Assembly: GCA_905480575.1 (NCBI GenBank)
Contig: CAJQQZ010000010.1
Coordinates: 1-50,046, forward strand
DNA from: an uncultured Alphaproteobacteria bacterium
GTDB lineage: Bacteria; Pseudomonadota; Alphaproteobacteria; UBA7985; CAJQQZ01
Length of the DNA: 50,046 bases
Reading direction: 5' to 3'
This document shows positions 1 to 50,046 of this stretch, piece after piece (position 1 is the stretch's first letter; each line of letters opens with the position of its first letter). The notes beneath the pieces were generated by a model. The model saw nothing but the letters and a program-made list of their open reading frames with translations, did not search any database and was not told the origin of the DNA. A program made the position numbers and the translations under genes.

Positions 1-133
1 AGGACACGGCTTTCCAGCCAAGTCCTGGCTCAGAACAGCTTTGGAACAAGCCAGAAAACTGATCCGTTATGACCCGGAAGTGATGGTGAAAATCCTAAAG
101 CCAGCTATCGATAAATCAAAAAGAGTCGGGTAG
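1..133 (+). CDS. 3' end of an unidentified protein
   Basis: Reading from base 2 gives 43 codons ending in TAG at 131-133. The tail is basic and helix-like, with lysines and arginines spread through it (ending KSKRVG). The start lies outside the window. I do not recognise the family. It precedes ahcY by 119 bases. That gap shows no terminator I can support and no SAH riboswitch, so read-through into ahcY is possible but not shown. Confidence reflects the uninterrupted reading frame and protein-like composition only. Confidence 0.45.
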   Translation, partial: GHGFPAKSWLRTALEQARKLIRYDPEVMVKILKPAIDKSKRVG

Positions 134-252
134 TATGACAAAAAGCTGCACCTACGTTGCTATCCCCTTGTAAATTAAGACTTTGGGTTCTATTTAGCGC
201 CTAAGATCTTACGCTGATTCTTTCAGCCGCACCTAAATCACCGGAGACAATC

Positions 253-1548
253 ATGAGTAACTTCAGCGATTACAAAGTCGCAGACATGAGTCAGGCTAAC
301 TTTGGCCGCCATGAAATCGACATCGCAGAAACCGAAATGCCAGGCCTAATGGCGCTTCGTGAAGAATATGCTGGCAAGAAGCCATTAGAAGGTGCCCGCA
401 TCGCCGGCTGTCTTCATATGACAATTCAGACAGCGGTTTTGATGGAGACCTTGATTGACCTCGGCGCGACTGTTCGCTGGTCATCTTGCAACATCTTCTC
501 AACCCAGGACCACGCCGCCGCTGCTATGGCGGCCGCTGAAATTCCTGTTTTTGCTTGGAAAGGCGAAACAGAGGAAGAATTTTGGTGGTGTATCGAGCAA
601 ACAATCACTGGCCCAGACGGCTGGACACCAAACATGATTTTGGACGATGGTGGTGATCTCACAATCCTCATGCACGATAAATATCCAGAAATGATGAAAG
701 ACATCAAAGGTCTTTCCGAAGAAACAACAACGGGTGTTCACCGCCTTTACGAGATGGAAAAAGCCGGAACCCTTATGGTTCCAGCCATCAACGTGAACGA
801 TTCTGTTACCAAGTCTAAATTCGACAACCTCTATGGTTGTCGCGAATCACTCGTTGATGCGATCCGCCGTGCTACTGACGTTATGATGTCTGGTAAGGTC
901 GCTGTTGTCGCTGGTTTCGGTGATGTCGGCAAAGGCTCTGCTGCAAGCTTGCGCAACGCCGGTTGCCGTGTTCTCGTGACGGAAGCTGATCCAATCTGTG
1001 CGCTGCAAGCCGCCATGGAAGGCTATGAGGTCGTCACAATGGATGATGCCGCCTCCCGTGCCCACATCTTTGTAACCGCTACCGGCAACCTTGATATCAT
1101 CACCGTTGACCACATGCGTCAGATGAATGATCGCGCCATTGTTTGTAACATTGGCCACTTTGATTCTGAAATTCAGATCGCAGCGCTCAAGAACTTCAAA
1201 TGGACCAACATCAAGCCACAGGTTGATGAGGTCGAGTTCCCAGACGGTAAGAAATTGCTTGTTCTTGCTGAAGGTCGTTTGGTCAACCTCGGTTGTGCAA
1301 CAGGTCACCCAAGCTTCGTGATGTCAGCCTCATTTACCAACCAGGTGTTGGCGCAGATTGAACTTTGGCATAACCACGCAAACTATGAGCGTAAAGTTTA
1401 CGTCCTTCCTAAGAAACTGGACGAAAAAGTGGCTGCTCTTCACCTGAAGAAAGTTGGCGCTCAGCTCACTAAACTCAGCCAGGAGCAAGCGGAATACATC
1501 GGCGTTGGATCAGAAGGTCCATTCAAGCCAGATCACTACCGCTACTAA
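253..1548 (+). CDS. ahcY: Adenosylhomocysteinase (S-adenosylhomocysteine hydrolase)
   Basis: This 431-residue cytosolic enzyme splits S-adenosylhomocysteine into adenosine and homocysteine, clearing the product inhibitor of methyltransferases and feeding the methionine cycle. Visible hallmarks are the substrate-domain stretch [15 protein letters not shown], the [11 protein letters not shown] segment with the substrate-binding lysine, the NAD Rossmann motif [11 protein letters not shown], and the C-terminal FKPDHYRY that closes the neighbouring subunit's cofactor site. The length matches the family, and no internal defect is seen. The ATG follows a GGAGA ribosome site at 242-246. A strong terminator follows, so it is probably transcribed apart from tsaE. 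In related alphaproteobacteria ahcY also lies near tsaE. Confidence 0.98.
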
Positions 1549-1572
1549 ATCCTTCGGAATTTCAGTTGAGAC

Positions 1573-1608
1573 AAGGCCTTTCGACGCTGTCGGAAGGCCT
1601 TTTTCTTT
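1573..1608 (+). terminator. Rho-independent terminator of ahcY
   Basis: A 13-bp stem (1573-1585 with 1589-1601, one G-T wobble) closes a 3-base loop and runs into TTTTCTTTT. It lies 25 bases after the ahcY stop and before the tsaE start. Confidence 0.9.
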
Positions 1609-1650
1609 TCCGGCTTTGATTCCTTGCCGATTCCCACTATTTTCAAATCC

Positions 1651-2139
1651 ATGAATTCCGCTCACATATCTATCAAAAATCAAGACGCGACCAGACGGTT
1701 TGCTGGCTTGCTTGGCGGCTTGCTGGAAGCGGGTGACGTCTTATTGCTGGAAGGCGATTTGGGCGCGGGGAAATCCGCCCTTGCAAGAGCCATCATTCAA
1801 ACTATGCCAGATACAAGCGGGCGGATCGTTCTTAATGAAGAAGTTCCCTCCCCCACTTTCACAATTGTGCAAACCTATGAACGTGAAGTGGCTGAGGTTT
1901 GGCATTTTGACCTTTACCGTCTGAGCGATGCGGAAGAGCTCTACGAAATCGGGATAGAAGAAGCTTTGGCCAATCACATATCGCTCATTGAATGGCCAGA
2001 TCGTCTGGCACACTTGAAACCACTAGAGTTTCTGGAGATAGTGATCGGCTTTGGAACCGAAGAAGAAGCAAGAGCGTTGGAGCTCTCCGGCACCAAAAAC
2101 TGGCGATCCAGGCTAGAAACTTTGGCTGCTTTTTCATGA
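1651..2139 (+). CDS. tsaE: tRNA threonylcarbamoyladenosine biosynthesis ATPase TsaE
   Basis: This small P-loop ATPase works with TsaB and TsaD to form threonylcarbamoyladenosine at position 37 of tRNAs that read ANN codons. It has 162 residues, with Walker A GDLGAGKS at about 35-42, the SPTFTIVQTY segment at about 70-80 and the HFDLYRL motif typical of YjeE/TsaE. An in-frame TTG at 1624 would add nine residues. I prefer the ATG at 1651 because it gives the usual family N-terminus. Its TGA overlaps the ATG of addB (ATGA at 2136-2139), implying translational coupling. In many alphaproteobacteria amgK and murU lie between tsaE and addB. They are absent here. Confidence 0.93.
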   Translation: MNSAHISIKNQDATRRFAGLLGGLLEAGDVLLLEGDLGAGKSALARAIIQTMPDTSGRIVLNEEVPSPTFTIVQTYEREVAEVWHFDLYRLSDAEELYEIGIEEALANHISLIEWPDRLAHLKPLEFLEIVIGFGTEEEARALELSGTKNWRSRLETLAAFS

Positions 2140-5100
2140 AGCCTAACCTATTCAATATTCCAAGCAATTTTCCTTTCGTCGATGCCTTGGCAACGACTCT
2201 TTTGGCGGAAACCGCCGATGATCCACTCAAGCTCAGCCGCTACCAAATTCTGTTGCCAACGCGTCGTGCCTGTAGAGCCTTACAAGAAGCCTTTCTGCGT
2301 TACAGCCAAGGCAGCACGGTTGTATTGCCCAAACTATCGCCTCTGGGTGATCTCGAATCTGATGAGTTAGAGTTCGACGCAATAGGCAGCGGACAAGAGC
2401 TTTCTGACATAGATTTGGATCCTCCGACGTCCTCTTTGACCCGGCAATTCCTTCTCTGTCAGTTGATCATGAGGCTGCCAGTCGCATCAGGTGGTGCAAA
2501 GGAAATCGATAGTGCGTTAGACCTGGCCAGTGAATTGGCACAACTGCTGGATCAAGTAGAAACTGAGGGCCTTGATTGGTCAGCGCTGGACAAACTTGTC
2601 GATAACGACCAACAAAACTACCAGGAACATTGGCAGAAGGTCCTGCAGTTCTTAACGATTGTTGCGGAAAGCTGGCCAAAGATCGAGGCATCTCTTGGAA
2701 CGCTCGGCCCCGCTACAAGACGCCGGAATCTCCTTGAGCGTCAGCGCCAATTTTGGGCATCAAAAACCGGTGGTGACCCCGTTATCGTCGCGGGTTCAAC
2801 AGGCTCTATTCCCGCCGTCGCCGATCTCATAAAGACCATTGCCTCTCTTCCAAACGGACGGATCGTTTTGCCTGGTCTGGAGCAACATCACAGTGAGGAT
2901 CGTTGGTCCATCATTCAAGAAGATCCAAGCCATCCCCAGTTTGGCCTCGCCAAACTGCTCTCCTTTCTCGAATGCCACCCAAAACAGGTGGACGAGTGGC
3001 AACTGGACAAAACTCTGAAACGTGCTGACGATCAAAGAGGGAGATTTCTATCTGCGGTCATGTTGCCTGCTGTCGAGACTTCATACTGGAAAGAAGCAAT
3101 CCCGGAGAATGACAAGGAACCCACAAAAAGCAGTTTAGAAAACGTTGAGCTGATAGAATGTGCCCAATCAGAGGAGGAAGCAGGTGTCATTGCTCTAATC
3201 CTGAGGCAAGCGCTGGAGACACCCAATCAAACCGCGGCACTCATCACACCCGATAGAGACTTGGCACGCAGGACAGCGGCCATATTAGAACGCTGGCAAA
3301 TACAGGTCGACGATTCCGCTGGCCAGCCCCTGTCAAATACCAAAGTTGGTACTTTCGTCCGTCTCATCGCCTGGGCCGCTGTGGAGGACTTCTCGCCGAG
3401 CCGGTTGCTCTCCTTGATTAAGCACCCGCTCGTGCAACTGCGGATCGAAGAACAGAGCGTCAAGTACCTCATTCGCTTATTAGAACTCCAAAGTTTACGT
3501 GGTGCCAGACCGGCACCCGGCCTTCGCGCCCTAAAACAAAAGCTGTCAAAAGATAAAGATCAGGAACTGATGAAGTTTTTGGAGGAATTGGAGAAACTTT
3601 CACTGCCTTTTTCTTCAGCTCTTTCCAAAGGCTCCAACCTCTTTGAACTGCTGACTGCTCATTTGAAACTCGCCGAGGCACTTTGCGCGCCGGAAGATAA
3701 GGATGATCACCCTCTTTGGCGAGGCGATGACGGCAATGCCCTCAACGCATTCTTTGCGGAATTGTTGCAAACAGCAGAGGCTGCCGGCGCAGGTTTGGGC
3801 GCCATTAATGCGACCTCCTACCCAACTTTGCTTGAAAACCTTATGCAAAAGCAAACGGTGCGCCCTCGTTTCGGCACGCACCCACGGCTAGCAATCTGGG
3901 GAACAATCGAGGGGCGTTTACAACAAGCTGATGTCCTGGTTCTCGGTGGTCTCAATGAGAACACCTGGCCCAAAGAAAGTGATCCCGGCCCCTGGATGAG
4001 CCGCGCTATGCGACGGGACTTTGGGCTGCCACCCGTGGAGCGCAAGATCGGGCTGTCCGCACACGATTTTTGCCAGGCCTTTAATGCAAGACATGTTTAT
4101 CTAACACGCAGTTTGAAAGTCGGTGGAGCCCCCGCTATCTCGTCGCGGTGGCTCATGCGCATTTCATGCCTCCTGGACGCATCTACTATTGGTCGGGATT
4201 TCATCACAGCCTCGAAAACCCCTTGGCGACAATGGCTGGAAGAGCTGAATTCCAACCAAGAGGCCAACCAGATAATCGAACGTCCCGCCCCTCGCCCCCC
4301 CGTTAACAAACGTTTGCGCGACATCACCGTGACTGAAGTTGAAACTTGGCAAAAGAACCCTTATGCCATCTATGCGAAGAAGCTGTTGAACCTACGCCAG
4401 CTGGACCCGTTGGATGCTGATCCAGGTGCTGCAGAGAAGGGAACGCTGATCCACGAAGCGCTTGAAATCTTTGTGAAACGTTACCCAACTGATCTGCCGC
4501 CCAACCCAAAACAAGTCCTCAAAGAAATCGGCGAGGAGGTTTTTGAGGAATGGCTGGATCGCCCCTCTATCTGGGCGTTCTGGTGGCCAAGGTTCGACCG
4601 AATAGTCGATTGGTTTATCGACCAAGAACAAATTTTGCGGGCCACCACCAAAATCTCGTCAGTTGAGAAACGCGGTAAAATGGTTTTGCCCAGCGCCATC
4701 GGTGAGTTTGAGTTAAGAGGCATCGCCGACCGCATCAACATTCTGGATGATGATAGTCTGGCGGTGATCGACTACAAGACTGGTACAGTCCCTTCCAAAA
4801 CCGACGTAAAGAACGGATCGTCACCACAGCTTCCTTTAGAGGCCGCGATGTTAGCCGAAGGTCAGTTCTCGACGATACCGAATGCGCAAGTATCATATTT
4901 GGCTTATTGGGCGCTGAAAGGCGGCGTTCCTGCGGGTAGGATAGAAATCAGAGGTGAAGGCGACGAGGTTGTTGATCTGGCTGACCAAGCCATTGCAAAT
5001 TTGAAACGTCTCATCGATCTTTATCACCAGGAAGAAACTGCATTCGCTGCCGTGGCTCCCGAAGAAGGTGGTCCCGCCTACGACCCCTACGTTCACCTAT

Positions 5101-5153
5101 CGAGAGCCAAAGAATGGTATGGTGTCAGCCAGGAGGCAGAGATTAATGAATGA
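2136..5153 (+). CDS. addB: Double-strand break repair protein AddB
   Basis: AddB is the second nuclease and scaffold subunit of the AddAB helicase-nuclease, which resects double-strand breaks for RecA-dependent repair. The product has 1005 residues. The inactive helicase-like fold fills most of it, and the C-terminal PD-(D/E)XK nuclease motif IDYKTG is at about 878-883, followed by a QLPLEAAM helix. The cysteines that hold the iron-sulfur cluster in Firmicute AddB are absent: the expected first site reads WQKNPYAIYAKK and the tail has no cysteine, as is common in alphaproteobacterial AddB. The ATG overlaps the tsaE stop. The gene overlaps addA by 8 bases. Upstream in-frame codons would run far into tsaE and are rejected. 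Confidence 0.95.
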   Translation: MKPNLFNIPSNFPFVDALATTLLAETADDPLKLSRYQILLPTRRACRALQEAFLRYSQGSTVVLPKLSPLGDLESDELEFDAIGSGQELSDIDLDPPTSSLTRQFLLCQLIMRLPVASGGAKEIDSALDLASELAQLLDQVETEGLDWSALDKLVDNDQQNYQEHWQKVLQFLTIVAESWPKIEASLGTLGPATRRRNLLERQRQFWASKTGGDPVIVAGSTGSIPAVADLIKTIASLPNGRIVLPGLEQHHSEDRWSIIQEDPSHPQFGLAKLLSFLECHPKQVDEWQLDKTLKRADDQRGRFLSAVMLPAVETSYWKEAIPENDKEPTKSSLENVELIECAQSEEEAGVIALILRQALETPNQTAALITPDRDLARRTAAILERWQIQVDDSAGQPLSNTKVGTFVRLIAWAAVEDFSPSRLLSLIKHPLVQLRIEEQSVKYLIRLLELQSLRGARPAPGLRALKQKLSKDKDQELMKFLEELEKLSLPFSSALSKGSNLFELLTAHLKLAEALCAPEDKDDHPLWRGDDGNALNAFFAELLQTAEAAGAGLGAINATSYPTLLENLMQKQTVRPRFGTHPRLAIWGTIEGRLQQADVLVLGGLNENTWPKESDPGPWMSRAMRRDFGLPPVERKIGLSAHDFCQAFNARHVYLTRSLKVGGAPAISSRWLMRISCLLDASTIGRDFITASKTPWRQWLEELNSNQEANQIIERPAPRPPVNKRLRDITVTEVETWQKNPYAIYAKKLLNLRQLDPLDADPGAAEKGTLIHEALEIFVKRYPTDLPPNPKQVLKEIGEEVFEEWLDRPSIWAFWWPRFDRIVDWFIDQEQILRATTKISSVEKRGKMVLPSAIGEFELRGIADRINILDDDSLAVIDYKTGTVPSKTDVKNGSSPQLPLEAAMLAEGQFSTIPNAQVSYLAYWALKGGVPAGRIEIRGEGDEVVDLADQAIANLKRLIDLYHQEETAFAAVAPEEGGPAYDPYVHLSRAKEWYGVSQEAEINE

Positions 5154-8100
5154 TCTAACGCCTCTTGATCCAAAAGAAATCATCCGTTCCGCAACCACCT
5201 ACCAACGACAAGCCGCTGACCCCACCGCGTCCGTATTAGTGAACGCATCTGCGGGAACCGGCAAAACCAAAGTCCTCACCGACCGGATCTTAGGCCTTTT
5301 GCTGACCGGTTCGACTCCTGACAAGATTCTAGCGCTTACCTTCACGAAAGCCGCAGCCGGAGAAATGCACGAGCGCTTGCTCAAAAGACTTGCCCATTGG
5401 GCCATTTGTAAACAAGACGAGCTCGCGGCTGAGATCACCCAACTCACGGAAAAAGACGCCAGTCTGGATGAGATCAATCAAGCACAATCCTTGTTTGCTC
5501 AAGTTTTGGACACACCAGGTGGCCTGAAAATTCAAACGATCCACTCTTTCTGTCAATCTTTGCTCGCAAGGTTTCCTTTAGAAGCTGACCTTCCGCCCAA
5601 TTTCCAACTCATCGAAGACAGAACCGTATCAGAGCTGCTTCGAAATGCGCAAGAACGGGTTCTTCATCAAGCACACCGTGCACCTAACTCTGCCCTCGCA
5701 TTGGCAGTGCTTCGTCTCTCTGCGCAAATGCAGGACGTTCAATTTTCGGAGCTCATGGCTAAAGTCGCTAGTAGTCGCCGACGGATTGAAGCTTTCCTGC
5801 GAAATTATGGCGGTGTGATCGGAGCGATCGCAACACTCAAAGAGACCTTGGGCGTAGACCAAAATGACACTGCGCCCAAAATCATTGACGATCTGTTGTC
5901 TACAAATTTTCTTTCTGATCTGCAGCGGATTGGCAGAAACCTCATTGCATCGGACAAGGCCACCACCATTAAACGGGGAAATGAGCTTCTTCTTTGGCTT
6001 TCCCTAGATGAAGCCGAAAGACGTTCATCGATCACCCAGCTTTTTGATTGGTTCCTCACCAAAGGGAAATCAGACGAAGAGTTGGCCCACAAGCTCAGAA
6101 AAACTCTCGCCACTCGCGATATCGCCAAGAAACACCCCGAAGATTATGAACGTTTGAACGAATTGGCTGATGAAGTTTTTGCCTTCTACAACAAGATTAA
6201 AAACCTCAGATTAGTGGAAATCAATGAAGCTCTCCTGACTGTCGCTGAAGCCGTTCTCAGCGACTATGGTCGTGCAAAGGCCGCTCGTATTGCACTGGAT
6301 TACGAAGACCTGATTGCCAAATCAGCCAATCTTCTCTCCGCCAAGCATGGCATGGCTTGGGTGATGTACAAGCTCGACGGCGGCATCAATCACGTTCTCA
6401 TTGATGAAGCTCAGGACACCAGCCCAGAACAATGGCAAATCGTCCAACGCATCACAGATGATTTCTTTTCAGGCGACCAAGGCAAAGACCTTCGTACTTT
6501 GTTTGCCGTTGGTGATTTCAAGCAATCAATTTTCAGCTTCCAAGGTGCCAACCCAGCCGAACTTGGCCGAATGAGAGACTATTTCGGAGAGAAGGTGACT
6601 GCCGCCGATTTGATCTGGCGTCCCGTTAATCTTGATGCCTCTTTCCGCTCAGCCCCTGGAATTTTAGGTCTGGTTGACCAAGTCTTTTCCCAAAGTACCG
6701 CTGGACGGGGACTATTTCTTCCCGGCGAACAACAAAGCGACTGGCGTCGACATCTGGCCTCTCGTCAGGGGCACGAAAGCCAGATCGAACTCTGGCCTTT
6801 GGTTGAAGCTCAAGAAGTTGATGGTCAGGGATCTGCTGCATCGTCAAGCAGCCTGGACACATCAACTCAGCTTGCTCAAAAGATTGCCGATAGGATCCAC
6901 CACCTTTGCTTAAGTGACGACGGCATCAATGATCCAAATTCCTGGCTGCCCAGCAAAAAACGTCGATTGGAACCGGGCGACTTCATGATCCTGCTGCAAA
7001 AGCGGGGAAGTTTCGCGAGTTTGTTAAACAGATCGCTACGCCGAAAGGGAATACCGGTCGCCGGTCTCGATAGATTGGCTCTCGCCCAACACTTGGCAGT
7101 TGAAGATCTCGTCGCTTTGGGTCGAAGTCTGCTCTTGCCAGAAGATGATCTGACATTGGCTACTGTTTTGAAGGGGCCTTTCCTTGGTCTGACTGAGGAT
7201 GAGCTTTACTGGTTGGCCGCCGCGCGTGGTGAGGATCGCCTTTGGGCAACCCTTTACCTACGGAGCATCAAAACCGACGTCTATCAAAGAGCCTACAACG
7301 AACTGTCTAGCTTGGCATCCATTGCCTTGTCACGTCCGCCCTACGAATTCTTCTGCCACCTGCTGTATGGCTTGGGAGGTCTCGGGAAACTAACCGCGCG
7401 TATGGGTGAAGAAGCGGCCGATCCTGTGCAGGAGTTTCTATCTCTCGCGCTCAATTATGAGCGCGAACACCCTCCTTCATTGGAAGGCTTCCTACATTGG
7501 TTCACCAAGGGCAGTGAAGAAGTCAAACGCGACATGGACCAAAGCCATGGCGAAGTACGGATCATGACTGTCCACGGTTCCAAGGGGCTGCAGTCACCAG
7601 TTGTCGTCCTGGCGGACAGCCATCTGCCTGTCCGATTTAGGGAAACGTTTTTCTGGAAAGGCGATCCACAGAACGAAAGCCTAATTTGGGTCCCTGCTTC
7701 TGATCAAGACAGTCGGGAGAGCCGCGCGCTCCGCAACAAAGCACGAGGGGAAATCGAAGAAGAAAAACACCGTTTGCTCTATGTTGGCCTCACGCGAGCC
7801 GAGGATCGCCTTTGGATAACCGGCATCAAACAGCAGAAGTCTTCCAAAGGCTCAACGTGGCATTCAATTTGCGGAAACTCATTGCAAGAACTCGGTGCGG
7901 AAACCAAACAGATCAATGAGGACGAGTTGCTCTGTCTCATTAACAATTGGTCGGAGCGTCCGAATGCTACTCAGCGCCAAGAAGCTGCCAATGAAAATGA
8001 AAAGATCCCTTCTTTGCCCGAATGGTTCAGAACAATGCCCAATGCCGAGCCATCCCCGCCATCCCCTCTTGCCGCTTCTCGTCCAGAAGATGAGCCTGCG

Positions 8101-8601
8101 GGAAACTCCCCGCTGAAAAAACTCGGGCGGACCACAGGCATCAAACGCGGCATCCTGACACACTCATTACTAGAACATCTCCCGGCATTGCCAAAAGAAC
8201 GATGGGAAGCCGCTTGTGATCATTACTTGAAAAAGCCGGGTCACAGTTTGGAAGCAGAGATAAATATGGAGATAAAGCAAGAAGTTTTATCAGTGCTGAA
8301 CCATCCAGAGTTTGGCAAACTATTCTCCGCTGACACACAAACAGAAGTACCTCTCGTCGGTCTGGTTGGCCATGATGTTGTTTCAGGGAGAATCGACCGC
8401 TTGCTGGTCACTGAAAGTGAGGTTTGGGTGTTGGATTATAAGACAAACCGCCCTTCCCCCGCAACCAGCGACAAGGTTCCGTCTGTCTATCGCAAGCAAC
8501 TTTCAAACTACAAAGAACTGCTGAAGCCCGTCTATCCAAACAAGTTGATAAGAACCTTCCTACTTTGGACAGATGAAACTAATTTGATGGAAATAATCTA
8601 A
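5146..8601 (+). CDS. addA: Double-strand break repair helicase-nuclease AddA
   Basis: AddA is the UvrD-like 3'-5' motor and nuclease subunit that pairs with AddB. The product has 1151 residues. Walker A is ASAGTGKT at about 34-41, motif II reads LIDEAQDTSPEQW, a helicase motif IV-VI region contains TVHGSKGLQ and YVGLTRAEDRL, and the C-terminal RecB-type nuclease motif LDYKTN is at about 1096-1101. The start is set by a near-perfect AGGAGG at 5131-5136, nine bases before the ATG at 5146. Longer in-frame starts inside addB lack such a site. It overlaps addB by 8 bases. A hairpin directly follows the stop. Confidence 0.96.
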   Translation: MNDLTPLDPKEIIRSATTYQRQAADPTASVLVNASAGTGKTKVLTDRILGLLLTGSTPDKILALTFTKAAAGEMHERLLKRLAHWAICKQDELAAEITQLTEKDASLDEINQAQSLFAQVLDTPGGLKIQTIHSFCQSLLARFPLEADLPPNFQLIEDRTVSELLRNAQERVLHQAHRAPNSALALAVLRLSAQMQDVQFSELMAKVASSRRRIEAFLRNYGGVIGAIATLKETLGVDQNDTAPKIIDDLLSTNFLSDLQRIGRNLIASDKATTIKRGNELLLWLSLDEAERRSSITQLFDWFLTKGKSDEELAHKLRKTLATRDIAKKHPEDYERLNELADEVFAFYNKIKNLRLVEINEALLTVAEAVLSDYGRAKAARIALDYEDLIAKSANLLSAKHGMAWVMYKLDGGINHVLIDEAQDTSPEQWQIVQRITDDFFSGDQGKDLRTLFAVGDFKQSIFSFQGANPAELGRMRDYFGEKVTAADLIWRPVNLDASFRSAPGILGLVDQVFSQSTAGRGLFLPGEQQSDWRRHLASRQGHESQIELWPLVEAQEVDGQGSAASSSSLDTSTQLAQKIADRIHHLCLSDDGINDPNSWLPSKKRRLEPGDFMILLQKRGSFASLLNRSLRRKGIPVAGLDRLALAQHLAVEDLVALGRSLLLPEDDLTLATVLKGPFLGLTEDELYWLAAARGEDRLWATLYLRSIKTDVYQRAYNELSSLASIALSRPPYEFFCHLLYGLGGLGKLTARMGEEAADPVQEFLSLALNYEREHPPSLEGFLHWFTKGSEEVKRDMDQSHGEVRIMTVHGSKGLQSPVVVLADSHLPVRFRETFFWKGDPQNESLIWVPASDQDSRESRALRNKARGEIEEEKHRLLYVGLTRAEDRLWITGIKQQKSSKGSTWHSICGNSLQELGAETKQINEDELLCLINNWSERPNATQRQEAANENEKIPSLPEWFRTMPNAEPSPPSPLAASRPEDEPAGNSPLKKLGRTTGIKRGILTHSLLEHLPALPKERWEAACDHYLKKPGHSLEAEINMEIKQEVLSVLNHPEFGKLFSADTQTEVPLVGLVGHDVVSGRIDRLLVTESEVWVLDYKTNRPSPATSDKVPSVYRKQLSNYKELLKPVYPNKLIRTFLLWTDETNLMEII

Positions 8602-8627
8602 AGGACTCCCAGATTTGTGGAGTCCTT
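8601..8627 (+). terminator. Hairpin directly after addA
   Basis: A perfect 9-bp stem (8601-8609 with 8619-8627) encloses a 9-base loop and starts on the last base of the addA stop codon. The following bases (ATCCTTGAC) lack a real T-run, so it may be a weak terminator or an RNA-end protector rather than a full intrinsic terminator. Confidence 0.5.
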
Positions 8628-8707
8628 ATCCTTGACGAATCGCTCGACTCTACCTAACTAAGGACCTTGCTTTCCCTCGGGAATTAAATTGGATAAGGAT
8701 AAAAATC

Positions 8708-9028
8708 ATGGCAACTGCTGCAGTAAACGACAGCGATTTCGAAGCCGAAGTGCTTAAATCAGACAAGCCAGTAGTGTTAGATTTCTGGGCAGAATGGTGT
8801 GGGCCTTGCAAAATGATCGCGCCTGCTTTGGAAGAAGTAGCATCCGAGATGAGCGATACTATTGCCGTGAGAAAACTTGACATCACAGCCAACCCAGCGA
8901 CGCCGGCCAAGTACGCTGTTCGTGGCATTCCAACGCTGATGCTGTTCAAAGATGGCGAAGTGGCGAGCACGAAAGTTGGCGCCCTTTCCAAGAGTCAGAT
9001 GATCGAGTGGATCAACTCAAGCATTTGA
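8708..9028 (+). CDS. trxA: Thioredoxin
   Basis: This 106-residue cytosolic thioredoxin reduces protein disulfides with electrons from thioredoxin reductase. The active site WCGPC is at 30-34, the cis-proline loop reads RGIPTLMLF, and the length is that of a single-domain thioredoxin without a signal peptide. It sits downstream of addA as in many alphaproteobacteria but about 100 bases away and behind a hairpin, so it probably has its own promoter. A strong terminator follows, shared with the oncoming folC gene. Confidence 0.97.
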   Translation: MATAAVNDSDFEAEVLKSDKPVVLDFWAEWCGPCKMIAPALEEVASEMSDTIAVRKLDITANPATPAKYAVRGIPTLMLFKDGEVASTKVGALSKSQMIEWINSSI

Positions 9029-9050
9029 TTTAGAACAAGAAACAACAAGA

Positions 9051-9083
9051 AAGCCCCGCGGTGAATTCGGCGGGGCTTTTTTT
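9051..9083 (+). terminator. Rho-independent terminator of trxA, facing folC
   Basis: A 9-bp GC-rich stem (AAGCCCCGC at 9051-9059 with its complement at 9070-9078) is followed by seven Ts at 9077-9083. The folC stop codon (minus strand, 9082-9084) touches the T-run. The stem can also serve folC, but its minus-strand tail is less T-rich. Confidence 0.9.
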
Positions 9084-10374
9084 ATGCCCGGCCAGAAAGA
9101 ACGGTTCCAGCTAGGTACAAAGATCCACAAATGATCACCGTACCTTTATCCGAAGACGTACGGTCAGCGATTGATCGCAGCGCTGAAGTCAACGAGCCTG
9201 CGAGACCAATCTCCTCTGCTGCTCCTTGTGGGACTTGATTAAACAAATCAAGCGCAGTGTGTGCATTCGGTTCATCGGGAATCGACATTAAATGAAGTCC
9301 CTGTAGCTGCCCCTCAAAAGCAGCTAGAAACTCAGCTGGATCACGGTTCGACAACATTCCTAGGACCATGTGAACGGGCGAATCGGCCTGTTTTTCAAGC
9401 CATGCCGATATGGTCTCAGCAGCCGCAACATTGTGACCGCCATCAAGAATTAAGCGCCAGCCCTTCGGCAAAGCCGCCCCATAGTCACTCTGTGATATGT
9501 CCTGTAGTCGAGCGGGCCAGGCTGCGTTGTTTAACCCTTTATCAACAACATCCTGGTCGATTGTGGCACCGGTCATGTAGTCCGCCGCTACGATGGCAAC
9601 GGCTGCGTTCTGAATTTGATGATCGCCTAGCAATGCCAAATCACCAATAGAATATGAGCGATCACCTAAATCGACTAGGATAGATCTGTCATCCTCAAAT
9701 TCAACATGCCACTCCTCACCTTCTTGCCATACTGGAGCCTCTAAGGTGAAAGCTCTTTCCCGAATAACGTTCCTGGCTTCTTCAACCTGCTGTGCCAATA
9801 GGAGTGGGACGTTCGGCTTGATGATGCCCGCTTTCTGACGAGCTATGCCTGCAATTTCAGAGCCCAGAAAGGCTTCATGATCCTTCGAAATCGGCGTGAT
9901 TATTGTCAGGGCTGGTTGTTCAACCACGTTGGTGGCGTCTAACCGTCCGCCCAGCCCTGTTTCTAACAACAAGACGTCAGCCGGATCATTCGCAAAGGCC
10001 AATAAGGCAGCAACAGTCGTGCCTTCAAAGAAAGTCAATGGTTCGCCGTCATTGGCATCCAGTACTTGATCAAGGGCAAAACAGAGTTGGCCCTCTGAAA
10101 TCAGTCCGCGCGACAGCTCAATTCTTTCTTTGAAGTCTACGAGATGGGGTGAGCTGTAAACCTGTACACTGTAGCCAGCTTCTTTCAGAATAGACTTCAG
10201 GAATGCCAGAGTTGAACCCTTACCATTGGTCCCGGCGATGTGAACAACAGGCGGCAGTCGGCGCTCCGGATGCCCAAGATTTTCAAGCAAACGGTAAACG
10301 CGATCTAATTCAAGACTAATTTCACTCGGATGCAGCTCATGCAAGCGCTGCAAGCGTTCAGCACTGGCCGACAT
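9082..10374 (-). CDS. folC: Bifunctional folylpolyglutamate synthase / dihydrofolate synthase
   Basis: This Mur-ligase-family enzyme adds glutamate to dihydropteroate and then extends polyglutamate tails on folates. It has 430 residues, with P-loop GTNGKGS at 48-54, the dihydrofolate-loop SSPHLVDFKERI, the metal-binding segment LLETGLGGRLDATN and the C-terminal-domain motif LDGGHNVAAA. It ends the minus-strand series trpB-trpA-accD-folC, 14 bases after accD, the common alphaproteobacterial order. I see no defect. It converges with trxA at a shared terminator. Confidence 0.96.
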   Translation of the reverse strand: MSASAERLQRLHELHPSEISLELDRVYRLLENLGHPERRLPPVVHIAGTNGKGSTLAFLKSILKEAGYSVQVYSSPHLVDFKERIELSRGLISEGQLCFALDQVLDANDGEPLTFFEGTTVAALLAFANDPADVLLLETGLGGRLDATNVVEQPALTIITPISKDHEAFLGSEIAGIARQKAGIIKPNVPLLLAQQVEEARNVIRERAFTLEAPVWQEGEEWHVEFEDDRSILVDLGDRSYSIGDLALLGDHQIQNAAVAIVAADYMTGATIDQDVVDKGLNNAAWPARLQDISQSDYGAALPKGWRLILDGGHNVAAAETISAWLEKQADSPVHMVLGMLSNRDPAEFLAAFEGQLQGLHLMSIPDEPNAHTALDLFNQVPQGAAEEIGLAGSLTSALRSIADRTSSDKGTVIICGSLYLAGTVLSGRA

Positions 10375-10388
10375 AAGTCGAAACCAAC

Positions 10389-11309
10389 TCAGGCTTTGGT
10401 AATAGGCGGTAATTCCGCAGGTTCTGACTTATCAGCAAGCTGTAAAACTGACGCCTTCGGCTTTTTGCTCATCAAGAGATCCAGCAGGTCGCCCAGCTTC
10501 TTTTTGAGCTGCTTGCGGGGCACAACCATATCAACCATCCCATGATCCCACAGGTACTCTGAGCGCTGAAAGCCCTCCGGCAGTTCTTCACGAATGGTCT
10601 CTTTAATAACGCGCGCACCTGCAAAGCCAATGATTGCTCCTGGCTCGGCCAGGGCGATATCCCCCAACATCGCGAAGGAAGCGGTCACGCCACCTGTCGT
10701 AGGGTCTGTTAGTATAACGATGTAAGGAAGCCCTGCTTCGCGCACCAAGTCTACAGCGATAATGGAACGCGGCATCTGCATGAGAGACAAGATGCCTTCC
10801 TGCATCCTGGCACCACCTGAGGCTGGGATTGTCACCAAGGGCGCTTCCTGGACCACAGCCAACTTGGCGGCAGCAAGAATGCCCTCGCCAACGGCCATGC
10901 CCATTGAACCGCCCATAAAGGCGAAATTGAACGCTGCGACGACAACCATACGACCATCTATTTTGCCGTGAGCGACTTTGATGGCATCCTTCTCACTGGT
11001 TTTTGCCTGATACTCCTTCAGGCGGTCCGTATACTTCTTCTTGTCTTTGAACTTGAGAGGATCAACAGCAGGCTGTGGCAGCTCGATGCATTGGTATTCA
11101 CCACCGTCAAAAAGCATTTCCAAACGGGCTGTAATCGGCATTCTCAAATGATGATCGCAATGCGGACAAACATTGAGGTTCAGCTCTAATTCCTTTTGGT
11201 AAATCATCTGGCTGCACGAGCCACACTTTTGCCAGAGGTTATCCGGCATATCTTTGCGATTAACCAAAGCCGATATCTTCGGCCTTACATAGGAAGTGAG
11301 CCAGTTCAT
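10389..11309 (-). CDS. accD: Acetyl-CoA carboxylase carboxyltransferase subunit beta
   Basis: AccD joins AccA in the carboxyltransferase that moves carboxyl from biotin to acetyl-CoA, the committed step of fatty-acid synthesis. It has 306 residues. The N-terminal four-cysteine zinc ribbon (Cys29, Cys32, Cys48, Cys51; CGSC and CPHC) is intact, followed by the crotonase-like core with GGARMQEG and [11 protein letters not shown] that holds the acyl-CoA. The start overlaps the trpA stop by 4 bases (11306-11309), so translation is probably coupled to the trp genes, a known alphaproteobacterial arrangement. Confidence 0.97.
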
Positions 11310-12121
11310 CCGCGAACACCCTTCGATAAGTTACTAACGAGACCCAAAACGGCGTCGACAGTGCCAGCGCCTGCTGTACCATCCGCGTTCAGGTTAACCT
11401 TTACTTGGTCAACGATAGCCGATCCTACAACCGCTGCATCAGCGACAGCAGCGATTTCAGCGACTTGTTCTGCGGTTTTAATACCAAATCCGACCACAAC
11501 CGGCAAATCGGTGTGGCGTTTGATGCGAGCGACAGCATCACCAACATTGGTAACTTTACCTGATGCTGTGCCTGTGATCCCGGTAATGGACACATAGTAG
11601 ACGAAACCGGATGTGTTTTTCAAAACTGTTGGCAAACGTTGGTCGTCTGTCGTTGGTGTGGCCAAACGGATGAAATTCACACCCGCCTTCAACGCTGGAA
11701 TGCAAAGCTCGTCATCTTCCTCAGGTGGGAGGTCAACCACGATCAAACCGTCAACACCAGCTGTTATGGCATCAGCTAAGAACCGGTCAACACCATAAGA
11801 ATAGATGGGGTTGTAGTAGCCCATTAACACGATTGGTGTGGTGTCATTTTCGGTCCGGAATTCCGTCACTGCGGCCAAAGTCTTATTCATGTCTTGGCCA
11901 GCGTTCAAAGCACGAAGGCTTGATTCCTGAATAGCGGGGCCATCGGCCATCGGATCGGTAAACGGCATGCCAAGCTCTATGATGTCTGCACCCGCTTCAG
12001 GTAGCCCTTTTAGAATGGAGCGAAAAGTCGCTGGGTCAGGATCGCCAGCAGTCACAAAAGTGACCAGGCCAGCGCGGCCTTCCTCTTTCAGGGCAGCGAA
12101 TTTGCTATCGATGCGGGTCAT
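11306..12121 (-). CDS. trpA: Tryptophan synthase alpha subunit
   Basis: TrpA splits indole-3-glycerol phosphate and channels indole to TrpB. It is a 271-residue TIM barrel. The catalytic acids fall at Glu49 (IIELGMPF) and Asp60 (PMADG), and the phosphate loop reads [10 protein letters not shown]. It overlaps trpB by 4 bases upstream and accD by 4 bases downstream, so the three are likely made from one message. No leader peptide or attenuator was seen upstream of this cluster. Confidence 0.97.
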
Positions 12122-13335
12122 ATTTCAACTCCCAAAGCTTTAGCAACAGTGAAGACGTCTTTGTCACCGCGTCCACAAAGGTTCATGATCATGATGTGGT
12201 CTTTAGGAAGATCCGGCGCAATCTTCGCGACATGCGCCAAGGCATGTGAAGGTTCCAAAGCCGGAATAATACCTTCTGTTCGACAACAGAGTTTAAAGGC
12301 TTCCAAGGCCTCGTCGTCTGTCACAGATACATATTCCACGCGACCGATGTCATTCAACCAAGAGTGCTCCGGTCCGATACCAGGGTAATCGAGGCCTGCA
12401 GAGATAGAGTGGCCTTCCAGGATCTGACCATCGTCGTTTTGAAGAAGATAAGTTCGGTTACCATGTAACACGCCGGGGCGGCCGCCGGTCAACGAGGCTG
12501 CGTGTTCTTCTGGTCCCTTGTCCAAACCATGCCCGCCAGCTTCCACACCGATGATGCGAACTGACGTGTCATCAAGGAAGGGATGGAACAAACCAATGGC
12601 ATTCGAGCCGCCACCGATACAGGCAACGATAGAATCTGGCAGGCGTCCCTCACGTTCCAACAACTGTTCTTTGGCCTCGTTACCAATCACCGACTGGAAA
12701 TCACGAACCATGGCAGGATAAGGGTGCGGACCAGCGGCTGTACCAATGATGTAGAAAGTATCGTCAACGTTGGTCACCCAGTCGCGCAGGGCTTCATTCA
12801 TGGCGTCTTTCAATGTCGCGGAACCAGATGTCGCTCCACGGACTTCAGCGCCCAGGAGCTTCATACGGAAAACATTGGGCTGTTGACGCACAATGTCTGT
12901 CTCGCCCATGTAGACAACACAGGGCAGATCAAAAAGGGCACAAACAGTAGCCACGGCAACACCGTGTTGCCCAGCACCAGTCTCAGCAATGATCCGGGTT
13001 TTACCCATGCGCTTAGCGAGCAGGATCTGACCAAGGCAATTGTTGATTTTGTGCGAACCCGTGTGGTTCAGCTCATCACGCTTGAAATAGATTTTGGCTC
13101 CACCGAGCTCTTCAGTCAGCCGTTCAGCAAAATACAGCGGGCTTGGCCGACCAACATAGTGCTTCGCTAAATCTGCGAGTTCTTCCCAATAGCTTGGATC
13201 ATTTTTAGCAGCGCTATAGGCCTCTTCAACCGAGAGAATGAGAGGCATTAATGTTTCAGCCACAAAACGTCCGCCGAACATGCCAAAAAGGCCTTTTTCG
13301 TTCGGACCATTGCGATAAGAGTTAACAGCTTCCAT
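12118..13335 (-). CDS. trpB: Tryptophan synthase beta subunit
   Basis: TrpB joins indole and serine to make tryptophan using pyridoxal phosphate. It has 405 residues. The cofactor lysine is Lys96 in HTGSHKINN, the phosphate loop is GGGSNAIG and the ETGAGQHG loop precedes the indole site. This is the canonical TrpB1 form that pairs with TrpA. The ATG at 13335 gives the standard N-terminus, although the ribosome site is weak. An 88-base gap separates it from trpF and holds no clear terminator. Confidence 0.97.
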
Positions 13336-13423
13336 AACAGGCTTCGTTCTTTTGCTTGTTCAAATCAAAGTTTCTTTTGCAGGAATTGTAAGTGAGTCGC
13401 AACGCCTTAGATGCCTGCTAAAT

Positions 13424-14065
13424 TCAGAGTTTCGACGTGCGAAACAAAAAATCGGTGATCTTGTCTGGATTCTTAATCCCTACGGCATCTTCAACGGCTG
13501 AGGAGAGATCCACGTACTTGGCTCCAGTGACACGAACAGCCTCCGCAACATTATCTTTCGTGAGCCCCCCTGCCAGCATCCAGGGCGTCGGGGATTCAAA
13601 ATCGGTTAGGAGATTCCAGTCGAAGCTCACTGCATTGCCACCCGGTCTCGTCGCATCCTTTGGCGCTTTAGTGTCAAACAGGAAGTAATCTGCCACACCC
13701 TCATATTGCTGGGCTCTTTCTAAATCCTCTGCGCTAGAAATTGGGATGGCCTTCATAACAGGCAAAGAAAAGCGTTCCTTCAAAGCTCTGACATGGCCTG
13801 GGCTTTCAGAACCATGAAGCTGAAGGATATCGATTGGAGCATGAGATAAGATTTCGCCAATTCGATCGACAGTTTCATTCACCGTTAAAGCAACTTTTTG
13901 GATGTTACCCGGAATCCGTTCAGACAAAAGTCTCGCCTGATCAAATTCGATGAACCTAGGGCTCGGCGGGAAAAAGACAAAACCAACAAAAGCAGCACCG
14001 CCAGTGACGGCTGCGTCGACGGCTTCATTGGTTTTCAATCCGCAGATTTTGGTTTTAACGGCCAT
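13424..14065 (-). CDS. trpF: Phosphoribosylanthranilate isomerase
   Basis: TrpF rearranges phosphoribosylanthranilate in the third step of tryptophan synthesis. It has 213 residues as a (beta/alpha)8 barrel. The catalytic cysteine is Cys8 in KICGL and the general acid is Asp131 in LFDTKAPK. The C-terminal phosphate-binding part reads LAGGLTKDN and DLSSAVE. The frame is open 32 codons further upstream, but the family start MAVKTKICG, an ATG at 14065 and AGGACG just before it fix the start. It follows the 214-residue membrane protein by only 10 bases, suggesting one transcript. Confidence 0.95.
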   Translation of the reverse strand: MAVKTKICGLKTNEAVDAAVTGGAAFVGFVFFPPSPRFIEFDQARLLSERIPGNIQKVALTVNETVDRIGEILSHAPIDILQLHGSESPGHVRALKERFSLPVMKAIPISSAEDLERAQQYEGVADYFLFDTKAPKDATRPGGNAVSFDWNLLTDFESPTPWMLAGGLTKDNVAEAVRVTGAKYVDLSSAVEDAVGIKNPDKITDFLFRTSKL

Positions 14066-14075
14066 TATTGGCGTC

Positions 14076-14720
14076 CTAATCCTGTGCTCTCCTGCCGTAA
14101 AGAACGGCAATCGTAATGAAGACAAATAGCAAAAAGGCAGCCTGGATAAAAGCCTCAACAATCCATCCTAGTGCCACCTGTTTGAACATAGCGATAAAGA
14201 AGATCAGCATCAAAGACAGCCCCATCCAAGGCGTCAAAACCCTCCTGGCTTTGTGCCAACTCGCACCGAACTTCATAGAAACACCGTTGGCACTTGCAAC
14301 CAGTAAAGCGGAGAAGCGTAAAAAAACATAGAGAGCTATGATACCAACGACGGGAACGACAGTTGGCACAAGTGCCGGAACCACAGTTTGTATTATCGCG
14401 CCCAAAACCATGCCGAGAACAATAATAAACAGCAAAAGCCCGACGCCCATCAAGAGCAACCAAAATGTGAACTTGATAAAGCTTAAGGCAATAGAACTAT
14501 CAGTTCGGCCTATACCACCAATGCTGCGGCAAAAAATGAAAGCCCATACCAACATAGCCAAAGCGAAAAATACCAATATGGCCTTAACAGAGCTTTGGGC
14601 CGTCATTCCTGTTTCAATCAAAACCATTTGCTGTCCAGCCCAGGATGCCGCCAATATGAGCCCAGTCAACACAAGGTACATCAGACCCAAGAAGGGCAGT
14701 TTTTCTTTCATTTTATCCAT
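14076..14720 (-). CDS. Polytopic inner-membrane protein, family not recognised
   Basis: This 214-residue protein is almost entirely hydrophobic with about five or six likely membrane spans: near 10-28, 45-65, 80-105, 115-140, 165-185 and 188-208. A conserved-looking soluble turn, GASWHKARRVLTPW, lies at about 152-165, and the C-terminus is YGRRAQD. No catalytic motif is visible. It resembles the neighbouring 275-residue membrane protein in layout and around the SW-x-x-A turn, so the pair may be diverged paralogues. It is sandwiched in the pyrF-trpF segment with short gaps. Function is unknown. Confidence 0.85.
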   Translation of the reverse strand: MDKMKEKLPFLGLMYLVLTGLILAASWAGQQMVLIETGMTAQSSVKAILVFFALAMLVWAFIFCRSIGGIGRTDSSIALSFIKFTFWLLLMGVGLLLFIIVLGMVLGAIIQTVVPALVPTVVPVVGIIALYVFLRFSALLVASANGVSMKFGASWHKARRVLTPWMGLSLMLIFFIAMFKQVALGWIVEAFIQAAFLLFVFITIAVLYGRRAQD

Positions 14721-14758
14721 AGGACTTAAACTTTTGAGATTAGATTGTTCTGCTGGGC

Positions 14759-15586
14759 TTAGTAGTCAACGCGCTCAGCGCCAGGCCGCCAGCCGGTCCG
14801 ATGATAGAAGCAAATAGAAATAGCCGTTACTAACAAAGCTTGCATTACGAAGAGCAAGAAAAGACCAACAGGTGCCCAAACCCAATAAGAGAGGTTAAGC
14901 TGGTAGTCTTTGATTTCTTCACCAACCAGTACAATTGGCGGCGCATAGAGGTTCAGGTAAGCAGCGAAACCTACTAAAATCACTAGAGCCGGCAACATGA
15001 CGGTGAAATAAATTGATACCACTTTCAGGTGCACACCGGCCAGCGCACGCCAGGAATCCATCAAAGAGTAAGGCGCATCGACACCAGATGCGGATAGGAC
15101 AAATGTAAATCTAGACAGTAAAATGAAAGCTAACAGCACAGCCACCAAGGTGAGCACCAGTTGTAGCCAAACATCAAACCAAGGTGCCAGACCAAGAGAG
15201 AGCAGAAACACCACTCCCCATAAGGGCAAGGAAACGACGGCGATCGTCAGCAACCTCTTAATGTAGATCCAATAGCGATCAAGCGCAGCCTCGTCCATTC
15301 GCCCTTCGCCGGCACTATCACCAACCAACATCAAACGGTGAACGTTCACGGCGAAAAAACTGAAAATCAGGAACTGGGTGATGAAAGCGGCAACTGAATG
15401 CACCGTTGTTGCCTGCACGCCGGTGTATGAGGCTGCCAGATAAAGATCCTCAGCAAAAAAAATGGCCAAAGACAAGACATAAGGCAAAGCCGCTATTGCC
15501 ACAATAGCTTTCAAATGGATAGCAACGGCCACAAATGTGTCACGAACCGTGGTTCCAAAGGGTAGAGGCGGAAATGAAAGCGTCAT
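14759..15586 (-). CDS. Polytopic inner-membrane protein, family not recognised
   Basis: This 275-residue membrane protein has about six likely spans: near 20-45, 62-85, 113-135, 140-165, 188-212 and 235-262. Between spans four and five lies YSLMDSWRALAGVHLKV, which resembles the shorter GASWHKARRVL turn in the next gene. This pattern of tandem multispan proteins with an SW motif recalls the membrane domain of glycerophosphodiester-phosphodiesterase-like families, but that is only a resemblance by eye. The ATG at 15586 is the first in frame. It lies 48 bases after pyrF and 38 before the partner gene. Confidence 0.85.
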   Translation of the reverse strand: MTLSFPPLPFGTTVRDTFVAVAIHLKAIVAIAALPYVLSLAIFFAEDLYLAASYTGVQATTVHSVAAFITQFLIFSFFAVNVHRLMLVGDSAGEGRMDEAALDRYWIYIKRLLTIAVVSLPLWGVVFLLSLGLAPWFDVWLQLVLTLVAVLLAFILLSRFTFVLSASGVDAPYSLMDSWRALAGVHLKVVSIYFTVMLPALVILVGFAAYLNLYAPPIVLVGEEIKDYQLNLSYWVWAPVGLFLLFVMQALLVTAISICFYHRTGWRPGAERVDY

Positions 15587-15634
15587 ATCTAATCGTATTG
15601 AGACTATTTATTCGTTGAGCCCTTATAGGCGTCC

Positions 15635-16342
15635 TTAGCCTTGTAGGCTAGCAACCAATTGCCTCGCGGCGGCTTTTGGATCTTGAGCGCTGGTAATTGC
15701 ACGACCGATCACCAGACTTGTTGCGCCTTCAGCCATGGCCTTCTCTGGTGTCATGATCCTTTTTTGGTCGCCTGACTCGACGCCTGCCGGTCTAACGCCC
15801 GGAACAATGGTTGTGAAATTCGCGCCGCATGCTGTGTTTATCGCCGCGATATCGTGTGGGGAACAAACAACGCCGTCCAGCCCCGCTTTCTTGGTTAGAG
15901 ATGCGAGCCGAACAACCTGCTCATTCAAAGGTGTCTGTTGCCCAATCATCGCGAGGTCTTCGTCGTCAAGTGACGTCAAAATTGTCACCGCTATCAATTG
16001 CGTTGTTTTTGTTCTTGCCGCCGCTCCCTCTGCTAGCGCTTCCTTGGCTGCCTTCATCATGGCCAGTCCACCGCCAGCATGGACGTTGAGAACGTCGGGC
16101 TCTAAACCAGCGATAGATCGAACCGCACCGGCAACCGTGTTGGGAATGTCATGGTATTTGAGATCGAGGAACAAAGGTAGGTCGCCTAAGTTAAGATCTT
16201 TCACCCCTTGAGGGCCGAACTTGTTAAAAAACTCCAAGCCAAGTTTGATGCCAACACCACTCCCCTTAACAGCATTGATGAGTTGACGCGCGTGATCAAA
16301 GTCTGCGGTGTCAATCGCCGCAAAGATGGGAGGCAAACTCAT
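15635..16342 (-). CDS. pyrF: Orotidine 5'-phosphate decarboxylase
   Basis: PyrF makes UMP from orotidine monophosphate, the last step of de novo pyrimidine synthesis. It has 235 residues. The catalytic Asp-Lys-Asp array is intact in LDLKYHDIPNT (Asp60, Lys62, Asp65), Lys33 lies in GIKLGLEFF, and the phosphate-binding C-terminal loop reads VIGRAITSAQDP. AAAGGG sits 8 bases before the ATG. It follows lapA by 45 bases. Confidence 0.97.
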   Translation of the reverse strand: MSLPPIFAAIDTADFDHARQLINAVKGSGVGIKLGLEFFNKFGPQGVKDLNLGDLPLFLDLKYHDIPNTVAGAVRSIAGLEPDVLNVHAGGGLAMMKAAKEALAEGAAARTKTTQLIAVTILTSLDDEDLAMIGQQTPLNEQVVRLASLTKKAGLDGVVCSPHDIAAINTACGANFTTIVPGVRPAGVESGDQKRIMTPEKAMAEGATSLVIGRAITSAQDPKAAARQLVASLQG

Positions 16343-16387
16343 ATAAGGACCCTTTTATAGCCTTTTCGTAAACAACAGCAGCGTCGG

Positions 16388-16729
16388 TTAAGGCAGTTTT
16401 GCTAACGCTCGATTTAATTCTTCATTTTCATCAACGGTCACAAGAGCGGTTTGACGATCCAGCGCTCTTTCCGCCGCCACAGCTCGATTGTTTGCCTCAT
16501 AGATCTTATGGCGTTTCTTCAGTCCGCCAAACCAGTTCACGACAAAACCCGTGAACAAGCCGATCAGGAATATCACAAAAAGCCAAAGGTAAGCCGGTAA
16601 TGTCCAGCCAGGTCCAGGAAGGGGAAACAATCCCAATGTCAGTGTTGTTTTGTGATTGGTAACGGCAAAAGATACCGTGAAAAGAAGCAATGCTATAAAA
16701 AACATCAAAGATAGGAACTTCTTAATCAC
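16388..16729 (-). CDS. lapA: LapA family (DUF1049) membrane protein
   Basis: This 113-residue protein has two membrane spans (about 4-26 and 44-66) followed by a basic then acidic cytoplasmic tail, the layout of LapA/DUF1049 proteins. In enterobacteria LapA partners LapB in controlling lipopolysaccharide synthesis. No lapB is seen here, so that role is not shown. It lies between ihfB and pyrF, the usual alphaproteobacterial position. The likely start is GTG at 16729 with GAGG about ten bases before it. Confidence 0.85.
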   Translation of the reverse strand: MIKKFLSLMFFIALLLFTVSFAVTNHKTTLTLGLFPLPGPGWTLPAYLWLFVIFLIGLFTGFVVNWFGGLKKRHKIYEANNRAVAAERALDRQTALVTVDENEELNRALAKLP

Positions 16730-16822
16730 CTAATCACAACCTCAATCATTGAGCGGCAGTCGTAACTGCGCTTCGCTTAGTTTTTTATATAGTGGTCGGA
16801 ATTGAAGTTTCCAGCCCACAAA

Positions 16823-17101
16823 TCAAGGGTTAAGCATATCCCTAAGCTGCTTGCCTGTTTTGAAGAATGGCACTTTCTTTTCTGCGACCTCAACAGCTTC
16901 ACCAGTTCGAGGATTCCGCCCTGTGCGCGCTTCCCTTTCTTTGACTGAGAACGCACCAAAACCGCGAATTTCAACCCGGTCACCACGGCTTAAAGCGTCA
17001 CTAATTTCATCGAACACCGTATTGACGATGCGTTCGACGTCACGCAAATAAAGATGAGGGTTTTCACCGGCGAGTTGTTGAATGAGTTCAGACTTGGTCA
17101 T
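16823..17101 (-). CDS. ihfB: Integration host factor beta subunit
   Basis: IhfB pairs with IhfA to bend DNA sharply in recombination, replication and transcription control. It has 92 residues. The HU/IHF core motif [18 protein letters not shown] contains the DNA-intercalating proline of the beta arm (about residue 64). IHF-beta rather than HU is supported by the N-terminus [11 protein letters not shown] and the place beside rpsA, which is conserved across many proteobacteria. The 166-base gap to rpsA contains the rpsA terminator, so ihfB has its own promoter or depends on read-through. Confidence 0.96.
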
Positions 17102-17204
17102 TGGAACCTTTGGGAATTCTGTTTATGGCCAAAAATAGGATCGCCCGACTTCATAAATGGAAAGTTGAGTTGAGTCTAGTTCTGAAAATCAATAAAGCGT
17201 TGAA

Positions 17205-17238
17205 AACAAACAAAAAGGGCTCCAGAAACCTGGAGCCC
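17205..17238 (-). terminator. Rho-independent terminator of rpsA
   Basis: A perfect 9-bp stem (17217-17225 with 17230-17238, loop of four) reads on the minus strand into CCCTTTTTGTTTGTTT. It lies 30 bases after the rpsA stop. Confidence 0.9.
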
Positions 17239-17267
17239 TCTTGCAAACTGAGACAGAAAATTCAGTC

Positions 17268-18950
17268 TTAGTTGTCGTCTCTTTCAGCTTGAGCTTTTGA
17301 CAAAGCCGCGCCAAGGATATCACCCAAGGAAGCGCCTGAATCAGAAGAACCATATTCAGCCATGGCTTTCTTCTCTTCGTCAACCTGAAGCGCCTTGATG
17401 GACAAGGTAACTTTGCGTGTCTTAGCGTCGATCTGAGTGACCTTCGCGTCGACCTTTTCACCTTGTGCGTAGCGATCAGGACGCTGCTCGTCACGGTCAC
17501 GGGAAAGTTCAGCCTTGCGGATAAAGCCGGACATGCCGCTTTCACCGATTTGAACTTCAATACCGTTGTCCATGACAGTTGCGATCGTACAAGTGACAGT
17601 CGCACCCTTAACAACTTCTTTAGCCGCATCCGCAAATGGATCGTCAGAAAGCTGCTTGATACCTAGAGAAATACGTTCTTTCTCAATATCAACGTCAAGA
17701 ACCTTAACCTTGATAACATCGCCCTTCTTGTAATCCTGAACGGCTTCTTCGCCAGAACGGTTCCAGTCGATGTCAGAAAGGTGGATCATGCCGTCAATTT
17801 CACCTTCGAGGCCGACAAAGAGGCCAAATTCAGTGATGTTGCGGATTTCACCTTCGATTTCAGCGCCAACCTGAGTTGAGTCTGCAAATGCTTCCCAAGG
17901 ATTAGACATTGTCTGCTTGAGACCAAGGCTGATGCGGCGTTTTGATTCGTCCACATCAAGCACAACCACTTCAACTTCCTGAGAAGTAGAAACAATCTTA
18001 CCTGGGTGTACGTTCTTCTTTGTCCATGACATTTCAGAAACGTGAACCAAACCTTCGATACCGGCTTCCAGCTCAACAAACGCACCGTAATCGGTGATGT
18101 TTGTAACGCGACCAGAGAACTTGCCACCCAGTGGGTATTTGGCGCCAACGCCTTCCCAAGGATCAGACTCAAGCTGCTTCATGCCGAGAGAAATACGCTG
18201 AGTTTCTGTGTTGAACTTAACAACCTGGACCTGGACTTGCTGACCAATGGACAACATTTCACTTGGGTGGTTGATGCGACGCCAAGAGATGTCTGTTACG
18301 TGCAACAGACCATCAACACCGCCGAGATCAACGAACGCACCGTAATCAGTAATATTCTTAACAACACCAGAAAGGACCTGACCTTCTTCAAGGTTAGACA
18401 CCAACTCAGAGCGTGCTTCGGCGCGTGTTTCTTCGAGAACGGCACGACGAGAAACAACGATGTTACCACGTGCACGATCCATTTTCAGGATCTGGAATGG
18501 CTGTGGTGTACCCATCAATGGGCCAACGTCGCGAACTGGGCGAATGTCAACCTGTGAACCAGGCAAGAAGGCTACGGCGCCGTTAAGATCGACAGTAAAG
18601 CCGCCTTTAACACGACCAAAGATAACACCCTCAACACGGGCTGTATCTTCGAAGAGCTTCTCAAGCTGGATCCATGCTTCTTCCCGGCGAGCCTTTTCAC
18701 GGCTCAGCATCACGTCGCCGTTTTTGTCTTCATAACGTTCAACAAAAACATCAACTGAGTCGCCTGCTTTAATTTCAGCAGCCTGGCCTGGAGCAGCAAA
18801 TTCTTTAAGAGGAATACGGCCTTCTGATTTAAGGCCTACGTCGATCACTGCAAGATCGTTTTCTACGGAGATAACAAGACCGGATACGACCTTGCCTTCT
18901 AAGCTTTCGCCCATTGTCTCTTCGAGAAGGGCGGCAAATGACTCTGTCAC
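17268..18950 (-). CDS. rpsA: 30S ribosomal protein S1
   Basis: S1 binds mRNA on the small ribosomal subunit and helps initiate messages with weak ribosome sites. The 560-residue product carries six S1 (OB-fold) repeats, roughly at 20-85, 105-170, 190-258, 275-345, 362-432 and 449-518. The RNA-binding repeats show the NITDYGAFVDL / NITDYGAFVEL / NITEFGLFVGL series and LGMKQL / LGLKQT / LGIKQL ends. The start is GTG at 18950, giving TESFAALLEE near the N-terminus as in relatives. AGGA lies 11 bases before it. A leader of about 150 bases with a hairpin separates it from cmk. Confidence 0.97.
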   Translation of the reverse strand: MTESFAALLEETMGESLEGKVVSGLVISVENDLAVIDVGLKSEGRIPLKEFAAPGQAAEIKAGDSVDVFVERYEDKNGDVMLSREKARREEAWIQLEKLFEDTARVEGVIFGRVKGGFTVDLNGAVAFLPGSQVDIRPVRDVGPLMGTPQPFQILKMDRARGNIVVSRRAVLEETRAEARSELVSNLEEGQVLSGVVKNITDYGAFVDLGGVDGLLHVTDISWRRINHPSEMLSIGQQVQVQVVKFNTETQRISLGMKQLESDPWEGVGAKYPLGGKFSGRVTNITDYGAFVELEAGIEGLVHVSEMSWTKKNVHPGKIVSTSQEVEVVVLDVDESKRRISLGLKQTMSNPWEAFADSTQVGAEIEGEIRNITEFGLFVGLEGEIDGMIHLSDIDWNRSGEEAVQDYKKGDVIKVKVLDVDIEKERISLGIKQLSDDPFADAAKEVVKGATVTCTIATVMDNGIEVQIGESGMSGFIRKAELSRDRDEQRPDRYAQGEKVDAKVTQIDAKTRKVTLSIKALQVDEEKKAMAEYGSSDSGASLGDILGAALSKAQAERDDN

Positions 18951-19057
18951 TTCTATGATTTTCCTATTTCAACAGAATAAGCCAGACAGAGATGCATCCT
19001 TGCATTTGACTGTTGGGCTGCGGCTGTCCCACGCTAATTCTGGTCTGTTCACAAAGA

Positions 19058-19075
19058 CCTCTTTCCGCAAAGAGG
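19058..19075 (-). promoter_or_regulatory. Hairpin in the cmk-rpsA gap
   Basis: CCTCTTT at 19058-19064 pairs perfectly with AAAGAGG at 19069-19075 around the loop CCGC. It stands about 30 bases after the cmk stop and 108 before rpsA. On the minus strand it is followed by TCTTTGTG, a poor T-run, so it could be a weak cmk terminator or part of an rpsA leader. The evidence is only the stem. Confidence 0.4.
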
Positions 19076-19105
19076 CCGAATATAGTCTGGGGAGGATTTA
19101 GCGCC

Positions 19106-19741
19106 TTAGCACCGAAGATCCGCCACCAAGCCAAGCGCTTTTTCTAGCACAGCTTCAGCCGTTATCCCGGAGGTATCCAGAACAATAGCATCGTCAGCTG
19201 GTTTGCTAGGAGCGGCACTGCGACTTTGATCTCGCTGATCTCTTGCTTTCAGATCGGCTAAAATCTCGGCGTATATAGCGGCAACACCCTTATCAATCAA
19301 CTCTTTATGGCGACGACTCGCCCGCACGTCATCAGAGGCCGTAATATAGAGTTTGAGATCCGCATTTGGACAGATAACAGTGCCAATATCCCTGCCATCT
19401 AGTACGGCTCCCTTTGCCTCTCCCGGCGGAGTCTCTGCAAAGTTTCGTTGGAAATCCAACAAGGCCTGCCGCACCCTCGGATAAACAGCGATTTTTGAGG
19501 CCAATTGTCCGACTTCTTCTTCACGCAGATCATTGCGCTGTAAGTCTGTTGCACTTAGTTTTAGTGCAAGGCCCGTCACTTCTTCTTGGTTCTCTGGATC
19601 TAGCCCACTTTCGCGAACTAACGACGCCAATGCGCGATAGATCGATCCAGTGTCTAGATAGGCAAAACCGAAATGGTCGGCCAAACTGCGCGCCAAAGTC
19701 CCTTTGCCCGCAGCGGTCGGACCGTCGATCGCTATGATCAT
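19106..19741 (-). CDS. cmk: Cytidylate kinase
   Basis: Cmk phosphorylates CMP and dCMP to the diphosphates. It has 211 residues. The P-loop GPTAAGKGT is at 7-15, the CMP-binding segment reads [12 protein letters not shown] and the lid contains [14 protein letters not shown]. It overlaps the end of aroA by 4 bases (ATGA at 19738-19741) and precedes rpsA. The order aroA-cmk-rpsA-ihfB is widespread in proteobacteria. Confidence 0.97.
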
Positions 19742-21075
19742 CTAAGTGTCGCCCCTAGATTTGCCATCAAATCAAGGAAATTGGGGAAGGATGTTCTGAT
19801 CGGAGCAACATCGTCAATTGTCACTGGCGCTTTCGCCACTAACCCAAGGATCAAGAATGACATGGCCAAGCGATGATCGAGTTCGGTTTGTACAGTAGCG
19901 CCACCAGTAACGCTGCCCTCGCCGCCATGAACAACCAAATGTTCTTCGCCTTCTTCAACCTTCACACCGCTGGCTGCCAAACCACGCGCCATCGCGGCCA
20001 AACGGTCGCTTTCTTTGACCCGCAGCTCCGCCAAACCGTGCATGGTTGTTTTCCCTTGAGCAACGGAGGCCGCAACAGAGAGAATAGGATATTCATCGAT
20101 CATTGAAGGCGCGCGTCCAGGTGGCACTTCCACACCGCGCAGCTCTGCATGGCGAACGCGAACATCGGCCACCGGCTCACCGCCTTCTTCCCGCTCATTT
20201 ACGAACGTGAGGTCAGCGCCCATTTCTATCAATGTATCAAAAAGCCCAGTCCGCAGCGGGTTAAGGCCAACGCCTTTCACCAAGACATCTGAGCCAGGGC
20301 AGATTGTGGCGGCAACAACCGGGAAAGCCGCTGAACTAGGGTCGCCTGGGACAACGATGTTCGCTGCTTTCAACGTTGGCTGACCTTGTAAACGGACATG
20401 AAGATGTTTGTTATCTTGTTCTGCCTGCACATCTGCACCAAAGAAGCGCAGCATGCGTTCACTATGGTCGCGTGAGTGTTCTGTTTCCAACACTGTGGTT
20501 GTTCCTGGCGCCATAAGGCCAGCAAACAGTACCGCCGATTTTACCTGAGCAGAAGGTACAGGCAGCTCGTAGGTCTGTGGCATCGGCTTCTTGGCACCAA
20601 CCATGCCCATGGGTAAGCGATAACCATCTCTAGAAATGAAACGCGCACCCATGTTTTCCAGAGGCTTAGCAATTCTGCCCATGGGGCGTTTGCGAAGTGA
20701 GCCGTCACCGGTGAAGAAAACTGTCATCGGATAGCCTGCACAAATCCCCATAATGAGACGAACACCTGTTCCGGCATTACCCATGTCCAAAACTTGCTCA
20801 GGTTCTATTAGCCCACCGATCCCGCGGCCCCAGACATGCCAAAGCCCTTTGTCATCACGTTCAATTTCTGCGCCTAGAGCCCGCATCGCATTGGCTGTAC
20901 CAATGACGTCTTCGCCCTCAAGCATGCCGGACACGATGGTTTCGCCGATCGCCAAAGCACCGAGCATGAGGGAGCGGTGACTGATAGACTTGTCGCCTGG
21001 GATAGCGCATTCGCCGTTGAGAGGCTGCGCAAGGACGAAACTGCCTGGTTGCTGTGCAGCAGAACTTGAAGACAT
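19738..21075 (-). CDS. aroA: 3-phosphoshikimate 1-carboxyvinyltransferase (EPSP synthase)
   Basis: AroA transfers enolpyruvate from PEP to shikimate-3-phosphate in the common aromatic pathway. It has 445 residues as two inside-out alpha/beta domains. Visible motifs are the substrate-binding [12 protein letters not shown] (Lys29, Ser30, Arg34), the central [12 protein letters not shown] and the C-terminal [12 protein letters not shown]. In the PEP-site segment the reading is GNAGTG (glycine-alanine-glycine), where class I enzymes commonly read GNAGTA. A G at this place is seen in class II, glyphosate-tolerant enzymes, so class II is likely. The start is ATG at 21075. The gene begins the series running to rpsA. 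Confidence 0.96.
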
Positions 21076-21251
21076 AAAAGACTCTTAATTTGATGAAGAT
21101 CGTGGTGGCTGTTACCATAAGAGCCACCAACAGTGAAATCTTTAACGCAAATTCCCGCTTTTGAGAGACTGTCTATTGACAGCCTCGGTTTATCATGGCA
21201 CTTGCCGCGCAATTTTTCACGAAAATCGACTATTCAGTACGGAGAACGATC

Positions 21252-21581
21252 GTGGCTAAACCCGAGTGGGGTATTAAGCGTGTTTGCTATGGTTGCAGCA
21301 CGAAATTCTATGACCTTGAAAAAGAGGAAATCATCTGCCCATCTTGTGGTAATGTTTTTGATCCTGAAGCAGTGCACGGCAATCGCCGTGAGAAGCTAGC
21401 CGAAGAGACCAAAGCACCAGAAGCAAAAGCAAAAACAGAGTTGAAGGACGAAGACGATCTAGAGGTTGAAGTCGAAGATGTCGATATTGACACGAATGAC
21501 GATACGCTTTTGGTCGTAGACGACGACGCTGATGAGACCATAGCGGACGTTAAACCTTTTGACGATTCTGAAGAGGTATAA
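21252..21581 (+). CDS. FYDLN-acid (TIGR02300) family zinc-ribbon protein
   Basis: This 109-residue protein has an N-terminal domain with two cysteine pairs (CYGC and CPSCG) around the family signature KFYDLEKEE, then a long tail dominated by aspartate and glutamate. TIGR02300 proteins are known from alphaproteobacteria and have no assigned role. The cysteines suggest a zinc ribbon and the tail a nucleic-acid mimic or chaperone-like surface, but this is inference. I place the start at GTG 21252, with GGAG at 21241-21244 and the family N-terminus AKPEWGIKR. The frame is open 19 codons further upstream. It is followed by a tRNA-Ala gene, a neighbour I recall from other alphaproteobacteria. Confidence 0.9.
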
Positions 21582-21679
21582 TTCACCTCTGAAAAACATC
21601 AAAAAAGGCTTGTAAAAGCCGGTAATCTTTCTAGATTGCCAACACGATTCATCTGAACGCTTCAGGGCGCTCAAGAGAT

Positions 21680-21755
<76 letters not shown>

Positions 21756-21761
21756 AACAAG

Positions 21762-21804
21762 AAAAGGCCGCTTTGAAGCAATTCTCAGCGGCCTTTTTTC
21801 TTTT
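21762..21804 (+). terminator. Rho-independent terminator after tRNA-Ala
   Basis: An 11-bp stem (AAAAGGCCGCT at 21762-21772 with its complement at 21787-21797) closes a 14-base loop and runs into TTTTTTCTTTT. Confidence 0.9.
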
Positions 21805-21872
21805 CTCTTTCCATTGTTTAAATCTGCTGTCATCTTCCGCTTGAATGTTCGTTTTTGCGTGGGTGCCTGGCT

Positions 21873-22976
21873 GTGCTGAAAATCAAAAAGATCGAGACTT
21901 TTGCCAACGAGTTTGTTGGTTTTGTCCGCGTTACTGCAGAGGACGGTTCTCTCGGCTGGGGGCAGGTTTCGACCTACAATTCTGACCTCACCGTCCAAGT
22001 ACTGCATCGCCAGATCGCACCTTGGGCTTTGGGGCATGATCTCTTTGATCTTGATGACTTGCTGGATATTATCACTGAACGTGAGCACAAGTACCCGGGC
22101 TCATATCTTCGCCGTGCCATGGCAGGTCTCGACACTGCGATTTGGGATCTCAAGGGCAAGCGAGAGGGCAAACCCGTTTGCTCCTTGATCGGTGGGTCTC
22201 CTGGCCCGCTGCGCGCCTATGCTTCTTCTATGAAAAGGGACATCACGCCTCAAGACGAGGCCGAACGGCTAGTGAAGCTCAGAGACGAATTCGGCTTTGA
22301 CGCCTTCAAATGGCGCGTCGGTTCCGAATGTGGCCGTGATCAAGATGAATGGCCAGGACGTACGGAGGAGATAGTCCCGACCGTGTCAAAGGCCTTAGGC
22401 GACGGCATAGCCAAATTGGTTGATGCCAATTCCTGTTACTCGCCAGCACGCGCCATCGAAGTAGGTAAGCTTTTGCAAGATAACGGAATTTCCCACTTTG
22501 AAGAACCCTGCCCTTACTGGGAATTGGAACAAACCAAACAAGTCACCGATTCCCTAGAGATCGACGTAACTGGCGGTGAGCAAGATTGTGACATCCCGAC
22601 CTGGCGGCGTATGATCGACATGCATGCAGTTGACATAATCCAGCCTGACATTCTCTATCTTGGTGGCATCAACCGAACCCTCAGGGTTGCAAAAATGGGG
22701 GAAGAAGCGGGTTTTCCCTGCACGCCCCACTGTGCCAACCTTTCGTTAGTGACCCTGTTCACCATGCATTTGCTGCGCGCCATTCCAAATGCGGGGAAGT
22801 ACTTGGAGTTCGCCATCGAGGGAGCCGACTACTATCCTTGGCAACAAGAACTCTTCGTCAAATCACCTTTCGACATCATCGACGGCAAAGCGACCGTTAC
22901 TGATGAGCCCGGTTGGGGCGTTGAAATCAGACCCGAGTGGCTTGCCACATCCACCTATCAGTTAAGCGAAATCTAA
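21873..22976 (+). CDS. Enolase-superfamily protein of the mandelate racemase/muconate lactonizing group
   Basis: This 367-residue enzyme has an N-terminal capping domain and a barrel with metal ligands Asp184 (VDAN), Glu210 (FEEP) and Glu236 (GGEQ), plus a His286-Asp259 pair (TPHC, QPDI) as candidate base. Family members abstract a proton next to a carboxylate, giving dehydratases, epimerases or racemases. The usual Lys-x-Lys on strand two reads Lys146-Trp-Arg148 (FKWRVG), so the second lysine is replaced. GTG 21873 is the preferred start, since the longer frame from TTG 21855 adds a non-family tail, but no good ribosome site is seen. It lies 4 bases before the aruI-like gene, so its substrate may be linked to arginine breakdown. 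That is inference. Confidence 0.9.
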   Translation: MLKIKKIETFANEFVGFVRVTAEDGSLGWGQVSTYNSDLTVQVLHRQIAPWALGHDLFDLDDLLDIITEREHKYPGSYLRRAMAGLDTAIWDLKGKREGKPVCSLIGGSPGPLRAYASSMKRDITPQDEAERLVKLRDEFGFDAFKWRVGSECGRDQDEWPGRTEEIVPTVSKALGDGIAKLVDANSCYSPARAIEVGKLLQDNGISHFEEPCPYWELEQTKQVTDSLEIDVTGGEQDCDIPTWRRMIDMHAVDIIQPDILYLGGINRTLRVAKMGEEAGFPCTPHCANLSLVTLFTMHLLRAIPNAGKYLEFAIEGADYYPWQQELFVKSPFDIIDGKATVTDEPGWGVEIRPEWLATSTYQLSEI

Positions 22977-22980
22977 TCAT

Positions 22981-24573
22981 ATGACTCTTTCATGCGGAAT
23001 GGCGCTAGTACGCCTACTCGAAAAATACGACGTCGATACTGTTTTTGGCATCCCAGGTGTTCACACCTTGAGCCTTTACAAGGGCTTGGAAGGCCGCCCG
23101 ATCCGCCACATTAGTCCGAAGAACGAGCAGGGTGCCGGTTTCATGGCCGATGGCTATGCACGTGCAACAGGCAAACCTGGTGTTGCCTTTCTCATTACTG
23201 GGCCAGGTGTGACGAATGCCACGACCCCAATGGGGCAAGCTTTTTCTGATTCCATTCCAATGCTGGTCATTTCAAGCACCAACTCACGCGCGTCGCTCGG
23301 GCGTGGCGAAGGCCAACTGCACGAAATCACCGACCAGCGCGCGGTTACCGCACCACTGACGGCCTTCAGCGAAACAGTTTTTGAACCGGAGCAAATTCCA
23401 GGCTTGCTTGCCAAGGCTTTCGATGTGTTCAATTCACAAAGACCTCGTCCCGTTCACATTGAAATCCCCATCGACGTGCTGGACATTCCGGTTGATGAGG
23501 AGTGGGAAACGGTCGCCTCCAGAGGAAAGCCCGAGCCTGATCAAGGATTAATTGAGCAAGCCGCAGCCCGAATTTTGGCGAGCAAACGTCCGCTCATCTA
23601 CGCCGGGGGCGGTGTACGTCACGCTGGTCAAGAACTCCAAGAATTGATGGAAAAAGGTCAGATGCCGTTAGTGACAACAGTCGCGGGCAAAGGCGTGGTT
23701 TCTGAAGACCATCCCTTGTCACTCGGTTCCGGTCTGACAGAAACGGCCATTCACGAGCGCATTTCACAATCTGATCTCGTTTTGGTCTTAGGTTCAGAGA
23801 TGGCAGAGACAGACACTTGGGTGCCAAAACTTGATATTCCAGGCAATATCATCCGCGTCGACATTGACCCGCAAGAGCTCCACGGCAACTACCCGGCTGC
23901 TCTCGCCATTAAATCCGATGGCCAAAAAGCAATTGCCGCTCTGTCAAAAGCTCTTGGTAACGGGCGTGCCAAGGACGAAACACTCGTTGACGAAGTTCAT
24001 GCAATCCGTTCCTCTTCTATGGCTCTACGCTCAGAGCTCAGTCAAAAACACGACCGTTTGGTGGCGACCATGCAGGAGGTTTTGCCGGTTGATGCTATGG
24101 TCATGACAGACATGACTCAGATTGCCTACAGCGGCGCCTACACTTTCCATTCTGCACTACCTGATACTTGGTTGCATCCAATGGGCTTTGGAACACTTGG
24201 TTACGCCGTACCAGCAGCAATCGGCGCCAAAATCGGCCGACCGGACAAGCCAGTTATTGCGCTCGTTGGGGACGGTGGATTGCTCTACACACCACAGGAA
24301 ATGGCCTGCGCCAACGAAATCGACCTGCCTGTCATCATTGTCTTGTGGGATAATGACCGCCTAGGAGAGATCTACGACGGTATGGTGCGAAATGGACAGG
24401 AACCGATTGGTGTTAGCCCGAAGAACCCAGACTATGTCATGCTGGCGAGGGCCTTCGGCTTCAACACAACGGAAGCCAAAACACGCACTGAATTCGCGGA
24501 ACAACTGAAAGCAGCCCTCAGCCACAACGGCCCTTCCTTCATCCGCCTCCACCAAAGTAACGAATACGCCTGA
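22981..24573 (+). CDS. aruI: Thiamine-diphosphate decarboxylase, 5-guanidino-2-oxopentanoate decarboxylase (AruI) type
   Basis: This 530-residue three-domain enzyme of the acetolactate-synthase superfamily carries the ThDP-activating Glu49 (KNEQGAGFMADGYA) and the cofactor motif GDG at 430-432 ending in Asn458. It resembles Pseudomonas AruI as I recall it: FGIPGVHT, SIPMLVISS and RPRPVHIEIP. AruI decarboxylates the 2-oxo acid made from arginine, giving 4-guanidinobutyraldehyde. An AruH-type transaminase lies 2 kb away on the other strand, which strengthens the call over a plain acetolactate synthase. It starts 4 bases after the enolase-family gene and shares TGATG with the next gene. No guanidinobutyraldehyde dehydrogenase or guanidinobutyrase gene is in the window. 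Confidence 0.85.
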   Translation: MTLSCGMALVRLLEKYDVDTVFGIPGVHTLSLYKGLEGRPIRHISPKNEQGAGFMADGYARATGKPGVAFLITGPGVTNATTPMGQAFSDSIPMLVISSTNSRASLGRGEGQLHEITDQRAVTAPLTAFSETVFEPEQIPGLLAKAFDVFNSQRPRPVHIEIPIDVLDIPVDEEWETVASRGKPEPDQGLIEQAAARILASKRPLIYAGGGVRHAGQELQELMEKGQMPLVTTVAGKGVVSEDHPLSLGSGLTETAIHERISQSDLVLVLGSEMAETDTWVPKLDIPGNIIRVDIDPQELHGNYPAALAIKSDGQKAIAALSKALGNGRAKDETLVDEVHAIRSSSMALRSELSQKHDRLVATMQEVLPVDAMVMTDMTQIAYSGAYTFHSALPDTWLHPMGFGTLGYAVPAAIGAKIGRPDKPVIALVGDGGLLYTPQEMACANEIDLPVIIVLWDNDRLGEIYDGMVRNGQEPIGVSPKNPDYVMLARAFGFNTTEAKTRTEFAEQLKAALSHNGPSFIRLHQSNEYA

Positions 24574-25046
24574 TGGGAAGTAGCCTGAACCGCGTCAAGC
24601 AAGCCGCTGCTGATCTTGATCTTGACATCGAGATCATCGAGATGCCCGACTCAACGAGGACGGCCGTTGAGGCAGCGGAAGCTTGCAATTGTGAAGTAGG
24701 TCAGATCGTTAAGTCGTTGGTGTTTTCCAACAAAACCCAAGACACGTTGTTTCTTTTTCTCGTGGCGGGCAACAACCAAGTCGACATGGTGAAAGCAGCC
24801 ACAGTGGCGGGGCAATTGCTGGAAAGAGCCGACCCCACAGTTGTGCGAAAAGAAACCGGGTTTGCCATTGGTGGTGTATCACCGCTCGGGCACAAGAAGC
24901 CGATTGCCACATTCGCAGATCAAGACCTACTTTCACATTCGCTAATCTGGGCGGCCGCCGGTTCCCCAAAAGGAGTTTTTTCAAGCGACCCCAGAGTACT
25001 TTTGGAGAAGTCCCAAGCCAAAGTTTGTGATCTAAAACTGCCGTAG
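24573..25046 (+). CDS. YbaK/ProX-domain aminoacyl-tRNA deacylase-like protein
   Basis: The 157-residue protein matches the YbaK/EbsC fold, which removes wrongly attached amino acids from tRNA, typically tRNA-Pro. Seen are the conserved lysine in GQIVKSLVFSN (Lys47) and the loop GGVSPLGH at 100-107. The exact substrate cannot be read. Its ATG overlaps the TGA of the upstream decarboxylase by one base (TGATG), and its last 15 bases overlap the end of the opposing aminotransferase gene. The tight coupling to catabolic genes is unusual for a quality-control enzyme. Confidence 0.88.
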   Translation: MGSSLNRVKQAAADLDLDIEIIEMPDSTRTAVEAAEACNCEVGQIVKSLVFSNKTQDTLFLFLVAGNNQVDMVKAATVAGQLLERADPTVVRKETGFAIGGVSPLGHKKPIATFADQDLLSHSLIWAAAGSPKGVFSSDPRVLLEKSQAKVCDLKLP

Positions 25047-26204
25047 GAAAGTTTGCATCCGCGCCATGGCCTCTTCGAGTTTGTCTTCTGGAGCACCAAC
25101 GGAGAACCTGATGTGTCCTTCGGCACTTGGCCCAAAGCCATCGCCCGGCATCAAAGCGACCCCTGCTTCGCGCAATAACCGCAAACAAAAATCAGTAGCC
25201 GACAATCCGGTTTGGCGGATATCCGCCATGATAAACATCCCCGCTTCTGGTTTGATGGGGCGGCAGAGCTCAAATTCCGACAAACCGTCGCAAACAATAT
25301 CGCGCCGTCTTTGGTAGCGTTCTTTCAAACCGTCGACGCCATGGGGATATTCCGTCAGTGCCGTTGCTGCCGCATCTTGAATGAAGGTTGGCAAGCCAAA
25401 CAGCATGCAGGAACAAAGTTCCCGGACAGCTTTCAACACATTTGGTGGACCAACGATCCAGCCCATGCGCCATCCCGTCATCATATGCCCTTTAGAAAGT
25501 GATCCAAGTGTGATGGAACGATCTGCAATGTCTGAGAAAGAACTAGGTGAAACATGTTCGCCCTCATAAACCATGGTCGCATAGACCTCGTCACTCACAA
25601 GCCAGATATCATACTTTTTGCAAAGGTCAGCCAGAGCACGCAGCCTAACCGCTTGGTAGACCGCTCCCGTCGGATTGTTTGGCGTGTTGATTAAAATCGC
25701 TCGGGTCTTGGGCGTAATGGCCTTCTCAATACCCTCGACATTGAGTCGGAAATTTTCCTCAGACAAACAAGGCACCACAACCATTTTGGCACCCGTCGAT
25801 TGGATGACCGGGAAATAGATCGTGTACATGGGATCAAGACAGATAACTTCATCATCTTCATCCACCAATGACATAAGCGAGGCAAAAAGAGCGCATTGCC
25901 CACCGGACACCGCGACACAATTCTCGAACGTCACGGGTTGCTTACATGTCAATTGGTGATGATTGGCTATAGCCTCTCGCAGAGCCTGTGTCCCAATTTC
26001 ACTAGCATAATGATGACGCCCGTTTCGTAGAGCCGCGACAGCTGAGTCAACTATGGAGTCAGGTGTTGGCAAATCATGCTCTCCTATACCCAGTTGGATG
26101 ATGTCCTTGCCCTCTTTTTCGAGGCGCAGCGCTTCGTAATAAACGGCCCAACTGTCCGTTCCGCCACCGCTAAGTAAGCGCTTTGCTAAATTTGAGAGTT
26201 CCAT
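25032..26204 (-). CDS. aruH: Class I/II aminotransferase, arginine:pyruvate transaminase (AruH) type
   Basis: This 390-residue PLP fold-type I enzyme has the cofactor lysine at Lys238 (SLSKGHMMTGWRMGW), NNPTG at 176-180 and SDEVY at 204-208. Blocks such as GGQCALFASL, LPTFIQDAA, GMFIMADIRQTGLS and FGPSAEGHIR match Pseudomonas AruH from memory, which converts arginine and pyruvate to 2-oxo-5-guanidinovalerate and alanine. The AruI-type gene facing it supports this. The start is ATG 26204 with AGGCGG about eight bases before it. The frame is open 23 codons upstream but that extension is not family-like. Other class I aminotransferase substrates remain possible. Confidence 0.85.
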   Translation of the reverse strand: MELSNLAKRLLSGGGTDSWAVYYEALRLEKEGKDIIQLGIGEHDLPTPDSIVDSAVAALRNGRHHYASEIGTQALREAIANHHQLTCKQPVTFENCVAVSGGQCALFASLMSLVDEDDEVICLDPMYTIYFPVIQSTGAKMVVVPCLSEENFRLNVEGIEKAITPKTRAILINTPNNPTGAVYQAVRLRALADLCKKYDIWLVSDEVYATMVYEGEHVSPSSFSDIADRSITLGSLSKGHMMTGWRMGWIVGPPNVLKAVRELCSCMLFGLPTFIQDAAATALTEYPHGVDGLKERYQRRRDIVCDGLSEFELCRPIKPEAGMFIMADIRQTGLSATDFCLRLLREAGVALMPGDGFGPSAEGHIRFSVGAPEDKLEEAMARMQTFLRQF

Positions 26205-26387
26205 GGTCCGCCTATCTTGTTCACTACTGACTCTAATCAATGGATCAAACAAAAGCAATAACCGCGAATTCACCCATGGTCGTCAAATTGATAGAACCCG
26301 AACAATCTTCTTGTTGTTTTCTGAAATAATAGGATAAAAGGCACAAACGGGGCATCAAATTAAAACAGACGAATACAGGGTAAGCGC

Positions 26388-27771
26388 TTGAATCTAAACA
26401 GAAGAAGCTTTCTGGGCTCGCTTGCAGCGGTGGGCGGTTTAGCAAGTTTACCCACGTCAATTGCAGAGGCGTCTTCCTATGACCGTTCTTATCTTACTGG
26501 CGTAATCTCCCCCCAGAATATGAACCCGGTCTTTGAATGGACCGACATTATGCTGCGTGCCATTCGCGACCGTGAAATTACACCACCTATGGGCTTCACG
26601 TATTATTGCGATGGGACACGTTGCTGGCTTCTCAGCCGTAAATGGTGTGCACGGCAAATACGCAGATACTTATGGTTTTGGCAATGCTCCCGCTGGCACG
26701 AATGCACTGGCGGCATATCACACGGCGATGGATATAGCGCTCAGCGAAGCTTTCCAGGTGTCATTCTACGCAGAAAGACGTCGACTGCTAGCCCGTTTAT
26801 CAAACAGCGAGAACAAAACGCTCGGCATCGAATGGGGTAAACGGGTTGGCCAAAGAATGGTCCAAATGAGAGCTAAAGACGGCTCCGACCCCACAAAAGT
26901 TAACTATTACACTGGCTCCTATCGCCCGACAAATCACATCGGATCTTGGGAACCTACCCTCCCTAATTTCACCGCTGGCACTGGCCCTCAAGTTCCTTCA
27001 TATCACCGCCCCCTTTTCCCCAGCATGGGGGATATCGACCCTTGGATAATGGGTGACAAAAAGCTGTTCCGCGCCCCTGCCTTTTGGGACTTTCGCAGCA
27101 AATCCTTTGCTGACGAGTATGCAGAAGTTAAAGAATTAGGCTCAGCGCACAGCCGAACCAGAACAGCGGATCAAACGGAAATTGCCCTGTTTTGGGAAGA
27201 TGGTCCCAGAGGCGCTACACCACCTGGCCATTGGTTGATTATTGCCATGCAGCTTTGCCAGGGTCGGTTCTCCATTTATGAATTGGCCCGCATTATGGCG
27301 CTTGCCTCTATCGCACAAGCGGACGCGGCGATCACTGCATGGGATTCAAAATATCACTACGATATCCTAAGACCTGAAACGGCAATTCGTTACCGCGCCC
27401 ACAAGCTTGGCAATCGCGATCCTCGTGTGAAAGGCCAGACTGGTTGGACGTCGCTGATCAACACCCCTCCATTCCCAGCTTACACGTCAGGGCACTCCTG
27501 CTTTTCAGGGGCTGGGGCCAGGGCCATAGCTTTGGCCTTGGGTACTGACAGAGTTAAGTTCACGCGCTTCCCAACAGATTTGGTCAATTGGCCTCAATTG
27601 TGCGGGGTCACCCGCAATTTCTCTTCTATCTGGCAAGCGGCTGAAGAAAACGGCCAAAGCCGAATTTATGGCGGCGTTCACTGGCAAATTGACAACCGGA
27701 TCGCGCTCTATGTCGGCTCCAAGCTCGCGGACCATGCCTTCGCTAATGCTTTCCAAAGGAGGTTCGGATGA
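26388..27771 (+). pseudogene. Vanadium-haloperoxidase/PAP2-like exported protein, split by an apparent frameshift
   Basis: The first frame (TTG at 26388) encodes a Tat signal (NRRSFLGSLAAVGGLAS) and the family N-terminus up to DREITPPM. The rest continues in another frame from ASRIIAMGHVAGFSAVNG. Removing one G from GGG at 26591-26593 joins both into one protein of about 460 residues. The downstream part keeps all vanadate/phosphate-binding motifs: K-x6-RP (KYHYDILRP), TSGHS and the R-x3-GVH segment RIYGGVHWQID. It could be a haloperoxidase or a class A acid phosphatase. It ends in an ATGA overlap with the barrel gene. Whether the shift is a sequencing error, a real mutation or recoding cannot be told here. 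Confidence 0.8.
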
Positions 27772-28835
27772 GAAATTCGAAACTCCTTTACTCGGTGGCT
27801 GCGTTAATCGGATTTGTGTCTTCCACACATTCTGCCCTCGCACTGCCAACATTGCTTCAACTTGGTTTGAGACCAATACACGTCGCCCCTGCTCCATTAG
27901 CTTACCCGGTTGGAGAAGGGACCGCAGTTCTTTCAGGAATGATAGAAGGCGGCTTGCAGACTGTTATCAGAAACAGTAATTCGGACTTAGACGCCTACAG
28001 TGCTGCTCGCTTGACACTGGAATATGCCCAAAAACAAAGCAACGGCTCCATCATCGGAGGATCAATCACCGGCGATGTCACTTACAGTGGCCTTGCAACC
28101 GACGACGTGGAAACAGAAGTCGAGGGGTTGGTCTACATTTCCAGTCCACGCGGCACCTTGTCAGCTGGCTACATCACCGCATTCGAGAACTCTCTTTCCG
28201 CTGGTGTGTTGAACACTGGCCATGCAGATCTTTCCTACAATCTCTTTTTGGTCGATTTTTCCAACCCAGGTTTAGCCTACGTTTTCAGAACCAGCTCGTT
28301 CAATTATCAAATCGCTGCCGATAGAGACGGCGACGTAACTGCGGGTGTCTCTTACGAAAGCCCTTTTGGTCAGCTCAACTATCTTGCAAGCGTCGATGTG
28401 TACCAAGGCGAAGTTGACTATGTTCACAGCGCTAAAAACTTCGTTGCAGGCACAGCCCTTAGGTCTGATAACTGGGGGATAAAAGGAGCCGCGAAATTCC
28501 AGTACGGCAGCGCTTTTTTCGGTTTCGGCCTTGGTTATGAGAATGTTGACCCGAAAATCGGGACGATCTCAAGCGACCGGCGTTATTTTGGGTCCGTTGG
28601 CGCAAACTACAAAATAGGCGCTCTTAAACTGTCGGTAGCAGCCGCACTCGCTGAGTTTTCTGAAACCGACGTTCAGCAACTTTCAATCGCCACTGGCTTG
28701 CAATATCATTTTGGCCAGGGTCTTAGTCTGAATGCTGGCTACAACTACATTGATACCAACGAGACGAACTCCACTGGCGCGGTCGAAGTTGGTGACAGGC
28801 AAGAAGTTCTGGTCACCCTACGCGCAGAGTTCTAA
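27768..28835 (+). CDS. Putative outer-membrane beta-barrel (porin-like) protein
   Basis: The 355-residue product starts with a signal peptide (RNSKLLYSVAALIGFVSSTH, then LAL) and continues as alternating hydrophobic/polar strands ending LRAEF, the C-terminal phenylalanine typical of barrels inserted by BamA. Glycine, tyrosine and serine are common, as in general porins. No named porin family is clear to me. Its ATG overlaps the stop of the haloperoxidase-like gene, preceded by a strong AAAGGAGG at 27755-27762, so the two were built to be co-translated. Confidence 0.85.
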   Translation: MRNSKLLYSVAALIGFVSSTHSALALPTLLQLGLRPIHVAPAPLAYPVGEGTAVLSGMIEGGLQTVIRNSNSDLDAYSAARLTLEYAQKQSNGSIIGGSITGDVTYSGLATDDVETEVEGLVYISSPRGTLSAGYITAFENSLSAGVLNTGHADLSYNLFLVDFSNPGLAYVFRTSSFNYQIAADRDGDVTAGVSYESPFGQLNYLASVDVYQGEVDYVHSAKNFVAGTALRSDNWGIKGAAKFQYGSAFFGFGLGYENVDPKIGTISSDRRYFGSVGANYKIGALKLSVAAALAEFSETDVQQLSIATGLQYHFGQGLSLNAGYNYIDTNETNSTGAVEVGDRQEVLVTLRAEF

Positions 28836-28862
28836 ACTGCCTCCAATCGTTCGGAGGTTATC

Positions 28863-30611
28863 ATGATTTCACTTTCACGTTTCTGCATTGCGCTCACTCT
28901 TTCTTTCGGTTTCTTTCATACTGCCCTAGCCAGTAACGAGAACATCTCACCGGAAGCATCCAGTGGCCTGGAGAACAAAAGCGCCCAAACAGCCACCCAG
29001 GCTATGGTTGTAGCAGCCAACCCCCTCGCCTCCCAGGTAGGCCTCCAAATGTTGAAAGCAGGCGGGTCAGCCGCCGATGCTGCGATTGCCGTTCAATTGA
29101 TGCTGAACTTGGTCGAGCCACAGTCCTCAGGGATTGGCGGGGGTGCTTTTGCTGTTTGGTTTGATGGTTCGAAACAAGCCCTGACAACCTTTGATGGCCG
29201 CGAAACCGCGCCTATGGCAGCTACTCCAGCACTCTTCTTAAAAGACGATGGCGAGCCGTTGAAGTTCTATGACGCTGTTGTTGGCGGGCGGTCTGTTGGT
29301 ACACCAGGAACCTTAGCACTTCTAAAAAAGCTGCATGAGCGTGCGGGCAAGCTACCGTGGGCTAGTCTCTTCACCCCGACGATTGAACTGGCCAGAACGG
29401 GATTCCCCCTATCACCAAGGCTGCATACCATGTTGGAATGGGATGCAGGCCGGTTGCTGCAAAGCCCAGCTGCGCAAGACTTATATTTTGCCAATGATGT
29501 CCCTTTGCCAATCGGGACCATCCTCAGAAATCCAGCCTTCGCTGACACGCTTGAGCTCATTGCAAGCGAAGGCATTGAGCCATTTTATGAAGGAAGTTTA
29601 GCAGAAGAGATCGTTGCATCGGTTCAGAAGCATCCGACAAACCCAGGAAAGCTTAGTAAGTCTGACCTATCTAGTTACCAGGTTATAGAACGGTTACCAG
29701 TTTGCGGCGATTATCGCGGCAAGTCAGTCTGCGGCATGGGCCCGCCGAGTTCAGGTGCCTTAACCGTTGCTCAAATTCTTGGAATACTCAATCACTTCGA
29801 TCTGTCAAAGCCTGATGTCACTAGTTTCCATTTGCTTGCCGAAGCCAGCCGCTTAGCCTTTGCAGACCGTGGTCTCTATATGGCCGACGCTGATTTTGTT
29901 TCTGTCCCCATGCAAGGCCTGGTTGATCCCTCTTATCTCAAACAAAGGGCTGCTTTGATCGATCCACAACGAGCAGCTGAGGAAGCTGCCAAACCAGGAA
30001 CACCACCAATGGAAAAGGAAAGCTCAATGGAACTTCATGGTGACGAGTCTATCGAACTCCCCTCCACCAGTCACTTTTCTATTGTTGATAGCGACGGCAA
30101 TGCCATTTCTGTAACGACCTCCATTGAGAACGGTTTTGGGTCCAGAATCATGGTTGGGGGGTTCCTGCTGAATAATGAACTAACTGATTTTTCCTTTAGG
30201 GCAGAGAAGAATGGCAAAATAGTCGCCAACAGACTGCAGCCGGGCAAACGCCCGAGATCCTCAATGTCCCCCACCATCGTTCTCAACGAAGATGGCAGCC
30301 TTCACAGCCTGTTGGGCTCTCCCGGAGGCAGCCGGATCATTGGCTTTGTCACCCAAGCAGTCATAGCTCTCTTGGATTGGGGCATGAGCCCACAGGAGGC
30401 GGCCAGCATGGGCCATATCATTAATCGAAACTGGGTGACAGAACTTGAGGAAGGCAGCCCCATGATGGACTTCAAGGCAGAGTTAGAGGCTATGGGTCAC
30501 ACGGTGAAACCCTACCAACACACCAGCGGGCTTCATATTATAAAGTTAGACAACAGTACCTTGATTGGTGGTGCCGATCCGCGCCGTGAAGGCCAAGTTT
30601 TGGGCTACTAG
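28863..30611 (+). CDS. ggt: Gamma-glutamyltransferase (periplasmic)
   Basis: GGT cleaves or transfers gamma-glutamyl groups from glutathione and other gamma-glutamyl compounds. The 582-residue precursor has a signal peptide ending near ALAS (residue 24) and self-cleaves before the nucleophile Thr402 (TSHFSIVD). Other active-site residues are present: Arg113 (DGRETAP), Ser466-Ser467 (RSSMSP) and the oxyanion loop GSPGGS at 485-490. GGAGGT lies just before the ATG. The gap to the barrel gene is 27 bases, so the genes are probably co-transcribed. An ABC exporter gene follows 71 bases later. Confidence 0.95.
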   Translation: MISLSRFCIALTLSFGFFHTALASNENISPEASSGLENKSAQTATQAMVVAANPLASQVGLQMLKAGGSAADAAIAVQLMLNLVEPQSSGIGGGAFAVWFDGSKQALTTFDGRETAPMAATPALFLKDDGEPLKFYDAVVGGRSVGTPGTLALLKKLHERAGKLPWASLFTPTIELARTGFPLSPRLHTMLEWDAGRLLQSPAAQDLYFANDVPLPIGTILRNPAFADTLELIASEGIEPFYEGSLAEEIVASVQKHPTNPGKLSKSDLSSYQVIERLPVCGDYRGKSVCGMGPPSSGALTVAQILGILNHFDLSKPDVTSFHLLAEASRLAFADRGLYMADADFVSVPMQGLVDPSYLKQRAALIDPQRAAEEAAKPGTPPMEKESSMELHGDESIELPSTSHFSIVDSDGNAISVTTSIENGFGSRIMVGGFLLNNELTDFSFRAEKNGKIVANRLQPGKRPRSSMSPTIVLNEDGSLHSLLGSPGGSRIIGFVTQAVIALLDWGMSPQEAASMGHIINRNWVTELEEGSPMMDFKAELEAMGHTVKPYQHTSGLHIIKLDNSTLIGGADPRREGQVLGY

Positions 30612-30682
30612 AGAGTTTTTCCTTTAGTTTTTAACGACAAAACACTAAATCCTTCTAGTTTAGAAATTCTGTTGAAGACTCA

Positions 30683-32476
30683 TTGACCTTGGCCTTGTTC
30701 AAAAGCACAATCAAACATGAAACCTTCAGGCCTCTACTTCGCCTCTGGCGGACGTACCTTTGGCCCTATCGTTGGTGGATTGCTGCCGCCATCACATTGA
30801 TGGCCGGTTTTGCCGCTTCGATCCCCGCTATTGCTCGAGCTCTCCAAATCACAATTGACGGCAACATCGCCAAGAAATTAGCTGACCAGATTCCGACCAT
30901 TGGCCTAAACAACATCGCAATAATGATCGTGGTGATTTTCGGATTGAGGGCCGTTACTGGATTTGGCCAAAAAGTTATCATGCATATCATCGGCTTAAGG
31001 GTGATTGCAGACATTCAAAATGACATAAGTCGGCATGTACTGGGGCTGGATACTGCTTTCTTCAGCAAGAAGCCGCCAGGTGACATGATTGCCCGTATTG
31101 TGGCCGACGTCCAAATGATGCGGACCGCCGCCGTCGATGTTTTGACAACCCTTGGCAAAGAAGTTTTCATGATAATCGGCGTCATTTATACGCTTTTAGT
31201 AACGAATATGGAGCTTGCCCTGATGATCTTAGTCTTCGGACCGCCGATTATGATTCCGGTTCTGTTTATCAATCGGTACATCCGCAAGGCAACACGGAAA
31301 GTAAGAATAGCCACGGCTGAAATGACGACTTCTCTCGACGAAGTGTTCCACGGTATTCGCTCCATTAAGGGCAATGCGATGGAAGACTTTGAAGAAAAAA
31401 GAATAAGAAAGAACATCAAAGATGTTCTAAGACCCAGCACAAAAGCAGCAGTCGTTGCGTCGCTCATGTCCCCAATTACAGACATCGTTGCTGGCGCAGC
31501 TATGGTCGTCATTTTTCTTTTAGGTGGATCGGCTGTTTACTTGGCAACTGACTCTATTTCAGGCATCACCCCTGGTGATTTTGCCGCCTTTGTTTCTGCT
31601 CTCCTCCTTCTGCCTCCACCTATGAAAAAGGTGCTCAATGTCAACGCACAAGTGCAGATGGGGTTGGCTGCGGCTGAGCGCGTCTTTGAAATCCTCGACA
31701 CCGAAGCAACAATAGTGGACTCAAAAACGGCAACAGATCTCACTAACCCAAAAGGCGATGTGATTTTCACGAACGTCGATTTTACCTATTCCGACCAGTT
31801 ACCGGTTTTGCAGGATGTCAGCATCACAATTCCCGGCGGTAAAACAGTGGCCCTTGTTGGAGCCTCAGGAGCCGGTAAAACTTCAATTCTAAATGCTCTG
31901 GCCCGGTTTTATGAAGTAAGCAACGGAAGTGTCAAAATTGGCAAACAAGATATCCGTGACGTTAAGCTAGCTTCGCTGCGTTCAAACATGGCTCTGGTTA
32001 GCCAGGATGCATTACTGTTTGACGATACAGTAAGAGCAAACATCGCCTATGGCCGATTAGATGCAACGGAAGAAGAGATTGTTTTTGCTGCAAAAGCTGC
32101 CGAAGCTTGGAACTTTATTTCATCATTCCCGGATGGACTGGAAACATCGGTAGGAACTCGAGGGTCAAGCCTGTCAGGAGGACAGCGTCAACGCATAGCA
32201 ATAGCACGAGCAATCCTCAGAGATGCTCCAATTCTATTGTTGGACGAAGCAACTTCGGCACTCGATAACGAGACTGAGGCAAAAGTCCAACAAGCACTTC
32301 AAAAACTCATGGTTGGCCGTACAACCCTTATTGTCGCTCACAGATTATCCACTATTCAAAATGCTGACTTAATTTACGTTATGGATAAAGGCAGCGTAGC
32401 AGAATCCGGCAATCACGACGAGTTGATGGCCGCTAACGGACTATACTCGCGTTTTCACTCCGCTTACGCTGAGTGA
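30683..32476 (+). CDS. ABC transporter, fused permease and ATPase (MsbA-like exporter)
   Basis: This 597-residue half-transporter has an N-terminal domain with about six membrane spans (residues 30-310) and a C-terminal ATPase: Walker A GASGAGKT at 393-400, signature LSGGQ at 497-501, Walker B ILLLDE at 517-522 and H-loop His553 (VAHRLST). Such proteins dimerise and export lipids, peptides or drugs. The substrate is unknown. The start is uncertain: TTG codons at 30683, 30689 and 30695 are all possible and no ATG lies near. It follows ggt on the same strand. Confidence 0.93.
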   Translation: MTLALFKSTIKHETFRPLLRLWRTYLWPYRWWIAAAITLMAGFAASIPAIARALQITIDGNIAKKLADQIPTIGLNNIAIMIVVIFGLRAVTGFGQKVIMHIIGLRVIADIQNDISRHVLGLDTAFFSKKPPGDMIARIVADVQMMRTAAVDVLTTLGKEVFMIIGVIYTLLVTNMELALMILVFGPPIMIPVLFINRYIRKATRKVRIATAEMTTSLDEVFHGIRSIKGNAMEDFEEKRIRKNIKDVLRPSTKAAVVASLMSPITDIVAGAAMVVIFLLGGSAVYLATDSISGITPGDFAAFVSALLLLPPPMKKVLNVNAQVQMGLAAAERVFEILDTEATIVDSKTATDLTNPKGDVIFTNVDFTYSDQLPVLQDVSITIPGGKTVALVGASGAGKTSILNALARFYEVSNGSVKIGKQDIRDVKLASLRSNMALVSQDALLFDDTVRANIAYGRLDATEEEIVFAAKAAEAWNFISSFPDGLETSVGTRGSSLSGGQRQRIAIARAILRDAPILLLDEATSALDNETEAKVQQALQKLMVGRTTLIVAHRLSTIQNADLIYVMDKGSVAESGNHDELMAANGLYSRFHSAYAE

Positions 32477-32580
32477 TTCTGGTTGAATCCAGTTTAGATA
32501 GCTAAAATTGGCTCTAATTTCAGACCTATGGCTGCATTCACCTGAATTTGAATCCAAGGTGAGGAGTCGAGCTAGCAATC

Positions 32581-32612
32581 ATTTGCAAAATGCTTATTTA
32601 TAAGCTGCAAAT
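32581..32612. repeat. Imperfect dyad upstream of the L,D-transpeptidase gene
   Basis: ATTTGCA at 32581-32587 pairs with TGCAAAT at 32606-32612, and inside it GCTTA at 32592-32596 pairs with TAAGC at 32601-32605. It sits 34 bases before the transpeptidase start in AT-rich DNA. It may be an operator or an RNA hairpin. Confidence 0.45.
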
Positions 32613-32645
32613 CATTGTTAATACCTTTTTATTTTCGCCATTCTT

Positions 32646-34076
32646 ATGACAGTTACTCTCATGCAGGCCTTTATTCTACGTTCGATCCGATTGTTCGCTT
32701 TGCTTTTTGCTTTCACGTCGTTGATTGCCTGCGAGGCTGTCCAGCCCGTCGAAAAGATAAACATCAATGTCCTGAAATCTGGTGGGTCACTGCCGTATGA
32801 AGAGAGTATTCCACTACTCAGTTCATATCTCAGTGGCGTTCAATCATTGCCTCAAAGCCCCACCGAAATACCCCACTATGAGCTACAAAGTTTCTATTCA
32901 AGCCGCGGCAACCAACCCGTTTGGTACGATCAAAACGGCTGGAAGCCTGAAGCAACCACAGCGTTGAAAACCCTCCGCGACGCAGGCCAAGATGGTCTAG
33001 TCTGGAGCTACTATTTACCAGCCAGTTTCTCTAGCTCGTCATGGGCCAGTAACACGCCGGAAGCTCTAAAGGCCGAACTGCAAATAACGATGGGAATGTT
33101 GCGCTATATACGAGACATGCGCGTAGGTCGCGTCTCAGGCGTTGGATATGATAGTGCTTCCTTTCTCTCGGCAAGCCTGTCAGGCGGAGATTTAGGAACA
33201 GCACTCGCAGGTCTTCCTAATCGCGGGCGTTACTACCAGCGCCTGCGCCAAGCAATGGGTGGCAACTTTGAAAAACACGGCGACAAAGCGCGTGCCTCCT
33301 ACATGGTGACAATGGAGAAGCTTCGTCAAATCCCAGGCCGAGAACTAAATGGCAGGCATATCGTCGTCAATGTTCCCGGATATGAACTGCAAGCCTGGGA
33401 CAATGGAGAGACACAACTGGCCATGCCCGTCGTTGTTGGACGCGGCAGCCGACAAACTCCTGTCCATTTGGACCAAATGATAAATGTGAAATTCAGCCCA
33501 GATTGGACCGCCCCAAAATCTATTATTGCTCAAGACTACCTCCCGAAGTTGGTAAGCGATCCGGAGTTTGTGTCAAAGCTAGGCGTGAAAATCTACGACG
33601 GAAGTACCGAGATTGATCCGAAGGTGATCAATTGGTCAGTTGTCGATGAAAACCGCTATACGTTCAAGATGCCGCCGGGCCCACGCAACGCCCTTGGTGG
33701 TGTCAGATTTGATTTGCAAAACTCGGGAAATGTTTACCTGCATGACACCCCCTCCGTCGCACTCTTCAAGGAAGAAGACAGAGCTCGAAGCTCAGGCTGT
33801 ATCCGTGTTGGCGAACCGGAAGCGCTCGCTGGCTGGGTACTTGAAGGGCAAGGCAGAGTTTGGTCCGTAGCGGAAATAAAATCGGCGATGACCGCCGGCG
33901 CCATACAACATGTGCCACTTCAAAGAAAAATACCGGTAGATCTAGTTTACTACACTGCCTGGGTTGATGCCAAAGGTGGGCTCAGATTGAACGCAGATAT
34001 CTATGGTTACGACCAAGAATTAGCCAGCCAACTAGGTGTTTCCCTCCCAACAGAGCCCTGGAAACGCCAAGGTTAA
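32646..34076 (+). CDS. L,D-transpeptidase, lipoprotein, YcbB-like
   Basis: This 476-residue protein has a lipoprotein signal with lipobox LIAC (Cys29), a linker and N-terminal scaffold domain, and a YkuD catalytic domain with His366 (YLHDTPS) and the nucleophile Cys385 (SSGCIRV). Such enzymes make 3-3 crosslinks between diaminopimelate residues in peptidoglycan or attach proteins to it, in the periplasm. The segment between the two catalytic motifs is short, as in YcbB/LdtD types. ATGs at 32646 and 32661 are both possible, and neither has a clear ribosome site. No terminator follows within the 213-base gap to the coiled-coil gene. Confidence 0.92.
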   Translation: MTVTLMQAFILRSIRLFALLFAFTSLIACEAVQPVEKININVLKSGGSLPYEESIPLLSSYLSGVQSLPQSPTEIPHYELQSFYSSRGNQPVWYDQNGWKPEATTALKTLRDAGQDGLVWSYYLPASFSSSSWASNTPEALKAELQITMGMLRYIRDMRVGRVSGVGYDSASFLSASLSGGDLGTALAGLPNRGRYYQRLRQAMGGNFEKHGDKARASYMVTMEKLRQIPGRELNGRHIVVNVPGYELQAWDNGETQLAMPVVVGRGSRQTPVHLDQMINVKFSPDWTAPKSIIAQDYLPKLVSDPEFVSKLGVKIYDGSTEIDPKVINWSVVDENRYTFKMPPGPRNALGGVRFDLQNSGNVYLHDTPSVALFKEEDRARSSGCIRVGEPEALAGWVLEGQGRVWSVAEIKSAMTAGAIQHVPLQRKIPVDLVYYTAWVDAKGGLRLNADIYGYDQELASQLGVSLPTEPWKRQG

Positions 34077-34123
34077 AACGTCATTCCCGCGGATTCAACC
34101 ATCCCTCACAAGGAATTCAGAAC

Positions 34124-34138
34124 TTGTCGAATCGACAA
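34124..34138. promoter_or_regulatory. Perfect 7+7 palindrome, candidate operator
   Basis: TTGTCGA at 34124-34130 and TCGACAA at 34132-34138 are exact complements around one central base. The spacing is too tight for a hairpin, which favours a protein-binding site. It lies in the 213-base gap between the transpeptidase and coiled-coil genes; the rest of the gap shows nothing firm. Confidence 0.4.
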
Positions 34139-34289
34139 AATGCGAATCCTAGAACCATTGAACAAAGTTATTCACAGAATAGCCCTATTTTTCCACAGTT
34201 TTCGGTCAAGAGTGACTCCCAACTTCTTCACAGCTTTGACATACTCGCCGTGAGGATTCTTTTCGTAAGCATTTTGAGCACGAATTGTT

Positions 34290-34943
34290 GTGAGTAGGCT
34301 ACTTTCATTATTGTTTCTTCTAGGGCTCGCAGCTCTGGGATACATCGTGTTTTCATTAAACAATGAAAACACGAAATTGGGCTATGCTGCTGAATCTATC
34401 GGCGTCAAGGACCAAGAAATTGCTGCGCTCAAAAGCCAACAAGGAAAGCTCCGTCAACAAATAAAGAACCTCGAGCAAGCCACCAGCCAAGCAGCTGACC
34501 AAGCCTTTATTGATCTGCAGCCCATGGTTATCTCTCTCTCTGATGAACGCGATGCATTAGAACGCGAAGTCGCGACGTTGAACGAGCGATTAGCCCTTCA
34601 AGGCAGCGAACCAGCAGTCGCGACACCCGCCGCCAACCCAGCTGTGGTTACCGCATTGACCCAGGAAAGAGATAACCTGTTGGCCCAGGTCAGTAGTTTG
34701 CAAAGCCAACTGAGCACAACTTTGAACGGCGCTGAGAGCGAAATAAAAAAGCAAATGTCAGCTATTCTGGGTGAACGGGACAAGTTGGCCAACAGCCTAG
34801 CTGCCCTGACAGGTGAAAGAGACAATCTGCGCACCCAAATCGGTCAATTGCAGTCCCAGATTCAAAATTTCATCTCGCAAGCTCAAGGCGGCAACGCCAG
34901 CGACAATCTTAATCAATTGTTGCAAGGCTTCAAAATTCAGTAG
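34290..34943 (+). CDS. Membrane-anchored coiled-coil protein of unknown function
   Basis: The 217-residue product has one N-terminal membrane span (about 4-24, RLLSLLFLLGLAALGYIVFS) followed by long heptad-like coiled coil: residues 35-105 and 120-200, broken by an Ala/Pro/Val-rich hinge near 108-121. The repeated ERDNL / ERDKL / ERDNLRTQI segments show internal duplication. The start is GTG at 34290, without a strong ribosome site. It follows the L,D-transpeptidase on the same strand, so a periplasmic scaffold role near the cell wall is plausible but is inference. No named family is recognised. Confidence 0.82.
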   Translation: MSRLLSLLFLLGLAALGYIVFSLNNENTKLGYAAESIGVKDQEIAALKSQQGKLRQQIKNLEQATSQAADQAFIDLQPMVISLSDERDALEREVATLNERLALQGSEPAVATPAANPAVVTALTQERDNLLAQVSSLQSQLSTTLNGAESEIKKQMSAILGERDKLANSLAALTGERDNLRTQIGQLQSQIQNFISQAQGGNASDNLNQLLQGFKIQ

Positions 34944-34955
34944 GCCTCGATAGAG

Positions 34956-36311
34956 CTACGGCCGCTTATTAAGGTGTGCAGTGAGGTCGACTAGTTTTGC
35001 GTTTTCACCGTGCATGGCCAAACTCTGCCCAACAATAGCTTTGGCCCGTTCTTCTCCTACAATCGGACTTGCAAGACGCTGCAGCTTCCCAATCAGATCT
35101 GCTCTATGCAGGGTCGTAACGCCAGGGTCCCCTTTGGGTCGGTGCGGCTCGCTCAAAACCGAGCTCCCATCAGCAAACGTCAATTTGACTGCTGAGAAAC
35201 GCTCTGTTGGGAAGACATCATTGAAGTCCTTGCGCTCCGACATTTGAATCATGTTCGATAACCTCAGAACTTCGGGATGCGTAAGGTTATCACCATCAAT
35301 CTCTATAGCGCCGATCTGCCCATGCACCAGTAAGGCCGCAACGGGAAAAGCAATCGAGTATTGCGCTTCATCCATGTCTTTTGGATTTGGGCTCGCTAAT
35401 CGAGTGGCTTCATGAAAAGTCTGTATCTCAATAGCTGATATGTCTTGATAACTTTTTCCCGCTGACTTTAACGCTGACATGGCCGCTTCCATAGAGGGTT
35501 GGGCCCAACGGCAAACAGGGTAGGCTTTGAAATTTTGTTCAAGGATGCACCAGCGATCGCCTAGATCTTCCCAGAAGTGACTCACCTCCTCTGCCTCAAC
35601 CGTAATGGCTGGCGCGCCAGTAAAACCGTCAGCAGCCAAAAAAGCAGCACTTGTCCCGGCCATCGCCCCCCAACCTGAACCGTCTTTCAGCATCGACGCA
35701 TGATCAATAACACGCATCATTTGACTACGAGGCCCATGGTATTCTGCAATTCCAAGGGCATGGCGCATCTGCTCATTGTCCAATTCCAAAAGGCGCCCGA
35801 CAACGGCGGCACAACCGAGCGAATTCCATGCGCCGGACGTGTGATAATCGCTGACACTATCATGCAAAGCCAAACCAGCTCTCGAAGCGATCTCGTAGCC
35901 GATGACCAAATTCGTCAGAAAGGTGCGGCCAGACCCTTCGCCTGCATCACTTCCTAATGTTTCACTAGCCGCGAGCAAAGCTGGTACTAAAGCCGCCCCT
36001 ATGTGTCCCTTCGCCAATGCAAATCCGTCATGACCGTCCAACGAGTCAATTGACATACCGCCAGCCAAAGCTGCGCCAACAGGACTGGCTGTCCTGCCAT
36101 CGAACATCAAAGTTGCGGGCCCTAGCTCACCGGCCCCAAAATGTCTAGCCGCATGATTTGCAACGATAGTAGACAGCTTCGTTTTCGATGCCGCCGCTGC
36201 AATCCCTAAGGTATCAAAAAGGCAATCCTGAGCATAGTCGACAACACTTTTGGGCAAATCTTCAAATGTCGTATTTTGGATGAAGTTAAGGACTTTCGAA
36301 GTTTGATTCAT
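34956..36311 (-). CDS. MmgE/PrpD family protein
   Basis: This 451-residue protein matches the MmgE/PrpD fold (2-methylcitrate dehydratase, cis-aconitate decarboxylase, and others that add or remove water or carboxyl on tricarboxylic-like acids). Typical features are the N-terminal helical domain (FDTLGIAAAAS), GGMSIDSLDGHDG with the catalytic-region histidine, GYEIASRAG and the lid-domain segment KAYPVCRWAQPS. No methylcitrate synthase or other propionate gene is near, so the substrate is unassigned. It lies 3 bases after the GlxA-type regulator on the same strand, so the two are likely co-transcribed. Confidence 0.9.
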   Translation of the reverse strand: MNQTSKVLNFIQNTTFEDLPKSVVDYAQDCLFDTLGIAAAASKTKLSTIVANHAARHFGAGELGPATLMFDGRTASPVGAALAGGMSIDSLDGHDGFALAKGHIGAALVPALLAASETLGSDAGEGSGRTFLTNLVIGYEIASRAGLALHDSVSDYHTSGAWNSLGCAAVVGRLLELDNEQMRHALGIAEYHGPRSQMMRVIDHASMLKDGSGWGAMAGTSAAFLAADGFTGAPAITVEAEEVSHFWEDLGDRWCILEQNFKAYPVCRWAQPSMEAAMSALKSAGKSYQDISAIEIQTFHEATRLASPNPKDMDEAQYSIAFPVAALLVHGQIGAIEIDGDNLTHPEVLRLSNMIQMSERKDFNDVFPTERFSAVKLTFADGSSVLSEPHRPKGDPGVTTLHRADLIGKLQRLASPIVGEERAKAIVGQSLAMHGENAKLVDLTAHLNKRP

Positions 36312-36314
36312 CGT

Positions 36315-37331
36315 CTATCGATCCATGCTAGGTGGCGTTTCATAACGTTCTTTGTAACACTTTGAAAAATGAGAGGCCGATTCAAAGCCACAAGCAATGG
36401 CGACATCCAAAATCGGCATTGCGGTTTGCCGTAACAGGTTACGCGCCTGCTCCAATCTCAAGTTTAGATAAAACCGCGCGGGCGGCGTATCAAAATATTT
36501 TCGGAATAGTCTTTCCAACTGACGTGCTGACAGTCCAGCGTGACGGGCTAACTCTGTACAGCTGATCGGCGTTTCAATGTTTTGCTCCATGCGAAGCACA
36601 GTTTCGCGCAATCGTGGATGTACAACACCCAAACGGTGACGTGGGTCCATGACTTGTTTGTCGTCTTCATGCCGGACTCGCTCGTGTATGAACTGCGCCG
36701 CAATCGATGTTGCCAGCTCTTTACCATGCTGCTCTGTGATCAGTTGCAGCATCAGATCCATCGACGCCGTGCCACCAGAGCAAGTAAACCTGTCCCTATC
36801 TATGACAAAGAGATCATCGACGACGTTGAGTGACGAGTAAGTTTCTCTAAAGGCTGCGATTGATTCCCAATGGATTGTGCATTGATATCCGTCCAGCAAT
36901 CCGGCATCCGCCAATATGAAAGAGCCAGTTGATATAGCGCCTATCGTGGCTCCATTAACTGCAATTCTACGGAGCCAAGCGAAGGTTTTAGGATCATTGA
37001 AATTGTATTCATCAGGCCCGCCACAAACAACAACGAATTTGGCGTTACCAGCTTCTGACGATGTGAAATCTATGCCTGCTGCCATGCCATTGGAAGCATA
37101 AACGGCCGGTGCTGTAGGTCCGATCAACTGCCAAGAATAGAGATCTTTTCCCGCCAGTCGGTTTGCAGCCCGTAGCGGCTCAATAGCAGAAGCAAAAGCC
37201 ATAAGAGAGAAGTTGTGAGTAAGGACAAAAGTGACCTCAAATGGTCGTGTTTCTACTTCAATTACAGCTTTGGCAAATTTATTCGTGGCCACTTCGTATC
37301 GCCTTCGTTTTTCTAGAAATGACGCTATCAC
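36315..37331 (-). CDS. GlxA-type transcriptional regulator (DJ-1/PfpI domain plus AraC HTH)
   Basis: The 338-residue protein joins an N-terminal class I amidotransferase-like domain (about 30-215) to a C-terminal AraC double helix-turn-helix (about 235-335, with LARHAGLSARQLERLFRKY and GFESASHFSKCYKE). In the first domain the nucleophile turn reads GAISTGSF, with no cysteine, so it senses rather than catalyses. Family members regulate arginine, choline and carnitine use. Starts are GTG at 37331 or, with AAGG nearby, GTG at 37292. It precedes the MmgE/PrpD gene by 3 bases and diverges from mtnP. It may also act on the nearby aru-type genes, but nothing proves that. Confidence 0.92.
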   Translation of the reverse strand: MIASFLEKRRRYEVATNKFAKAVIEVETRPFEVTFVLTHNFSLMAFASAIEPLRAANRLAGKDLYSWQLIGPTAPAVYASNGMAAGIDFTSSEAGNAKFVVVCGGPDEYNFNDPKTFAWLRRIAVNGATIGAISTGSFILADAGLLDGYQCTIHWESIAAFRETYSSLNVVDDLFVIDRDRFTCSGGTASMDLMLQLITEQHGKELATSIAAQFIHERVRHEDDKQVMDPRHRLGVVHPRLRETVLRMEQNIETPISCTELARHAGLSARQLERLFRKYFDTPPARFYLNLRLEQARNLLRQTAMPILDVAIACGFESASHFSKCYKERYETPPSMDR

Positions 37332-37433
37332 GTTGCCGAATATTTGAAAGCAGAAAATGGTACTTCAACTATCGAAAAATCTAGTTTGAGGCTATAGTGA
37401 ACGAGAACAAGCAAATAATAAAGGGCTGCTGTT

Positions 37434-38300
37434 ATGGATCGCGTATTGGGTATTGTTGGTGGTTCAGGTCTTTATGACTTAGAAGAAATGACAAACAAAG
37501 AATGGCGCTCAGTTTCCACGCCTTTCGGCGATCCTTCTGACCAAATATTGGTTGGCGAGATTCAAGGCCAAGCCGTTGCTTTCCTGCCCCGCCACGGCAG
37601 AGGACACCGAGTTGCGCCCAGCCAAATAAATTACCGAGCCAACGTTTTTGCGCTCAAAAGTATTGGTGTAACGGACATTCTGTCTGTCTCGGCGGTCGGT
37701 TCACTCAAAGAAAAACTATCGCCCGGGACATTTGTTCTCGTTGACCAATTTATTGATCGCACCTTTGCTCGTGAAAAATCCTTCTTTGGAGATGGATTGG
37801 TTGCGCACGTTCCTATGGCTGACCCGATTTGTGGTGATCTGAACACAACAGCAGCCGCGCAATGCGACGCGTTAGAGATCAAACATTCGGTCGGTGGCAC
37901 TTACTTGGCCATGGAAGGACCTCAGTTCTCGACCCGAGCAGAAAGCCACCTCTACCGCAGTTGGGGTTGTGATGTAATTGGCATGACCAACATGCCAGAG
38001 GCGAAATTAGCCCGTGAAGCAGAGATTTGCTACCTAACACTCGCTATGGTGACTGATTACGATTGTTGGCGCTCTTCCGATGCAGATGTATCAATCCCCG
38101 AGATACTTGCCACCATGAAGAAGAATGCTGAAAATGCCCAGAGATTGGTTGTCAGCATGGCTAAAGCCTTGAGTGCTAAAGGAACAGCCTGCGCCTCAGG
38201 TTGTAACCAGGCACTAGAATATGCTTTGATAACCGCGCCGGAAGCCAGGGACCCGGAACTTGTTGGGGCTCTCCAGCCTATCATTGGACGTTTTGGCTAA
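37434..38300 (+). CDS. mtnP: S-methyl-5'-thioadenosine phosphorylase
   Basis: MtnP splits methylthioadenosine, a by-product of polyamine and homoserine-lactone synthesis, into adenine and methylthioribose-1-phosphate, feeding methionine salvage. It has 288 residues. Visible are the phosphate loop GGSGLY, the RHGRGH segment, MEGPQFSTRAES, NMPEAKLAREAEICY and the purine-site VTDYDCW that separates MTA phosphorylases from guanosine/inosine types. AAAGGG lies before the ATG. No other methionine-salvage gene is in the window. Confidence 0.95.
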   Translation: MDRVLGIVGGSGLYDLEEMTNKEWRSVSTPFGDPSDQILVGEIQGQAVAFLPRHGRGHRVAPSQINYRANVFALKSIGVTDILSVSAVGSLKEKLSPGTFVLVDQFIDRTFAREKSFFGDGLVAHVPMADPICGDLNTTAAAQCDALEIKHSVGGTYLAMEGPQFSTRAESHLYRSWGCDVIGMTNMPEAKLAREAEICYLTLAMVTDYDCWRSSDADVSIPEILATMKKNAENAQRLVVSMAKALSAKGTACASGCNQALEYALITAPEARDPELVGALQPIIGRFG

Positions 38301-38411
38301 CTTCGGAGCCGATTCATCGGCAAGTTTGTAGAGTCGGCCATTCCTTCAAGCTTTCTCTGACCCTGGAAAAACGCTATACTTTTTGCATTTAAAGCAAAGA
38401 TTTTTAGGCGC

Positions 38412-40358
38412 GTGAAAGGTTTTAAGCTTCACATCGCTCTCATAGCCCTGCTTCTACCTTGCCTGCAAACTGCGAAAGCGGATTGCTTGACCTCTTCGCT
38501 CGACTGCAGTGATCTGGTTTATCAAACCTTCTACGGCACCCCGCCTCTGACCAACGACACTCCTCCGCTCGTCCTATCGGCCCCCACGAAAGATTGGATG
38601 TCCGTTTTAACGTTAGACGGCGACGTTACCTTGATCGGCAGTAGTAAGACTGAGGAAATTGATCTCACCAAAGAGCTCCATGTCACCTCCGGCCTTTATA
38701 GGTTTCAAAGCCACCTCAACTATAATGACACACATGGTATCGAAAGTCGGATCGCTAAGCTTTCCGTCGACGGCGACAATCAACGGTCAACGGTTGGTTT
38801 GTTTAACGCCCACCCAAATAGGTTCATTGCAAGTCGCCGTCTGATTGGTGGCAGCATAGCCAGCACAAGAGACCGTAGATTAGATTTGAGAACTGAAGCC
38901 AGTGCTACGCCTCTCGACATTTATCTTTCTGTTCGCTCTCGAGTTTCGGTTTTCAAAGGTAAAACGCTTCTCTCTGTGAGTAATTACGGCCCTGGTTGGC
39001 ATTCTCTGGACACAGACAACTTTCCCGAGGGTTCTTATGACGTATCGATCCGAATTGAAGATCCTTTCCTCGGTTTGAGAAGAGAGCCACGGTTCTTCTC
39101 TAAAGAAAGCTTGTTACCACCCGCACATTTCAACAGTTTTTATTTGGATGTTGGCATAGCAGAGCAGAAAGAAATGCCCGACCTCACACTTGATCAATTC
39201 GATGAAGGCATTTTTGTTAGAGGACGAAAGGCATTTCGATTAGGCGCAAAAAACGGCCTTGTCTTGGATGTTTCAACCAACATTGACAAGGCGTTGATGG
39301 GTGCGGAAGCGCTCTGGGAGGATAAGAACCTACAGCTCTCTGGCGGCCTTTACGGATCAACCAAAGCTGATTTTGGCTTTTTCGGGCAAGCTCGTATCGA
39401 CGGACCTCAAGACCTCGTTGCAACTGTCGCGTTAGACTATCTCTCGTTAGACAATAATGTCGCTGGCAATGTCGAAAGTCTTTTTGACGACGACAACTCC
39501 AACATTACACCTTCTTTCTTACTCCATTACCCAATCCGCAATTACTACATCGGGATCGGTGGAAATTATAAGTATCACTTCAAAGAACCAGGTATCGAAG
39601 ACAGTTGGTCTATCTCCCCTTTCTTACGCACGCCGTCTTTCAACGTCGGGTCTTATCGAGGGCATATCGACGGAAGACTGGAGCTAACCAATGACGATGC
39701 CTCAATCACAGCCCGCGTGAAATTTCGGCCTAGAAAAGGCGAATCAAAATTTGGTCGGCTTTGGGGCCTTGATTCCACTGATCTGTTCGAAGGCGACGAT
39801 GAAGGTAGTTCACTTTCCGGCTTTGTTGAGACAACAAAGAGAGCCTCTAAAGGTATAAAGGTTGGCGAAGGGTTGGCAAAAATCTCCAGTCGGCTTTCTG
39901 GACGTGATGATCAAGCAAGGCTACGTATGACAGGGCGGTACACGCACCCGACCTTTGTCACTGACCTTTATGTCGAGCCGCGTGTTGGCATTCCAGACAG
40001 TGATAAATCATTTGATTTTGCTTATGGTGCTAGGGGCCGAACCAGCCTGATTACGACACCAAACGGCCGTTGGATCATCGGAGAAAACAAAGTTACGACA
40101 GGCCTGTTGTTACTCTTTAACAAACAACAATATTTCAGCCAGCACGTTGATCACTTTTCAATTTTGGCAAACGGGACGGAACTGGCCCAGGCTTCGCCTG
40201 GAGACCGGACAACCATCGCCCTTTCACCCTACAAAGAGTACAAAATCGAAATATATGGTGTGAACAAAAAGAAAGAGCGCACAAGGAAACCCTACCTTGT
40301 ACGCTCAATTACGATTTATCCGGGACGCGTCACGCCACTTCGGATTGTCGGCGGTTAA
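38412..40358 (+). CDS. Outer-membrane usher-like protein (TcfC/CS1-pili alpha-usher type, tentative)
   Basis: The 648-residue protein has a signal peptide (cleavage near TAKA) followed by a cysteine-containing segment (DCLTSSLDCSD). A central plug-like region (about 160-215) carries LDIYLSVRSRV and LPDG-like FPEGSYDVSIRI. Many barrel-like strands follow, and a C-terminal beta domain ends ITIYPGRVTPLRIVGG. These features recall TcfC/CooC ushers of the alternative chaperone-usher family, but it is shorter than most, and no chaperone or pilin gene is next to it. It starts at GTG 38412, with a TATACT box at 38375-38380. Its stop overlaps that of the opposing DoxX gene. Gene certain, family tentative. 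Confidence 0.75.
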   Translation: MKGFKLHIALIALLLPCLQTAKADCLTSSLDCSDLVYQTFYGTPPLTNDTPPLVLSAPTKDWMSVLTLDGDVTLIGSSKTEEIDLTKELHVTSGLYRFQSHLNYNDTHGIESRIAKLSVDGDNQRSTVGLFNAHPNRFIASRRLIGGSIASTRDRRLDLRTEASATPLDIYLSVRSRVSVFKGKTLLSVSNYGPGWHSLDTDNFPEGSYDVSIRIEDPFLGLRREPRFFSKESLLPPAHFNSFYLDVGIAEQKEMPDLTLDQFDEGIFVRGRKAFRLGAKNGLVLDVSTNIDKALMGAEALWEDKNLQLSGGLYGSTKADFGFFGQARIDGPQDLVATVALDYLSLDNNVAGNVESLFDDDNSNITPSFLLHYPIRNYYIGIGGNYKYHFKEPGIEDSWSISPFLRTPSFNVGSYRGHIDGRLELTNDDASITARVKFRPRKGESKFGRLWGLDSTDLFEGDDEGSSLSGFVETTKRASKGIKVGEGLAKISSRLSGRDDQARLRMTGRYTHPTFVTDLYVEPRVGIPDSDKSFDFAYGARGRTSLITTPNGRWIIGENKVTTGLLLLFNKQQYFSQHVDHFSILANGTELAQASPGDRTTIALSPYKEYKIEIYGVNKKKERTRKPYLVRSITIYPGRVTPLRIVGG

Positions 40359-40813
40359 GACGTCGCCTTCTTAATGAAATGATCAATTGAGATCATGCCA
40401 GGCCCTCTCGCCACAATCCAAAGAGCGATAATCGCCCAGTAGCTATGTAAAAGCCAAGGGTCAGAAAAGACAAACGTCTGGATAACAATCGTCATGCCCA
40501 ACAGTGCCAAGGCACTAAATCTCGTTGCCAAACCAATAACCAACAGGACTGGTAAGATATTCTCCGCGTACGTAGCTAGATAGGCTGCAATCGTAGGAGG
40601 GATAATTGGCAAAGCATAATGATGCTCAAACAGAGCAATTGTTCCTGGAGCGACCTCTAGAAACCCTGCATCAGGGCCTGTAACAATTTTGGTTTGCCCC
40701 GATTTCCAGAACGGAACCGCTAGAATTATCCTGCTTGCCAAAGCCAGCAGCCAATGCGGGATGCACTCAAATAGAGAAATTAGTTTGTTAAACAAGCCTG
40801 TGACTGCGGTCAT
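40355..40813 (-). CDS. bufD: DoxX family membrane protein of the bufferin operon
   Basis: This 152-residue protein has about four membrane spans with the DoxX layout (short soluble start, LASRIILAVPFWKSGQTK, then YAENILPVLLVIGLATR). DoxX proteins are common fourth members of DUF2282-DUF692-DUF2063 operons and may pass electrons or assist copper handling in the membrane. GGGG lies before the ATG, which is 15 bases after bufC. The stop codons of this gene and of the opposing usher-like gene overlap (40355-40358). Confidence 0.88.
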   Translation of the reverse strand: MTAVTGLFNKLISLFECIPHWLLALASRIILAVPFWKSGQTKIVTGPDAGFLEVAPGTIALFEHHYALPIIPPTIAAYLATYAENILPVLLVIGLATRFSALALLGMTIVIQTFVFSDPWLLHSYWAIIALWIVARGPGMISIDHFIKKATS

Positions 40814-40828
40814 AAATACCCCTTTTGT

Positions 40829-41602
40829 TTAGTCATGCAGAGTGGCCTCTGTGAAAGTGTTGCCTAGTAAAAAGTCACTCAGCAACTGTGTTAGATCTAG
40901 TTCAGGCTCCATTGCAACTGCGCTCTCATAAGCAGCGCCCAAGTTCACCCCCTCTTCACAAGCCTGCAGGAACATGAACGCACCCTGTGTCAACTGACGA
41001 ACTTCGACGTCCTGGTCAGGACGAATGACTTGGAGGAAGACTTTTCCTTGGCCTAGATCAACTTCCTGTTCGTCTGCCCCCTCTTGATTGGCCGACCAAA
41101 TCGCATCAATCGGGTAGGCGGATTCAATCAACCGGCTGGTAGGGTGGAGTGTAAAACAAATCTCGGCCATTCTGTCAGGCGGAAAAGATTGTAGTTTTTC
41201 TGGCGGCAATGGCGCGCGATCTGCACCGTTGTAGGCCTCATTCCAGGCCCATTCCAGTCGCGCAATGTCGGGAAGATAGCGTAAAGGTTTTGCAGGTTCA
41301 AAATCCGTTAAAAAGTCAGAGAATTCAGCGCCATACTCTAGAATTCGTGCCATTTTCGGAGGGGCCTGACGAATAAACTCAGCGGCTGTACCACGGAAGA
41401 AATCCTCCCCCACTAATTTGAAGATAACCGGATAAACCGCCGCCAAACTATCAGTCAAAGAATAGAAAACATTGTTGCGGTAAACGTTCAACCGCTCTTC
41501 TGTCAATCCATCGTCTTCGACCCAAGAAGACACTTTGGCCCCAGGAGATGGATCAAAAACTGCTTCTTGAAACTGTGCTTGAAACTCAGCTAACCCTGAC
41601 AC
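40829..41602 (-). CDS. bufC: DUF2063 RiPP-recognition partner protein BufC
   Basis: The 257-residue protein matches DUF2063 (once labelled a DNA-binding domain): N-terminal LAEFQAQFQEAVFDP, NVYRNNVFYSLTDSLAAVYPV, then PDIARLEWAWNEAY. In bufferin pathways BufC pairs with BufB and helps recognise the precursor, so the old DNA-binding label is probably wrong here. I choose GTG 41602 because AAGAAGGA precedes it and it gives the family N-terminus. GTG 41656 is an alternative. It overlaps the end of bufB by 17 bases (or 71) and precedes the DoxX gene by 15. Confidence 0.88.
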   Translation of the reverse strand: MSGLAEFQAQFQEAVFDPSPGAKVSSWVEDDGLTEERLNVYRNNVFYSLTDSLAAVYPVIFKLVGEDFFRGTAAEFIRQAPPKMARILEYGAEFSDFLTDFEPAKPLRYLPDIARLEWAWNEAYNGADRAPLPPEKLQSFPPDRMAEICFTLHPTSRLIESAYPIDAIWSANQEGADEQEVDLGQGKVFLQVIRPDQDVEVRQLTQGAFMFLQACEEGVNLGAAYESAVAMEPELDLTQLLSDFLLGNTFTEATLHD

Positions 41603-42473
41603 CGGATTTTCCTTCTTCCGACGCAACGGCAATGCGGTCTGCTTTCGTGGCTTCACTCATCAACACAGATAGCTCAGGTACATCTGTATCCCACTCAATA
41701 AGCATGGGTTTTGTCCCGATTAAAGAGAGTGCATGAGCATGTAAGTGCCAAACGTCTTCGCAGACAGCCGACCCATGGTCGTCAATGCGCAGTTCCGTGC
41801 CTTTGATATCAAACACCTGATGGCCAGCCAGGTGAATCTCACCTACCAAGTCGCCGGGAATCTCGTTAACGTAGGCCATAGGATCAAATCCATGATTGCG
41901 GGCACAAACGTAAACGTTGTTAACGTCCAATAAGATACCGCACCCACTTCGTTTGGCAGCTTCCACCAAGAAATCGGTCTCCGACATCTCGTTGTTTTTG
42001 AGTGTTAGGTAAGTCGATGGGTTTTCAATCAAGATTTGGCGACCCAAATAGTCTTGAACCTCACTCACATGATCAATGACGATTTCCAGCGCCTCCTTAG
42101 TGTAGAGGAGAGGCAAAAGATCATTCATGAAGATTTCTTGCCCGTGACCCCAAGAGAGATGCTCGGAAATCAAGCCGGGTTGATAACGATCCGTTAGTTC
42201 CTTCAAGGATCTTAAATGATCTTTATCAATCGGGCCTGCTGAGCCAAGAGACATGCCAACACCATGCATCGACAAGGGATAGTCGCGGCGGATGGCTTCA
42301 AGATAGTGATGCGGCGGACCACCAGCGCCCATATAATTCTCTGGATGAACCTCAAACCAACCTAAGTCAGGTGAAATATCGAGAATTTCACGATAATGCT
42401 GAGCCTTAAGACCAATCCCAGCTCTCGCCGGGATTGGATCTTTGACAAAAGTGCAACTGTTGGAGTTTTGCAC
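41586..42473 (-). CDS. bufB: DUF692 multinuclear iron oxidative enzyme BufB
   Basis: The 295-residue TIM-barrel enzyme belongs to DUF692 (MbnB/TglH family), which use two or three irons and oxygen to rewrite cysteines in peptides. Metal-site residues are visible: His70 (SMHGVGMS), Glu104-His105 (ISEHLSWG), Glu150-Asn151 (IENPS), Asp183 and Asn185-Asn186 (LLDVNNVYV), His214 and His218 (EIHLAGHQ), Asp232-His233 and Glu260 (IEWDTD). In bufferin systems it converts precursor cysteines, reported as thiooxazoles that bind copper. The frame is open 86 codons upstream, but that part is leucine-rich noise over bufA. GTG 42473, 10 bases after the bufA stop, is the likely start. Confidence 0.9.
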   Translation of the reverse strand: MQNSNSCTFVKDPIPARAGIGLKAQHYREILDISPDLGWFEVHPENYMGAGGPPHHYLEAIRRDYPLSMHGVGMSLGSAGPIDKDHLRSLKELTDRYQPGLISEHLSWGHGQEIFMNDLLPLLYTKEALEIVIDHVSEVQDYLGRQILIENPSTYLTLKNNEMSETDFLVEAAKRSGCGILLDVNNVYVCARNHGFDPMAYVNEIPGDLVGEIHLAGHQVFDIKGTELRIDDHGSAVCEDVWHLHAHALSLIGTKPMLIEWDTDVPELSVLMSEATKADRIAVASEEGKSGVRVS

Positions 42474-42483
42474 TTTGTTACCC

Positions 42484-42765
42484 TTAGCCTTCGATAGGTT
42501 CGAGGCTACCACCTGTGATCTTGTCACAAGTGCCTTTAAGGACGAGCATCCAAGCATTACCTTGATTATCAACTGTTGAAGTACCTGCACAGCTTGTGCC
42601 TGGACCAGCCGCGCAGTCATTCTTCTCCGCTTTAGCAACACCGTAGCACTTTTCTGTACCAGCAGCCTGAGCAGAAGTAGTTGCAGCAATAGTCGCAGCA
42701 GCAGCCAAAGCGCCAGCAACAGCAACAGCAACAGCAGACGTTTTCTTTACAATTGTCTTATTCAT
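42484..42765 (-). CDS. bufA: Bufferin-type RiPP precursor BufA (DUF2282)
   Basis: The 93-residue precursor has an Ala/Val-rich signal peptide (1-34, ending SAQA), so it is exported to the periplasm after modification, and a core with four cysteines: Cys40 (EKCYGVAK), Cys51 (NDCAAGP), Cys59 (TSCAGTS) and Cys80 (KGTCDKI). This pattern and the GGSLEP tail match DUF2282 bufferin-1 precursors, in which BufB-BufC alter cysteines so that the peptide binds copper. AAGGG lies ten bases before the ATG. It heads the operon bufA-bufB-bufC-doxX. No copper regulator or sigma factor is adjacent. Confidence 0.92.
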
Positions 42766-43015
42766 GGTTTTAGTACCCTTAACTATCAGTTTTCGAGGTG
42801 TGAACTGTGAGGTTCGGACCTTAAGCAGCCCGCCTACAACTATGAAGATAAGCGTGGTTTTAGAACTTGTCTACGCCACAAAGCCTGACAAACACTCACA
42901 TGGCTGTGAGAGACTTGTTATAATGTGGCCACGGTTTTACTGGCAATAGCGGTGGTGACGTCAATCTCCTTCTCCGCTATAGAAATACCTTATCCTGGTC
43001 AAAACCGAGTACTCC
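42766..43015. other. Divergent intergenic region between bufA and the M20 gene
   Basis: These 250 bases form the longest gene-free stretch. They must hold the bufA promoter (minus strand) and any promoter for the amidohydrolase (plus strand). CTCACATGGCTGTGAG at 42896-42911 is a perfect 6+6 dyad (CTCACA/TGTGAG) around TGGC, and TTATAATG follows on the plus strand, a possible -10 box for the amidohydrolase. No small gene was seen. Confidence 0.45.
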
Positions 43016-44185
43016 ATGCCCGTTATCAATCGAATATCTGAGTTCCATGACGAAGCTATTACTTGGAGGCAGAAAATCCATTCTGAGCCCGAAACTGCTT
43101 TCGAAGAGGAAAAAACCTCAGCTTTTGTCGCCTCTCAACTCGAAAGTTTTGGCATTGAAGTTCATCACGGCCTTGCAAAAACCGGTCTTGTTGGCATTCT
43201 TCGCGGTGTGCAAAATGGATCAGAAAAAACGATTGGCTTGAGGGCCGATATGGACGCTCTGCCTATTGAAGAGATAGGCGAACACGCTCACAAGTCCCAA
43301 AACAGAGGTAAAATGCACGCCTGTGGCCACGACGGTCATACGACCATGTTGTTAACAGCTGCGCGCTACCTCGCTGAAACAAGAAACTTCGACGGCACGG
43401 TTCATTTCATTTTCCAGCCGGCAGAAGAACAAGGTGGCGGTGCGAATGTGATGATCGAAGAAGGGCTTTTTGAACGCTTCCCCTGCGATCAGGTTTTTGG
43501 CATTCACAATTTACCAGGGATTGAGGCAGGACACATTTCAACCCGCATAGGGCCGATCATGGCGATCTCTGACACTGTTCAAATAGAGATCGATGGCAAA
43601 GGCGGCCACGGTGCTATGCCGCATGAAACGGTGGACCCCGTTGTAATTGGTAGCTTGATCGTAACCGGCTTACAAACGCTCGTCAGCCGGTCTATCGACC
43701 CAGTCAAAACAGCTGTTGTGACGATCACTCAATTTCATGCCGGTGAAACCAACAATGCAATCCCCAACACGGCCTTCTTAGAGGGAACAATCAGAGCATA
43801 TGAAGAGGAAGTTTATCAAAAGCTTCAAGATGACATCACTCAGATTGCTACATCTCTCGCTGAAGCCCATGGCGCTTCCGTCAAGGTATCCTTTCCTGGT
43901 TCCTATCCAGCGACAGTGAACGCCGAAAATGAAGCCCTGCTCGCTATTGAGGTTGCTAAAGAAGTCATTCCGGTGACCTCGGTTGACGACAACTGTAATC
44001 CCTTAATGGGGGGCGAAGACTTTTCTTACATGACCCAAAAGCGGCCTGGAGCCTTCGTGTTTTTGGGAAATGGTGTTGATTCGCCCAACTTGCACACTGA
44101 AACTTACGATTTTAACGATGACATCATACCTATAGGCGCATCGTTCTGGGCGCGGCTCGTCGAAAAGGCCCTACCAATTAGATAG
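43016..44185 (+). CDS. M20 family amidohydrolase (hippurate hydrolase / N-acyl-amino-acid deacylase type)
   Basis: The 389-residue di-metal hydrolase shows the M20D hallmarks: RADMDALPI, the metal-binding HACGHDGHT, catalytic-region glutamates in QPAEEQGGGA and the late metal histidine in NLHTETYDFND. The dimerisation domain includes GGHGAMPHETVDP. Such enzymes remove acyl groups from amino acids or hydrolyse hippurate-like amides, in the cytosol. The exact substrate cannot be read. It diverges from the bufferin operon and ends at paired hairpins that terminate the opposing unit. Confidence 0.93.
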   Translation: MPVINRISEFHDEAITWRQKIHSEPETAFEEEKTSAFVASQLESFGIEVHHGLAKTGLVGILRGVQNGSEKTIGLRADMDALPIEEIGEHAHKSQNRGKMHACGHDGHTTMLLTAARYLAETRNFDGTVHFIFQPAEEQGGGANVMIEEGLFERFPCDQVFGIHNLPGIEAGHISTRIGPIMAISDTVQIEIDGKGGHGAMPHETVDPVVIGSLIVTGLQTLVSRSIDPVKTAVVTITQFHAGETNNAIPNTAFLEGTIRAYEEEVYQKLQDDITQIATSLAEAHGASVKVSFPGSYPATVNAENEALLAIEVAKEVIPVTSVDDNCNPLMGGEDFSYMTQKRPGAFVFLGNGVDSPNLHTETYDFNDDIIPIGASFWARLVEKALPIR

Positions 44186-44200
44186 AATTTGATGTAAAAT

Positions 44201-44252
44201 GAAAAAGGGCCGGGAAAAGAGAGCAGTTGCGATCTGCCTCTCAACCCGGCCT
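44201..44252 (-). terminator. Rho-independent terminator of the minus-strand barrel/TRAP unit
   Basis: GGCCGGG at 44208-44214 pairs with CCCGGCC at 44245-44251, with an inner stem (GAGAG and CAG with CTG and CTCTC) extending it. On the minus strand it runs into CCCTTTTTCATTTT. It may also slow transcripts from the plus-strand amidohydrolase. Confidence 0.75.
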
Positions 44253-44260
44253 GAGTTTAT

Positions 44261-44307
44261 CGTCTGGGAGATTTATCGAATCTTAGCTTTTCAAAATCTC
44301 TCAGACG
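44261..44307. repeat. Second hairpin beside the terminator
   Basis: CGTCTGGGAGATTT at 44261-44274 pairs with AAATCTCTCAGACG at 44294-44307 (14 bp, one wobble) around a 19-base AT-rich loop. It has no T-run of its own and lies between the barrel fragment and its terminator. Confidence 0.6.
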
Positions 44308-44344
44308 CCCCTCAAGTTTGTCGAAAAAGTCTAGATGGGAAGAT

Positions 44345-44851
44345 CTAGAACTTTGAGACAGCGTTGATAAAGACACCGTGGGCATCCGCTTCAACGTTAG
44401 TCAAATCATCTGAGAAGCTTGCGAAGTTGTACCCAACTCCAACTTTCAGATTGTCACCGAAGTGACGATACACAGCAGCCAAAGCACCGTAGCGAACAGT
44501 ATCTGTTTCTTGCTCAAAGAGCATACGGCCTTCGACAACAGCGTCCCAGTTCTTCACAACATGGAAGTCAGCGCGAACGACACCCAAGTGCAAAGTAGAT
44601 TTGTAGAAGTCATTGGTTGTGCGTGATGTTGTACGCTCACCCATCTTCAGACCGTATTTACCGCCGATGGTGATATTCTTGTTCAAGTCATAGAGAACGT
44701 CAGCAGAAACGATGTGTGTTCTTTGCTTGTAATCAACTGCTGCTCCGCTTGTTGCACTCACAGCTGAAGAGGTTGGAAGATCATAGTGGCCTGTGTACTT
44801 AGCTAGGCTCCGACTCGATGTCGAGCTGAATTCTGCCAAGTTGTTGTCCAC
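44345..44851 (-). pseudogene. C-terminal beta-barrel fragment of a giant surface protein
   Basis: About 168 residues of outer-membrane strands (RTHIVSADVLYDLNKN, LHLGVVRADFHVVKNWDA, VYRHFGDNLKVGVGYNF) end in AVSKF with terminal phenylalanine. This closely recalls, from memory, the very C-terminus of long barrel proteins encoded next to DUF11-repeat genes. Here it has no signal peptide and no body. The frame opens right after the dctM stop, with GTG at 44851 as the only near start and no convincing ribosome site. It is best explained as a 5'-truncated remnant. A DUF11-repeat gene lies 2 kb upstream beyond dctQM. Confidence 0.7.
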
Positions 44852-44881
44852 CCCCAGAAAGGCTAGAAAGACAACATAAGC

Positions 44882-46264
44882 CTATCTTATCGCTCCATAG
44901 GCTAACTCTGGAAGCCAAAGCACTAAATCTGGCGCGAAGAGGATCAAGGCTATGACTGCCAATTGTATAAGGACGATCGGAACAATCCCACGATAGATAT
45001 GTGCAAGGGATACTTCTGGCGGCGCAGATCCCTTTAGAAAGAACAAGGCAAAGCCGAAAGGCGGCGTCAAAAACGAGGTCTGTAAAACAAGAGCCATCAC
45101 AGCCGCTATCCACAGCATGGTTGTCTTTCCACTTGCTAAGTGACCCGCAAAATCCAACTCCAACAATAAGGGATAGAATAGCGGTAGTGTAATGATGGTG
45201 ATTTCAATCCAATCAATGAAGAAGCCCAGAACAAAGACTATGAAGACAATCAGGAGTAACGTCTGCCATTCTCCCATGTCCAAGGCCATCAAAGCGTCAG
45301 CCACAGCCATATCGCCGCCAAAATAACGAAAAGGGTAAGAGAAAACCGCCGCCGCCATAATAATAAAGAAGACCATGGCGGACAGTCTCGCCGTCGTTTC
45401 GATCAAATCCTTGAACAGCACCCAGCTCATTCGCCCGTTTAAGACAATGAGTAATAAGGCACCCGCTGCGCCCACAGCTCCCGATTGAGAGGGCGTGGCC
45501 AATCCAGCAATGATAGACCCGAGCACAACTCCGATCAAAAGCGTTGGCGCGATGAGTCCTCTTGTCAACAACAGCACCCAAGCCAACGGATTGTCAGGAC
45601 CATCGACAACTTTTGCTTTGCTAACAGTCGGCCTACGTTTTTCGGCAAAGATGAAGAAAAGCATATAAAGGAGCAGCAGAATAGCCCCTGGCACTACTGT
45701 CGCTGTAAACATAGAACCCAAAGGAACCTGAAACTGATTGGCGAGGAAGAACAGCATCACAGCCGGTGGCAAAATGATCCCAACAGTTCCGGCAGCCGCG
45801 ACGGAACCACTAGCAATTTCTGGACTGTGCCCCGCTCTTAACATTGCTGGCAAAGCTATTAGAGACAGAGTAACCACCGAAGCGCCAACAATACCGGCTG
45901 CTGGAGCCAAAATAACTCCAATCAGCAGCACTGAAATAGACAGTCCGGCAGGTATGCGTCGTGTCATAAGCTGCAAACAGCGGAGCATATCTTGCGCGAT
46001 GCCACTACGCTCTAAGGCAACACCCATGAACAACAACATAGCCACAGCAGGATAGAAGAGGCTGCCCTTCAAGCCCGATTCCAACTTTGCTGGGATGGTG
46101 AACAGAGCTGCGACCGGCATCTCCCCCAGTAAGATACCGACTAAGCAAAAAGTGGTTCCAAGCCCGAACAAAACCATAGCAACGGGTAATCCAGAGAATA
46201 GCAACAGAGCGAGAGAGCCCAGCATTAAGAAGGGTAAAGCCTCAATCAGCCAATCAACGATCAT
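44882..46264 (-). CDS. dctM: TRAP transporter large permease (DctM type)
   Basis: The 460-residue protein has about twelve membrane spans and DctM features: FSGLPVAMVLFGLG, the central ATPSQSGAVGAAGALLL region and FIDWIEITIITLPLFYP. With DctQ it forms the sodium-driven permease that takes up acids delivered by a periplasmic DctP protein. The start is ATG 46264, which overlaps the dctQ stop as ATGA. A longer frame from 46312 would overlap dctQ by 52 bases and is less likely. No dctP gene is in the window, so the binding protein must lie elsewhere. Confidence 0.94.
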   Translation of the reverse strand: MIVDWLIEALPFLMLGSLALLLFSGLPVAMVLFGLGTTFCLVGILLGEMPVAALFTIPAKLESGLKGSLFYPAVAMLLFMGVALERSGIAQDMLRCLQLMTRRIPAGLSISVLLIGVILAPAAGIVGASVVTLSLIALPAMLRAGHSPEIASGSVAAAGTVGIILPPAVMLFFLANQFQVPLGSMFTATVVPGAILLLLYMLFFIFAEKRRPTVSKAKVVDGPDNPLAWVLLLTRGLIAPTLLIGVVLGSIIAGLATPSQSGAVGAAGALLLIVLNGRMSWVLFKDLIETTARLSAMVFFIIMAAAVFSYPFRYFGGDMAVADALMALDMGEWQTLLLIVFIVFVLGFFIDWIEITIITLPLFYPLLLELDFAGHLASGKTTMLWIAAVMALVLQTSFLTPPFGFALFFLKGSAPPEVSLAHIYRGIVPIVLIQLAVIALILFAPDLVLWLPELAYGAIR

Positions 46265-46764
46265 GATGGCGATCCAGTTTTTAGATTGTTCAAGCAGCGC
46301 AGCGTTCGACATATCGCCGCTATGGTGAACAGGCCAATTCCAATCGGGATTGCTGACACGTTAATCCAACGAAGTGGCGCCCCAAATGAAACGGCTGATC
46401 TTTCACCCGCTTGATAGGCTAATTCCACCATCGTCAATCCGTACCAGATCACTATCGCAGCAAACGGCAAAACAAAGAAAAGCGTCCCCAGCAGATCAAT
46501 CACCGCTCTCGCCTTCTCGGAAAGCCTGCTGTCCAATATGTCCACCCGCACATGAGAGTTGGACACATAGGCCGACCCGACGATCAGAAAAGCGAAAAGC
46601 AGAAACAGCTCTGACTCCATCGCATTGAAAAGGGATCCCGGTGTATTTAGGGCGCGTGTCAGAATTTCGTAAACACGGCCAAAGATCAATAAAGGCAGAA
46701 GAATCAAGGCCGCATACAGCCCAATGGACCGTACCAACCGTTCCGCTAAGTCGACATACTTCAT
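46261..46764 (-). CDS. dctQ: TRAP transporter small permease (DctQ type)
   Basis: The 167-residue protein has four likely membrane spans with the DctQ pattern: LILLPLLIFGRVYEILTR, then ESELFLLFAFLIVGSAYV and HVRVDILDSRLSEKAR, which are conserved in tripartite TRAP systems. It partners DctM, with which it overlaps by 4 bases. Its ATG at 46764 follows the DUF11 terminator by 60 bases, so the transporter has its own promoter. The substrate is not predictable. Confidence 0.92.
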   Translation of the reverse strand: MKYVDLAERLVRSIGLYAALILLPLLIFGRVYEILTRALNTPGSLFNAMESELFLLFAFLIVGSAYVSNSHVRVDILDSRLSEKARAVIDLLGTLFFVLPFAAIVIWYGLTMVELAYQAGERSAVSFGAPLRWINVSAIPIGIGLFTIAAICRTLRCLNNLKTGSPS

Positions 46765-46823
46765 TGCGTTATTCCACTCCCCTGTTGAGAAGATTAGTTT
46801 AGTTCATATAACTCAGCGCCAAA

Positions 46824-46858
46824 GCAAAAAAAGAGGCAGCCAGATCGCTCTGACTGCC
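46824..46858 (-). terminator. Rho-independent terminator of the DUF11-repeat gene
   Basis: GGCAGCCAGA at 46835-46844 pairs with TCTGACTGCC at 46849-46858 (10 bp, one wobble, loop TCGC). The minus strand continues TCTTTTTTTGCTT. It lies 27 bases after the stop and separates this gene from dctQ. Confidence 0.92.
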
Positions 46859-46884
46859 CCTAAGAATAAGCTTCTTATTCTAAG

Positions 46885-49800
46885 TTACTGTGGTTGGCCT
46901 CGACCAATACCAAAGCCATTTCGGCTATTTGGTTGATCAACCTGTCTCAGGATGTAACGGCCATCCGGACGACGCATCAGGACATAACCTTCAGGAACAA
47001 CGTACTTACCACGCCATTGCTCTTCCGGCACGATAACCGATCCAGGTAAGACTGGCAGTGATCCCTTAGGTGTTAAGTAGATCACCTGCTTCTTGTTCCT
47101 AAGAACCTTCTGGGTCGTTGGCTGTTGCTTAACAGCCGGACGATTCACAACCCGGATAATCTCAGGCTCAATCACAACCTTGTATCCACCTGGTGCTGCC
47201 TCCACTCTATCGCGGATATAGCGAACCAGCATATTGACACGATCAACAGTCAACTGGGTGCGACCCAATCTTGTACGGTAAGAAATCCGCAGCGTTGAAG
47301 GCTCCTTGGCCAACTGCTTAACCAGCTGTTGAACACCAATACGCCACTTCTCGTTCAGCTTACGTTGACCAGCAACAAAAGCCTCATCTGACATATCCAG
47401 GCGTACCACTCTGGAGATCGAAGCACCGAAGTTCAGCTTCGACGTCTTACCGCGTGTCAAACGAATGACGCGTGGGTTCTCTGTTGTGATCCGGTAGCCA
47501 GCTGGCAGACTACGCTCGTCTAGCTTCATGATGAAGTTAGAACCGCGCAGAACATCTGGGATCTGACCACAAGCAACGTGGAAACGACCATGTTCATCGG
47601 TTGTGATTGACAGACCTCTGACCGTCACCACACGAGCGGCAGGAATGCCAGGTTCACCCTGATCCTGATAGCCGTTACGGTTCTTATCGTTAAAGACCTT
47701 ACCGATAACATCAGCACAATCGAAGACTGGTTCTTCAATCACCCGAACCATGGCCATCGCGATAGCCGAGGCTGGGATCGTTGTGTTGGCGAAGAAGGCC
47801 TGATGACGGTTGATGTGTTTGCCGAGGCCTGCACCAACGTTGATCAAGGACACGAATGTAACCTCATAGTTGTCATCCGCGGCACCGTTAGGTCCGATGT
47901 TGTAGTCTTCCCAAGTCAACTGGAGACCAGATTGAGTTGGTTCAGCCGCAACACCATTCAAACGACCAGATCCCGCAACATAGGAGAAACCAGGAGGCAT
48001 GAAGTCAACGATATCGATCGTCTGACCGTTGGCTGACTGGTTCGTGCCTTTCAGCGTGAAGACCACGAAGTCACCCAACGATGCCGTTGGCTTATCAACA
48101 GACTTCGTCACCAAGATGATGTCTTCGTCAGGACGAGGCTCCAGAGTGAAGTCATCTCTTGCTGTGTCATCAACGCCTTCAGCGGTGTCGATGTCAGCCA
48201 CGTTGGTCATGGTTGTCGGTGTCGTAACGTCAGGACCTTGCATACGAGCTGTATAGGTGAACTCGTAAACAGCAGCAGGATCCATCTGCCCTGTTCCATC
48301 CAGAGCTTCGTCATCAGTGATGCCCGCATCGAAGCTGCCGGACTTAACCAAAGTACCGACGCCAGAAGTCAACTGGAGGTCAGTTGCTGTCACGGACTGG
48401 AGCGTTCCGCCAGCACCAGAGACCACGGTTGCAAGATCATCCGTCAGGCTAACACCTGTGAGCGGAATGTCACCTGTGTTCTCGAAGGTGAGAAGGAAGG
48501 TTACATCGTAGATCCGGTTCGCAGCATCAACCACGACCACAGACTGGGTCTGCTTCTGCAGCTCAACATCTGGTGTGCCCAATGGAACAGTCACAGTATC
48601 CATCGCCATGATCTCTCTTGAAAGATCAACCACACCACCGAAGAGGACTGGGTTAGCCGTCACAATCGCTTTATTATCGAACGTTGCCTGGCCCACATCA
48701 CGGGTTACACGCGCTGTGAATTCGATCACGTAGACATCCAGTTCTTGCAGGAAGCCTGTGCCATCAAAGAGGTTGTCATTTCCGGCACCAGTGAAGCCAC
48801 CGTTAACAACCAGGCTAGAGCCCACAGTCTGCGACAGACCCGCATTGATGGAAGGACCAGCAACGATGCCATCAAGTGTGATGCCAGCTGGCAACTGATT
48901 TGCGAGGTCATCATTGAGAGTGACATTCGCCAATGCTCTTGTGCCAGTGTTTGTCACTGTAATGCGGAACGGAACGTCGAACTGGTTTGGACCAACAGTC
49001 AACACAGGACCAGACAAGGACTTATCCAGTGTCAGCTCATATGTTGCGCTAATCTCAATATCGACGACGTCCATATCCATGACATCACGAGTGCCATTTC
49101 CATCACTATCACCCTCGGCAACAACCTTGTTGTCCATCAAACCATCGTAGCCATTGGTGTCGATCACCGCCGTAAACTCAACGGAGACAACCTCACCTGG
49201 CTGTAGAACACGGCCAGCCGCAGGACCTGAGAACAAGTATGGGTTTTGCAGGTCAGCACGGAAGAAGCTGTTCGTGCTGAAGCTTGAGCCCGCAGGCTGA
49301 ACAAGAGACGCATCAACGACGTCAACCTCATCTTCCACGATTTGTGCAATCGACGTTGTGGTGTCATCCAAACGCTGAGCGAGGTCATCGGTCGCTTGAA
49401 CGTCAGTCAACGTCACATCACCATTGTTCGTCACGCTCACTAAGAAACGGACGTCGAACTGGTCAGAAGTGCCTGAGACTGGTGTTATTGAAACGACGGT
49501 CTTCGTCACCTCAATTGATGGCAACGGAGGCAGAACGATGTCGGCAGTATCAACATCCGTCAGCTTCTGACCAAAGACATCCTCAGCCATGGCGACAGCT
49601 GTGTTGGTGTAAGAACCAACCGCTGAGTCACCGATGAACTGAACTGTGAAGGTGATCTCACCAGGATCAGCCAGTGTGGAATTGGCAACCAATGTCTCCG
49701 TACCGGCCAACAGATCAATACTGCCGGCAGGCGTACCGGTGTAACAACGGCTGAGGACGTCGCAAAGACCCACTCATTAGAGAACAGAGGATCGGAAACA

Positions 49801-50046
49801 ATCGCGTTCGTTAGATCCTGCGCACCGTTGGTGACTTGCAGTGTGAAGACCGAGCGGAACTCACCCTGACCAAGGACTTCTGTAGAAACAAGCTCCTTGT
49901 CAATCGAAGCACCAGCAACATCAACCAAGATCTGGACGTCTTCTGTACCTTGACCGGAGACAGAGCGAACACCCAAGGCATCCTCACCCGTGACATCAAC
50001 AACGTTGGTGTAAGGACCGAGATCACCATTGACTTCAAACTCAACT
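46885..50046 (-). CDS. Large DUF11-repeat surface protein, N-terminus outside the window, apparent frameshift
   Basis: The frame from the window edge runs VEFEVNGDLGPYTNVV and on to SNEWVFATSSAVVT near 49738, then the sequence continues in another frame (GTPAGSIDLLAGTETLVANS) to the TAA at 46885. One added base in CCGGT (49736-49740) would restore a single protein. It holds tandem repeats of about 120-130 residues of the DUF11 type (TNNGDVTLTDV, TNTGTRALANV, ENTGDIPLTGV), then an SdrD-like B domain (VFNDKNRNGYQDQGEPG), a degenerate OmpA-like segment and a Pro/Gly-rich tail. Such proteins are secreted or outer-membrane-associated. Function unknown. Confidence 0.85.

Follow-up and report, generated by a model that had tools for sequence, protein, structure and literature searches.

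The 50,046-nt stretch of alphaproteobacterial DNA analysed here (the window) carries on its minus strand four adjacent genes resembling those of bufferin clusters. Two questions follow: do these genes form a genuine bufferin operon, and what drives their transcription? The best-studied bufferin operon, that of Caulobacter vibrioides, is controlled by the sigma factor SigF, acting at a GTAACC-N16-CGAA promoter, and its partner NrsF, with sigF-nrsF located close to it (PMC3511200). No gene for a sigma factor or a copper regulator was found among the neighbours of the window operon, which encode a TcfC-like protein and an M20 peptidase. The explanation that we favour, with a probability of about 85%, is that the locus is a Buf1-class bufferin operon, with thiooxazole chemistry and periplasmic copper binding, whose sigma-70-type transcription would be controlled through a conserved dyad and not by SigF/NrsF.

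All four genes were found, in the order bufA, bufB, bufC and bufD, with 10 nt between bufA and bufB, a 17-nt overlap between bufB and bufC, and 15 nt between bufC and bufD. Every product exceeds the Pfam gathering cut-off of its family. BufA, the 93-aa bufferin precursor (42484..42765), scores 88.6 bits against DUF2282 (PF10048; cut-off 22.4), BufB, the MNIO (formerly DUF692) maturase (41586..42473), scores 349.5 bits against PF05114, BufC, a DUF2063 partner protein (40829..41602), scores 80.5 bits against PF09836, and BufD, a 152-aa DoxX-family membrane protein (40355..40813), scores 59.1 bits against PF07681. The GTG starts of bufB at 42473 and of bufC at 41602 were inferred from the ribosome sites AAGGGTAAC, overlapping the bufA stop, and GGAAGAAGG, respectively. 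A terminator-like hairpin of 12 bp followed by a T-rich stretch lies after bufD on the same strand (40275..40306). A genome-wide search revealed a single MNIO, a single DUF2282 and a single DUF2063 gene. The sequence-only reading had proposed a complete bufferin-type operon with a DUF2063 partner and a DoxX protein, on one strand, with gaps or overlaps below 20 bases and no adjacent sigma factor or copper sensor; the family models, the gene spacing, the neighbours and, as described below, the BufC fold and the conserved gene order bear this out. On the plus strand, positions 38412-40358 encode a protein of 648 aa that contains a TcfC E-set-like domain; this gene converges with bufD, their coding ends overlap by 4 nt, and the same neighbourhood is present in congener L003.

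The core of bufferin clusters consists of these same four genes, and DUF2282 precursors are encoded in 4072 complete genomes (PMC12452194). We confirmed 499 BufB relatives in genome contigs and examined gene order around the best 80 of them. The A-B-C-D order on one strand was found at 72 of these 80 loci, most exceptions being cut by contig ends or carrying tandem bufA genes, and such recurrence among the nearest relatives argues that the layout is not a product of chance. Loci L004 and L021, for instance, display tandem bufA genes ahead of a single bufB. By every testable Buf1 feature the operon is one more example of the established bufferin class, and there is nothing exceptional in a bufferin operon that has no sigma factor gene beside it. 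The bufferin 1 operon of C. vibrioides (CC3254-CC3257) likewise encodes DUF2282, DUF692, DUF2063 and DoxX proteins in the same order. The GIG operons of Cupriavidus metallidurans and Legionella pneumophila, which are gold- and copper-induced, are described in the literature as homologous operons made up of these families (PMC5413113, PMC10304878).

The BufA N-terminus has, by inspection, the hallmarks of a Sec signal: a lysine-rich start (KKTS), a hydrophobic stretch and an AQA|AG cleavage site. The protein is 88% identical to BufA of congener L003, and its cysteines lie at positions 40, 51, 59 and 80. The four cysteines and the PF10048 match are as expected of a DUF2282 bufferin precursor. 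In Buf1 peptides, thiooxazoles arise from the two central cysteines, while a disulphide links the outer pair (PMC12452194). Following this precedent, the residues expected to be modified here are Cys51 and Cys59, which should become thiooxazoles, and Cys40 and Cys80 should form a disulphide. The sequence-only reading had considered mass losses on all four cysteines; by analogy with Buf1, only Cys51 and Cys59 would be modified.

BufB passes the cut-off of the dedicated NCBIfam model NF050167 (MNIO_BufB) with 384.2 bits against 310, and its nearest solved relative is PDB 3bww (E=6.5e-38). The metal-site motifs are conserved (H70, E104/H105, E150, D183/N185, H214/H218, D232/H233 and E260), in agreement with the initial description of a DUF692 enzyme retaining all its metal residues. 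The essential site-3 ligands of HvfB are N175, D242 and H244 (PMC13419390); their equivalents in BufB, assigned by motif, are N185 or N186, D232 and H233.

A sequence search of the PDB with BufC gave no match. An AlphaFold2 model built with 30 relatives in the alignment (pLDDT 92.4) matches over its whole length the folds of TglI from the TglHI complex (8hi7_A, E=2.1e-5; also 8hci_A) and of NGO1945 (3dee, E=1.3e-4). As TglI and NGO1945 are established MNIO partner proteins (PMC12452194), BufC is, judging from its modelled RRE-type fold, a PME-type 1 partner. The oxazolin (Hvf) operon of Haemophilus influenzae resembles the window operon in encoding an MNIO, an RRE partner and a DoxX-like protein, and its product is a 5-thiooxazole, but its precursor is of the EGKCG-repeat type, unlike the DUF2282 precursor found here. 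BufC and BufD score under the cut-offs of the HvfC (53.5 against 142 bits) and HvfX (48.2 against 80 bits) models, and therefore are not of the Hvf subtype.

Published work on the Buf1 class supplies the chemistry and the copper role (PMC12452194, PMC13097082), and by this precedent a pathway can be proposed for the window operon. BufC would hand the precursor BufA to BufB, a presumed di- or tri-iron oxidase that would convert Cys51 and Cys59 into 5-thiooxazoles in the cytoplasm. The peptide would then be exported by Sec, losing its signal near residue 34, after which Cys40 and Cys80 would form the disulphide. The mature peptide would bind excess copper in the periplasm, with BufD probably assisting from the membrane. 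One may ask whether such a peptide chiefly counters some other stress (general oxidative stress, hypochlorite, gold, chromium or cadmium), copper binding being secondary. We regard this as unlikely: while the SigF-controlled Caulobacter homologues do respond to chromium and cadmium (PMC3511200), both copper binding and a growth benefit under copper are reported for Buf1 peptides (PMC12452194).

The Caulobacter type of control has no counterpart in the window genome. NrsF (PF06532) had no match in this 99.83% complete genome, the Caulobacter control being positive, and a SigF-type promoter (GTAAC-type -35, CGAA -10) was not found ahead of bufA. Only four Sigma70_r2 matches were detected genome-wide. 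Among 97 bufA upstream regions, a SigF-type promoter (GTAAC-N17-CG[A/T]A) occurs in eight (reversed control, 0/97). Its carriers include plasmid copies from Rhizobiaceae, in which the dyad described below was not found, and the genomes of two carriers, L024 and L030, encode NrsF. A sequence resembling an ECF promoter, GAACC-N15-CGAAA, does occur just upstream of bufA (42791-42815), and one could imagine the operon being driven from it, in trans, by an ECF sigma factor. This is very improbable, since the sequence has no counterpart in the congener, its spacing departs from the SigF consensus GTAACC-N16-CGAA, the pattern is matched 52 times genome-wide against 105 times for the reversed control, and the genome has no NrsF match and only four Sigma70_r2 matches. 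We consequently rejected this candidate.

The favoured reading instead places transcription at a predicted sigma-70-type promoter, TAGACA-N17-TATCTT (42845..42873, minus strand). By promoter scan alone this sequence ranks no better than chance, yet both hexamers and their 17-nt spacing are kept in the congener (L003/L086). Upstream of it lies a perfect dyad, CTCACA-N4-TGTGAG (42895..42910), likewise conserved in the congener, which is the only copy in the 4.03-Mb genome and never appeared when the window was shuffled 100 times. All 12 bases of the dyad are found unchanged ahead of bufA in L056 and L079, which belong to a different lineage. Its core, TCAC-N6-GTGA, was sought in 93 regions ahead of bufA, each 350 nt long (the 97 regions above include four additional plasmid copies). 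It is present in 22 of the 93, whereas 200 dinucleotide shuffles gave 0.36 on average and never more than 2; related loci are counted here, so that the counts are not fully independent. Only the N6 spacing stands out, the other spacings from 0 to 15 giving 0 or 1. All 22 regions come from alphaproteobacterial records and represent approximately ten lineages once near-identical loci are merged, as estimated from record titles. In many of them, additional half-sites (GTGA or TCAC) are regularly spaced. The dyad and the SigF-type promoter never occur together (0/97), 67 of the 97 regions contain neither under strict patterns, and of the 15 dyad genomes that were searched for NrsF, none encodes it. 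The suggestion that control of this operon may differ from that of known cases is thus supported by the NrsF search, the promoter search and the conserved dyad alike.

In the window, the dyad sits between two divergent genes, the M20 peptidase gene starting at 43016, and a weak promoter-like match on the plus strand overlaps it, so that it might belong to the peptidase gene or serve both genes and not be a bufferin element. We consider this very unlikely: the upstream neighbour of bufA varies among dyad loci (a glutamate-synthase-like protein, an N-formylglutamate amidohydrolase, or DeoR plus an FAD oxidoreductase), yet the dyad mostly lies 125-180 nt from bufA. When 11 genomes were scanned with a sequence model of the dyad site, the bufA promoter ranked first in 11/11, a partly circular outcome as most of these sites were in the model; in the window genome the bufA promoter was the only match.

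From its conservation, we infer that the dyad is an operator. It lies ~64 bp upstream of the predicted transcription start, which is a usual place for activator sites, and its cognate factor would accordingly act by activation. These results suggest that bufferins can be under SigF-independent control by a putative factor, presumably dimeric, which would bind the TCAC-N6-GTGA dyad. A literature search for the dyad returned no matching regulator. The dyad provides a concrete DNA bait with which to fish out the regulator of SigF-less bufferin operons; with that regulator in hand, the inducing signal of bufferin peptides, be it copper or another, can be asked directly. A LysR-type regulator gene divergent from bufA was noticed on an Azospirillum plasmid (L141:1526-2464); it was discarded as a candidate since the dyad is absent from that upstream region.

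Dyad matches were also seen ahead of genes other than those of bufferins. These matches are weak (E 0.07 to 1.5) and the sites are to be regarded as leads only. Two TCAC-N6-GTGA dyads 33 nt apart precede a gene for a VTT-domain membrane protein, and they are conserved in two related genomes (L116:2201-2247 and L117:2217-2263). In two Cohaesibacter genomes (L129:1503 and L131:about 1513), a dyad lies between a gene that we take to be pdxH-like and an orthologous secreted repeat protein gene, presumably FG-GAP-like. Another dyad (L134:1522) precedes the gene of a secreted protein read by us as DUF547-like; an rnpA-like gene runs divergently there, which is also the arrangement at the VTT site. 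We lean towards the view that a second, SigF-independent bufferin control exists in many Alphaproteobacteria, in which one putative protein would bind TCAC-N6-GTGA arrays at bufABCD and, in some lineages, at other envelope genes (VTT, FG-GAP-like, DUF547). If so, bufABCD and these envelope genes would form one stress regulon.

BufB relatives were encountered on plasmids as well. They are encoded by 354 plasmid records, at less than 60% identity to the protein of the window, 129 of these being on conjugative plasmids, and their hosts include Escherichia, Klebsiella and Salmonella.
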